Source: a virus. From it: a DNA stretch of 35,076 bases. Location of the stretch: positions 1 through 35,076 of the IMG/VR virus record IMGVR_UViG_3300050821_002214, one strand, 5' to 3'. This document shows positions 1-35,076 of this stretch, in pieces. Under the pieces are notes generated by a model. The model worked only from the letters and a program-made list of their open reading frames with translations. It did no database searches and had not been told where the DNA came from. The stretch's first letter is position 1; each line of letters begins with the position of its first letter. The position numbers were made by a program, and so were the translations under genes.

Positions 1-30
1 TTCACGCCAAGTCATTGATTGGAAAAGAAA

Positions 31-70
31 GCCACCCTAGCTCAGTTGGTAGAGCGGCTGATTCGTAATC
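31..70 (+). tRNA. 5' part of host tRNA-Thr(CGT), interrupted by the prophage
   Basis: The acceptor strand GCCACCC, the D arm GCTCAGTTGGTAGAGC and the anticodon arm up to GATTCGTAATC are present, after which the sequence leaves the tRNA pattern. The missing 3' part is at 34990-35025, where GGGTGGC pairs perfectly with this acceptor strand and an encoded CCA follows. Joined, the two parts give 76 nt with anticodon stem GCTGA/TCAGC and loop TTCGTAA, anticodon CGT. The gene is therefore split in its anticodon loop and cannot give a mature tRNA while the prophage is in place. Confidence 0.95.
60..70. other. attL core
   Basis: GATTCGTAATC here is identical to 34979-34989, and flanking bases differ, so 11 bp is the crossover identity block. 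It is a perfect inverted repeat (GATT/AATC) around the anticodon CGT. The 7-base anticodon loop TTCGTAA at its centre matches the usual 7-bp overlap region of tyrosine integrases, which is established for tRNA anticodon-loop attachment sites. Confidence 0.9.
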
Positions 71-130
71 TTCCGCTTGTATCGAAGTATTTCCAATAAA
101 ATCAAAAACTTACAGCGGTCAGTTCTGGTG

Positions 131-201
131 CGGTAACAGAAACGGTAACAAGAGCCTTCCGGCGTCTGGAATTGGTCTGTTTCTGGTGGGGTTCGGTAAC
201 A
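131..201. repeat. Left integrase arm-type repeats
   Basis: CGGTAACA occurs at 131-138, 143-150 and 194-201. Two more copies lie inside the other prophage end (34854-34861 inverted, 34876-34883). The 15-mer at 137-151 (CAGAAACGGTAACAA) recurs exactly at 34870-34884. Short repeats on both sides of an att core, beside a tyrosine integrase gene, are what arm-binding sites for the integrase N-terminal domain look like; binding itself is inferred. Confidence 0.65.
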
Positions 202-205
202 GGAA

Positions 206-281
206 TGGAGCCACCTCTCGGGGTCGAACCGAGGACCTACGCATTACGAATGCGTCGCTCTGCCAACTGAGCTAAGGTGGC
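206..281 (-). tRNA. Phage-borne tRNA-Thr(CGT)
   Basis: A complete 76-nt tRNA reads on the minus strand: acceptor GCCACCT/AGGTGGC, D arm GCTCAGTTGGCAGAGC, anticodon stem ACGCA/TGCGT around loop TTCGTAA (anticodon CGT), T arm CTCGGTTCGACCCCGAG, discriminator T and encoded CCA. It has the same specificity as the host gene that the prophage splits but differs in the anticodon and T stems, so it is a diverged gene and not a copied half. A TATAAT box lies 12 nt upstream. It most likely supplies the lost isoacceptor during lysogeny. Confidence 0.95.
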
Positions 282-292
282 CCAAACGATCC

Positions 293-298
293 ATTATA
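293..298 (-). promoter_or_regulatory. -10 box of the phage tRNA gene
   Basis: A perfect TATAAT on the minus strand sits 12 nt from the tRNA 5' end, at the right distance for a start of transcription a few nt before the mature tRNA. No good -35 is visible; the hairpin at 306-340 occupies that region. Confidence 0.6.
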
Positions 299-305
299 AA
301 CGAAT

Positions 306-340
306 GCTCCACGCCGGTTATGAACCGCCCGACGTGGAGC
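306..340. repeat. Double hairpin upstream of the phage tRNA
   Basis: GCTCCACG (306-313) pairs with CGTGGAGC (333-340), and an inner CGGTT/AACCG stem (315-319, 323-327) closes a 3-nt loop. There is no T run on the plus strand; on the minus strand it is followed by ATTCGTTTATAAT, so it may terminate leftward transcription just before the tRNA promoter. Confidence 0.5.
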
Positions 341-350
341 ACCAAGTTGT

Positions 351-437
351 CTACTGCTTTTTGGTTTTAAGCTGATTTTGGATATCGATCAGCTTCGAGA
401 CGATGTTGAGAAGGCCACCACCGGTAAGGCTAGACAC
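351..437 (-). CDS. Possible 28-aa peptide
   Basis: An open minus-strand frame ends in TAG at 351 with a helical, lysine-rich C-terminus (residues like SKLIDIQNQLKTKKQ). The only standard start is a GTG at 435-437; the frame stays open about 17 codons further up without ATG, GTG or TTG. A GGAGAG ribosome site lies upstream of that extension. The double hairpin at 306-340 could be its terminator. I do not recognise it and it may not be a gene. Nothing else is visible between 282 and 537. Confidence 0.2.
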   Translation of the reverse strand: MSSLTGGGLLNIVSKLIDIQNQLKTKKQ

Positions 438-537
438 CTGATCGAAGCGTGAGACAATAAACGTCAGTTCTCTCCACCGAGCGGCCTATTCCGAGTCGGC
501 CTGCCACTCTCTGCCCGAGAACAGAGAGAGGTTCGAA

Positions 538-942
538 TTGGAACAAGCTCCTGGCAGCGACCCCAAAACCATTCTTGTTGTCGATGACGATCCCCATATT
601 GTTGCCGCTGTCTTGGCATTGCTCGCCGACAGTGAATACACCATTTTGACGGCTGCGAGCGGATCAAAAGCTCTGGAACAATCACGAGCTTTCAAAGGCG
701 ATATTCATCTGCTCCTGTCAGATTTTCAAATGCCGGGAATGTCCGGGATAGATTTGGCTACGGTAATGACCGCTGACAGACCAGAACTCCAGGTACTTCT
801 GATGTCCGGGTTTAACGGAGGAATGCTCGTGCTCAATGAAGGATGGCACTTTCTGGCGAAGCCATTCGTTGCGTCACAACTTCGAGCGTTGATAACGGGT
901 CTCCTCTTTCCGAACAGACGAAGCAGTAAATTTTCAAAATAG
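538..942 (+). CDS. Stand-alone response regulator receiver protein
   Basis: This 134-aa protein is a single CheY-like receiver domain. The acidic pocket (D16, D17), phosphoacceptor D62 in the LLSDFQMPGMSG segment, the switch Ser S90 and the invariant K108-P109 are all in place, so phosphorylation by a histidine kinase is expected. No output domain follows; it must act by protein contact or compete for a phosphoryl group. The start is TTG at 538, chosen because AGAGAGAGG lies just upstream and the domain begins at once. No kinase is encoded in the phage, so the partner would be a host kinase. A receiver-only protein in a prophage end is unusual; a moron role is inferred. Confidence 0.92.
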   Translation: MEQAPGSDPKTILVVDDDPHIVAAVLALLADSEYTILTAASGSKALEQSRAFKGDIHLLLSDFQMPGMSGIDLATVMTADRPELQVLLMSGFNGGMLVLNEGWHFLAKPFVASQLRALITGLLFPNRRSSKFSK

Positions 943-969
943 GAACCAGTTCATCTCCACCACTTCAGT

Positions 970-1000
970 CCGGTTTCGAGTTCTTCGGTTCCGGCCTTTT
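970..1000 (+). terminator. Hairpin between convergent genes
   Basis: CCGG (970-973) pairs with CCGG (991-994) with inner CGA/TCG pairing, followed by CCTTTTC. It lies just after the response regulator gene and touches the end of the convergent gene at 1000. The stem is weak. Confidence 0.4.
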
Positions 1001-1206
1001 CATTTGTGGATTCGCCTGTGCATCTCCAGTGCGAGACTGGCGACCTTGGCATCCAGCCGAGCGCCGTCTGCCACCTTGTGAAGTCGCTGGTATTCATCTA
1101 CATTAACGCTTTCCTGTTTGGAAGAGAGTTCGCTGATTGCGGCTGCAAAGGCTCTCTCCAAAGATTCGTACTCACTCGTGAGCCGCACGCACTCTGCGCA
1201 GTCCAT
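1000..1206 (-). CDS. Small conserved-type hypothetical protein (MDCAEC start)
   Basis: This 68-aa protein starts MDCAEC, continues as an Ala/Glu-rich helix (likely coiled coil, residues 10-35) and ends in a basic segment. I recall similar short proteins with an N-terminal DCAEC motif from acidobacterial genomes; that memory is the basis of the host suggestion and cannot be checked here. Two Cys at residues 3 and 6 could bind metal or form a disulfide. It follows the gene at 1231-1470 by 24 bp in the same direction, so the two are probably cotranscribed. Function unknown. Confidence 0.6.
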   Translation of the reverse strand: MDCAECVRLTSEYESLERAFAAAISELSSKQESVNVDEYQRLHKVADGARLDAKVASLALEMHRRIHK

Positions 1207-1230
1207 GGAAATAGATTACTCTTTCGATCA

Positions 1231-1470
1231 TCAGTCTGATTCCAGGAGTTGTTCTAGTTTTCGGACCAGCCCGCTTTCTTCGCACGACGCATATACAGAT
1301 GTTCCAGTGGGAGATGTGGCCATGAACGAGAGCGTCCGATTTTGTCTGGAATGTGCGTGGTCCCAATGAATATTCCCGAACGTCCACCCGCTTTTCACCA
1401 AGGCATCACGGATAGGCAACATCGCTTCCCTCACGATTTGAGACAATCCATCCGGGATCTCCTTATTCAT
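1231..1470 (-). CDS. Small hypothetical protein
   Basis: This 79-aa soluble protein has two helical segments (residues 8-25 and 68-78) around a short beta region containing WTFGNIHWDHAHS and LSFMATSPTG. I do not recognise the family. ATG at 1468-1470 has only a weak AGGG upstream. It is the first gene of a two-gene leftward unit with the 68-aa protein, and is divergent from the gene at 1589. Confidence 0.55.
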   Translation of the reverse strand: MNKEIPDGLSQIVREAMLPIRDALVKSGWTFGNIHWDHAHSRQNRTLSFMATSPTGTSVYASCEESGLVRKLEQLLESD

Positions 1471-1547
1471 GGTGCCCTGATCGTATCAAATTGATGCGCC
1501 GATTCCGATTCGTTCGGCTCCAGCTTTTCGAGCCTGAGTCTGGCACG

Positions 1548-1577
1548 TTCACAAGGCGAACACAAGGCGAATATGAT
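1548..1577 (+). promoter_or_regulatory. Promoter with direct repeats between -35 and -10
   Basis: TTCACA (1548-1553) and TATGAT (1572-1577) are separated by 18 bp. The exact 10-mer ACAAGGCGAA occurs at 1551-1560 and 1562-1571, a period of 11 bp or one helical turn, filling the spacer. This is the arrangement of an operator on one DNA face. The next start codon is only 11 nt after the -10, so the mRNA would have almost no leader. Confidence 0.5.
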
Positions 1578-1588
1578 ACTCTGTCGCA

Positions 1589-1813
1589 ATGCGTCATTGT
1601 TCCGTGTCCGTCGTCGGTAAGGACGGCGAAACCTACACAAGAGAAGTTGACGCAACGAGCCTGTTCGATGCAGCCGAAACCGTTATCCGGGACTGGGGTC
1701 GATTATGGTGGTGGTCTTCCAGTTCAACGATCCAAATCGAATCCGGCCCGGATCGTTGGAGAGTGACCCAGGACGGCGTCCGCAAATGGCAAAAGAGAAA
1801 AATGGCGTTGTGA
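1589..1813 (+). CDS. Small hypothetical protein (MRHCSVSVVG start)
   Basis: This 74-aa protein opens with a beta hairpin (RHCSVSVVGKDGETYTREVDA) followed by a helix (SLFDAAETVIRDW) and a C-terminal Trp/Lys-rich strand. I recall a family of short acidobacterial proteins with this beta-beta-alpha layout and a VEA(S/N)(S/T)LYEAA motif; function is unknown there too. There is no clear ribosome site, and a TATGAT -10 lies 11 nt upstream of the ATG, which suggests a near-leaderless mRNA. Confidence 0.6.
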   Translation: MRHCSVSVVGKDGETYTREVDATSLFDAAETVIRDWGRLWWWSSSSTIQIESGPDRWRVTQDGVRKWQKRKMAL

Positions 1814-1854
1814 TTCGGAGTACTCGTCTGTACCGTTTGATACACTTCTCTAAA

Positions 1855-2103
1855 ATGGACAAAGCGCTGCAAGACATCGCCACTGAGTTCGTGGATTCGT
1901 TTGAACTCGTATTTGACAACGATTGGGACCACACAGTCTGGACGATAAAAAACCCGGAGCATTTCATCGAAGGAACGTTCTTGCGTCCAAATGTTCAGGA
2001 CGAGTACAACGACTGGGCCAATCGTGGAAACCTGCTCACAGCTTATCGCAAGTTGAAAGCGCTTCTGGTAGAGCGTGGCGAAGTGTTCACGCTTTCCGAG
2101 TAG
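1855..2103 (+). CDS. Small acidic hypothetical protein
   Basis: An 82-aa protein starting MDKALQDIATEF. The frame is open further upstream to 1705, but that stretch overlaps the preceding gene and reads as low-quality protein, so the ATG at 1855 is preferred. It is acidic, with conserved-looking motifs LVFDNDWDHT, EGTFLRP and NRGNLLTAYRKLKAL. No signal peptide or membrane segment. Family not recognised; it resembles small immunity-like or host-interaction proteins only in size and charge. It lies in a rightward row of small accessory genes. Confidence 0.6.
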   Translation: MDKALQDIATEFVDSFELVFDNDWDHTVWTIKNPEHFIEGTFLRPNVQDEYNDWANRGNLLTAYRKLKALLVERGEVFTLSE

Positions 2104-2133
2104 TTCCCAAATAATTTTTAATCAAAATCACCG

Positions 2134-2523
2134 ATGTCTGATCACTACAAATCGGTGCTCCAACAGACCCTTGAAGCCTTCTACGAAATTTCGATACGTG
2201 AAATCGATCGGATTAAAACCGGGCGTACTACTAAATCACCGTTACCTGAAAAACGATTGAAGGGCCGAGAAGCGCAATTACATTATGGTTTTGTCCGCTA
2301 CTTGCTGATTTTGCGACGGCTGGATAAGGGCTACACGTACGCCGAGACTGGGGAAGAATTGGGAATCAGTCGCCAGCGTGTCGAGCAGATTCTACGTAAG
2401 GGACGGGAAACTGTTCGTCGACACTCAGTAAACCCCCGGTTAATATTGCTTCCGGCGTCCTGTCGAGGTACGGTCGACGACGGAGGAACCACCCATGACC
2501 GCAACAAAACAGGAATGGCTTGA
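2134..2523 (+). CDS. HTH protein resembling sigma-70 region 4
   Basis: A 129-aa protein whose middle (about residues 60-92) reads DKGYTYAETGEELGISRQRVEQILRKGRETVRRH, a helix-turn-helix of the sigma-70 region 4 type in which ISRQRVEQI is the recognition helix. There is no region 2, so it is not a complete sigma factor; it is a DNA-binding regulator or a sigma-like accessory factor. The last 35 residues are low complexity and overlap the next gene by 29 bp in another frame, so translation of the two is coupled. A role in phage transcription is inferred. Confidence 0.75.
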   Translation: MSDHYKSVLQQTLEAFYEISIREIDRIKTGRTTKSPLPEKRLKGREAQLHYGFVRYLLILRRLDKGYTYAETGEELGISRQRVEQILRKGRETVRRHSVNPRLILLPASCRGTVDDGGTTHDRNKTGMA

Positions 2524-2737
2524 GAATCGGGAATCGGAGAATGCACGTATCGAAGCGCAACGGAGGGAACAGGAGAGATTGCGTTTGGTGGAACGATGGG
2601 AGGCTCTACAAGCAAACCCGTTCGATCCACGAACGGAAGTTTCAGCCGACGCCAAACGAATCACCAGAACGATGTGGATTATTTTCGTTCTCCTGCCGAT
2701 GCTCTGCGGAATCGTTTACGTAATCCTCAGCAAGTAA
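2495..2737 (+). CDS. Single-pass membrane protein
   Basis: An 80-aa protein with a charged coiled-coil-like N-terminus (residues 1-40, many E, R and Q) and one C-terminal transmembrane helix (about 58-78, IIFVLLPMLCGIVYVIL). A strong GGAGGAAC ribosome site precedes the ATG. It overlaps the HTH gene upstream, so the two proteins are made together; a membrane partner tethering the regulator is possible but unproven. Confidence 0.75.
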   Translation: MTATKQEWLENRESENARIEAQRREQERLRLVERWEALQANPFDPRTEVSADAKRITRTMWIIFVLLPMLCGIVYVILSK

Positions 2738-2763
2738 CCTCGTTTCAACTTCCCAACATTTTC

Positions 2764-2802
2764 AAGCCGGGTATCCTTCGGGAGTCCGGCTTTCTTTCTT
2801 TT
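2764..2802 (+). terminator. Intrinsic terminator
   Basis: AAGCCGG (2764-2770) pairs with CCGGCTT (2786-2792), with an inner TCC/GGA pair over a TTCG loop, followed by TTTCTTTCTTTT. It closes the transcript of the HTH and membrane protein genes. Confidence 0.8.
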
Positions 2803-2882
2803 GATCCACCCGTTTTTGCGGTCCAGGGTTTTCCCGATTCCTTTCCTTAGCGTTTTTTGATATAGCTTGTTTCTGTTCCCCG

Positions 2883-3326
2883 ATGAACAATCAGCCAGTG
2901 TTTGAAATTCTTCGTGCAGAAGTGGAACGGACACGGCAGGAATATGCCAAGTCGAACGAGCATTTCGGGAGAGTCTGTGGAGAGGTCCCGAGCGGAGGAA
3001 GGCAAATCGAACTTGCAGCCCGTGACCAAACTGTGGCCATGCTTGCCTACACAATGGCACTTCGCCAGTTCAATAAATTTCTACTCGACGGGAAAGTACC
3101 CGACGAACTGAATGGTTCGACCGAAGAAAAAAACGAAGTCAGCGGGAAGTTGAACTATCCGTCCTCCGATTTCGCCCAGCCGGAACCACCACCAGACGCC
3201 CGTCGATTCGTCCCAGAGCTTCCCAGAGCCGACAAACGGCATTCCAAAAGATTGCCGGGTGTCCCGGTTATGCCCAGTGAATCGCCCAAAGTTGCGAGTA
3301 GACGCCGCTCGTTTCCGCATCCGTGA
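2883..3326 (+). CDS. Hypothetical protein, helical N-terminus
   Basis: A 147-aa protein. Residues 1-78 form a helical unit (FEILRAEVERTRQEYAKS, then AMLAYTMALRQFNKFLLDGKVPDEL) that I recall from short acidobacterial hypothetical proteins, where the protein usually ends soon after the GKVP motif. The remaining 65 residues are Pro/Arg-rich and partly overlap, in convergent orientation, the last 59 bp of the tail gene, so the tail extension may be a recent read-through of the original stop. Function unknown. Confidence 0.65.
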   Translation: MNNQPVFEILRAEVERTRQEYAKSNEHFGRVCGEVPSGGRQIELAARDQTVAMLAYTMALRQFNKFLLDGKVPDELNGSTEEKNEVSGKLNYPSSDFAQPEPPPDARRFVPELPRADKRHSKRLPGVPVMPSESPKVASRRRSFPHP

Positions 3327-6300
3327 AATATCCGATTCTCGTCGGCGTCAGAAATTGTGTATTTGGCTCCTGGTAGATTTGAATGTACGCTTCGCCGTCA
3401 TACGAAATCCACCACGTTCTTTTTCCGCTTGCGGTAACTCCGTCGTCCATCCGAAGCCACACGATTGAAACTGCTGTCCAGTAAGACAGATTAACGATGT
3501 TGGCGTTGATACTTGTTGCTGATGGTCCGCTGTCATATTGCAGGTTAATCGCCCCGCTGTTGAGAAGCAAGGTGAAGATGAGAACCTTGGTTCCATCGCT
3601 AATCACCAAGCCAGCGTTGCCGTTCACTGAATGGTTCGTGGTCCCGAAGACGTTTATCCGACACGCCAGAGTTCTGGTGAAAGGAGGTGTAGGATAAGCG
3701 ACATATCGTATGTTGAGATTTGAACTTCCGGTTCCAATCGCACTCATGATGTTTTCACCGCCATGGGTCGTTGTGAGAGTTGCTGTTGACTGATTCATCC
3801 AAGAGAACCCCGAGGGTGGAGTCATCTGTTTTCCATCTTTGAGATATACCCATGCACCTGACTGGTAAATTGCCATATCGTACAACGAATCGGTGAAGAG
3901 ATACATTTGACCGGCTGAAGGTGAACCCGGCAAGCTGGCAAACGTTCCCGCTGAAATGGAACTCCCACCACCACCACCCGAGTACACCGGGATATTCAAT
4001 ACTCCGCTTGACAGTGTTGATGCACCACTGGTACCTGTGGTGGTAAGGCTTGTGACAGCACCAGCCGCACTGATGACGCCCGATGAAATCGTGATCGAGG
4101 TTCCGTCTGGCTTGACGATCCCTTTTAAACTCGTCGTCGCTGTCGGAACCGAGATCACACCAGCGGAAATATCGATTGTGGTCCCATCCGGCTCGACCAA
4201 GCCCAGATTACTTGTTGTCGCTGTCGGGATCGTTTCCCAGTCAACGCCGTCTGTAGCGCTCGAACGAGCCGTCAAGACCTGTCCATCCGATCCGACGCCG
4301 AGACGAGCGTTTGTTGTCCCATAGACATAAACGTCACCTTTGGTCGTCAGGGGACTAGAACCGGTCGCAGTTACCGTGATACTTCCAGAGCCGTTATCTG
4401 TCAACGTGATGTTTGTTCCAGGAACAAGATTCAATAGTGACTGACTGCCGTTTGTCGTTCCGTTTGTTTCTAGTTTCAGGTTCGGTTGCCCAGTCGTTGA
4501 AAGCGCTCCACCAGAACTAGCAACAACGGCGCTACCATCACCAGCACCACCACCCGAAGCTCCTCCACCCATGCCTGACCAGAAATCGAGATACGATCCG
4601 ATCTCTTGAATGTTTACCATTCTGATTGTGTAGAGATAATGGCCATAGCTTCCCAGGTAAGGCTTAACCGGAACCATCTCGGCGTCAACCGATTCGATGA
4701 TCCAGTCACCATTAAGGAGCGATGTCCCACCAGTTGGAAGCGTCAGAGCTACATCAAGCGTCATTCCAGGAAAGAGACCCGGAACAAACGTTCTGAATTC
4801 GAAGCTGTTAGGCGCAACCGAGTATGATTCCAACGCCGTCTGGCACAGAAGCAAACCGGCTGCGGCTGATGTCGCAATAAGACCCTGTGACGAAGCGTCG
4901 GTTATTTGCTGATACTTTCCTGTTCCGTGTGTGATGGCCGCAAGCGCCGTTACAAGGCTGGTATCCTCGCATTCGATTATGTTTCCATCGGATCGAGTGT
5001 ATTCCACATTCAAGTTGCTTCCTGAATCAAGTGGAGTTGCCATACTGATGACGGCTACCCCTGGCGTGTAGACGACACCTGGTGCAGATACCGAAGTGCC
5101 TTCTACGCCCGTTGCAATCGTAATAGTTGCGCCTTCATTCTTTCCTAAAGATCCCTGTGGACTCGTGCCACCAGTTGTAACAGGACTGCTCCACGAAAAA
5201 GCGGTTCCGGTTGAAGCAAGATTCGACACCCAGCCCGTACCCGCAGCCTTCTGTTGAATGGTGAAAGAGGTTCCGGTGTTACTGATTGCATTACATTGAT
5301 TACATTCCCAAGTCGGAAGACTGAATGTCGCCCCTCTTACAACTGCGTTCGCATTGATGGCGTCAACAAGATTTAAGCATGTTGCTGTTGAATTCGCCCC
5401 GATGAGAACCTGACCGAATTGTGTATTGTCCAGAGTCGAAACAAACGTGTAGGTGTCGATACCAGTCGAAAGTCCCGCTGGTCCCTGACACGTCCAAATG
5501 ATGTCATTGTCGACCGTCGTTGCACCTGTAATCGTTGAAAACGTCGGGATAGTAGAGCCGGAACGATCCGTTCCCCCGATAACCGTGACCACCTGCACAT
5601 AGCCGTTAATAACCAAATCCCCGCCGACCGCATAGATGTGGTTAGCCTGCCAGGTTCCTGACGCTGGTCCGATTGTGACCGTATCTCCGGCTGTCGGTTG
5701 ACGGCTGAATGTTCCGGTTGCCGTGTTGCACGTGCTCAGAGTAACGAAAGCGTTTGTTATTTGCTGAACCGGACGCAAGCAGGTCAAGTTCATCTGACCA
5801 GAGCCGACGAAATATTCCATCGAACGTCCGAACGCATCATAAGACAGCTTCACGGCCTGACGATTTCTGTAGTCTGCGCCGTCAACTTTCCAGACTGCCG
5901 TTTCCCATAAAACATCTTGATTCTGAAGTGTGAATGGTGCCGTGATGCTTGAAGGAGATTCGAAATATAATCTGTAGCTTCGTGGATTCACGCCCCAGGT
6001 AAACTGACTGGTCGTCGCAAGCTTGCTGATAATCTCGCTGATCTTTTCGTAGTTCGTCACGAGGAGCGGAATCGTTGCGCCGTTGGCGATGGGACCAAAC
6101 GACACAGGACCACCAGTCACAAGTCTTGTCATCAGATCCTTGATGATGTAACCGCATGTTTCATTCACATATGAAACCGGAGGACAATAAATTGTGTCGA
6201 GGGTTGACTCGAAAGAAACCGCTGTGATTATGACGTTGTGATCTCCGTTCGTACCCAGCCATTCATATTCAAGATCTTGAATGAGACCAGACCAGACCGG

Positions 6301-7431
6301 ACCACCAGCCGTTGCAGCCGTGGTTAAGAACGCCGTGACCCAGCCGACGCCGTCACCATTGCTTGAAGTCAATGTATTGCTGTAGCCGAATGAAGCGTCT
6401 GACAGGTCTTCAATCGCACACATGAACGTGTTGCCGCCGAAATCTGTACTTACTTCAATCGTCCCGTGCGCTAAACCCCAGACAGTTTCAGGTACATCCT
6501 GATCGTTTGCAACTATCAATGCCATCGCTTCGCCGTTCGCAGTGAATGAACCGCTATCAATCGGCAAGGAGGTTGCACTCGTACCGCCAGTATCACCGGG
6601 TACAGCGATAAGGGTTCCGGCTGTGCAAGTGAACTCGAAGATTGCCATCGAGAACCCACCAGACGATGTGATCGAGAACGAGCTACCACCTGTCACATTG
6701 GTTGCGGCCCAGATTGAGCAACCACCAGAGCCACCCGTCACAGAGCCGAGAAGAGTGTAAGAGTTGCTTTCAGTGTCAGTGATTGACAGACCTGTACCGC
6801 CATGACCGATCATTACGACGAGAGCGTTTCCCGAGGTGACAGGATTGGTGAAGGTTTGAGTTAATGAATTAATTGCACCTGGCGTCTGAACAAGACTGAT
6901 TGCTGATGTGCCACCCGTACCCAGCGGAACAGGTGTTGTTGGTATGACCGGCCCGGAGGACGTTACGTCACAAAGGAATATTGGGGTTCCTCGTGTTGGA
7001 GCGTACGTGTCACCAGCCGCAACATAAAACGGAATCTTCGCCTGTCCACGCTGACGAAGTTCTAATGAAAAGCTGTGACTGGATGATTCATCAAGGCGCA
7101 AATAGTTGCTTCGGTCCGTCATGCCGATTGACGTCTCTTCAATGAAGATCCATCCGGCATTTACTTGAATCGTCGCTGTGACCGTTGCTGTCGCTAAGAG
7201 AGAGTCTGTTACTTTAATCGTGAAAGTGAACGGAGACTGCTTCGTCGACGCTACTGTCGGCGTTCCAGAAACTACGCCGGAGGAAGTATTGAGAGTGAGA
7301 CGCGTTGGTAACGTCCCAGTCAAAACAGAAAAGGTATATGGACCAGTGCCACCAGACGCAACGAACGTGCCAGTATAGGCGTTGTCAATGGTTGCGTTTA
7401 GTTGTGCAGGTGCGGTCAGGGTTAAAGACAT
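3268..7431 (-). CDS. Tail tip / fibre protein, 1387 aa
   Basis: This is the last gene of the leftward late operon, directly after the tape measure gene, where the tail hub and receptor-binding protein is expected. Residues about 10-90 form a He_PIG-type Ig domain (SGTPT motif). Next comes a segment with LRLDESSSHSFSLELRQRGQAKIPF, then a Gly/Ser/Thr-rich insertion (about 160-390), then a hub-like region (KDLMTRLV, TLQNQDVLWETAVWKVDG). Gly-rich linkers around residue 960-985 lead into fibre repeats (VEPDGTTIDISAGVISV and VKPDGTSITISSGVISA) and a C-terminal beta-rich, lectin-like head (about 1220-1387). It seems to join hub and fibre in one chain. CCCTAAATATCAGGG lies between the tape measure stop and this ATG. 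Confidence 0.85.
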   Translation of the reverse strand: MSLTLTAPAQLNATIDNAYTGTFVASGGTGPYTFSVLTGTLPTRLTLNTSSGVVSGTPTVASTKQSPFTFTIKVTDSLLATATVTATIQVNAGWIFIEETSIGMTDRSNYLRLDESSSHSFSLELRQRGQAKIPFYVAAGDTYAPTRGTPIFLCDVTSSGPVIPTTPVPLGTGGTSAISLVQTPGAINSLTQTFTNPVTSGNALVVMIGHGGTGLSITDTESNSYTLLGSVTGGSGGCSIWAATNVTGGSSFSITSSGGFSMAIFEFTCTAGTLIAVPGDTGGTSATSLPIDSGSFTANGEAMALIVANDQDVPETVWGLAHGTIEVSTDFGGNTFMCAIEDLSDASFGYSNTLTSSNGDGVGWVTAFLTTAATAGGPVWSGLIQDLEYEWLGTNGDHNVIITAVSFESTLDTIYCPPVSYVNETCGYIIKDLMTRLVTGGPVSFGPIANGATIPLLVTNYEKISEIISKLATTSQFTWGVNPRSYRLYFESPSSITAPFTLQNQDVLWETAVWKVDGADYRNRQAVKLSYDAFGRSMEYFVGSGQMNLTCLRPVQQITNAFVTLSTCNTATGTFSRQPTAGDTVTIGPASGTWQANHIYAVGGDLVINGYVQVVTVIGGTDRSGSTIPTFSTITGATTVDNDIIWTCQGPAGLSTGIDTYTFVSTLDNTQFGQVLIGANSTATCLNLVDAINANAVVRGATFSLPTWECNQCNAISNTGTSFTIQQKAAGTGWVSNLASTGTAFSWSSPVTTGGTSPQGSLGKNEGATITIATGVEGTSVSAPGVVYTPGVAVISMATPLDSGSNLNVEYTRSDGNIIECEDTSLVTALAAITHGTGKYQQITDASSQGLIATSAAAGLLLCQTALESYSVAPNSFEFRTFVPGLFPGMTLDVALTLPTGGTSLLNGDWIIESVDAEMVPVKPYLGSYGHYLYTIRMVNIQEIGSYLDFWSGMGGGASGGGAGDGSAVVASSGGALSTTGQPNLKLETNGTTNGSQSLLNLVPGTNITLTDNGSGSITVTATGSSPLTTKGDVYVYGTTNARLGVGSDGQVLTARSSATDGVDWETIPTATTSNLGLVEPDGTTIDISAGVISVPTATTSLKGIVKPDGTSITISSGVISAAGAVTSLTTTGTSGASTLSSGVLNIPVYSGGGGGSSISAGTFASLPGSPSAGQMYLFTDSLYDMAIYQSGAWVYLKDGKQMTPPSGFSWMNQSTATLTTTHGGENIMSAIGTGSSNLNIRYVAYPTPPFTRTLACRINVFGTTNHSVNGNAGLVISDGTKVLIFTLLLNSGAINLQYDSGPSATSINANIVNLSYWTAVSIVWLRMDDGVTASGKRTWWISYDGEAYIQIYQEPNTQFLTPTRIGYFTDAETSGVYSQLWAIHWA

Positions 7432-7449
7432 AAGCCCTGATATTTAGGG

Positions 7450-9876
7450 TTATTTTGAGTACGGGCTATAGGAAGGACTGGAGTTCTTCAGATGCTTTGC
7501 AATGACCCTGGCTGTTTCTTTCGGGTCGGACGCTTCATGAATGTGAAACGTGTGATTCCCGCCGTTAAATGTTTGGTTCGTATCGCCCGATGGATTCACG
7601 CTGGAAGATCGCATAGAATACGATCCGCTTGTTGGGTACGCCTGTGGCGCACCAGGACCAGACAGACTTGCAGTCTTCAGATAATCAGATACTTTATGAT
7701 TAGGAACGATCTGTGATCCTCGTGGAACATTCATCAGTTCGGGTCCACGTTCGCCGACCCAGGCCAAACCACCAGGAGCAGAATCGGTACCATCGGCGAA
7801 TCCAAGTAAAGCCATCTGAGTAAACAGAGCATCCGTCATTATGCCCAATGCTACGGTGTTCGCTATCGTCGCCGACAATTGAGCGCTCGTCACCGTAGTC
7901 TGAAGTGACAGCCCCAATACGTTCACAGCCATCTCCGCAACAAGCTTTTGAATCATTCCAGTAAGCAACTCACCAAACAACTGCTTGCCAGCATTCTTGA
8001 ATACGTTGGCTATATCCTTGCCGACCGAGTCACCCTTCTGGTGACGGCTGAAGACATGGCTTAGCGTTGAGCCGAGTTCTTGCGGCAATGACATCAAGGT
8101 CTTTTGAATGTCAGCGGACATATTACCCGTGCCGAAATTGCTCCACTGTTGAAGTGTTTGTTTCGTGTTTGCAGTCGCAGAATCGCCTATCTGTTTTTGA
8201 GTGCTCAGCCCCGTTGCCTGGTTTTGCACCTCCAGAATCTTCGTCACTGCCTCATATTGGGCGTTGGCGTCAATCGCTTTCTGTTTATCGAGTGCGTTCT
8301 GTGCCTTCTTGATTGCCAGTTCATCACCCAGCACTTTTGCAGTGGCGAGTTCTGTCTCTAAAGTTGCTTCCTTTGCAGCCATTTCCGCCGCATCGAAACC
8401 AGCCATAGTGGTCATATAGGTGATTTGTTGCGACTTGGTATGCAGCAACTCAAGACCATAGGCTCTTTCCGTTGCTAGTTTCTTCGCCTGTAATTCGGCT
8501 TCGGCTGAATTGGCTCGTCCTGACGCATTGGCGTCGGACATTTTTGCATCGTGTTCTTGCTTATCAGTGCCAATCTTTTCACCGATCCGTTGCCCTTCCT
8601 GAACGAGGTTTTCATATTCCTTAGCGGCTGCTTTCGCTTTCGCAGCGTTTTCCTCAGCAACCTTTTTGCCCCGTTCAGCGACTCGTGCGATTGCAGCACT
8701 GCTTTCCTGGTGAAGTCTTACCAGTTCATGCGTGATTTCTTCTGATCGGGTTTTGTATTGCGATTCCGCTGCTAAGCGAGATTCCCAGTACTTGATTAGT
8801 TCGCCGAGATTCGCTTTATACGTTAACGAATCCGCTCCGAGGCCATCTTCATCAGATTTCTTTAGCGCTTTCTCTTTTGCTTCCGTCGCCTCTTTAGCTG
8901 CTTGTGCTGCATCCTTAGCTGCTTTTGCTTTTGCGTTGTCGGCCTGTGCTTTATCAAGATCGAGAGAGTTCGATGCAGCATGTTGAACCCGTTTGGCTTG
9001 ATTTAATTGTTCCTGAAGTTGTTTAATCTGGCCCGATTGATCTTCTATGAGTGAGTCACCTGACGCTCCTGATCCTGACCCGCCGCTACCGTCTGTTACA
9101 TCTCCCTTCGGCGATAGCGCTGCTTGCCGTCTCTTCTGAAGAGCCTTTGTCGAGTCAAGTTTGGTCGTGAGCCTTTGTATTTCACCAGAGGCGCTATCTT
9201 TAATCTTCTTTGCATCGCCGTCTGCATCTGCAACCTGTTCTCTGAATCGGTCGGCACCTTCGGCATTACCCTTAGTCGATGCCTGATTACCAAACAATTG
9301 CGCAAAGAACCCCACGTTTTGTGTCTTCAGTATCTCTGACAGCTTTGCCAGGTCCGTATCGAGTGACGCCGCCAGTTTGTCGGCATTGACCCTCGCTTCA
9401 TCCAGGGTTATTGCCAGCGTGTTTTCGTGCTTGCCTGTGAGTTTGGCTGTTTCTGCATTAAGGCGAGCAATGCTTAGGTCAGTTTCGTCGTTAGAATCTT
9501 TCAGCCCTCTTGAAAAACTACGCCATGCTTCTTCGCTCTTTGCTTTTCCTTCAGATACTTTATTGAAGAACTCGGCTATTTTCTTACCCGTCTCGATGAC
9601 GGCTACACCAATAGCGATGACGGCAACTGACGAAAACGCCGCATTCATAGCCGTGGAAATACCGGGAAGTTCGGCTAGAAAATTTCTCGCATGCCGAGGC
9701 AATGATATGCCCAGTTCTTCACCAAGCAACGCCATGGCCCCTTTAGCCTCGTTTGCTGATCCCTTGGCGTGAGAACTGAACTCCTTAATATTGCCTTTTG
9801 CTTTTTCGAGATCCTTGACGAATTGCGAGGTTCCCGCCGACAAGTTGATACGGATTTCACCGACCGATAGAGACAT
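7450..9876 (-). CDS. Tail tape measure protein
   Basis: An 808-aa, mostly helical protein that sets tail length. It begins with the usual tape measure start (VGEIRINLSAGTSQFVKDLEKA), has a hydrophobic segment (about 76-105), long coiled coils rich in A, K and E (about 150-560), and a membrane-like stretch near residue 645-695 followed by GFADGTDSAPGGLAWVGERGPEL, a motif common near tape measure C-termini. Residues 138-149 read RLNAETAKLTGK; nearly the same 12 residues occur in the lipoprotein at 11192-11482. CCAATAAATACCTTT precedes the ATG. Confidence 0.92.
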   Translation of the reverse strand: MSLSVGEIRINLSAGTSQFVKDLEKAKGNIKEFSSHAKGSANEAKGAMALLGEELGISLPRHARNFLAELPGISTAMNAAFSSVAVIAIGVAVIETGKKIAEFFNKVSEGKAKSEEAWRSFSRGLKDSNDETDLSIARLNAETAKLTGKHENTLAITLDEARVNADKLAASLDTDLAKLSEILKTQNVGFFAQLFGNQASTKGNAEGADRFREQVADADGDAKKIKDSASGEIQRLTTKLDSTKALQKRRQAALSPKGDVTDGSGGSGSGASGDSLIEDQSGQIKQLQEQLNQAKRVQHAASNSLDLDKAQADNAKAKAAKDAAQAAKEATEAKEKALKKSDEDGLGADSLTYKANLGELIKYWESRLAAESQYKTRSEEITHELVRLHQESSAAIARVAERGKKVAEENAAKAKAAAKEYENLVQEGQRIGEKIGTDKQEHDAKMSDANASGRANSAEAELQAKKLATERAYGLELLHTKSQQITYMTTMAGFDAAEMAAKEATLETELATAKVLGDELAIKKAQNALDKQKAIDANAQYEAVTKILEVQNQATGLSTQKQIGDSATANTKQTLQQWSNFGTGNMSADIQKTLMSLPQELGSTLSHVFSRHQKGDSVGKDIANVFKNAGKQLFGELLTGMIQKLVAEMAVNVLGLSLQTTVTSAQLSATIANTVALGIMTDALFTQMALLGFADGTDSAPGGLAWVGERGPELMNVPRGSQIVPNHKVSDYLKTASLSGPGAPQAYPTSGSYSMRSSSVNPSGDTNQTFNGGNHTFHIHEASDPKETARVIAKHLKNSSPSYSPYSK

Positions 9877-9897
9877 AAAGGTATTTATTGGTTTGTG

Positions 9898-10596
9898 CTA
9901 TCCCGTGGGATTCGTGTCGGCGTAGACGTGTACCCAGCGTTTATAGATTGCTGAAGTGTTTCCCTCTTTCAGGCCGAGCATCTTGGCGATTTTGGGAAAC
10001 GATAGACCGCTCTGACGTAATTCAATAATACGCTTGCGCAAAGCGATTTGTTCTGGTGTTCCGTCAGTGGTCTGGCGTTCTCTATTTTTGTTCCACGCCG
10101 GTCGACCTATTCCAGCTTCACTGATTTTCCGTCTGGTTTCGGCAGAATGCGGCGTACGAGGGTGTACTGCGTATCGAGCTTTGAGGGATTCCGATCTTTT
10201 ACGAATTGATTCCGGGGACGCTTTCTTGCCTCTTAACGCAATGCTGTTCGCAGCCCCTATCTTGCGTTTGGTGCTCTCAGACATCCGATGAGTGCGTCCA
10301 CCCGGAGAAATGTTGTACCCTTGTGTTCTGTTTGTCGAGTCGTAATGATGCACTTCCATGCACTCAATCCCGTCGAGTTCTTCCTGTGATGACGCACCAT
10401 GAAGAAGTGTGACTACAAACGCATCACGACCATATTTTCTGATCGCATGAGACAGGACCATGTTCTTTAATCCTGTCAGTGCCTTGTAACAGTGTTGGTT
10501 CCAGCGCTGGTTAAGCGGTTGGACGGTCTGCCCAACATAGACCTTTCTGTTGATAGTGTTCGTTATGAGGTAAATGCTTCCGTATGGAGACTTCAT
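9898..10596 (-). CDS. GIY-YIG homing endonuclease with NUMOD repeats
   Basis: A 232-aa protein with an N-terminal GIY-YIG domain (SIYLITNTINRKVYVGQT, residues 7-24, then the NQRWNQHC segment with the conserved Arg), a Gly-rich NISPGG link, and NUMOD3-like DNA-binding repeats (SESTKRKIGAAN, SPESIRKRSESLKAR, SAETRRKISEAGIGRP). A C-terminal HTH (IIELRQSGLSFPKIAKMLGL) follows. It sits between the gp10-like gene and the tape measure gene, which are normally close together, so it is a free-standing homing gene inserted in the late operon. Confidence 0.92.
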   Translation of the reverse strand: MKSPYGSIYLITNTINRKVYVGQTVQPLNQRWNQHCYKALTGLKNMVLSHAIRKYGRDAFVVTLLHGASSQEELDGIECMEVHHYDSTNRTQGYNISPGGRTHRMSESTKRKIGAANSIALRGKKASPESIRKRSESLKARYAVHPRTPHSAETRRKISEAGIGRPAWNKNRERQTTDGTPEQIALRKRIIELRQSGLSFPKIAKMLGLKEGNTSAIYKRWVHVYADTNPTG

Positions 10597-10622
10597 CCAA
10601 TAGGATTTAGGAATTGCGATTA

Positions 10623-11057
10623 TTAGCCTTTCAGACCGGCTTCAATACTGGCTAGCAAACGGGTTTTAAACGCTTCAATAGCTTCTTGCTGACTCGCTGC
10701 TAATGCCGGTCTCATGAACGGATGTGGCTGAACCACTTTTCCGGTGTCGGTCTTATTGGGCTTGTGTCCTACGGCTCTATGTCCAACTTCCACGAGCCGA
10801 GCGATTTGCCCCTGCTTTCCAAAACCGACAGCCAGGGAACCGCCCTTGCCTTCAGAACTGATCGAGATTTCAGATTGGATGGATTCCTTCAGGAGACCGG
10901 TGTCGACGGGCGTACGAGTCTCCAGAGCCTCAACAATCGGGATTGCACCAGCGGCGAGCGCCTGCCCAAACGCACCTTTGACGATACGAGCCGGTAAACC
11001 CTCCAGTTGTGTAATGCAGTTGTCGAGACCTTCGATTTGAATACCGAGTTCGTTCAT
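10623..11057 (-). CDS. HK97 gp10-like tail completion protein
   Basis: A 144-aa protein typical of HK97-gp10_like head-tail or tail completion proteins: TPVDTGLLKESI near residue 49-60, EVGHRAVGHK with the conserved basic patch, and a C-terminal PHPFMRPAL motif. In siphophages it joins tail and connector. Here it lies downstream of the tail tube and chaperone genes instead of beside the head-closure gene, and the GIY-YIG gene follows it. CCATAAATACCGGC precedes the ATG. Confidence 0.88.
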   Translation of the reverse strand: MNELGIQIEGLDNCITQLEGLPARIVKGAFGQALAAGAIPIVEALETRTPVDTGLLKESIQSEISISSEGKGGSLAVGFGKQGQIARLVEVGHRAVGHKPNKTDTGKVVQPHPFMRPALAASQQEAIEAFKTRLLASIEAGLKG

Positions 11058-11088
11058 GCCGGTATTTATGGAAATGTGGGTATGTATC

Positions 11089-11117
11089 TTGAAGTGACTT
11101 CATTCTGATGATGTTAA
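11089..11117 (+). promoter_or_regulatory. Promoter with overlapping inverted repeat for the antisense lipoprotein
   Basis: TTGAAG (11089-11094) and TGTTAA (11112-11117) are 17 bp apart. A perfect inverted repeat TGAAGTGACTTCA (11090-11102, 6+1+6) overlaps the -35, as an operator would. It lies between the divergent gp10-like and lipoprotein genes. Confidence 0.45.
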
Positions 11118-11191
11118 CCTTGGTTAGATTCCGGTCACATTGCGGTTTGCCCCCTTGAGGAGGTATGGTCGTCGACAGGAGGAATCAACCG

Positions 11192-11482
11192 ATGAAACTG
11201 ACCAGCTTGTTATTGACAGCGGTCCTGTGTACAGCCTGCGGCCCGTCGTTGAAGGATAGAGCCGAACAGACGAGGGATATCGAGCGTTCGAAATATGCCG
11301 GTATGGTTATGGACGTGGAGAATGCAACTGCGGATCTTGAAATTATCCGCCTCAATGCGGACACGGCGAAACTAACCGGCAAGCCGGTTGATAAGAAGGC
11401 CATCGAAGACGCCGAAAAGAAACTAGCAGCCTCTAAACTGGCATTGCAACTCGACGGCTACCTTGCTGAAGTCCGAAATTAA
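11192..11482 (+). CDS. Lipoprotein moron with tape-measure motif
   Basis: A 96-aa lipoprotein: MKLTSLLLTAVLCTAC signal with lipobox Cys16, then a charged, coiled-coil-like mature part. ATG at 11192 is preferred over an upstream in-frame start because AGGAGG lies 11 nt before it. It is on the strand opposite to all surrounding tail genes, with its own promoter and terminator, the hallmark of a moron expressed in lysogeny. Residues 53-64 (RLNADTAKLTGK) match tape measure residues 138-149 at 11 of 12 positions, and the DNA is about 28/36 identical. Lipoproteins that bind tape measure proteins and block injection of related phages are known in Streptococcus phage TP-J34, so superinfection exclusion is the favoured guess. 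Confidence 0.8.
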   Translation: MKLTSLLLTAVLCTACGPSLKDRAEQTRDIERSKYAGMVMDVENATADLEIIRLNADTAKLTGKPVDKKAIEDAEKKLAASKLALQLDGYLAEVRN

Positions 11483-11517
11483 AACCCAATCCACTTCGAA
11501 TTTCACAAACGCTCTGG

Positions 11518-11548
11518 CGGAAACCCCGATCAGGGCGTTTCCGATTTT
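11518..11548 (+). terminator. Terminator of the lipoprotein gene
   Basis: CGGAAAC (11518-11524) pairs with GTTTCCG (11537-11543), inner CCC/GGG, then ATTTTA. It overlaps the end of the convergent tail chaperone ORF at 11530. Confidence 0.8.
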
Positions 11549-11973
11549 ACGTGGGTTGCAGGGACCCGGTTAACCCAGGCCGGTTTGTGGTGTGTAATAT
11601 GTTCGTTCAGTCCTGAGAAGACATTGCGGAACTGGTCGGCAACGAGGTCATTACGATCTCTGTCCGTGACTTCCGGCTTTCGTTCGCAATGGGACGGCAT
11701 GAACTGGCTGGGATTTAAAAGCTCCTTCGGTCGCATATAGCCCCAGTTGCAAATGGTTGCGCACACCTGACCAAACAAAAGCTCTGTGTGTTCGGTCTGT
11801 GCGTGCTGCGCATCCATCAGATACCAGAACTGTTTTGGCGTCAGGGCGTAGAACTCTTCATCCGACAAACCGAGCACAACACGAGCCGTGGACCAATAAG
11901 CGGCCCATGTGTCTTCGCTACTTACAGGTTCGTTGCTTCCGGGTCGGCTGGTACTGCCTCTGGCTTTTTTTTT
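11530..11973 (-). CDS. Tail chaperone, frameshifted downstream ORF (GT-type)
   Basis: This frame has no stop from the A9 run at 11965-11973 to 11530. Read from the slip it gives KKKARGSTSRP, then EDTWAAYWSTAR, then VLGLSDEEFYALTPKQFWYLM, which is the usual second half of siphophage tail chaperones. The first standard start inside it is a GTG at 11877, in the middle of the conserved helix, so it is best read as the C-terminal half of a fusion made by -1 frameshifting from the ORF at 11922-12269, as in lambda G and GT. The final part (RPKELLNPSQFMPSH) is Pro-rich. The fusion recruits tail tube to the tape measure. Confidence 0.8.
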   Translation of the reverse strand, partial: KKKARGSTSRPGSNEPVSSEDTWAAYWSTARVVLGLSDEEFYALTPKQFWYLMDAQHAQTEHTELLFGQVCATICNWGYMRPKELLNPSQFMPSHCERKPEVTDRDRNDLVADQFRNVFSGLNEHITHHKPAWVNRVPATHVKSETP

Positions 11974-12269
11974 GGCATCGAGGCGCTATGAGACTCTACA
12001 ATTGCCGTTGTGACATCAACTAGAGTATCGAAGCGTATTAAATCTCCGGCGTCTTCCACGGTCATTGCTGGATGTCGAGAGGTGAGAGCCGCAAACAGAA
12101 ACGCCCGTAATTGAAGACTGCTGATGTTTGCCAAGTTGAAGGACGCCTGAAGTAAATTCACGCCCGTTGCTTTCTCTGCTTCGGCTGCTGCATTGAAATC
12201 GAAAACGAGAGAATAAGTAACGCCGTCAATGGTCAACGGTACAGGCTGTTGTGTCATGTTGTGTTTCAT
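11922..12269 (-). CDS. Tail assembly chaperone (G-type)
   Basis: A 115-aa protein starting MKHNMTQQPVPLTIDGVTYSL; the frame is open 7 codons further but the ATG at 12267-12269 follows the TAAATA box and avoids the terminator. It has the beta start plus helical core of tail chaperones (FNAAAEAEKATGVNLLQASF, LRAFLFAALTSRHPAMT). It ends KKKPEAVPADPEATNL in the 0 frame; frameshifting at the A9 run replaces the last 13 residues by the downstream domain. Confidence 0.85.
   Translation of the reverse strand: MKHNMTQQPVPLTIDGVTYSLVFDFNAAAEAEKATGVNLLQASFNLANISSLQLRAFLFAALTSRHPAMTVEDAGDLIRFDTLVDVTTAIVESHSASMPKKKPEAVPADPEATNL
11965..11973 (-). promoter_or_regulatory. -1 programmed frameshift site
   Basis: Nine consecutive A on the coding strand sit in the 0 frame as CCA AAA AAA AAG CCA. 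A -1 slip (A AAA AAA type) moves ribosomes from the first chaperone ORF, which stops 43 nt later, into the second. Placement between two tail chaperone ORFs, just after the tail tube gene, is the classic location. Confidence 0.85.
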
Positions 12270-12283
12270 GGTGAAAATATTTA

Positions 12284-12327
12284 GAAACAAAAAGAAAGCC
12301 CCATCACACTGGAGAATGTGACAGGGC
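12284..12327 (-). terminator. Terminator after the tail tube gene
   Basis: On the minus strand, arms 12317-12327 and 12298-12308 (GCCCTGTCACA / TGTGATGGGGC) pair over an 8-nt loop and run into TTTCTTTTTGTTTC. It separates the abundant tail tube transcript from the chaperone genes. The next feature is a TAAATA box at 12278-12283. Confidence 0.75.
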
Positions 12328-12357
12328 GTCTTTTACTTTCGAGTTGTTGAGATTAGC

Positions 12358-12807
12358 TTACGATCCAGCGGTAAACGTCCATGCACCAGATACGGTGATC
12401 TTTGCAGACGTTATGATCTGTTTGTTGCTGTCGATGTCGGTGATATCGTCGAACTGAGCCACTAAGCCGGTAAAGGTGTAAGTGTCCCCAGTCGTAGTTT
12501 GTGCAGGTGTCAAAGGAAGCACCAGTTCATACGGAAGAAAGTTCTTCGCAATCCATGACGCCTGAAGCGCTTGCCAGCCTGGATCAGAACTAACCCGGTT
12601 GATGGTCAACTCGAATGAACCATATTCATTCATGGTCGGCAGGAATTCAGTACCAGTGCTTTGCAATGTGGTGATTTCTACTGTCTTGTTATTCTTGCCG
12701 CTATGCTTGCAAGACGTGATACCGTAAACGGGTACGAACGTGGTCGACGGCTTAACACTGAAGACTGACTGATTGCCTGTTTGGGCATTATTGGGAACGT
12801 AACTCAA
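12358..12807 (-). CDS. Major tail tube protein
   Basis: A 149-aa beta-rich protein in the tail tube position (between tail terminator and chaperones): SKNNKTVEITTLQSTGT-like start, a central GSFELTINRVSSDPGWQAL segment, LVLPLTP, and the strand KITVSGAWTFTAGS at the end. The start is TTG at 12805-12807 (M-S-Y-V), backed by GGAG 10 nt upstream. A TAAATAC box lies 54 nt before the start (12862-12867). Confidence 0.85.
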   Translation of the reverse strand: MSYVPNNAQTGNQSVFSVKPSTTFVPVYGITSCKHSGKNNKTVEITTLQSTGTEFLPTMNEYGSFELTINRVSSDPGWQALQASWIAKNFLPYELVLPLTPAQTTTGDTYTFTGLVAQFDDITDIDSNKQIITSAKITVSGAWTFTAGS

Positions 12808-12875
12808 AAGTTCAACTCCTGTGAGCCACGCCGTTAAACCGGTGTGAGCTTCAACAGAATGTATTTAGCTAAGTG

Positions 12876-13289
12876 CTACTGTGCGTAGTATTGAATTTCG
12901 TATTCGAGGGATCTCACGAAGCTTCTATTCGCATCGTTGAATCCATCGATTCCTGATGACGGAAGCTGATAAATGCCTGCAACCCTCGTGCTATCGGCAT
13001 CAGTGAAGACGCCCCGAAACCCGCCACTAAGGACATTGGTAATAGAGTGAGCAAGAGCGAACGAGTCAGCCGCCTGGTAGCCGTGGCAATCGATTTGAAC
13101 ATGCCACTTTGTCAGAGCGTTTTGACCGTCGAGTTCATAAAGCGGAGTCGACAGAATCCCTCGATAGCTCCACGCTTTGGGTGTCGATGATGAAATCGTG
13201 TCTTTTGCAAGCTGGGTAGCATACCCGCCTGGGATCGAGGCATCATTAAGACCGGTTGTGATGTATTCGACTAGTCCCTGCTCGATCAT
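12876..13289 (-). CDS. Tail terminator / tail completion protein
   Basis: A 137-aa protein with the layout of siphophage tail terminators: N-terminal helix (IEQGLVEYITTGL), central strand WHVQIDCHGYQAADSFALAHSITNVL and a C-terminal strand SLEYEIQYYAQ. Its ATG overlaps the TGA of the head closure gene (ATGA), showing translational coupling. It would cap the tail tube. Confidence 0.75.
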   Translation of the reverse strand: MIEQGLVEYITTGLNDASIPGGYATQLAKDTISSSTPKAWSYRGILSTPLYELDGQNALTKWHVQIDCHGYQAADSFALAHSITNVLSGGFRGVFTDADSTRVAGIYQLPSSGIDGFNDANRSFVRSLEYEIQYYAQ

Positions 13290-13660
13290 TTATCGGCACT
13301 CCCGAGACCCAGACAAGTAAGGATCATGAATGTATTCATCTCCTTGACGTTTTCAAGGTATTGGATGATGAAAGACGCCCCGCTGGGTAATTGAAGTCTT
13401 GATTGTGGTGTGAACTGGGATCGATACCACGATGTTACTTTGATGATTGCCTGTGTCGCTTCCTGACCTGACTTGATTAAGTCAGCACCTCGAATGTAAT
13501 CGATACTTGCCCAAGCGGTCACTGGTGGAACTGATGCCTGATAGGTCAATGTTGCGCCGGATGCATCGCTACCAGCAACGGGACTAAGCAAGGTGATCTG
13601 ATGCCGAAATGTTCCAGGGTTTACGGTGGGAATATCGGCGTTGATATTGGGCTTGTTCAC
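13286..13660 (-). CDS. Head closure / head-tail joining protein
   Basis: A 124-aa protein of the phage head-tail joining type: GTFRHQITLLSPVAGSDASG followed by VTAWASIDYIRGADLI and IIKVTSWYRSQFTPQSRL. It closes the connector after packaging. The start is GTG at 13658-13660, directly after the TGA of the endonuclease gene; CCATAAATACCTGA precedes it, and that box lies inside the last codons of the endonuclease gene. Confidence 0.88.
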   Translation of the reverse strand: MNKPNINADIPTVNPGTFRHQITLLSPVAGSDASGATLTYQASVPPVTAWASIDYIRGADLIKSGQEATQAIIKVTSWYRSQFTPQSRLQLPSGASFIIQYLENVKEMNTFMILTCLGLGSADK

Positions 13661-14131
13661 TCAGGTATTTATGGATTCCGGGACGGCCTCATGTGAGACA
13701 AGGTAGTTGCCAGCTTTGAAACAGGTAAGAGGATTTTCTCTAGCGTAGGCTATGAGCAGGTTGCAAAAGGAGTGCAAAATGGCCCGAATCTTTCCCGTTT
13801 CATGATTATGATCGATACAGGGTCTAAGATTGTTGACGCTTCGGTCAAATGGCTCTTCACAGAGCGCACATGTGTGGTTTTGGCGTTCCATCATTGCCTG
13901 GTACTGATCGAAGGTAAGGTTATAGCGGCGTTTGAGCGTATATCCTTTCCGTCGTAGCTTTCTGTCGGGTCTCGCCTCATTGCGTTTGCTTCTGGCGTGC
14001 ATACAGACCAAGCAACCAGCGGAACTGGTATATCTAAGCCTTTCTTGACAGTGTTTGCAGGGTGGTCCGGTATAGGTGACGTGGTCTGATAGTTGTGCTT
14101 GCTGACGTGGAGAGAGATCGGAAGTATTCAC
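13661..14131 (-). CDS. Endonuclease VII-type homing nuclease
   Basis: From GTG at 14129-14131 the protein has 156 aa; an earlier in-frame ATG at 14185 would overlap the connector gene. N-terminal zinc motif CKHC ... CLVC, then YNLTFDQYQAMMERQNHTCALCEEP, IDHNHETGKIRAILHSFCNLLI: this is the recombination endonuclease VII core with catalytic DH and the C..C/C..N zinc site. It lies between the connector and head closure genes, which normally adjoin, so it is an insertion in the late operon. Confidence 0.88.
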   Translation of the reverse strand: MNTSDLSPRQQAQLSDHVTYTGPPCKHCQERLRYTSSAGCLVCMHARSKRNEARPDRKLRRKGYTLKRRYNLTFDQYQAMMERQNHTCALCEEPFDRSVNNLRPCIDHNHETGKIRAILHSFCNLLIAYARENPLTCFKAGNYLVSHEAVPESINT

Positions 14132-14139
14132 ACGAATAC

Positions 14140-15246
14140 TTAGTACCGATAATCCATGACCGGCCCGAGAATCGCTTTGACACAATCACGTGTTGCAGAA
14201 TCATAGGACGGAAGACGATTCACGAACCAAGAGTTGACCAAAAACTTTATAGCGGTCTTTGCGAGTTCCCAATGCTGCGGAGATCCATAATTCACCAGCA
14301 ACGCCGTGGAAGGCTGTGCAATGGCAGTGGTAGCCACGTCACGCATTGTTCCGACTCCACCAGACACGGATTGAATGATCGTGTTCAGGGTTGCGCCACC
14401 CGGCCCCGCTCCTGGGATCGAAATCGGTTGACCGATGTTCACAGCGGTGAACGTCGCTGTTCCAAGTGTTGCGCTGTTTGCGCTCGTGGTCACCTGAACC
14501 GGTGAAGCGTACCCAAGGGTGAAATTGATCTGAACTGCATTGGCAATGACACGAGCAACTGGCCACATTTGGCCGAAGATCGGCATCAATCTTGCCGGTT
14601 GCGATTCGAGATCTTCGACGAAGTTAAAGCCGGTCACCTGGCCGGTTGCCGTGATGCTCGATCCGGTTCCGGTGACGTACGGCAAAAGTAGAGTGACATC
14701 GTCGAGCACATTGATTTGCTGGTTCGCAACGCCGGAACATAACGCAATTAATGCAGTGTTGCCGGAAATGGTCACGCTTGCGTTTGACTCCAGCCCGTGT
14801 GGTTCCGCCGTGACTATCTGAACCGGTTGGTTCAATGTGTTTGTCACAGAGGCGATATTGAACGGCCCGGTAATCATGCTTGTCGTCTGACCGTTCGCAT
14901 TCAAATAGACGAATGTGTTTAGGGTCTGGACAGGAGGAAACGGAAGGAGGAAAGCGTATCGGATGCCCACCATGACGGCGTTAGAACCCGACACGAACGG
15001 ACTAGAGATCTTCTGACCGATCATTTTCCAGTCCACATAACCCGGAAAAAAATCTGTCATGAGCGTCCACGACTGTTGAACCAATTTGCGCTGTGCAATG
15101 GATTCGCACATCGACGTTGCAGCCACGTTCAGCGAGGTTAAAACGTCGTCTTGTGTGGTGTCGCCCTGATCTATACGAAGCATCGATTTCAGTTCTTGAA
15201 TCGATACCGGGTTTACCAGAGGAGGCGAAGTACAGATGAGAGCCAT
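14140..15246 (-). CDS. Head-tail connector (gp6-like) with a large insertion
   Basis: A 368-aa protein. The N-terminus (PVSIQELKSMLRIDQGDTTQDDVLTSLNVAATSMCESIAQRKLV) and C-terminus (HWELAKTAIKFLVNSWFVNR) are those of gp6-like connectors, which are usually about 100-220 aa. The middle (about residues 105-300) is a Ser/Thr/Gly-rich beta region with repeated short motifs (EPHGLESNASVTISGNTA), likely one or two surface domains displayed at the neck. The start overlaps the stop of the small upstream gene by one base. Confidence 0.82.
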   Translation of the reverse strand: MALICTSPPLVNPVSIQELKSMLRIDQGDTTQDDVLTSLNVAATSMCESIAQRKLVQQSWTLMTDFFPGYVDWKMIGQKISSPFVSGSNAVMVGIRYAFLLPFPPVQTLNTFVYLNANGQTTSMITGPFNIASVTNTLNQPVQIVTAEPHGLESNASVTISGNTALIALCSGVANQQINVLDDVTLLLPYVTGTGSSITATGQVTGFNFVEDLESQPARLMPIFGQMWPVARVIANAVQINFTLGYASPVQVTTSANSATLGTATFTAVNIGQPISIPGAGPGGATLNTIIQSVSGGVGTMRDVATTAIAQPSTALLVNYGSPQHWELAKTAIKFLVNSWFVNRLPSYDSATRDCVKAILGPVMDYRY

Positions 15247-15455
15247 TATGATTTCTTCCGGGTCTTCTTTGCTTCAACCGTGGAAGCCCCTTTGTTGGCG
15301 TTCTCAGGCTCTACAGCGGGCATTTCGTCCGGTTCCGCTACACAGATACCCCTTGAGATCCACTTTCCTGCTATATCGGCGTCAAGGTCGTAAATCAGAC
15401 CGGGAAGATAGCCAATGTCCGGGCTTGCGATTGATTGAAGAATCTTTATTTTCAT
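15246..15455 (-). CDS. Small head-neck associated protein
   Basis: A 69-aa protein: short beta start (KIKILQSIASPDIGYLPGLIYDLDADIAGKWISRGICV) and a disordered charged tail ending KKTRKKS. Such a protein is commonly found just upstream of the connector gene in HK97-like phages. CCATAAATATTCCTG precedes the ATG. Its stop overlaps the connector start. Confidence 0.7.
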   Translation of the reverse strand: MKIKILQSIASPDIGYLPGLIYDLDADIAGKWISRGICVAEPDEMPAVEPENANKGASTVEAKKTRKKS

Positions 15456-15476
15456 CAGGAATATTTATGGATACTT

Positions 15477-16190
15477 CTAAGCCGCTAATGGACGCCGGAA
15501 ATAGGCAGTCATGCCGTACCATTCTTCGTAGGTGTATCGGTTGCCTTTTGCATGGTTGCATCTTTTACAACACACTACGACATTGTTTATTTGATAGCCG
15601 ATAGCGTTGTCTTTGCGGTCCAGATTGTAGCTTTGCCCATTCTTCGCAACGCAATGTTTGGCGAATGTCACCGAGGCACAACAGTAATGACATGTCGGCT
15701 TCTCAGCGAACGTTACGAACTCTTCATAGGACAAACTGAAACTGTGATTGTCCCGAGCCGCCGACCGACCAGCGTTATGATAGAGCGCTTCATATGGCCT
15801 AATACGTACCTTCACGTTCTCTTTTCTCGAACATTTACCGCATTGCGACGACTTACCACGGGTCAGTCTGTGACCAGACACCTCCTTGACCGTGCCGCAC
15901 TCACATTGACAGATCCACGGAAAGTTACTCACACCGTCACGAGTCGCACCTCGTCCAGTCACCGTCCATTTACTAAACCGTTGTCCTATGTGTAACTCGA
16001 TACGATGTGAACACCCGACACAATGCGTCGTTCTGCCTCTGACTAATGAACTGCTATCAGTCGTCGATTCGGTTCCGCAGTCACACAGTACTTTCCACAT
16101 CCTCACACGACTGGGACTCACACCAACAAACGCCATTACAGTCCATTTACCAAAGCGTCGCCCGTTCAGGTCATAACCTTTTCCTTTCAT
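15477..16190 (-). CDS. HNH homing endonuclease with zinc ribbons
   Basis: From ATG at 16188-16190 (MKGKGYDLNGRRFGKWTV) the protein has 237 aa; an upstream in-frame start lies in the terminator of the capsid gene and is less likely. Two CxC ... CxxC ribbon units (CDCGTES..HCVGC and CECGTVKE..CGKC) lead to an HNH-type core (CHYCCASV, LDRKDNAIGYQINNVVVCCKRCNHAKG). It is inserted between the capsid gene and the small head gene. Confidence 0.88.
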   Translation of the reverse strand: MKGKGYDLNGRRFGKWTVMAFVGVSPSRVRMWKVLCDCGTESTTDSSSLVRGRTTHCVGCSHRIELHIGQRFSKWTVTGRGATRDGVSNFPWICQCECGTVKEVSGHRLTRGKSSQCGKCSRKENVKVRIRPYEALYHNAGRSAARDNHSFSLSYEEFVTFAEKPTCHYCCASVTFAKHCVAKNGQSYNLDRKDNAIGYQINNVVVCCKRCNHAKGNRYTYEEWYGMTAYFRRPLAA

Positions 16191-16210
16191 GCGAGTATCT
16201 AGCAAACACA

Positions 16211-16238
16211 AATGGCCACCCTTTTCAGAGTGGCCATT
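16211..16238 (-). terminator. Terminator after the major capsid gene
   Basis: AATGGCCAC (16211-16219) pairs perfectly with GTGGCCATT (16230-16238) over 10 nt, followed on the minus strand by TGTGTTTGC. It probably trims read-through from the strongly expressed capsid gene. Confidence 0.7.
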
Positions 16239-16259
16239 CTATTGAAGCGAAATAATCGC

Positions 16260-17585
16260 TTAGGTAGCGGACTGTTGAAGGACCGCTATGGGATGCGTGC
16301 CAGCATCTACAAGATTCGAGTCGAATCTATTGAATGCTGTGTAACCCACTTGGAGATAGTCAGCATAGCGTTCTTTCATCACTATGATGCGGACATCGTC
16401 CACAACACGAACTTTGAAAGTGCTCATATCGCCGAACAACATCGAATAGGCTGACGCAGCCGGAACAGCAACATCCTGGTTGATGATGTAAGGGTGATCC
16501 CAGATCAAAGGTTTGATCGTGTCCACGCCAGCACCTTCACGGAAGGAGGCTGTCAGGCCTGGTTGCCACAACGGACGAGAGTTGCCGTCAACGAGCTTCT
16601 TGATACCCTTAAGCATGGCATCGGAGAACATCCAATAGCTGGAAGGATTGAATCTGTACGCCGGGTCGACTGCGTGTTCCAAATTTACGATGTCACTGTA
16701 CGTGATCGTAGCTATTTCGCCAGAGCTTGTAGAACCACCAGCGGTCACGATGTTACCAGCCGCCACAGCAGCCGTTACGATGCCGTTAGGTGCAGAGCTT
16801 CCACTACCAACTGTGCATTGGTTGTTGTACAGACGGCCCAGACGGGTCCCAAGCATCTTTGCAGTAAGTGCATCGATATCGAAGTAAGAATCTTCGATTA
16901 GCTGCAAGGGGACGAGAACGAGATCCGAAGAACCGACATAAGCGTTAAATGTCACCTGACCAAAGGTAAAGTCGGTCTCAGTCAACTGTGTGTTGATGCT
17001 GAGCATACGGCCCTTGTTCGAGGTATCATTCACGGTCGGCCAGGGCATTGGGTTGCCGGTCGAAGTAACAATCTTATCGACGGTTCCCTCGATTCCACCA
17101 AACCATTTCATGGCTTCTTCCAGCTTGTCGCTGAACCCCTGCGGGATCAAATAGCCACCACCAGAGGTAGTGACGGTCTGAGCGTTCGTGAAGCCCGAAC
17201 CCTGATTCTTTGCGGCCCGGAGTGCGGACAGATCTTCACCAGAAGTTCTTTCGCCGTTTCGAAGATAGTTGCTGAAAGCCTTCTCGTAACCAGTCTTGTT
17301 GATGGCTTTGCGAGATCCGAAGGTCTCTCGAAGTTCTTCAACTTCAACTTCCTTGATGCCGGTTTTATTGGATGCGCTTGCGAGACGGTCGACAATGCTG
17401 TCTGTCTTCTCTGCAATCTTGATTGAATCTTCCAGTGCAGTGTAATCAGCTTCCATCGTGTGGAACTTTTCACGCTCTTCCGAAGTCAACCCACGGTTGT
17501 TTTCGTTCTTTGCTTTGTCGACAATGTTCTGAATGTCAGTTCCGAGCCGACCAAGCTGTTCTCGTACATTTTTGGCGTATGCCAT
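16260..17585 (-). CDS. Major capsid protein, HK97 fold
   Basis: A 441-aa protein with the two-part HK97 layout: an N-terminal coiled-coil delta domain (about residues 1-85) removed by the protease, then the capsid domain starting near GGGYLIPQGFSDKLEEAMKWFGG. PMPWPTVNDTSNKGR, VPLQLIEDSYFDIDALTAKMLGTRLGRLYN and YRFNPSSYWMFSDAMLKGIKKLVD are family-typical segments. The ATG follows AAAGAG. A leader of about 150 nt carries a hairpin and a TATAAATA box. Confidence 0.95.
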   Translation of the reverse strand: MAYAKNVREQLGRLGTDIQNIVDKAKNENNRGLTSEEREKFHTMEADYTALEDSIKIAEKTDSIVDRLASASNKTGIKEVEVEELRETFGSRKAINKTGYEKAFSNYLRNGERTSGEDLSALRAAKNQGSGFTNAQTVTTSGGGYLIPQGFSDKLEEAMKWFGGIEGTVDKIVTSTGNPMPWPTVNDTSNKGRMLSINTQLTETDFTFGQVTFNAYVGSSDLVLVPLQLIEDSYFDIDALTAKMLGTRLGRLYNNQCTVGSGSSAPNGIVTAAVAAGNIVTAGGSTSSGEIATITYSDIVNLEHAVDPAYRFNPSSYWMFSDAMLKGIKKLVDGNSRPLWQPGLTASFREGAGVDTIKPLIWDHPYIINQDVAVPAASAYSMLFGDMSTFKVRVVDDVRIIVMKERYADYLQVGYTAFNRFDSNLVDAGTHPIAVLQQSAT

Positions 17586-17686
17586 TTCTCTTTAGGTGCA
17601 AGTCCGCTAATTCACCCTGGTGAACCCGACTGCTTACCACGGCCTTGTTAGTCCGAAGACAGATTGTGCAAGGTCGACAGCGAAAT

Positions 17687-17722
17687 TATTTATAAGAGAA
17701 ACGCTTTTGTAGATATATCTAC
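17687..17722 (-). promoter_or_regulatory. Capsid gene promoter candidate: TATAAATA plus 14-bp palindrome
   Basis: On the minus strand TATAAATA (17687-17694) is preceded, 14 bp upstream, by the perfect palindrome GTAGATATATCTAC (17709-17722), which occupies the -35 position. There is no TTGACA. The palindrome belongs to the TAGATRYATCTR family seen at 27591-27634 and 33090-33102. The layout suggests an activator-dependent late promoter. Downstream, TTCAC/GTGAA forms a small hairpin in the leader. Confidence 0.5.
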
Positions 17723-17737
17723 CCGCCTGGATGATGG

Positions 17738-18604
17738 TTAGTTCTGACCAGACTTGAGTTTCAACAGGCTCACACGAGCTTCGTACAGTGACAGATTTGA
17801 ATCTTCTGGTGCGTCGTCTCCATCATTCCGACTATCCTGCATGGGACAATCAATGCAATTTGGATCGTCACATCCAACATTCGAACAGTTGGAGCAATCG
17901 CCCGCCGAGCAATTATCGCAATCACAGGCGCATACTGTGTCGTCCGGGTTGTCTTCGTTCTTCAGAACGGCTGGAACGTTCTTCAGATCACGAAGTGTCT
18001 TGAATGATCTTGCAAGAGCTAATGCCCGTGCCGATTGACCGGCGTCGGCTGGATCTTCAGAAAGCTGGGTTGCGAAACCATTCTTGATACAGTCATCAGC
18101 GGACATCCATGTTTCCTCGTCCATCATCGCCTGAACAGTTTCCAGATCGGTTCCGGTACGATCAACATAAGTCTGGGCGATTGATGCCGAGACCTTATCG
18201 AGAGTGTCCGCTTCTTTTCTCATGTCTGAAGCGTTACCAACACACACAGCGGATGCGTTATGAATCATCATCATTGCGTTGTGGGCAATTGTGATCTTGT
18301 CTCCCGCCATTGCAACGATTGACGCAGCCGACGCCGCCAGTCCATCGACGACGGTTTCAACAGGTTTCTTGGAAGCCCGAAGCAAATTATGGATTGCGAT
18401 CCCTTCGAACGCATCGCCACCAGGTGAATTGATACGCATCACGATATTGGTGTATGCTCCGGCCTCGTCCATCTGTTGCTTGATATCTTCAGCGGTGACG
18501 CCGTCATAATACCCACCACCAATTACGTTGTAGAGCATCATTTCGAGCGTTCCGCCGTTGGTCGATGCATTGAAGAATGGTTTAAGCTGCTTTCTGTGTT
18601 TCAT
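17738..18604 (-). CDS. Prohead protease, ClpP-like
   Basis: A 288-aa serine protease of the ClpP/S14 type that matures the head. INSPGGDAFEGIAI (about 58-71), catalytic Ser92 in DGLAASAAS and His115 in MMMIHNA are visible, and WMSADDCIKNGFA follows near residue 165. The C-terminal third is unusual: about 11 Cys within 30 residues (positions around 225-255, CxCDC..C..GDCSNC..VGC..PNC..CP), suggesting metal binding. The start overlaps the portal gene by 23 bp. Confidence 0.92.
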   Translation of the reverse strand: MKHRKQLKPFFNASTNGGTLEMMLYNVIGGGYYDGVTAEDIKQQMDEAGAYTNIVMRINSPGGDAFEGIAIHNLLRASKKPVETVVDGLAASAASIVAMAGDKITIAHNAMMMIHNASAVCVGNASDMRKEADTLDKVSASIAQTYVDRTGTDLETVQAMMDEETWMSADDCIKNGFATQLSEDPADAGQSARALALARSFKTLRDLKNVPAVLKNEDNPDDTVCACDCDNCSAGDCSNCSNVGCDDPNCIDCPMQDSRNDGDDAPEDSNLSLYEARVSLLKLKSGQN

Positions 18605-20194
18605 TGATTAGTTCTCCTGAGAATGCATCGAAGCATCGCTCTGTTATTTCTGTGGCTGTCTTTGCAGCCGTTTCTTTGGTCCACTTGCCGGAGTCTGTCA
18701 CAATCGTTTCGACCATTGCGCCGATGCTTTCGAGATCTCGTTTCGTCAGGTCGACGTTTCCAAACTTCATCGCCAGGAAGGTTTGATAAAGCGAATTCAC
18801 AACCGGGTGAAGCGCTTTGCGAATGAACACCGGATCGTTGGCCCGGTTGACGGCCCGTCCCACGGCATCACGGAACAATGGTCTGTAGGAATTAATCAAG
18901 CTGGGCTTGTGAAATGATGCTGGGCTTCCTTCTGTCGGATCGGTCTGGACGGTCTCAGGCCCAATCGGTTCATTATCGAAGTGCAAAAGACTTTCGAGCG
19001 GAATGAATGCACCTTGCACCATTCGCACGTCTCCACCTTCATCAGTCGGTATCGGGTTCTGTCTCAATCCACGGCGCACTTCGTTTGCTGAGTAAACGCC
19101 AGCATTACGTAACTGAAGATATGCAGTTGTCTGGGACGGAAAATCTCCTCGTTCGAGATCCTGAAAATTATGTTCAATGATGAACGGCCCGCTTCCAAGA
19201 ATCTTGTATTGCAATTCCTGCTCAATCTGAACTGCATAAGGCATCAAGCAATGTCTTACATATTCAGTTCCCTGAAATTCGAGGTTTGCATTAGTGGCTC
19301 TTTGAAGATCCTGGAGAAGGTGGAGGGGAACCCGGAAACACTGGCTGATCTCCTCTTTCGTGAACTTGCGGGTGTCGATGAACTGAGCGTCATTCGGAGG
19401 AATGGACAATTGTTTGTATTGCATTCCCTCCTCAAGAATCAATGGCCGTAGTGCCGTGTCTCCGGTGACAGCTTCATGCAAACTCTTCTTCAGGTTTTCG
19501 TATGCTTCCGGGTCAAGTTGCTGAGGGTGACTAAAGATGCCCGTTGCCCGTGCGCCGTTGCCGAAGAACTGAGCGCCGAACTTTTCCGCAGCGATACCCA
19601 GGCCGACCATGTTCTTACACTGTTGAATTGGAGATAGACCGGTGAGACCGTTCATTGACGGCCCGGTTCTGAAGTGCAACATGTTTTCGGGATCGACATA
19701 TTCAACATCGCCGTTTTGGGTGAAAGTAGTTGCGTACATCAATTCACCATTGATCTGGACCGCACTCGTACGAGCAGGATCAAGAGGCAATAAAGCGATT
19801 GCACGAGCCGCATTATCACGCTTGATATAGGTGTAGGCATTGCCAAATAGACAGAGTGACGTAAGCACCTGCAAACGCCATGTCATGCTTGACATGTTGG
19901 CGTTCGGCCTGGTGTGAATCATGTTGTAATTCTTGTGATTCTTCGCCAGTCTCAGACTTCCGTCTGGCATTTCTTGAAAGATGTCAAGAGACAATCTCGA
20001 TAGGTCTTCAGAGATGATTTTGACGCACGAAAAAATGGTGCTGTATCGCATTGCCTGTGCCGTGTTGACCAGCACTCCGGCATCACTTCGGCCCAGTCCC
20101 AGCGAGTCAACTAAAACCGACCAGGCAAAAGCGGTTGCGCCGGGTCTTCTAGTGATACATTTGTAAACCCGAGTAAGTTCGAAAGGAAGCCCAT
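18582..20194 (-). CDS. Portal protein, HK97 family, with a frameshift near the start
   Basis: The main frame from a GTG at 20075 gives 497 aa of clear portal sequence (YSTIFSCVKIISEDLSRLSLDIF, LHFRTGPSMNGLTGLSPIQQ, FGNGARATGIF, FRVPLHLL). It lacks the usual first 40 residues. These are encoded upstream in another frame: ATG at 20192-20194 gives MGFLSNLLGFTNVSLEDPAQ..GRF and stops at TAG 20111-20113. One extra T in the TTTT run before that TAG would join them as GRFLVDSLGLGRSDAGV, about 537 aa. So there is a 1-base deletion (real or sequencing error), or use of the internal GTG, which has no proper ribosome site. Confidence 0.88.
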
Positions 20195-20197
20195 TGA

Positions 20198-20401
20198 CTA
20201 TTTGCCCCGTTTGATATATGGAAAGATGACCGTGGGTGACATGAGGAGAACGCCTGCAAGTATCAGCGCTCCAGCATGTGTGAACATCGCCGTTCCGGTT
20301 TCCAAAGAGGCAAAACCGATTAGTAGAAGAATGTCTTTCAGATCCCAGTTTCTGGGTGTCTTACTTGTGTGTTTGTCTTTTATGATGATTTCTTGTTCCA
20401 C
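20198..20401 (-). CDS. Small two-helix membrane protein
   Basis: A 67-aa protein with a charged N-terminus (about 20 residues) and two hydrophobic helices (about 22-38 and 41-60) and a basic end (PYIKRGK). It is between terminase and portal genes, where short membrane proteins of unknown role are common. The start is GTG, preceded by CCATAAATATTCCGGC. A holin-like role cannot be excluded but no endolysin is beside it. Confidence 0.75.
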   Translation of the reverse strand: MEQEIIIKDKHTSKTPRNWDLKDILLLIGFASLETGTAMFTHAGALILAGVLLMSPTVIFPYIKRGK

Positions 20402-20432
20402 GCCGGAATATTTATGGTTAGGTGGATTGCGC

Positions 20433-21236
20433 CTAACCAGCTTTAGCCTTTGCGTGTAATGGACATAGCGCTTTTGGATCGTTTCGTGAACGGCGAATCA
20501 GATTGCAAGAAAGACAGCCGGTGACATCGACTGTCAACACGCCCCGTGAAGAATAGATCGATTTGAATTGCGGTTTCGCTTGCTGAACCCGGCTGATAGC
20601 CATCACCAGAGCTATGATTCCGTCGATGCGTTTCGAACTCTTTTTGAGTGCTGGCTTGACCGGCTTTATGTTGCCGTTCACATCGGAATAGATCGTTGTA
20701 CAATCCAGATTCCATCTGAGCAACGGGTGACCGGTGTGAACGAGGTGTTTATCGAGCACCAGCCGTTCCAAGCGTTTCGAAGGTGCTGTCATTGCACCTA
20801 ATTGCTGACTGATCTGGACGCAATCCACATTGTGTTCTGCCAGATGGCTCACAACGTCCTTTGCGCCCCACTGGTCAAAAGCGATTTCTTTAATCTTGAA
20901 GCTCTTTCCAAGCTCTGTAATGCGGCTGACGACGTACCTGTCATCTACTGTCCACCCTGGAGTCATCTCCAGATAACCCTCTTTCAACCACTGGTCATAA
21001 GGAACTCCGTCATGTTTTGAGCGCTCTACAAGCCCTTCAGAAGGCAGAAAGAACCAGGGATAACAGTAAATCGTTTCGCCGATGTGCCAGACAAGTACAA
21101 ACGCCGTCAGGTCTGACGTGTTCGAGAGATCAAGCCCACCGTAACAGGGATATGGTTCGAGTTGTTTGAGGAATTCCCGGCCCGTCACGTCATTCGTAAT
21201 GAAATGCGTTTCGGTGATGGTCGCAACGTCAGACAT
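20433..21236 (-). CDS. Terminase large subunit, nuclease half
   Basis: A 267-aa protein equal to the C-terminal part of P27/HK97-type TerL. The RNase H-like nuclease acids are D36 (CYGGLDLSNTSD), D121 (IAFDQWGAKDV) and D205 (SSKRIDGIIALVMA). The C-terminal end adds a CxxC ... CPLH cluster, possibly zinc binding. Its ATG overlaps the stop of the ATPase ORF by 8 bp (ATGTCTGA), in the +1 frame. Some 30 residues precede the nuclease core, more than the normal linker provides. Confidence 0.9.
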   Translation of the reverse strand: MSDVATITETHFITNDVTGREFLKQLEPYPCYGGLDLSNTSDLTAFVLVWHIGETIYCYPWFFLPSEGLVERSKHDGVPYDQWLKEGYLEMTPGWTVDDRYVVSRITELGKSFKIKEIAFDQWGAKDVVSHLAEHNVDCVQISQQLGAMTAPSKRLERLVLDKHLVHTGHPLLRWNLDCTTIYSDVNGNIKPVKPALKKSSKRIDGIIALVMAISRVQQAKPQFKSIYSSRGVLTVDVTGCLSCNLIRRSRNDPKALCPLHAKAKAG

Positions 21237-22176
21237 TCAGCGGTTCACCGTCCCATGCGCACGCATCCCAGAATTTAAGGGGTATCCAGATGTCTTTGGA
21301 GTTCACCCACTGGTTCATGAAGAGTCTTCGGAAGCTGGTTTGTTCTGACGGAAGGTTTAGCGCCTTGTCTCGTTCTTCCCGAAGCGATTCGACATTCACG
21401 ATGCTTCCCAATGCCGGGTTTGCAAGGTGCCATAACGATTCATTTGTCCAGTCGGCGTCTTTTGGTAATTCGTAAATGATCGGAAGGTATGTCGGATCGG
21501 AAACGAGATTCTTCAGGACCCGGCAAGCATGACCGTATTCCTTCCCGCACATGCTGTGCTCGTCAACACCAGCCGTGGTGATAATCAGCCGTAACGGTTG
21601 ACGCCGTGCGCCTGAACCCGTGGTCAGAGCGTCATAAAGTTCTCTGTCGGATTCGTCCCACACGTGGAACTCGTCGATGATGACACATGACGGGTTGTAA
21701 CCGTGCTTGCCCTTGCCATCACTGGACAATGCCCGGAGCTTCCCGCCGTTGGCCGGATTGATGATGGTCTTCTGATAGTCAATAATTTTGAGAAGCCCGG
21801 ACAGTTCTTCACTGGCCCGGATCATGTCACAGGCAGCGTGAAAACAAATTGACGCCTGTTCCCGGTCTTTCGCAGCGATGTATATTTCGGGTTGCGCTTC
21901 GTCATCCATCACCAGAAGATCGAGACCCAATGCAGCCGCAATCTGGGTTTTTGCGTTTTTCCTGGCAACACTGAAATAAGCACGTCGATACAGCCGGGTT
22001 CCGTCAGCCCGTCTCCAGCCGAGAAGATTCGAGACAAGTTCTCTATGAACCCGTAACAACCTGAACGGTTCCGGTCGGCCTGATGGAGTTGACTTCGTTA
22101 ATGTGAGGGATTCAATGAAAGCGATATCGAGAGCCACGCTTTGCGCATCAAAGTACGCCCCGTCAAGTACATTCAT
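21229..22176 (-). CDS. Terminase large subunit, ATPase half
   Basis: A 315-aa protein equal to the N-terminal motor domain of TerL: Walker A VARKNAKT (70-77), Walker B VIIDE (165-169), the coupling motif LIITTAGVDEHS, and the C-terminal end of the ATPase (FMNQWVNSKDIWIPLKFWDACA). It stops right where the linker to the nuclease should start. The stop context is GTC TGA C, a weak terminator context of the kind used in +1 frameshifting, but an overlapping ATG also allows reinitiation. The start overlaps the small terminase gene (ATGA). Confidence 0.92.
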   Translation of the reverse strand: MNVLDGAYFDAQSVALDIAFIESLTLTKSTPSGRPEPFRLLRVHRELVSNLLGWRRADGTRLYRRAYFSVARKNAKTQIAAALGLDLLVMDDEAQPEIYIAAKDREQASICFHAACDMIRASEELSGLLKIIDYQKTIINPANGGKLRALSSDGKGKHGYNPSCVIIDEFHVWDESDRELYDALTTGSGARRQPLRLIITTAGVDEHSMCGKEYGHACRVLKNLVSDPTYLPIIYELPKDADWTNESLWHLANPALGSIVNVESLREERDKALNLPSEQTSFRRLFMNQWVNSKDIWIPLKFWDACAWDGEPLNV

Positions 22177-22598
22177 TGCTCTTTCTTCAGTGCGATCAGT
22201 TGCGCAAGCTTACCGGTCTTCTTTGGTGCGCTTCTGATGCCGAACCGTGCTCTTGCCGCTGGTGTAGCGCCGATAGTCTCGGCCCACTTCTGACTGTCCC
22301 GTTGATACCGGGCGACCTGCTTCGAACATTCCAGCTTGTCTTTCAGGGTTTCCGCTTCCTGTTCCATCGTGGTCCACTTCGATACCGCTGCTATGCATTG
22401 CGCACAACAGGCGATTGCAAAAGAATCAACTTGTTTGATCGGAACATTTGCGGCTGTCAGGTCTCTTACAAGAATTTTGAATTCTTTCTTATCAGGCCGT
22501 GAAAGCCAGTCAGGAGGATCAATCTTAGACTCCGGCTTGTCGATTGTGATGCCTTCTCGAAGTCCCCTGACGCTATCAGGCTGTCTTAACATGCTCAT
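22173..22598 (-). CDS. Terminase small subunit, P27 family
   Basis: A 141-aa protein with WLSRPDKKEFKILVRDLTAANVPIKQVDSFAIACCAQCIA and the C-terminal IGATPAARARFGI motif of P27-type TerS, which recognises the packaging site. TAAATAC precedes the ATG by 7 nt. It is coupled to the ATPase ORF. Confidence 0.9.
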   Translation of the reverse strand: MSMLRQPDSVRGLREGITIDKPESKIDPPDWLSRPDKKEFKILVRDLTAANVPIKQVDSFAIACCAQCIAAVSKWTTMEQEAETLKDKLECSKQVARYQRDSQKWAETIGATPAARARFGIRSAPKKTGKLAQLIALKKEQ

Positions 22599-22611
22599 AT
22601 GACTGTATTTA

Positions 22612-22795
22612 CAACTTGCTTTGACTAGATGTATGATTTTTTAAGGTGTAAACGCACGTGCGGGAGTTGGCCGTGGTCTGCGGGCGTCGGGAAACCCAAG
22701 GATTTTAGGCACCCTGGGGTATGCTGGCAATCAGGACCCGTCCTGAGATGCTTACCAATTACTCGGCGATACATCACCGAGCACTAAGCGTGCTA
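22612..22795. other. Structured non-coding stretch, cos/packaging-site candidate
   Basis: About 185 bp between a structural gene and TerS hold no ORF but three close hairpins: TCAGGACCCGTCCTGA (about 22730-22746), CTCGG...CCGAG (about 22763-22783) and AGCAC TAAGC GTGCT (about 22780-22795), plus GCACGTGC. In HNH-containing HK97-like phages the cos site lies immediately upstream of TerS, so this is the likeliest packaging site; a structured RNA on the late transcript is the alternative. Confidence 0.45.
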
Positions 22796-23194
22796 TTAGC
22801 TCAGTGTGATTCCGCTTGAGGTGCCAACAGTCCACCACGTCCCGTTATAGGAGACAAGCTCTAGACTGTCAGTGACAGCACCTCCGAACGTTGCAACATG
22901 CTTGTTGCCGTTGATGCCATTGGAAGGAGTCGTAACGGTGTGTGCGCCTGTCGTGGTGTTCTTAATTGTCAGTGAACGTCCGTCATCACCACCAGCCGAA
23001 GGAAGACCCGCAGTCGGAAGAGCTAAGGTCATTGCAGCCGCCGACGCATCCGTTATGAATATAAAGCCTTCTTTTATGGCGATAGCGCCTGATGCAGAAT
23101 CGGTTTCGACTCCGAACGCAAGATCAATGGAAGAATCGATATTACCGCTACCAGCGTGTAAGTCAGGATTGGATGAAGAGAAACGATAGGACAT
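22796..23194 (-). CDS. Small beta-rich structural protein
   Basis: A 132-aa protein with a repetitive beta pattern (AIAIKEGFIFITDASAAAMTLALPTAG, SLTIKNTTTGAHTVTTP, SLELVSYNGTWWTVG). This resembles short phage decoration or fibre-tip modules built of parallel strands with a TWW..G end. Its place between the HNH gene and the packaging site is unusual for a virion protein. TAAATACATGC precedes the ATG. Function is not established. Confidence 0.7.
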   Translation of the reverse strand: MSYRFSSSNPDLHAGSGNIDSSIDLAFGVETDSASGAIAIKEGFIFITDASAAAMTLALPTAGLPSAGGDDGRSLTIKNTTTGAHTVTTPSNGINGNKHVATFGGAVTDSLELVSYNGTWWTVGTSSGITLS

Positions 23195-23217
23195 GCATGT
23201 ATTTATCCGTGCGTGTC

Positions 23218-23553
23218 TTACTCTCCTCGTGACGTTCTGATCTGGTGATGATGTTTACAAAGGCTCATACAATTGGATTCAACTAATCGTAGTTCCGGGT
23301 GATCTCTCGCCTTTCGAATGTGGTGGACTTCCTGAACGGCTGTCGGTATTCCTTCAGCGACGCAGTCTTCACAAAGCGGATGACGTGTGATAAACCAGTC
23401 TCGAAACTTTTGCCAGTCCCGATCATAACCACGTTCGTACGAACTGCCTCGGTACAGATCCGGCTTGCGTTTATGTTCGTCGCAATAGTTTCCAGTCTCG
23501 CTGGTGTTGTGACAATGCGGAAACGCACACGCTTTAACGATCTTACCTGGCAC
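23218..23553 (-). CDS. Packaging HNH endonuclease
   Basis: A 111-aa HNH protein: CxxxxC..CDEH zinc motif at the start, YDRDWQKFRDWFITRHPLCEDC, catalytic EVHHI and SLCKHHHQIR. In HK97-type phages a protein of this size works with terminase for cos cleavage and is encoded close to it, as here. Start GTG preceded by TAAATACATGA. Confidence 0.9.
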   Translation of the reverse strand: MPGKIVKACAFPHCHNTSETGNYCDEHKRKPDLYRGSSYERGYDRDWQKFRDWFITRHPLCEDCVAEGIPTAVQEVHHIRKARDHPELRLVESNCMSLCKHHHQIRTSRGE

Positions 23554-23571
23554 TCATGTATTTACTAAGTG

Positions 23572-24249
23572 TTATTCCCACTTACCGCCGTTTGCGATCT
23601 CTACACAGTCGTCTGTGATACATCGGCCTGACGTGTTGAAGTGATGATTACGAATACAATAGTTCTCGATGCCGTTTATATCAGCGACACACTGAGAGTG
23701 TTTCGAGGCTTCTTCAATGAAGAAGGTATCCTCGGCAAGATTCACGGATTCGAACGGATGCTGACTCCACCAGTCTTTGCGATAGCACAAAGAACCGCCC
23801 ATTAATGGTTCTGAATGCATTTTCCACCAGCCGCTAGGTTTGCGCCAAACACCAGCGGACAGAATCGATACAGTTCTCATTTCATGAACCGTTGCGTCAG
23901 TGTATCCGGTTAAAGCTTTGCCCGTGTGTTCCAAGAGCGCCATCAGGGTTTTGAGATGTTCAGGTGCGTACAAATCATCGTCGTCGAGATGCGCCACTAT
24001 ATCGCCAGTGGCAGCACGGCAGCCAATGTTGCGCTTATCGCCTAATGTGTCGCCACCAATCACGACGGTTATCGTTAAGCCTGGAGTAATAGCGGCTCCT
24101 ACGTCGGCAAGTGTCGTGATCTCATCTGATGTATCAGCGATAAAAATGAGTTCTTTGGATGCGACTGTTTGACCAATGAAACATTTGAGCACGTCTGGCC
24201 AGAACTGCTTTCTGCGTATCGTTGTGGGACAAATACAACTGACTTTCAT
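23572..24249 (-). CDS. Glycosyltransferase family 2
   Basis: A 225-aa GT-A fold enzyme: CICPTTIRRKQFWPDVLKCFIGQT at the start, D71-K-R-N in the nucleotide site (GDKRNIGCRAATGDIVAHLDDDD), acidic metal site at 89-92, and GGSLCYRKDWW / NLAEDTFFIEEA in the acceptor part. No membrane helix, so it is cytosolic. It could modify host surface glycans or phage components. It is at the upstream end of the late operon and thus probably expressed with it. ATAAATC precedes the ATG. Confidence 0.88.
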   Translation of the reverse strand: MKVSCICPTTIRRKQFWPDVLKCFIGQTVASKELIFIADTSDEITTLADVGAAITPGLTITVVIGGDTLGDKRNIGCRAATGDIVAHLDDDDLYAPEHLKTLMALLEHTGKALTGYTDATVHEMRTVSILSAGVWRKPSGWWKMHSEPLMGGSLCYRKDWWSQHPFESVNLAEDTFFIEEASKHSQCVADINGIENYCIRNHHFNTSGRCITDDCVEIANGGKWE

Positions 24250-24258
24250 GAATACGAT

Positions 24259-24666
24259 TTATCGACGAAAGTAGCGGCCCACAACGTTTGAGTTGTACCA
24301 AGCAAACGAGCCATCATCTAATCGAGCGGTGAGCACATCACTTTTTACAAGGGCTTCCAATTCGCTGTAGCTTAATTCAGATTTGGTTTTGCAGAGCTTC
24401 ACAATGTCACGAGTGAAACAATGGTCGCCGAGACGCTTCACATCAGCTTTGAGTTCTTGACACGAGGAGAAGTATGTCGCCCAGTCGGATTCTTTGACGT
24501 AGTGGACTCGGTTCTTCCGGCCTGGAACTTTCTTTGACAGGTGACGATGAAAATTCTTGCGACCGATGTATCGACGGCCTGTCGTGTTCGTGATCAGGTA
24601 GACAAACCCGTGGTAGCCATCAGGTGCGCTCGTTAGCGGTTTGCCTTGATAGATCCACAGATTCAC
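24259..24666 (-). CDS. GIY-YIG-like phage nuclease
   Basis: A 135-aa protein of a type common in tailed phages: GFVYLITNTTGRRYIGRKNF (GIY-YIG-like core), a Lys-rich middle, ESDWATYFSSCQELKADVKRLG and LCKTKSELSYSELEALVKSDVL. It acts as an endonuclease in related proteins; whether it homes or repairs is not known. The start is GTG (24664-24666) after GGGTAAATCCCG. Confidence 0.82.
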   Translation of the reverse strand: MNLWIYQGKPLTSAPDGYHGFVYLITNTTGRRYIGRKNFHRHLSKKVPGRKNRVHYVKESDWATYFSSCQELKADVKRLGDHCFTRDIVKLCKTKSELSYSELEALVKSDVLTARLDDGSFAWYNSNVVGRYFRR

Positions 24667-24705
24667 CGGGATTTACCCGGCTGTCAGAACGGCCGTATTT
24701 GCGCT

Positions 24706-25002
24706 TTAGAGGCTTGCTGACGCTTCCGAACGTTCCGGCTGGTGATTCGGTACCTGACCGGTGATTGTGTCCATTTCAAGCAGGATCTTCCGGAATGCTG
24801 AAATGGTCATATCTTTTGCCCGGACCAGTTCGAGGAGTAGCATTTTGTTTTTCGTCTTCTGGCTGGTTGCGGCTGACCGTGAAATAATCAAGTGATGACA
24901 TGTGAAGGTTACATCTACATCGGGTTTGCCGAAAAGACGGCCATGTACACCGTTGAAGTGGACTTGTTTGAAGGAGACCTTGCAGGTGCCACAAAAGCTC
25001 AT
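24706..25002 (-). CDS. Hypothetical protein, start of the late block
   Basis: A 98-aa protein starting MSFCGTCKVSFKQVHF with a CxxC pair and a later TCHH, possibly a zinc site, followed by a helical part (NKMLLLELVRAKDMTISAFRKILLEMD). Codon choice in the part not shared with the other strand looks coding. A plus-strand frame (24892-25161) overlaps it, but the leftward gene fits the operon direction better. It would be the first gene of the late operon. Function unknown. Confidence 0.55.
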   Translation of the reverse strand: MSFCGTCKVSFKQVHFNGVHGRLFGKPDVDVTFTCHHLIISRSAATSQKTKNKMLLLELVRAKDMTISAFRKILLEMDTITGQVPNHQPERSEASASL

Positions 25003-25209
25003 CCTGTCTCGGGAAAACTTGCGTTCCTTGAGCCGGGATTACGAGGTCTGGCGTTTAGTCAGACTCCGTTGTGGTTTTCGGCCAAAACTGACAACATGAG
25101 ATACGAAATCAAGCTCCATGAAGACGGCACTTGTGAAATCGGGCGTTCGTGGGGATATTGATTAATGTGCGCCGACACTGTGACGGCTTGGTGATAGACT
25201 GACGTGCTT

Positions 25210-25668
25210 ATGTCAGTGTTTCCAATCGCTCAGCTACTACTAATATGCCTGATTGCGTCAGCCTGTCAGAATCAGCGGTCAGCCCAGGCCGTCACCGACG
25301 ACGTAGCGATCAGGAAACCGACAGCTACCGAGGTATTCAATCTCCGATCAAAATGCGCCGAATTGGGGCACAATATTTTGGCCGATAACATCATCGGATC
25401 GGCACTGGCACAAGATCAAGTATCACATTACGATCCACGCTCGAACCGCTGTTACGTTGAGCTTGATGTTCATACGGCTGACCTGAACAAGGAGTGGGAT
25501 TACGACGCACGATACCTGTACGACGGCCAAACCAGTGAATTGCTTGTTTCCGCAGTCAAGATCAAGGGACATGAAACGGCGTTCATCAAAGTCAGTCCTG
25601 GTGGCTTTGACTACACGACGGCTTTGGGTAAAATTCAGGATTTGATGGAGGATGACAGAAAGCAGTGA
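25210..25668 (+). CDS. Lipoprotein of unknown function
   Basis: A 152-aa protein with a lipoprotein signal (MSVFPIAQLLLICLIASAC, lipobox LIASAC) and a mixed alpha/beta mature part with one further Cys pair (KCAELGH, NRCYVEL). ATG at 25210 is used; a GTG two codons earlier is possible. It is divergent from the late operon, as morons often are, and is the second lipoprotein of the prophage. Surface exclusion or envelope alteration is a guess only. Confidence 0.8.
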   Translation: MSVFPIAQLLLICLIASACQNQRSAQAVTDDVAIRKPTATEVFNLRSKCAELGHNILADNIIGSALAQDQVSHYDPRSNRCYVELDVHTADLNKEWDYDARYLYDGQTSELLVSAVKIKGHETAFIKVSPGGFDYTTALGKIQDLMEDDRKQ

Positions 25669-25774
25669 CACTCTTCGGCTACTATCATTCCGATTTCCGG
25701 TTTCTGTAAACTCCTCACCCTGGATAGATAGTTACATCTACTCGGCCCGACTAATGAACTAGATGCATGTATGT

Positions 25775-25815
25775 GCCCAGGCACGGGAACATTTACCGTT
25801 TAGCGGTGCCTGGGC
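25775..25815. terminator. Inverted repeat at the end of the membrane protein gene
   Basis: GCCCAGGCAC (25775-25784) and GTGCCTGGGC (25806-25815) form a perfect 10-bp stem whose loop contains the gene's stop codon. No T run follows on either strand, so termination would be atypical. The stretch 25669-25774 also holds TAGATAGTTACATCTA (25725-25740), a spaced relative of the TAGATRYATCTR operators. Confidence 0.5.
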
Positions 25816-26512
25816 CGAAGTATATTCCAAGCGTATCCTCGGGAAAAGCTTGGCCGACTTCTCCTCCCGTCTTGATTCCCAGTTGAGTAAACGCTTTTGC
25901 AACGGTTTCTCGTGACGGTTGAAATTTCGTCCACACACCTACATTGGGATGCTGGAACTCGGGTTTCGTGTAATCAATGTCCGCAGTGGAATGAATGACC
26001 AAATATAATCCCGGCATCGGAATGCCTGGGGTTATGCGCTGCACAGACTGGGTAACTAACGGCCAACCTGCTTCGCCGAATAAACTAACGAACTGACCTG
26101 CAACGCTACAGTCGGGTTCATCATACGGGGGGCACATTATCTGGACAGGTATCGGCTTCGGTTCCATTTTGATAATCTTGATAAACAGTTCTCGGGCATG
26201 TGAATCTAACATACCGAGTCCCTCCTCTGGCCACACATGGATACCCAAGAACGTGATGCCAGCAGCCATAATAAGCCATGCTGCCAGCACGCTTAGATTC
26301 CGAGACCATCCTGGTGCAGCATTTCGAACAATAGGAAGATATGTCACTGGAAACGCCAGCAGTCCAAACAGGGTTATCAAACCGATTACAGTTAGCGGTT
26401 TTGAACGCTCAGGGACAAGCCATAAGAGTAGGGAAATAGCGACCCCGAAACAGGTCAAGACAATAGCCAACCTGTCGCTAAAAGACAGCGTCTCGGGGTG
26501 TTTGGACGCCAT
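25793..26512 (-). CDS. Membrane protein with soluble C-terminal domain
   Basis: From the ATG at 26510-26512 (MASKHPETLSFSDR) it has 239 aa; a longer frame to 26578 covers the promoter and is not preferred. Three transmembrane helices (about 12-32, 40-58, 74-95) are followed by an extracytoplasmic or cytosolic domain with CPPYDEPDCS and PMPGLYLVIHSTADIDYTKPEF. Family not recognised. A perfect TATAAT (26525-26530, minus) lies 12 nt from the ATG with no ribosome site, so the mRNA is nearly leaderless. Likely expressed in lysogeny. Confidence 0.75.
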   Translation of the reverse strand: MASKHPETLSFSDRLAIVLTCFGVAISLLLWLVPERSKPLTVIGLITLFGLLAFPVTYLPIVRNAAPGWSRNLSVLAAWLIMAAGITFLGIHVWPEEGLGMLDSHARELFIKIIKMEPKPIPVQIMCPPYDEPDCSVAGQFVSLFGEAGWPLVTQSVQRITPGIPMPGLYLVIHSTADIDYTKPEFQHPNVGVWTKFQPSRETVAKAFTQLGIKTGGEVGQAFPEDTLGIYFGPGTAKR

Positions 26513-26618
26513 ATGAGAGGATCTATTATACTGTTTTGTGCGTTGGTTCGGAACCGGCATCTGACTGTATCTTCGCACGACGATCTCCCGATACGAATCA
26601 AAAAGAACCGTGCGGTGT

Positions 26619-26813
26619 TTATTGTGCTTTTAGATGTTCGCCAATGATACCAAGCCTCTCTTCCCTGTCCTGAAGATACTCAAGCATCCCTGGGACGCCG
26701 ACGTTTTCAGTGTGGTAAAGATCGGCAAAACGGTATTTGTCCATCGTGGCATCGACGGCGCACAGCCGGTCATACAACGTCTTGAGGAAAGCCGGAGTGT
26801 AAGGAGGATTCAT
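26619..26813 (-). CDS. Small hypothetical protein
   Basis: A 64-aa helical, charged protein (PAFLKTLYDRLCAVDATMDKYRFADLY ... EYLQDREERLGIIGEHLKAQ). Its ATG overlaps the stop of the upstream gene (26810-26813, ATGA), so it is translated with it. No family recognised. Confidence 0.65.
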   Translation of the reverse strand: MNPPYTPAFLKTLYDRLCAVDATMDKYRFADLYHTENVGVPGMLEYLQDREERLGIIGEHLKAQ

Positions 26814-26998
26814 TTGGCGTTCGGAAGGTCCGCTGACGGGATATCTGGTTCGTCGGCTGATGGAAGCTCCGGTTCTTCAGTTGCATGATTATCGAATCGG
26901 TATCTCGGCAACTTGATTCTTTTGGCCTTGATTTCATCCAACAAGTATTGAAGCTGATTCACGAGAATCTCGTCGTCTGGTGTTGATGGCGTCTTCAT
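26810..26998 (-). CDS. Small hypothetical protein with acidic repeat tail
   Basis: A 62-aa protein: helix (DEILVNQLQYLLDEIKAKRIKLP) followed by a short repeated tail (ELPSADEPDIPSADLPNAK, two SAD units). It is preceded by a good promoter ending 7 nt before the ATG, so the mRNA is probably leaderless. With the next gene it forms a two-gene unit. Confidence 0.65.
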   Translation of the reverse strand: MKTPSTPDDEILVNQLQYLLDEIKAKRIKLPRYRFDNHATEEPELPSADEPDIPSADLPNAK

Positions 26999-27005
26999 CG
27001 GTATC

Positions 27006-27033
27006 AGTGTAGATCCATTTTGAATTACGTCAA
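27006..27033 (-). promoter_or_regulatory. Promoter of the 26998-26619 gene pair
   Basis: TTGACG (27028-27033) and TACACT (27006-27011) on the minus strand are separated by 16 bp, with the start codon 7 nt beyond the -10. Transcription should begin at or next to the ATG. Confidence 0.65.
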
Positions 27034-27045
27034 TGCCATCAAATG

Positions 27046-27086
27046 AAACTGGGCTTAGGCCATTGAAATGGCCAAGCCCAGTTTTT
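27046..27086. terminator. Long bidirectional terminator hairpin
   Basis: AAACTGGGCTT (27046-27056) pairs with AAGCCCAGTTT (27074-27084) and GGCCAT with ATGGCC inside, over a TGAA loop: 17 bp with one bulged A. T-rich tails occur on both strands (TTTTT on plus, TTTCATTTG on minus). No gene ends here on the plus strand, so it most likely ends the leftward non-coding RNA described next. Confidence 0.85.
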
Positions 27087-27089
27087 CAA

Positions 27090-27560
27090 GAGTGACTAAG
27101 AAGTACTGAAGAACAATAAAATGTATCTTCATCGGATAGAATACATGGAAAAGTACAGGGATCATAAGACCACCTGACTTTTCCAGCAGACCTTCATTCG
27201 GTGAGCCTGTGTTGATTGTTCTTAGAGAACACAGGAAAACATATGCTGGTAATCCGACTCGCTCTTAGGCTACCCGGCCTTCGCCGCCCTACTGATCCTC
27301 TTCAGGTCTTCAGGTTCCACCGTTGCCGATGGGTTAGGCTAATTGCATCGCTGCAACCGCTGTAAGCTTACTGCATTCGATGTTTCCATCCGGGATTTGT
27401 CGGCCACATAAGCCTTAGTGAGTACAACCCCGAGACCGTTTCTGGTCCATGTCGCCAATAGCGGAAAGCGCCCATTGGTCTTGTGCTCTTCCTATCTCGT
27501 TATTCAGGTGAGACCATCACGTCTGATCGAGACTCGGTTTGCAATAGTATGTATGATCCC
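27090..27560 (-). ncRNA. Putative large structured non-coding RNA
   Basis: From 26999 to 27674 no credible ORF is seen, yet the minus strand is dense in hairpins. Three have GNRA loops: CCATCG-GCAA-CGGTGG (27317-27332), TTGCA-GCGA-TGCAA (27343-27356) and GATG-GAAA-CATC (27379-27390). Others: CCTGTGTT/AACACAGG (27206-27235), CGGC-GAAG-GCCG inside TAGG/CCTA (27266-27291), GACC/GGTC (27434-27447) and CCAAT/ATTGG (27455-27478). GNRA loops appear only if the minus strand is the RNA. A TTGACA at 27575-27580 (minus) could start it, with imperfect -10 choices, and the hairpin at 27046-27086 would end it, giving about 500 nt. I cannot assign a class; ends are approximate. Confidence 0.6.
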
Positions 27561-27590
27561 ACTGATTCCCGGTTTGTCAAGAACTGGGTG

Positions 27591-27634
27591 TAGATGTATC
27601 TGGAAAGACGGATGGACGAGATAGATACATCTGG
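27591..27634. promoter_or_regulatory. Tandem palindromic operators
   Basis: TAGATGTATCTGG (27591-27603) and TAGATACATCTGG (27622-27634) repeat at 31 bp, three helical turns, each nearly palindromic (TAGAT..ATCTG). They lie just upstream of the TTGACA proposed for the non-coding RNA and downstream of the small leftward operon. The first is identical over 13 bp to 33090-33102. Confidence 0.6.
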
Positions 27635-27674
27635 TTTTCGCCCGCTTGACGTTTTCGCTTTCGATGCTACTGTT

Positions 27675-27833
27675 TTATCGCAATGAAAGAGGGTCAACCA
27701 TGCCGGAACTGTGGAACTCCCGTCGTTCGCCAAGCTGGCCTAAGCCAGCTTCAAGCGCTGCCATTTTATCGAGTAGTGCTTCTGTCTCAGGCGTCAGCGT
27801 GTAACCCAGAGTACGTTGTTTCTTTACTGCCAT
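27675..27833 (-). CDS. 52-aa hypothetical protein
   Basis: The frame reads MAVKKQRTLGYTLTPETEALL, continues as a helix (KMAALEAGLGQLGERREF) and ends VDPLSLR. AAGGAAA lies 11-12 nt upstream of the ATG. A basic strand followed by helices is compatible with a ribbon-helix-helix or antitoxin-like DNA binder, but no family is certain. It follows the gene at 27861-28064 by 27 bp and ends the leftward operon. Confidence 0.6.
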   Translation of the reverse strand: MAVKKQRTLGYTLTPETEALLDKMAALEAGLGQLGERREFHSSGMVDPLSLR

Positions 27834-27860
27834 GATTGCCGGTTTCCTTCGGAACCACTG

Positions 27861-28064
27861 TCATTGAACCATGAAACAGAAATCTGTCAACTCTAGGGAG
27901 AACAGAACTTCATTGAACGAGTTCCGATCCATCGCAAACAGAGCGGCGACAAGTTGACCAAATTCGGCTCTGGTTTCGGCGTCTTCCCATAGGCTGGGAT
28001 CAGCTTCGATCAGATTTGCGGTTTGAATCAAGGCGTTGATGTTTGATTTGTGTGAAGCGGTCAT
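27861..28064 (-). CDS. 67-aa acidic hypothetical protein
   Basis: From the ATG at 28062-28064 it reads MTASHKSNINALIQTANLIE and is acidic and helical (WEDAETRAEFGQLVAALFAMDRNSFNEVLFSLELTD). An upstream TTG at 28100 is in frame but overlaps a TATAGA -10 box (28086-28091, minus). Same-direction neighbour of the 52-aa gene. Function unknown. Confidence 0.6.
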   Translation of the reverse strand: MTASHKSNINALIQTANLIEADPSLWEDAETRAEFGQLVAALFAMDRNSFNEVLFSLELTDFCFMVQ

Positions 28065-28115
28065 GTCGACGAGCGTAAGTGATGCTCTATACGCTTGCAA
28101 CTACTTTTTGACGGC

Positions 28116-28147
28116 TGTATCTACTTTCTTTTTGGGTGTATCTACTT
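28116..28147. repeat. Direct repeat TGTATCTACTT
   Basis: TGTATCTACTT occurs at 28116-28126 and 28137-28147, 21 bp apart (two helical turns). On the minus strand this is AAGTAGATACA, a half-site of the TAGATRYATCTR family. In one short minus frame the repeats spell KVDT twice, so a coding origin is possible; no convincing gene uses that frame. Confidence 0.45.
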
Positions 28148-28149
28148 CA

Positions 28150-28287
28150 TCAACCATCATCCTCGTCCAGGGCGCAAAGCATTTCGAAATATTGCCGCAT
28201 GTCTTCCCAGTCTCCAGTCTCTTCAGCTTTCTGGCGTTGCGCATTTATTGCGGCGTGTCGGTCGACGGCTGGTGATGGCGTGCGCAT
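28150..28287 (-). CDS. 45-aa hypothetical protein
   Basis: The frame reads MRTPSPAVDRHAAINAQRQK, then EETGDWEDMRQYFEMLCALDEDDG: a disordered start and an acidic helix. It begins 6 nt after the stop of the HTH gene and continues the leftward operon. No ribosome site is obvious, so coupling to the HTH gene would be needed. No family recognised. Confidence 0.5.
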   Translation of the reverse strand: MRTPSPAVDRHAAINAQRQKAEETGDWEDMRQYFEMLCALDEDDG

Positions 28288-28293
28288 TGGTGG

Positions 28294-28521
28294 TTACAGT
28301 GATGATGCTGTCTTGACGGCGGGTCGGTCGATTGCAAATGCTTTGCGGGCATCTCTTTTCAGCCGGAGACGTTCCGAAGTGGGGATGTAAAACCGTCCTC
28401 CCAGTTTAAAAGCTTTCAGTTTCTTTCTGTGAATCCAAACGGTGATTGTGTTCGTTCGAAGGTGAAGGACTCCGGCGAATTCTTTTGGCGTGTAAACTTT
28501 TCCTAGCAGATTGTGCAACAT
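28294..28521 (-). CDS. Excisionase-like winged HTH protein
   Basis: A 75-aa protein with the HTH_17 / excisionase signature: YTPKEFAGVLHLRTNTITVWIHRKKLKAFKLGGRFYIPTSE (about residues 10-50), then a basic tail. The recognition helix and the GGRFYIP wing are clear. Such proteins act as excisionases or small transcription regulators. It lies 17 bp after the methyltransferase gene and far from the integrase, so a regulatory role is at least as likely as excision. Confidence 0.85.
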   Translation of the reverse strand: MLHNLLGKVYTPKEFAGVLHLRTNTITVWIHRKKLKAFKLGGRFYIPTSERLRLKRDARKAFAIDRPAVKTASSL

Positions 28522-28538
28522 TGTTTCTTGTCCTGATT

Positions 28539-29549
28539 CTACTTAGCATCGCTCTCGACGGGTTGATATACAGCCAATCGTCTGGTGATGTCTTCCACAT
28601 ATTCGGGTTCCCGCTCCATGAGAATGGAGTTGAATCCTTCAAGCTCCGCAGCTTCGCCCGTCGATCCGGTTCCGGCAAATGGGTCGATTATCGTTCCGGC
28701 TGGTGGTGTGATCAGTCTGCACAGGTATCGTAGCAACGTGACCGGTTTTATAGTTGGATGACCACTTCCATTGCGTTCAGCCTTCGACGCCTTCGGAACG
28801 TAGAAGAATCTTGAAGCTCCTCCGGCGTCACCATAGCCGACCGTCACATCATCCTGACCGGCAAAACCTCCGTGATATTGTGCGCCGTCGATTTCTTTTG
28901 TCCCGGATCTCTTTGTCTTGTGTCTTGCGTATGATGATTGTCCCGATTGTTCATCGAGCATTTCAGCCGCAGTTTCATCAAGCAAAAGGTTTGCTGGCCA
29001 TCGTCCGATGTTGGGATCATGGCCGGATTCATTGCCGGTTTCGCCTTGAAATGTGCCATAGATGTTTGACGTTTTCCGGGTGGAGATCGACGCCGGAACG
29101 TTCTTTGAGGTTCCAATGCGGCAACTGTCGATATTGATTGATCCAGTGCCGTGCTGTGTGACGTTATCAGCGACAGTGTTCTCCTCGATAGGTTTCCTTG
29201 CCAAAACAATGGGTTCCATTGCCGGTTTCAAACAATTTTTCGAGTGAGGAAAGCCCGTGCCGTAGATCCATGCAAGCTGGTCACGGATTTCGAATCCGGC
29301 GTCTTCCATGTTGACGACCATTCTGTGATAGGTGCGTGGAGAGCCAAAGGAGAGCACGTGTGCGCCTGGTTTGAGAACCTGAAGGACCAGTGACCACAGT
29401 TCAACGCTGGGAACGTCATAATCCCATGTGGAACCACAGAAAGAGATTCCGTACGGCGGGTCGACCACACACGAGTCAAGCTGGGTTCCAGTGTCGATCA
29501 GTTGCTTTAAGGAAGTGATATTGTCACCGGGAAGAATTTGATGGTTCAC
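28539..29549 (-). CDS. Orphan DNA methyltransferase, beta class
   Basis: A 336-aa enzyme with DPPYG at 30-34 (motif IV, catalytic) and DPFAGTG at 289-295 (motif I, AdoMet binding), the beta-class order of N6-adenine / N4-cytosine methylases. GHPTIKPVTLLRYLCRLITPPAG is typical upstream of motif I. No restriction enzyme is encoded nearby, so it likely protects phage DNA or regulates. The start is GTG at 29547-29549 after CTGTAAATATCCGG. First gene of a leftward operon reaching 27675. Confidence 0.93.
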   Translation of the reverse strand: MNHQILPGDNITSLKQLIDTGTQLDSCVVDPPYGISFCGSTWDYDVPSVELWSLVLQVLKPGAHVLSFGSPRTYHRMVVNMEDAGFEIRDQLAWIYGTGFPHSKNCLKPAMEPIVLARKPIEENTVADNVTQHGTGSINIDSCRIGTSKNVPASISTRKTSNIYGTFQGETGNESGHDPNIGRWPANLLLDETAAEMLDEQSGQSSYARHKTKRSGTKEIDGAQYHGGFAGQDDVTVGYGDAGGASRFFYVPKASKAERNGSGHPTIKPVTLLRYLCRLITPPAGTIIDPFAGTGSTGEAAELEGFNSILMEREPEYVEDITRRLAVYQPVESDAK

Positions 29550-29572
29550 CCGGATATTTACAGGGTCAAATC

Positions 29573-29606
29573 AAAGCGGGATCAGAATGCAGACCGATCC
29601 CGCTTT
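29573..29606. terminator. Hairpin upstream of the methyltransferase gene
   Basis: AAAGCGGGATC (29573-29583) pairs perfectly with GATCCCGCTTT (29596-29606). Tails are weakly T-rich on both strands. It isolates the methyltransferase operon from leftward transcription entering from the right. Between it and 29766 I see no gene. Confidence 0.65.
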
Positions 29607-29766
29607 ATCCGTCGTGGTGATTCACAGCCTACTTAACAAGAGGCGACTGGCCATCTCGGGCCGATACCACACGACAGGAAGGTGATGATGGCGTTATGCA
29701 ACCGCTACAGCCGCATCAGATTTTGTCCATTTCTCGCCAGCAGCCTGTCACCAGCCGAAAGAACTA

Positions 29767-29937
29767 GTGAAATTCAGGTTCACTACGAGTCGTGAAGGCG
29801 ATTCCGAATACACACTTTCAGACGAAGAAAAACCAGTCGCTCTAACATCACGTCAACTGACGGACGGAAAACAGTTAATCCGCTGGGTCATCGAAACGGA
29901 AAGAGCATCATCAGCAGCGCTGGCGGATGCAGCCTAA
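29767..29937 (+). CDS. 56-aa hypothetical protein
   Basis: From GTG at 29767 the frame reads VKFRFTTSREGDSEYTLSDE, then EKPVALTSRQLTDGKQLIRWVIETERASSAALADAA. It has coding-like composition; the frame is open about 26 codons further upstream but without a start codon. Weak AAAG ribosome site. The stop TAA is the start of a TAAATAC box. Two terminators follow. Not recognised. Confidence 0.5.
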   Translation: MKFRFTTSREGDSEYTLSDEEKPVALTSRQLTDGKQLIRWVIETERASSAALADAA

Positions 29938-29998
29938 ATACAATCAAGAATCACTGAGCCGTTACCATGATTGCGGCCCCGTGAATCCTCCTTGAAAA

Positions 29999-30063
29999 CG
30001 GATCGGGTTCCTTGAACTCATGTTCCTCTAAAGACATCCTCAAGCCCGATCCGGTTTCGTTTT
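29999..30063 (+). terminator. Terminator after the 56-aa gene
   Basis: CGGATCGGG (29999-30007) pairs with CCCGATCCG (30045-30053), inner CTTGA/TCAAG, followed by GTTTCGTTTTC. Confidence 0.75.
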
Positions 30064-30106
30064 CATCCGTCTAAATATCAACACTTCAATTTGAAACTCA
30101 TACACT

Positions 30107-30146
30107 GACCCGGCTGACCTTCATACCGTCACAAGCCGGGTCTTTT
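30107..30146 (+). terminator. Second terminator, 44 bp further on
   Basis: GACCCGGCT (30107-30115) pairs with AGCCGGGTC (30134-30142) and TTTT follows. Only 43 bp, with a TAAATAT box at 30072-30078, separate it from the previous terminator, and no gene lies between. Confidence 0.85.
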
Positions 30147-30172
30147 GCGTCGTCAGGCGCTAGATATGCCTG

Positions 30173-30571
30173 ATGGACTTCAGCAACCTCGACAAAAACA
30201 ACGTACTGGCATATGCGCAAGCCTGCTATTGCAATCCAAATGCAAGCGAGTTCGCCGACGATTATTCGAAGGTTCGTTATGTGATCCGGCTGTTGAAGAG
30301 ATCCTACACAGAGAAGGACATTCAAGAGCACCTGATTTTGAACCATCTCATTATGCTTTCGAATGTCTTCGGCCCGGAATGCGCCGTCAGACTTCTGTTC
30401 GCTCGATTAGATCCTGACTTGTGGTCTCTGCTGAAAACCTTCCTGGTCTTCATGGGAATCATGCCGGATGTGGTTCCCGGAATTTGTGGACGTGACGTTC
30501 TGTCGCCTGAAATCCTGATCAATCTGCCTCTTGCCACAACACTGAAGACGATCAAAACCGCCTGGTTCTGA
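30173..30571 (+). CDS. Conserved-type phage protein of unknown function
   Basis: A 132-aa, all-helical protein (VLAYAQACYCNPNASEFADDYSKVRYVIRLLKRSYTEKDIQEHLILNHLIMLSNVFGPECAVRLLFARLDPDLWSLLKTFLVFMGIMP). The pattern NHL..L.NVFG...A..LLF...D...W..LKTFL..L..MP is one I recall from short proteins of many large tailed phages, always without a known role. The start ATG is 27 nt after the second terminator, so it needs a promoter inside that gap or antitermination. Confidence 0.72.
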   Translation: MDFSNLDKNNVLAYAQACYCNPNASEFADDYSKVRYVIRLLKRSYTEKDIQEHLILNHLIMLSNVFGPECAVRLLFARLDPDLWSLLKTFLVFMGIMPDVVPGICGRDVLSPEILINLPLATTLKTIKTAWF

Positions 30572-30757
30572 TCAAAAAAGACGACATCATCTCTCCTCTG
30601 ACCATGAGGAGTCAAGCGTTTCCGCAAATTTGCCGACCCGGTCGACGGATGCAAGTCGACAGTATTGTGACGTGCGCCAGAAGGAGCGATTGTCGACGAC
30701 GTCAGCCGAGAGAAATGAACGGCTGAACACAAAACTCGAAAGAAAAGGACCAACAAA

Positions 30758-30943
30758 ATGAAAAACATCGTAAAGCGCTTCATCCAGGACGAATCCGGCC
30801 AGGATTTGATTGAGTACACAATGTTGACCGCTATGATTGCGCTTCTTTCCGCAGCAATCTTCGTCAACGTCGGGTCAAGCGTCTCCGCCGTCTGGCAACA
30901 AATGTCTAATCAGTTGTCGAACGCCGCATCATCCGCAAGCTAG
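30758..30943 (+). CDS. Flp/Fap-type pilin (type IVb)
   Basis: A 61-aa prepilin: short basic leader MKNIVKRFIQDESG, cleavage after G14, then QDLIEY with Glu at +5 and the hydrophobic helix TMLTAMIALLSAAIFVNVG. Length and motif are exactly those of Flp pilins, assembled by Tad machinery. AAAAGGAC is a good ribosome site. No Tad genes occur in the prophage, so the pilin must use the host prepilin peptidase and secretion system. Its own terminator follows, so it is a self-contained unit. Between 30572 and 30757 no gene is visible. Confidence 0.93.
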   Translation: MKNIVKRFIQDESGQDLIEYTMLTAMIALLSAAIFVNVGSSVSAVWQQMSNQLSNAASSAS

Positions 30944-30987
30944 GGCAATCTCAGAAAGGTCACAGGTCCCTCCTACTGGGACGCCCG

Positions 30988-31026
30988 AACCGGAATCGGC
31001 CCCGAAGCTGGTTCCGGTTTTTTTTT
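30988..31026 (+). terminator. Strong terminator after the pilin gene
   Basis: AACCGGAA (30988-30995) pairs perfectly with TTCCGGTT (31012-31019), followed by nine T (31018-31026). Confidence 0.92.
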
Positions 31027-31044
31027 GTGACCACTGGACAAACC

Positions 31045-31650
31045 ATGAAGAAAGCCTTACTCGCAATCCCCATGCTTCTGGCGTCCGCTGCGTATGCGGA
31101 CACAATCAACCTGGTCGGCGTCAACGGCGTCACGGACGGCCCCGATTACGTTTTGCCGTATTACCTCAGCATCAATGGTGCTGCGCCGATCCCGGCTGAC
31201 TGTTATGACTTTTTTCACGACTCATACATCGGCCAAACGTGGATAGCAAACATTTTCAGCCTGAACGAGGCGATTCAATTTGGACAGTTTTCGAAGTTCC
31301 CAAACGCCGCAATCGGCTACATGGAAATCGCTATTCTCAACACCTTCACGTACGGGACGCCGGGTCAGCAAATCGATCTTCAACACACGATTTGGAATAT
31401 TTTCGATCCGATCTTTACAGTTGACGCCGGAATGCAAGCTGACCTGGCCGAGGCTGACGCTCTTCTCGATACCTTCAACTACTCTCACACGCTGTTTGTG
31501 GAAGGGTTGCCGGATCAAGCTTTCGTGGTCACCGATACGTCAATCGTTCCGACTCCACAAGCCCCAGAGCCTTCAACGTGGTTTCTCGTTGGTGCTGGGA
31601 TCGTGCTTATCACTGTCAGCAAGTGCAAATCATTTCAGGAGAGAAATTAA
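31045..31650 (+). CDS. PEP-CTERM sorted exported protein
   Basis: A 201-aa protein with signal peptide MKKALLAIPMLLASAAYA and cleavage before DT. The start at 31045 is chosen because an upstream in-frame GTG at 31027 only adds six residues before the signal. The body is acidic and beta-rich with no family recognised (NAAIGYMEIAILNTFTYGTPGQQIDLQHTIWNIFDPIF). It ends in a full PEP-CTERM signal: PEPSTWFLVGAGIVLI followed by a basic tail. Sorting by a host exosortase to the cell surface is expected from family knowledge. It lies directly after the pilin terminator and just before the next gene (TAACATG). Confidence 0.9.
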   Translation: MKKALLAIPMLLASAAYADTINLVGVNGVTDGPDYVLPYYLSINGAAPIPADCYDFFHDSYIGQTWIANIFSLNEAIQFGQFSKFPNAAIGYMEIAILNTFTYGTPGQQIDLQHTIWNIFDPIFTVDAGMQADLAEADALLDTFNYSHTLFVEGLPDQAFVVTDTSIVPTPQAPEPSTWFLVGAGIVLITVSKCKSFQERN

Positions 31651-31651
31651 C

Positions 31652-32065
31652 ATGTCCAACAAGAAAGAACTTTACATCAACTTTTTCAACTGGTCTGAGG
31701 TGTTGCATAATGCTTCACTGATGGCCATCACCCTGGATCGTAACGGCGTGATACTCATGCTGGAGACCCTCAAGGCTCACTGTTCCGAGCATTCCGCAAC
31801 ATATTCGCTCAACACTGAAGAACAGAACCATTTGACGGCCCTGATAATCCAGGCCGAAAACATCGCCTGTTGGCGTCTCCGGTTCGTGACCAGACAATTG
31901 GCGCACTGGATGAATCAGTATCAGTTTTCAGTCACGGCTGACATTCACCGGAAGATCGATCTTCGCAACCCTCTGACACGTGGTCTCCGGGCTGAAGAAC
32001 GGGCGAAGCTGGCTGCGTATGGCAGTGACGCCGAGCGCTTTCGGATCGTGTCTTCGGCCTGGTAG
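31652..32065 (+). CDS. Helical hypothetical protein
   Basis: A 137-aa protein starting MSNKKELYINFFNWSEVLHN; GGAGAG lies upstream and the ATG begins two bases after the PEP-CTERM stop, so both are on one mRNA. Predominantly helical with several Trp, His and Arg (NIACWRLRFVTRQLAHWMNQYQF). No signal or membrane segment. Not recognised. Confidence 0.72.
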   Translation: MSNKKELYINFFNWSEVLHNASLMAITLDRNGVILMLETLKAHCSEHSATYSLNTEEQNHLTALIIQAENIACWRLRFVTRQLAHWMNQYQFSVTADIHRKIDLRNPLTRGLRAEERAKLAAYGSDAERFRIVSSAW

Positions 32066-32133
32066 CGATGGCAAGTTGACAGGTCAGAAACTGATGAGAC
32101 AATAAGACTCAACTCAAGAAGTAAGTGACATAC

Positions 32134-32177
32134 AAACGGGTCGTGCTCTTGTCGAGTGCGGCCCGTTTCTGTTTTGT
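32134..32177 (+). terminator. Terminator after the 31045-32065 unit
   Basis: AAACGGG (32134-32140) pairs with CCCGTTT (32162-32168), followed by CTGTTTTGTT. Confidence 0.75.
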
Positions 32178-32190
32178 TGGGACAAATGCT

Positions 32191-32739
32191 GTGAAAGAAG
32201 TAACATTAATGAATGGAATGATAGCGCTCGTTGACGATGAAGACTTTGAACGTGTCCGCCATTATAAGTGGCGTCTCTCCAAGAAAGGATACGTTGAGAG
32301 CACAATTACACGGGAGAATGGCAAACAGACGACTTTGCAAATGCATAGGATGATCCTGAATGCACCAAAAGGCAAACAGGTTGACCATGCTGATAGGAAC
32401 AAGCGCAACAACCAAAGACACAATTTGAGGTTGGCAAACAACGGCCAAAACGGAGCGAACAAGGGGTTGCAGAAAAACAACACCTCTGGCTTTAAGGGCG
32501 TCACGTTTGACAAGCAATCACGAAAGTATCGAGCACAGGCTGGTAATGTAATCCGCCTTGGTTCATTTGTTTCACCTGAAGACGCAGCGAGGGCATATGA
32601 TCGAGCGGCCATTTTGTTATTTGGTGAGTTTGCATTGACAAACGAGTCATTGGGTTTGATCCCGCCTGCAAGCATGGAACATGAGTACGATATCGTCTCA
32701 AACTATTCCGCTCAGGCTAGTGAAGTGCCACTTTATTAG
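32191..32739 (+). CDS. AP2/HNH homing endonuclease
   Basis: From GTG at 32191 (KEVTLMNGMIALVDDEDFERV) it has 182 aa; a longer frame to 32125 would run through the terminator and is rejected. The HNH core reads LQMHRMILNAPKGKQVDHADRNKRNNQRHNLRLANN, followed by an AP2 DNA-binding domain (SGFKGVTFDKQSRKYRAQAGNVIRLGSFVSPEDAARAYDRAAILLFGEFALTN). This is the standard architecture of phage free-standing HNH-AP2 homing nucleases. Confidence 0.93.
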   Translation: MKEVTLMNGMIALVDDEDFERVRHYKWRLSKKGYVESTITRENGKQTTLQMHRMILNAPKGKQVDHADRNKRNNQRHNLRLANNGQNGANKGLQKNNTSGFKGVTFDKQSRKYRAQAGNVIRLGSFVSPEDAARAYDRAAILLFGEFALTNESLGLIPPASMEHEYDIVSNYSAQASEVPLY

Positions 32740-32811
32740 CAACTGTCACCCCCGGAAGTGTCCGGACGATGCGCTGTAGAGCCTCTCACGGCGATTGTCG
32801 GCCATCAGGCG

Positions 32812-32910
32812 TCATGTGTGACCGGCCCGGAAAATGTCCAGAATCGTCTTGACGATTCCCGCCAGAATGCCGAGCCGTTTTAACCAATCGTCGATTTGTT
32901 GTTTCTTCAT
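32812..32910 (-). CDS. Possible 32-aa amphipathic peptide
   Basis: The frame reads MKKQQIDDWLKRLGILAGIV, then KTILDIFRAGHT. A charged start, a hydrophobic or amphipathic helix (about 12-27) and a short tail. TATAAG on the minus strand lies 14 nt before the ATG. Size and layout recall small membrane-active or type I toxin-like peptides, but the evidence is weak. It is the only gene-like feature between 32740 and 33131. Confidence 0.4.
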   Translation of the reverse strand: MKKQQIDDWLKRLGILAGIVKTILDIFRAGHT

Positions 32911-33089
32911 ACGGAGACCAACTTATAGGGACTGCCTGTGAATCGGACAGCGCCGCATCAGATTTTTCTGTGGATCACGGAAAGCCCGTCAGACTGGCGT
33001 TCCGTGTACCTTTGCACAGCGATTGCGAATTTTTGCAGAGAAAAGACACATCCAACATTTTACGTTAGAAATGTTCTGCGACGACAAAT

Positions 33090-33102
33090 TAGATGTATCT
33101 GG
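33090..33102. promoter_or_regulatory. TAGATGTATCTGG operator upstream of the excisionase-like gene
   Basis: Identical over 13 bp to 27591-27603. It is 29 bp before the ATG at 33132, which is the -35 position if that gene is transcribed without a leader. Confidence 0.55.
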
Positions 33103-33131
33103 ACATCAGAAGCCGAATGTAGCTGGTTTAG

Positions 33132-33458
33132 ATGACAACTTCCACGTTTGCCATTACGATAGATGTAGAGGGATCTTTCAAGATGGTAGACGCAATACTG
33201 AGACCGTTAATTGATGATATTGCCAGACTCACGGCACGTTTTGTTATAGAAGAACTCCGCAGCAATCCGATTATCAAACCAAGATGGACAGATACGAAAG
33301 GTGCGGCTGCACATCTCGATTGTACAGAGACCGCATTGGCGCAACGCCGGAGTAAAGGTCAGATTCCAGGCTACTGTTGCCGGAAACTGGGGAACTCGCT
33401 TCGTTGGGATATTGATGCGCTCGATACATGGATGGAGTCGTTACCAGAGGCAGCATAA
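33132..33458 (+). CDS. Excisionase-like HTH protein next to the integrase
   Basis: A 108-aa protein with an N-terminal helical part (FKMVDAILRPLIDDIARLTARFVIEELRSN) and a C-terminal HTH of the HTH_17 type: PRWTDTKGAAAHLDCTETALAQRRSKGQIPGYCCRKLGNSLRWDIDALDTWM. Recognition helix and wing are present. It is convergent with the integrase gene, 51 bp away, the usual place for an excision or directionality factor; it may equally regulate. No ribosome site precedes the ATG. Confidence 0.75.
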   Translation: MTTSTFAITIDVEGSFKMVDAILRPLIDDIARLTARFVIEELRSNPIIKPRWTDTKGAAAHLDCTETALAQRRSKGQIPGYCCRKLGNSLRWDIDALDTWMESLPEAA

Positions 33459-33509
33459 AAGCCGTCAAGGTTCCCCCTAACGGCCCCGATTTCCCGATCA
33501 GAAGTAAGT

Positions 33510-34808
33510 TCAGAGTCTCGATTTCATCACCATGAACTCTTCATCTGTCAAAAGACCTTTAAAGTACATGTCCGTGAGTGTTTTGAGTTTATCGCTTCCA
33601 CCATTCGAGCTTTCAAGAACCGAGGTTTTGCCGTTCAGATATTTGTTCATCTGGGTCTGAGTTCTTTTTGCTGCATCAACATCCTGATCATATCCACGAT
33701 GAACTTCAGTCGTCTTGTGGCCGGTCGTGCGCATGGAATCGGCTTCTGTGACACCAGCCCGACCCTGGTGCGTAATCGTGGTTCGTCTCGTGTCATGGAA
33801 CTTCACAATGTTTTCCATGATCGGTTTCCCTTTGCGCCTACCTTTCCCATGCAACATCGGGCTTCCGTCAGCGTTCATCTTTGGACGCTGCAAACCAGCA
33901 CGCCTGCAAGCGTTATCCCATGCCGTTCTCCATTCCTCGATTTGCTTTCCGTTGTAATGGAAAAGAAACTTACACGAGGGGAAGAATTCCGCCGTGTATG
34001 CCATCCAATTTTTCAACGGTTCAACAGCAATATCAAGAATCGGTACGGCCCGTGCTTCGCCGTCTTTGGTTTCTCCTTCCCGGAGATGAATCATTGCGAT
34101 ATCCCAATCGACTTGCTCACGCCTGATGAACTTCAGTTCCCTTGATCGGACGCCGGAGTACATCACGAACGGAAGAACTGGTTTCATGTGATCCGACAGA
34201 TTGTCCACCAGGAGCCGGTATTGTTCGTCCGTGATGAAGCCCTTTCTCCGTCGTTTCTTTTCGGTTGCCGTGTCGATGACTTTTTTGAATGATGGAACGG
34301 AGAAGACTTTTTTGGGAGTCGCTTCCATACCGAGCCTCATCGAAGCCCGAAGATACGACAATTCCCGATTTATAGAAACTACCCAGCTTCCCTCCTCTTT
34401 TCCCATCGCCCGGTACTCAGCAATGCGATGCTGAACGTAGTCCGTCAGGTCCCTGGTTTCCAGCCGATTGGCCCGGATCTTCCTGAAGAACGGGCGAACG
34501 TGCCGGTTCACCGTGTAACCGGTTTTCTTGGAAGTTTTTGTCTTGTACCGGCCCTTGTTCTCATCCCGGATCTTCAGGTGTTCCAGGTAATCGTCAAGGA
34601 GTTCGGGGATCATGACGCCCTTTGCCTGGTCAGGTGCCTTTTCTCCGAGCACCATCTTTGCCTTGATCTGATCCCGTTTTGCGGCTGCTTTCTTCGGATC
34701 GTCAGTTCCCGTAGTGCCTCTGGAAACGATGCCATTGTGCGATACGACGTAATAGATTTTGTTGCCCTTCCAATAGAGGTTATCGGGTAATGCCGCTCTC
34801 GATTTCAT
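33510..34808 (-). CDS. int: Tyrosine integrase with SHOCT-like C-terminus
   Basis: A 432-aa phage integrase: N-terminal arm-binding region (about 1-60), SAM-like core-binding domain (about 65-170) and catalytic domain with R221 (SGVRSREL), K248, H338-x-x-R341 (HDTRR), H364 (GHK) and nucleophile Y373 (HRGYDQ). After the catalytic domain, residues about 405-431 read DKLKTLTDMYFKGLLTDEEFMVMKSRL, the pattern of a SHOCT domain, which is uncommon on integrases. It lies at the right end, facing the att site, and targets the anticodon loop of tRNA-Thr. Confidence 0.95.
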   Translation of the reverse strand: MKSRAALPDNLYWKGNKIYYVVSHNGIVSRGTTGTDDPKKAAAKRDQIKAKMVLGEKAPDQAKGVMIPELLDDYLEHLKIRDENKGRYKTKTSKKTGYTVNRHVRPFFRKIRANRLETRDLTDYVQHRIAEYRAMGKEEGSWVVSINRELSYLRASMRLGMEATPKKVFSVPSFKKVIDTATEKKRRRKGFITDEQYRLLVDNLSDHMKPVLPFVMYSGVRSRELKFIRREQVDWDIAMIHLREGETKDGEARAVPILDIAVEPLKNWMAYTAEFFPSCKFLFHYNGKQIEEWRTAWDNACRRAGLQRPKMNADGSPMLHGKGRRKGKPIMENIVKFHDTRRTTITHQGRAGVTEADSMRTTGHKTTEVHRGYDQDVDAAKRTQTQMNKYLNGKTSVLESSNGGSDKLKTLTDMYFKGLLTDEEFMVMKSRL

Positions 34809-34853
34809 GTCGTCGACAATAACACACCGGATGATTCTTGTGGCGTAAATTTC

Positions 34854-34883
34854 TGTTACCGAATGGTACCAGAAACGGTAACA
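34854..34883. repeat. Right integrase arm-type repeats
   Basis: An inverted (TGTTACCG, 34854-34861) and a direct (CGGTAACA, 34876-34883) copy of the left-arm repeat lie between the integrase start and the att core, with TGGTACCA between them. Confidence 0.6.
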
Positions 34884-34978
34884 AAACAGGGGGGATTAGG
34901 TAGATATGGAGAGAACGGGCAACCAGTCAAGTAGTTGAAAATAGATATGAAAAGATGGCCAGAAAACCCGCTACATCA

Positions 34979-35025
34979 GATTCGTAATCAGCAGGTCGCC
35001 GGTTCGATCCCGGCGGGTGGCTCCA
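34979..35025 (+). tRNA. attR core and 3' part of the interrupted host tRNA-Thr(CGT)
   Basis: The core GATTCGTAATC (34979-34989) is followed by AGC closing the anticodon stem, the T arm GCCGGTTCGATCCCGGC, acceptor GGGTGGC, discriminator T and CCA (ends 35025). The 5' neighbour sequence is phage DNA without tRNA character. After the tRNA, ATTTTTC may be the original terminator. Bases 35026-35076 are host DNA with no feature visible. Confidence 0.95.
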
Positions 35026-35076
35026 GATTTTTCAGTCAGTTAGCTGTCTCCCTACAGAAAAGTCGGATTCAATTGG

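Follow-up and report, generated by a model that had tools for sequence, protein, structure and literature searches.

In phage lambda the late genes are headed by the promoter pR', an untranslated leader of ~194 nt (the 6S RNA) and the terminator tR', with Q as the antiterminator. The put RNAs of phage HK022 are antitermination hairpins, much shorter than the RNA described here, and act from early promoters; like our locus, they show RNA hairpins where a phage operon begins. RNA antitoxins of the ToxIN type consist of tandem repeats beside a toxN gene. Among large phage RNAs, GOLLD and ROOL have, to our knowledge, known structures and no known function. Both are ornate RNAs of phages and prophages, and many GOLLD RNAs are longer than 800 nt (PMC12286853).

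The locus that we describe lies in a virus record of 35,076 bp, which was analysed as a whole and is called the window in the following. Its minus strand carries nearly all genes, among them those for the HK97-type TerS, TerL, portal, protease and major capsid protein. The record also holds an integrase (33510-34808), a methylase (28539-29549) and an HTH_17 protein (28294-28521). A gap of ~675 nt separates the minus-strand gene that ends at 27675 from the one that starts at 26998; it is placed between the regulatory/methylase block and the packaging/structural genes. In this gap we propose an untranslated RNA on the same strand as the packaging and capsid genes, with its ends set from a promoter-like site and a hairpin:

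27675-27833, minus strand: small ORF of 52 aa, upstream of the RNA unit
27591-27634: TAGATRYATCTGG in two copies, immediately upstream of the promoter-like site
27553-27580, minus strand: promoter-like site TTGACA-16-GATCAT, its -10 preceded by TG (10/12 with extended -10)
27046-27546, minus strand: proposed untranslated RNA of ~500 nt (no coding signal, structure)
27046-27084, minus strand: closing 15-bp hairpin, near-perfect and terminator-like in both directions (inverted repeat 100%, z up to -8)
26810-26998, minus strand: first ORF downstream, 62 aa, heading the late block (codon score 0.116, gene-like)

Our preferred reading, to which we give a probability of roughly 0.4, is that the stretch might be an untranslated leader with a terminator, heading the late operon of a temperate phage in the manner of lambda pR'-6S-tR'. 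As in lambda, a promoter-like site, an untranslated leader, a hairpin and late genes follow one another on one strand, a layout that is seen in the sequence itself. Transcription would start near 27546 on the minus strand, where a start is predicted, and polymerase would pass ~500 nt of structured RNA before meeting the terminator hairpin (27084-27046), 48 nt before the late block. Most likely the leader would hold the downstream genes off until modification of the polymerase or refolding of the RNA led to read-through. Several observations argue for this arrangement: the 10/12 site with its extended -10 lies on the main gene strand, a hairpin stands between it and the next ORF, coding signal is absent, the unit sits between the two gene blocks, GNRA loops occur on the minus strand only and paired repeats precede the promoter-like site. 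The leader differs from that of lambda in length (~500 nt vs ~194 nt), and neither a Q-like gene nor downstream lysis genes were recognised here. Upstream of the unit, where a Q-like antiterminator was looked for, only HTH_17, the methylase and unknown small ORFs were seen, among which non-lambdoid antiterminators could escape. We keep the leader reading at this tentative level because no Q-like gene was seen and because we infer termination; the interrupted T tail on the minus strand, a 9/12 site after the hairpin and the lack of a homologue also speak against it. If it is true, the locus would extend lambda-like late control to an uncultured phage group.

On its minus strand the window holds only two sites of at least 10/12, this one and another at 22730, just upstream of TerS. 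Exact copies of GTAGATACA, a word related to the TAGATRYATCTGG repeats, stand at 28116-28124 and 28137-28145, within a segment (28113-28147) upstream of small ORFs. With at most one mismatch, GTAGATACA occurs 13 times in the window, where 3.75 occurrences are expected. It is possible that the TAGATRYATCTGG/GTAGATACA repeats form the operator of a phage regulator.

The sequence-only reading had described a long terminator. A near-perfect 15-bp hairpin is indeed there, but its T tails are interrupted on both sides (minus UUUCAUUU, plus UUUUUC), the plus tail being the better one, and a terminator scan did not call the hairpin at 27046-27084. Since the minus tail is interrupted and the plus tail is better, the hairpin may serve plus-strand transcripts. 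From the hairpin to the next minus-strand ORF (26998) there are 48 nt, and a 9/12 promoter-like site lies past the hairpin at 27033-27006, so that the downstream genes may not need read-through at all.

Seven or more stable hairpins in ~500 nt had been noted as well, and the folding stability is borne out with a caveat. On the minus strand the minimum free energy of the whole stretch is below that of all shuffles (z -3.8), but the plus strand does equally well or better (z -4.2). Scanning in 120-nt windows, we found only ~27000-27240 to stand out, with z from -3.2 to -8 whichever strand is taken, whereas 27241-27560 is ordinary, with z between about -2 and +1. Significant folding is thus limited to the 3' 200 nt, is as strong on the plus strand, and coincides with strong strand-symmetric inverted repeats. 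This is what an ordinary spacer would offer, that is a bidirectional terminator with inverted repeats acting as terminator, protein-binding site or at the DNA level and no functional RNA: the sole strongly non-random part (27046-27240) is strand-symmetric, and related phages are without a matching element. We consider such a spacer unlikely, as it accounts neither for a strand-specific cluster of GNRA loops nor for a well-placed promoter-like site, and equally long gaps were not seen in the comparable regions of relatives.

The hairpins predicted within the candidate RNA, from its 5' end, are:

27494-27533, minus strand: 5' hairpin, GUCUCG/CGAGAU plus inner stems (pair probability >0.8)
27379-27390, minus strand: GAAA tetraloop hairpin of 4 bp, loop 27386-27383 (predicted fold)
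27341-27358, minus strand: GCGA tetraloop hairpin of 7 bp, loop 27351-27348 (predicted fold)
27317-27332, minus strand: GCAA tetraloop hairpin of 6 bp, loop 27326-27323 (pair probability >0.8)
27206-27235, minus strand: 8-bp hairpin CCUGUGUU/AACACAGG (in both MFE and MEA folds)
27147-27184, minus strand: long imperfect hairpin GGAAAAGU...ACUUUUCC, strand-symmetric (pair probability >0.8; z about -5 for either strand in the 120-nt scan)
27108-27130, minus strand: hairpin GAAGA..ACA/UGU..UCUUC (pair probability >0.8)

Three GNRA-closed hairpins within 75 nt of the minus strand, with loops GCAA, GCGA and GAAA, had been noted before; we could locate all three with stems of 6, 7 and 4 bp, and their strand specificity holds, as the plus strand has none. 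At least three such hairpins occur in 0.7% of dinucleotide shuffles. Three within 80 nt were met in four cases (~3 independent) in 4.1 Mb of strand-bases at other loci, and the cluster at the candidate RNA is the single occurrence in the whole window. This cluster statistic is suggestive and not proof, because it was chosen post hoc, after the feature had been flagged. The 297-nt GNRA domain taken alone gives z -1.43 on the minus strand, with 17 of 200 shuffles folding equally well, and z -0.92 on the plus strand. Hence the part that most resembles an ornate RNA has the least support from energy. UAUGG, one half of the 11-nt receptor for GAAA loops, is absent.

These data bear on a further explanation, a free-standing structured phage RNA that would act in trans, similar to GOLLD or ROOL in action and unrelated in sequence, with its own promoter and tertiary contacts through its GNRA loops. 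The promoter-to-hairpin unit without a gene inside would suit such an RNA, and so would a triple cluster that is rare in phage DNA and lies entirely on the promoter's strand, as well as a promoter that is possibly regulated, given the GTAGATACA enrichment. However, a GNRA domain that folds no better than shuffles, a statistic chosen after the fact, the missing UAUGG receptor half and the failure of Rfam and every other search to give a match or homologue make this rather unlikely in our view. It is clearly less probable still that the locus is the first known member of a new class of large structured phage RNA, ~500 nt long, whose GNRA-rich domain would engage in tertiary or intermolecular contacts and which would have its own regulated promoter at the late-gene switch. 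If that were true, a new large phage RNA with a defined promoter, terminator and late-switch position would be a tractable case. A single sequence cannot yet carry either claim, the new large RNA or the late-control leader. The earlier interpretation is supported in part: the promoter-like site and the closing hairpin, GNRA loops confined to one strand and the lack of coding signal speak for an untranslated RNA on the minus strand as such. The claim of a large ornate RNA is not borne out.

The ORFs in 27200-27550 have codon-usage scores of ~0 or below, compared with 0.02-0.19 for the phage genes, and in most 150-nt windows across the gap the best-scoring frames contain stops. Together with the length of the gap, these scores bear out the earlier statement that the stretch is without a credible ORF. 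Among the ORFs of the gap, one frame of 36 aa (27055-27165) is an exception, being weakly gene-like with a codon score of 0.052. Short ORFs like this one could be expected from a protein gene that has decayed or evolves fast, or from a gene with small leader ORFs; as the remaining internal ORFs score at or below zero and stops interrupt the best frames, we regard a protein gene as very improbable.

With GOLLD and ROOL the candidate RNA shares the lack of coding signal, a length of hundreds of nucleotides, a hairpin-rich appearance and its residence in a phage (PMC12286853), here a genome with integrase, portal and capsid genes. It differs from them in having no covariance-model match, in being shorter than GOLLD and in folding beyond chance only in part. 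GOLLD and ROOL often, though not obligatorily, lie near tRNA islands, whereas the only tRNA gene of the window, a tRNA-Thr at 206-281, is 27 kb away. The sequence-only reading could match the RNA to no class and had proposed an Rfam cmscan; run with gathering thresholds and with E<=10 on both strands, it gave no large-RNA family. With no Rfam match, no homologue, no extra stability in the GNRA half, the shorter length and the distant tRNA, the suggested kinship with GOLLD and ROOL is not upheld, and we do not assign the candidate to either because the search with the family models gave no match. A ToxIN-type RNA antitoxin was dismissed for want of tandem repeats and of a toxin family among the neighbours. 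Group I and group II introns, riboswitches and omega RNA were set aside likewise, with no Rfam match and no TnpB, IscB or RT among the neighbours scanned. For a defence-system RNA, PADLOC found no partners except the methylase and a weak homing-endonuclease match.

Homologues by nucleotide search, also proposed earlier, were found neither in phages nor in plasmids nor in viral contigs. DNA similarity searches in phages gave no match to the candidate RNA, an exact 30-mer of it retrieved no homologue, and the plasmid search returned only one 43-nt chance match within a dihydropyrimidinase gene. The pattern of the GNRA junction had 16 matches, about the chance expectation by a rough estimate, with unrelated flanks. 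Queries with TerL, a membrane protein and the integrase yielded no relatives, while the portal as a single-protein query gave relatives at 33-36% and two rounds of alignment queries raised this to as much as 60%. In the 25 relatives that the portal protein had retrieved, no copy of the candidate RNA was detected with blastn, nhmmer or a single-sequence covariance model (a weak search model). The phages nearest by terminase are L096, L108, L109 and L115 (68-74% in the ATPase half). The silence of the relatives is weak evidence because the nearest contigs are short or seem to end before the corresponding place. As positional counterparts we rejected a gap in L120 (4257-4696), which folds like random sequence (z -0.38), and one in L108 (1947-2310), which has different hairpins and no sequence similarity. 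This L108 stretch is itself intergenic, with two long hairpins (z -3.5), upstream of a glycosyltransferase gene.

Other parts of the window deserve mention. A Flp/Fap-like pilin and a PEP-CTERM-like protein are encoded beside the integrase (30758-31650, plus strand); both are below Pfam cut-offs, and the pair might be cargo genes or a hint to the host. A sigma-70 region 4 domain is part of a small protein encoded at 2134-2523 (plus strand), possibly a phage transcription factor. Three homing-type endonucleases (HNH, SegE-like GIY-YIG, and HNH_3 plus AP2) are found in this 35-kb phage, at 23218-23553, 24259-24666 and 32125-32739; the first adjoins TerS and may be a packaging HNH instead of a homing enzyme.

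Two ORFs in different frames, one for the ATPase and one for the nuclease, encode TerL here (20433-22176, minus strand), the split falling close to the boundary of the two domains. The same split occurs at the following places:

L096, 1052-2598: split TerL
L108, 5206-7233: split TerL
L109, 2768-4795: split TerL
L115, 862-2584: split TerL

In most of the other portal relatives TerL is a single intact ORF; L112 was flagged too, its stop lying close to where the nuclease half ends. The junctions differ, being an overlap, a 125-nt gap or a 427-nt gap. Because the split is common to several contigs with different junctions, it looks like a stable natural gene fission in this phage group and not like a sequencing error.

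Follow-up and report, generated by a model that had tools for sequence, protein, structure and literature searches.

Orphan Tad pilin genes recur in phages, a feature that has barely been described so far within the literature searched, and one of them belongs to a surface-gene cassette in the window analysed here, a 35,076-base IMG/VR record (IMGVR_UViG_3300050821_002214) with a complete prophage inside. The best explanation of the cassette, to which we give an even chance of being right, is that it is surface-remodelling cargo, host-derived and comprising a pilin and an anchored adhesin, carried by a complete temperate phage whose host is inferred to be an Acidobacteriota of Bryobacterales type. 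Phages are known to carry cargo that changes the surface of their host; the recurrence of orphan Tad pilins is unexpected. A sequence-only reading of the same DNA had proposed that its pilin and PEP-CTERM genes use host machines and give lysogens an altered surface. That interpretation as a whole is partly supported, and the present analysis goes beyond it in three respects: the recurrence of orphan pilins, a thioester-domain-like signature in the PEP-CTERM protein, and a copy of the tape measure protein in one of the products that it had listed as lipoproteins.

The cassette and its prophage

The window phage is temperate, a complete prophage dormant in the chromosome of a soil bacterium. An 11 bp core is present in two copies, one per prophage junction, and joining the flanks at this core makes a host tRNA-Thr(CGT) of 76 nt whole again. 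The cassette and the features that frame it are as follows.

60-70: attL core GATTCGTAATC, in the 5' part (31-70) of the split host tRNA-Thr(CGT)
30173-30571, + strand: DUF7207/phrog_407 phage gene, left border of the cassette
30758-30943, + strand: orphan Flp/Tad pilin, 61 aa, assigned from PF04964 (16.8 bits, below the Pfam cut-off of 32.2), the identity of its relatives and the tree
30987-31020, + strand: intrinsic-terminator-like hairpin with a T run, downstream of the pilin gene
31045-31650, + strand: PEP-CTERM surface protein, 201 aa (TIGR02595), with Cys53, Q113xxIW117 and Gln158
31652-32065, + strand: 137-aa protein without a confident family, starting one base past the PEP-CTERM stop codon and filling the rest of the interval named in the sequence-only reading
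32134-32168, + strand: intrinsic-terminator-like hairpin and T run, closing the cassette after its last gene
32206-32739: HNH gene (HNH_3, phrog_99), right of the cassette
33132-33458, + strand: excisionase-like gene (phrog_66; HTH_17 below its cut-off)
33510-34808, - strand: tyrosine integrase (PF00589, phrog_1)
34979-34989: attR core GATTCGTAATC, in the 3' part (to 35025) of the split host tRNA-Thr(CGT)

The intact Flp pilin and the PEP-CTERM gene are thus both real and both phage-borne, since phage genes flank them, with the HNH, excisionase-like and integrase genes occupying the right flank (32206-34808), and the att junctions enclose them. A candidate for the terminator that the sequence-only reading had ascribed to the pilin gene was also found: the hairpin at 30987-31020 has 14 pairs (-22.2 kcal/mol in isolation) and is followed by a T run, in a terminator scan that overall gave 5 sites against a shuffle mean of 6.6, that is, no excess over shuffles. 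Immediately upstream of the pilin gene we detected no sigma-70-like promoter, so that independent expression, as in a typical moron, is only putative. For the 137-aa protein we found no relative in the 8 other records or genomes tried and could confirm no viral relatives, and a Padloc search gave no match for the cassette.

Both genes depend on host machinery, as had been claimed. No T2SSE motor was found in the window, which rules out that the pilin is part of a phage-borne Tad system, and such a motor was present in 3/3 of the host-clade genomes tested. An exosortase (PF09721) was present in 12/12 candidate-host genomes, a set that does not include the window's own host. As the pilin has the requirements for processing and assembly and brings none of the machine, it can act only on a host Tad system.

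On the strength of its residues and homology, the 61-aa product is a member of the Flp/Tad major pilin family. Its match to PF04964 (E 0.0061) lies below the Pfam cut-off, and on this branch 14 of 15 genomes or records had a match to the model at E<=0.01, with 8 above the cut-off; PF04964 therefore misses much of the branch, and membership does not rest on the Pfam score. The prepilin site (G14 followed by QDLIEY), Glu19 and Tyr20 are intact (Gly -1, Glu +5, Tyr +6), and a hydrophobic helix follows. The residue numbering matches that of Caulobacter PilA, and in the Caulobacter Tad pilus Glu19 and Tyr20 form core hydrogen bonds (PMC11067988). We scanned one genome per species across 84,980 species and confirmed 92 relatives, of which the best 80 (79 loci) were kept. 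The four best cellular relatives are 62-66% identical to the window pilin (best E 9e-24), and Acidobacteriota assemblies account for all of the ten best.

Among eight neighbourhoods of such relatives (L019-L026), the first three (L019-L021) have a pilin 62-64% identical to that of the window directly upstream of CpaB-, CpaC-, CpaE- and CpaF-like genes (named by eye), with T2SSE matches at the CpaF position once contigs were matched by number and position; no Tad-type operon was seen beside the pilin in the other five (L022-L026). The Flp pilins that head tad/cpa operons in Acidobacteriota thus resemble the window pilin in size, prepilin site, Glu19/Tyr20 and identity (62-66% for the four best), whereas the window pilin is phage-borne, alone and without Tad genes. 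Two of these host operons have two tandem Flp pilin genes before the cpaB-like gene (L019, 7618-8183; L020, 7627-8183), and the gaps that follow these genes contain strong hairpins.

We then placed the window pilin in a tree of 140 pilins, built from 143 rows by removing the re-fetched viral copies L098, L099 and L109, X-containing sequences and those without G-x4-E-[YFH], and by adding five viral pilins. With 59 columns and a bootstrap that had not settled, the tree is rough. It places the window pilin in a group of 20 (support 97/92) whose other members are pilins from Acidobacteriota assemblies, Bryobacterales types included. In the phylogeny against host Flp copies that the sequence-only reading had suggested as a check, the phage gene hence groups with host pilins, and three of these stand at the head of Tad operons. 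The GC content of the pilin gene is 0.50, that of the phage 0.498 and that of four candidate-host loci 0.57-0.63.

Several other features of the prophage deserve mention. The host tRNA-Thr(CGT) is split in the anticodon loop, and the insertion does not restore it; the prophage has its own intact tRNA-Thr(CGT) (206-281, - strand), identical to the host copy at 62/76 positions, which may act as a substitute for the broken host tRNA. Homing-endonuclease-like genes (GIY-YIG/HNH by eye) lie at 9898-10596, 13661-14185, 15477-16211, 23218-23553, 24259-24666 and 32206-32739, the last being covered by a family search and the other five judged by eye. The large terminase (20433-22176, - strand) is divided over two overlapping ORFs in different frames, and its relatives in L004, L006 and L014 hold both parts in one frame, judging from coordinates; the division may be genuine, or it may reflect a frameshift or an error in the sequence. 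A response-regulator receiver domain, standing alone, is encoded at 538-942 (+ strand) in the left arm, and the PADLOC model SduA matches it weakly and only in part.

Orphan pilins in other phages

Searches beyond the window revealed pilins in 13 further IMG/VR contigs and one prophage. Three of the contigs (L002, L016 and L018) carry GQDLIEY-type pilins and ten (L289-L298) carry GQDLVEY-type pilins. The prophage came from a survey of Terriglobia portal genes, in which 36 portal matches led to 30 fetched loci in 28 genomes (the other six were short, at a contig end, secondary or a duplicate locus); its pilin lies upstream of the terminase genes (L207, genome G321). As only 1/30 of these loci has a pilin, such cargo is rare. 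The 14 virus records, window included, have exactly one Flp match each at E<=0.01, and a T2SSE motor was found in 0/14 of them.

For several of these pilins, phage genes were confirmed nearby: a terminase and a helicase in L016, a DNA methyltransferase and a replication protein in L018, a DNA polymerase and an exonuclease in L002, a terminase in L207, a major tail protein and a head-tail adaptor in L294, a portal and an endolysin in L298, tail fibre J in L289, a ParB-like protein in L296 and a DNA methyltransferase in L293, with phage families also in L292 and L297. PHROGs gave no match for two proteins beside the L207 pilin or for the one tested in L291; the neighbour tests covered L002, L016, L018, L207, L289, L291-L294 and L296-L298. 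A tyrosine integrase is present in only 3/14 of the pilin-bearing virus records, which may be fragments, and the role of the pilin may therefore extend beyond lysogeny.

The tree in addition suggests that pilins entered phages more than once. The L016 and L018 pilins lie in another part of it, with a Granulicella pilin (support 86/82), and their placement apart from the window pilin implies at least two separate captures; a long branch makes the positions of L002 and L207 uncertain, and the tree does not include L289-L298. Within the L016/L018 pair, dN is 0.136 and dS 0.836, which indicates purifying selection on phage copies of the gene. Recurrence in unrelated phages, together with purifying selection in this pair, argues that the pilins serve phages and are not neutral passengers. 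Among INPHARED phages there was no match to the window or L018 pilins, and PHROGs holds no family for the window pilin and yielded only chance-level matches for those of L016 and L018.

In L016 and L018, two related phage contigs, the product of the ORF before the pilin is a small membrane protein in which an M50-protease-like HExGH motif was recognised by eye. This ORF overlaps the pilin gene in L016 (ORF 5343-6020, pilin 6001-6165) and is adjacent to it in L018 (ORF 2315-2677, pilin 2682-2846), and a pilin-protease pair is possible.

Among the matches listed in our literature search for phage- or prophage-borne Flp, Tad or type IV pilins, with most subscription journals outside its reach, there was one precedent, in Vibrio harveyi, where two prophages have annotated Flp pilins (PMC12482185). 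There, likewise, an Flp pilin gene lies within a prophage. The host, however, belongs to another phylum, the pilin is listed by VFDB similarity as a possible virulence factor, and the available text of that report contains no orphan test, phylogeny or analysis of recurrence (PMC12482185).

The PEP-CTERM protein and its likeness to thioester domains

The second cassette gene encodes a PEP-CTERM protein predicted to be exported, in agreement with the sequence-only reading: it scores 20 bits with TIGR02595, whose cut-off is 16, having the PEP motif, the transmembrane stretch and the basic end, and a signal peptide is recognisable by eye. Its match to Pfam PF07589 is below the cut-off (17.4 against 20.7). 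A host relative with 37-38% identity was found in genome G003, which also has a 64%-identical pilin (L020), and a profile built from the window protein and this relative detected relatives at E<=1e-4 in 80/399 Terriglobia genomes, some of the weakest matches covering the tail region only. No match was found among INPHARED phages and no viral relatives could be confirmed.

An alignment of 31 family members, namely the window protein and the 30 loci returned, showed Cys53, Gln158, Tyr39, Tyr92 and Trp117 to be invariant (31/31), Gln113 to be Gln in 20/31, and Cys53 to be the sole Cys of the core in 22/31. In thioester domains the motif order is [YFL]C-phi-zeta, TQxx-phi-W, phi-Q-zeta-phi-phi, and the Cys and Gln alone are fully conserved (PMC4450167, PMC6194298). 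All 31 members have an invariant Cys and Gln in this same order; in the window protein, Asp precedes both Cys53 and Gln158, where hydrophobic residues are usual.

The comparison with the thioester-domain family itself (TED, PF08341) gave a mixed picture. None of the 31 members matches PF08341 at E<=1 in hmmscan. The model passes its cut-off in 4/399 Terriglobia genomes, and its weaker matches overlap the PEP-CTERM family at four places; the passing proteins (L253, L254, L255 and, taken with its in-frame neighbours, L261) have PEP-CTERM-type tails, by eye. Conversely, a family profile made without the tail matched 9 of 30 PF08341 loci at E<1e-3, including L257 (E 9e-7), whose 21.2 TED bits are just below the cut-off, and nothing at E<=1 among 7,228 ORFs of the other fetched loci. 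Against the proteins above the TED cut-off, the family profile gave weak matches for three (E 0.003-0.02) and none for L261. Alignment with hhalign to the acidobacterial TED-positive proteins (E 1.4e-4, probability 53%) brought the Cys and the QxxIW registers into line, and Firmicutes TEDs gave no significant match to the family. A single-sequence structure model (mean pLDDT 34) was unusable. Relatives among PDB sequences were also sought and rejected, as the family profile matched antibody chains only.

Membership of the PEP-CTERM family among thioester domains is, on these alignments, suggestive, if unproven, and we consider the chances balanced for and against a thioester-type chemistry in it. 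The likeness to the Gram-positive TED/TIE adhesins lies in the invariant Cys and Gln, the QxxPhiW between them and, as predicted for the window protein, export and anchoring (PMC4450167, PMC6194298, PMC8092201). The differences, relative to those adhesins as described in the available texts, are a PEP-CTERM tail in place of the LPXTG anchor, a Gram-negative phylum, a shorter Cys-Gln spacing (105 residues, where three solved class I TEDs have 129-153), and the lack of stalk domains in the window protein. One study found thioester adhesins only in Gram-positive bacteria (PMC4450167). Our literature searches, with most subscription journals outside them, found no thioester-type PEP-CTERM protein among the matches listed and no precedent for an Acidobacteria prophage with a PEP-CTERM protein. 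If the family were thioester-like, a group of exosortase substrates would gain a chemistry open to test, by a mass loss of 17 Da and by the reaction with methylamine.

Possible effects on the host surface

Bacteria use Tad pili for adhesion, and phages use them as receptors. As we envisage it, a host prepilin peptidase would cleave the phage pilin between G14 and Q15, and the host Tad machine would build it into pili, giving mixed filaments, or else the phage subunit would compete with the host's or jam the machine. The altered or blocked filament would then change the adsorption of pilus-dependent phages (superinfection exclusion, our first choice) and also attachment (our second). The PEP-CTERM protein would be exported, sorted by the host exosortase and displayed as an anchored adhesin, possibly working through an internal Cys53-Gln158 thioester.

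The type IV pilus inhibitor of phage D3112 is named Tip. Phage-encoded inhibitors of type IV pili are described from D3112 and Pf4, and the likeness to the window phage would be that of a phage gene altering a pilus receptor and excluding other phages, which for the window pilin is only proposed; theirs inhibit the machine or its expression, whereas the window candidate is a pilus subunit (PMC11436027). In Caulobacter, the pilin of the non-host strain shows four differences, and two of them bear on the bonds with phage phiCb5 (PMC11067988), so that a variant subunit could change the receptor. The described cases of pilus exclusion use inhibitors or lower expression and not a pilin (PMC11436027). 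We therefore rank receptor change ahead of attachment, both as proposed effects. The idea of a decoy pilin, raised in the sequence-only reading, survives as a candidate on this sequence evidence. If phages do supply variant pilins, the receptor would be changed without switching the machine off. The general proposal that phages, those of Acidobacteriota and of other hosts alike, have repeatedly captured Tad pilins to build altered or defective subunits into host pili, here together with an exosortase-anchored thioester adhesin, is tentative, and in this full form we regard it as rather doubtful.

It is quite possible, though short of probable, that the cassette serves lysogenic conversion for attachment. 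An extra pilin allele would make Tad pili more numerous or stickier, and the PEP-CTERM protein would fix cells to surfaces or to one another. Lysogens would thereby keep their niche, and no effect on phage adsorption is needed. The known relatives of both surface genes serve adhesion, the window phage is temperate, and the mobile plasmid pLS20 carries a thioester adhesin that promotes mating (PMC8092201). The small share of pilin-bearing virus records with a tyrosine integrase (3/14) speaks against it, however, and in several phages the pilin lies among replication or structural genes, where a role in infection fits better than a lysogen trait. Less probable, and in our view unlikely, is a neutral or short-lived passenger, in which host genes were captured by chance and are intact because the event was recent. 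Few phages carry such genes, as this would predict, but the window pilin has diverged (62-66% to its best relatives) with reading frame and key residues intact, its GC fits the phage, and the L016/L018 phage pilins are under purifying selection. Misassembly joining host DNA to a phage contig, which the sequence-only reading had named as a finding that would undo it, would account for the host-type genes in the record and is extremely improbable; we reject it on the att junctions and GC, as the record holds both junctions with the cassette inside them and between phage genes, the GC fits the phage, and such pilins occur on other phage contigs too.

Returning to surface-remodelling cargo as the preferred reading, the prophage has one more gene that may bear on superinfection.

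7450-9876, - strand: tape measure protein, named from its size, place and composition
11192-11482, + strand: probable lipoprotein, one of those listed in the sequence-only reading, with an imperfect lipobox (by eye)

The lipobox has its Cys at -3, and the term lipoprotein is accordingly a reading by eye. A self-copy search of the tape measure type in 43 other phage or prophage groups gave one other match (L187+L188), and a stricter version, which missed the window's own case, also gave one (L210+L211). In the window, 51 residues of the product of 11192-11482 repeat a stretch of the tape measure protein encoded by the same phage (26/51 identical, E 5e-9), with a score reached by 0/2000 shuffles. 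Phage TP-J34 encodes the lipoprotein Ltp, which excludes phages by way of their tape measure protein (PMC3952083), and by analogy the small exported product is a candidate superinfection exclusion protein that might act as a tape measure mimic. Its gene lies inside the cluster of tail genes and runs in the opposite direction to them.
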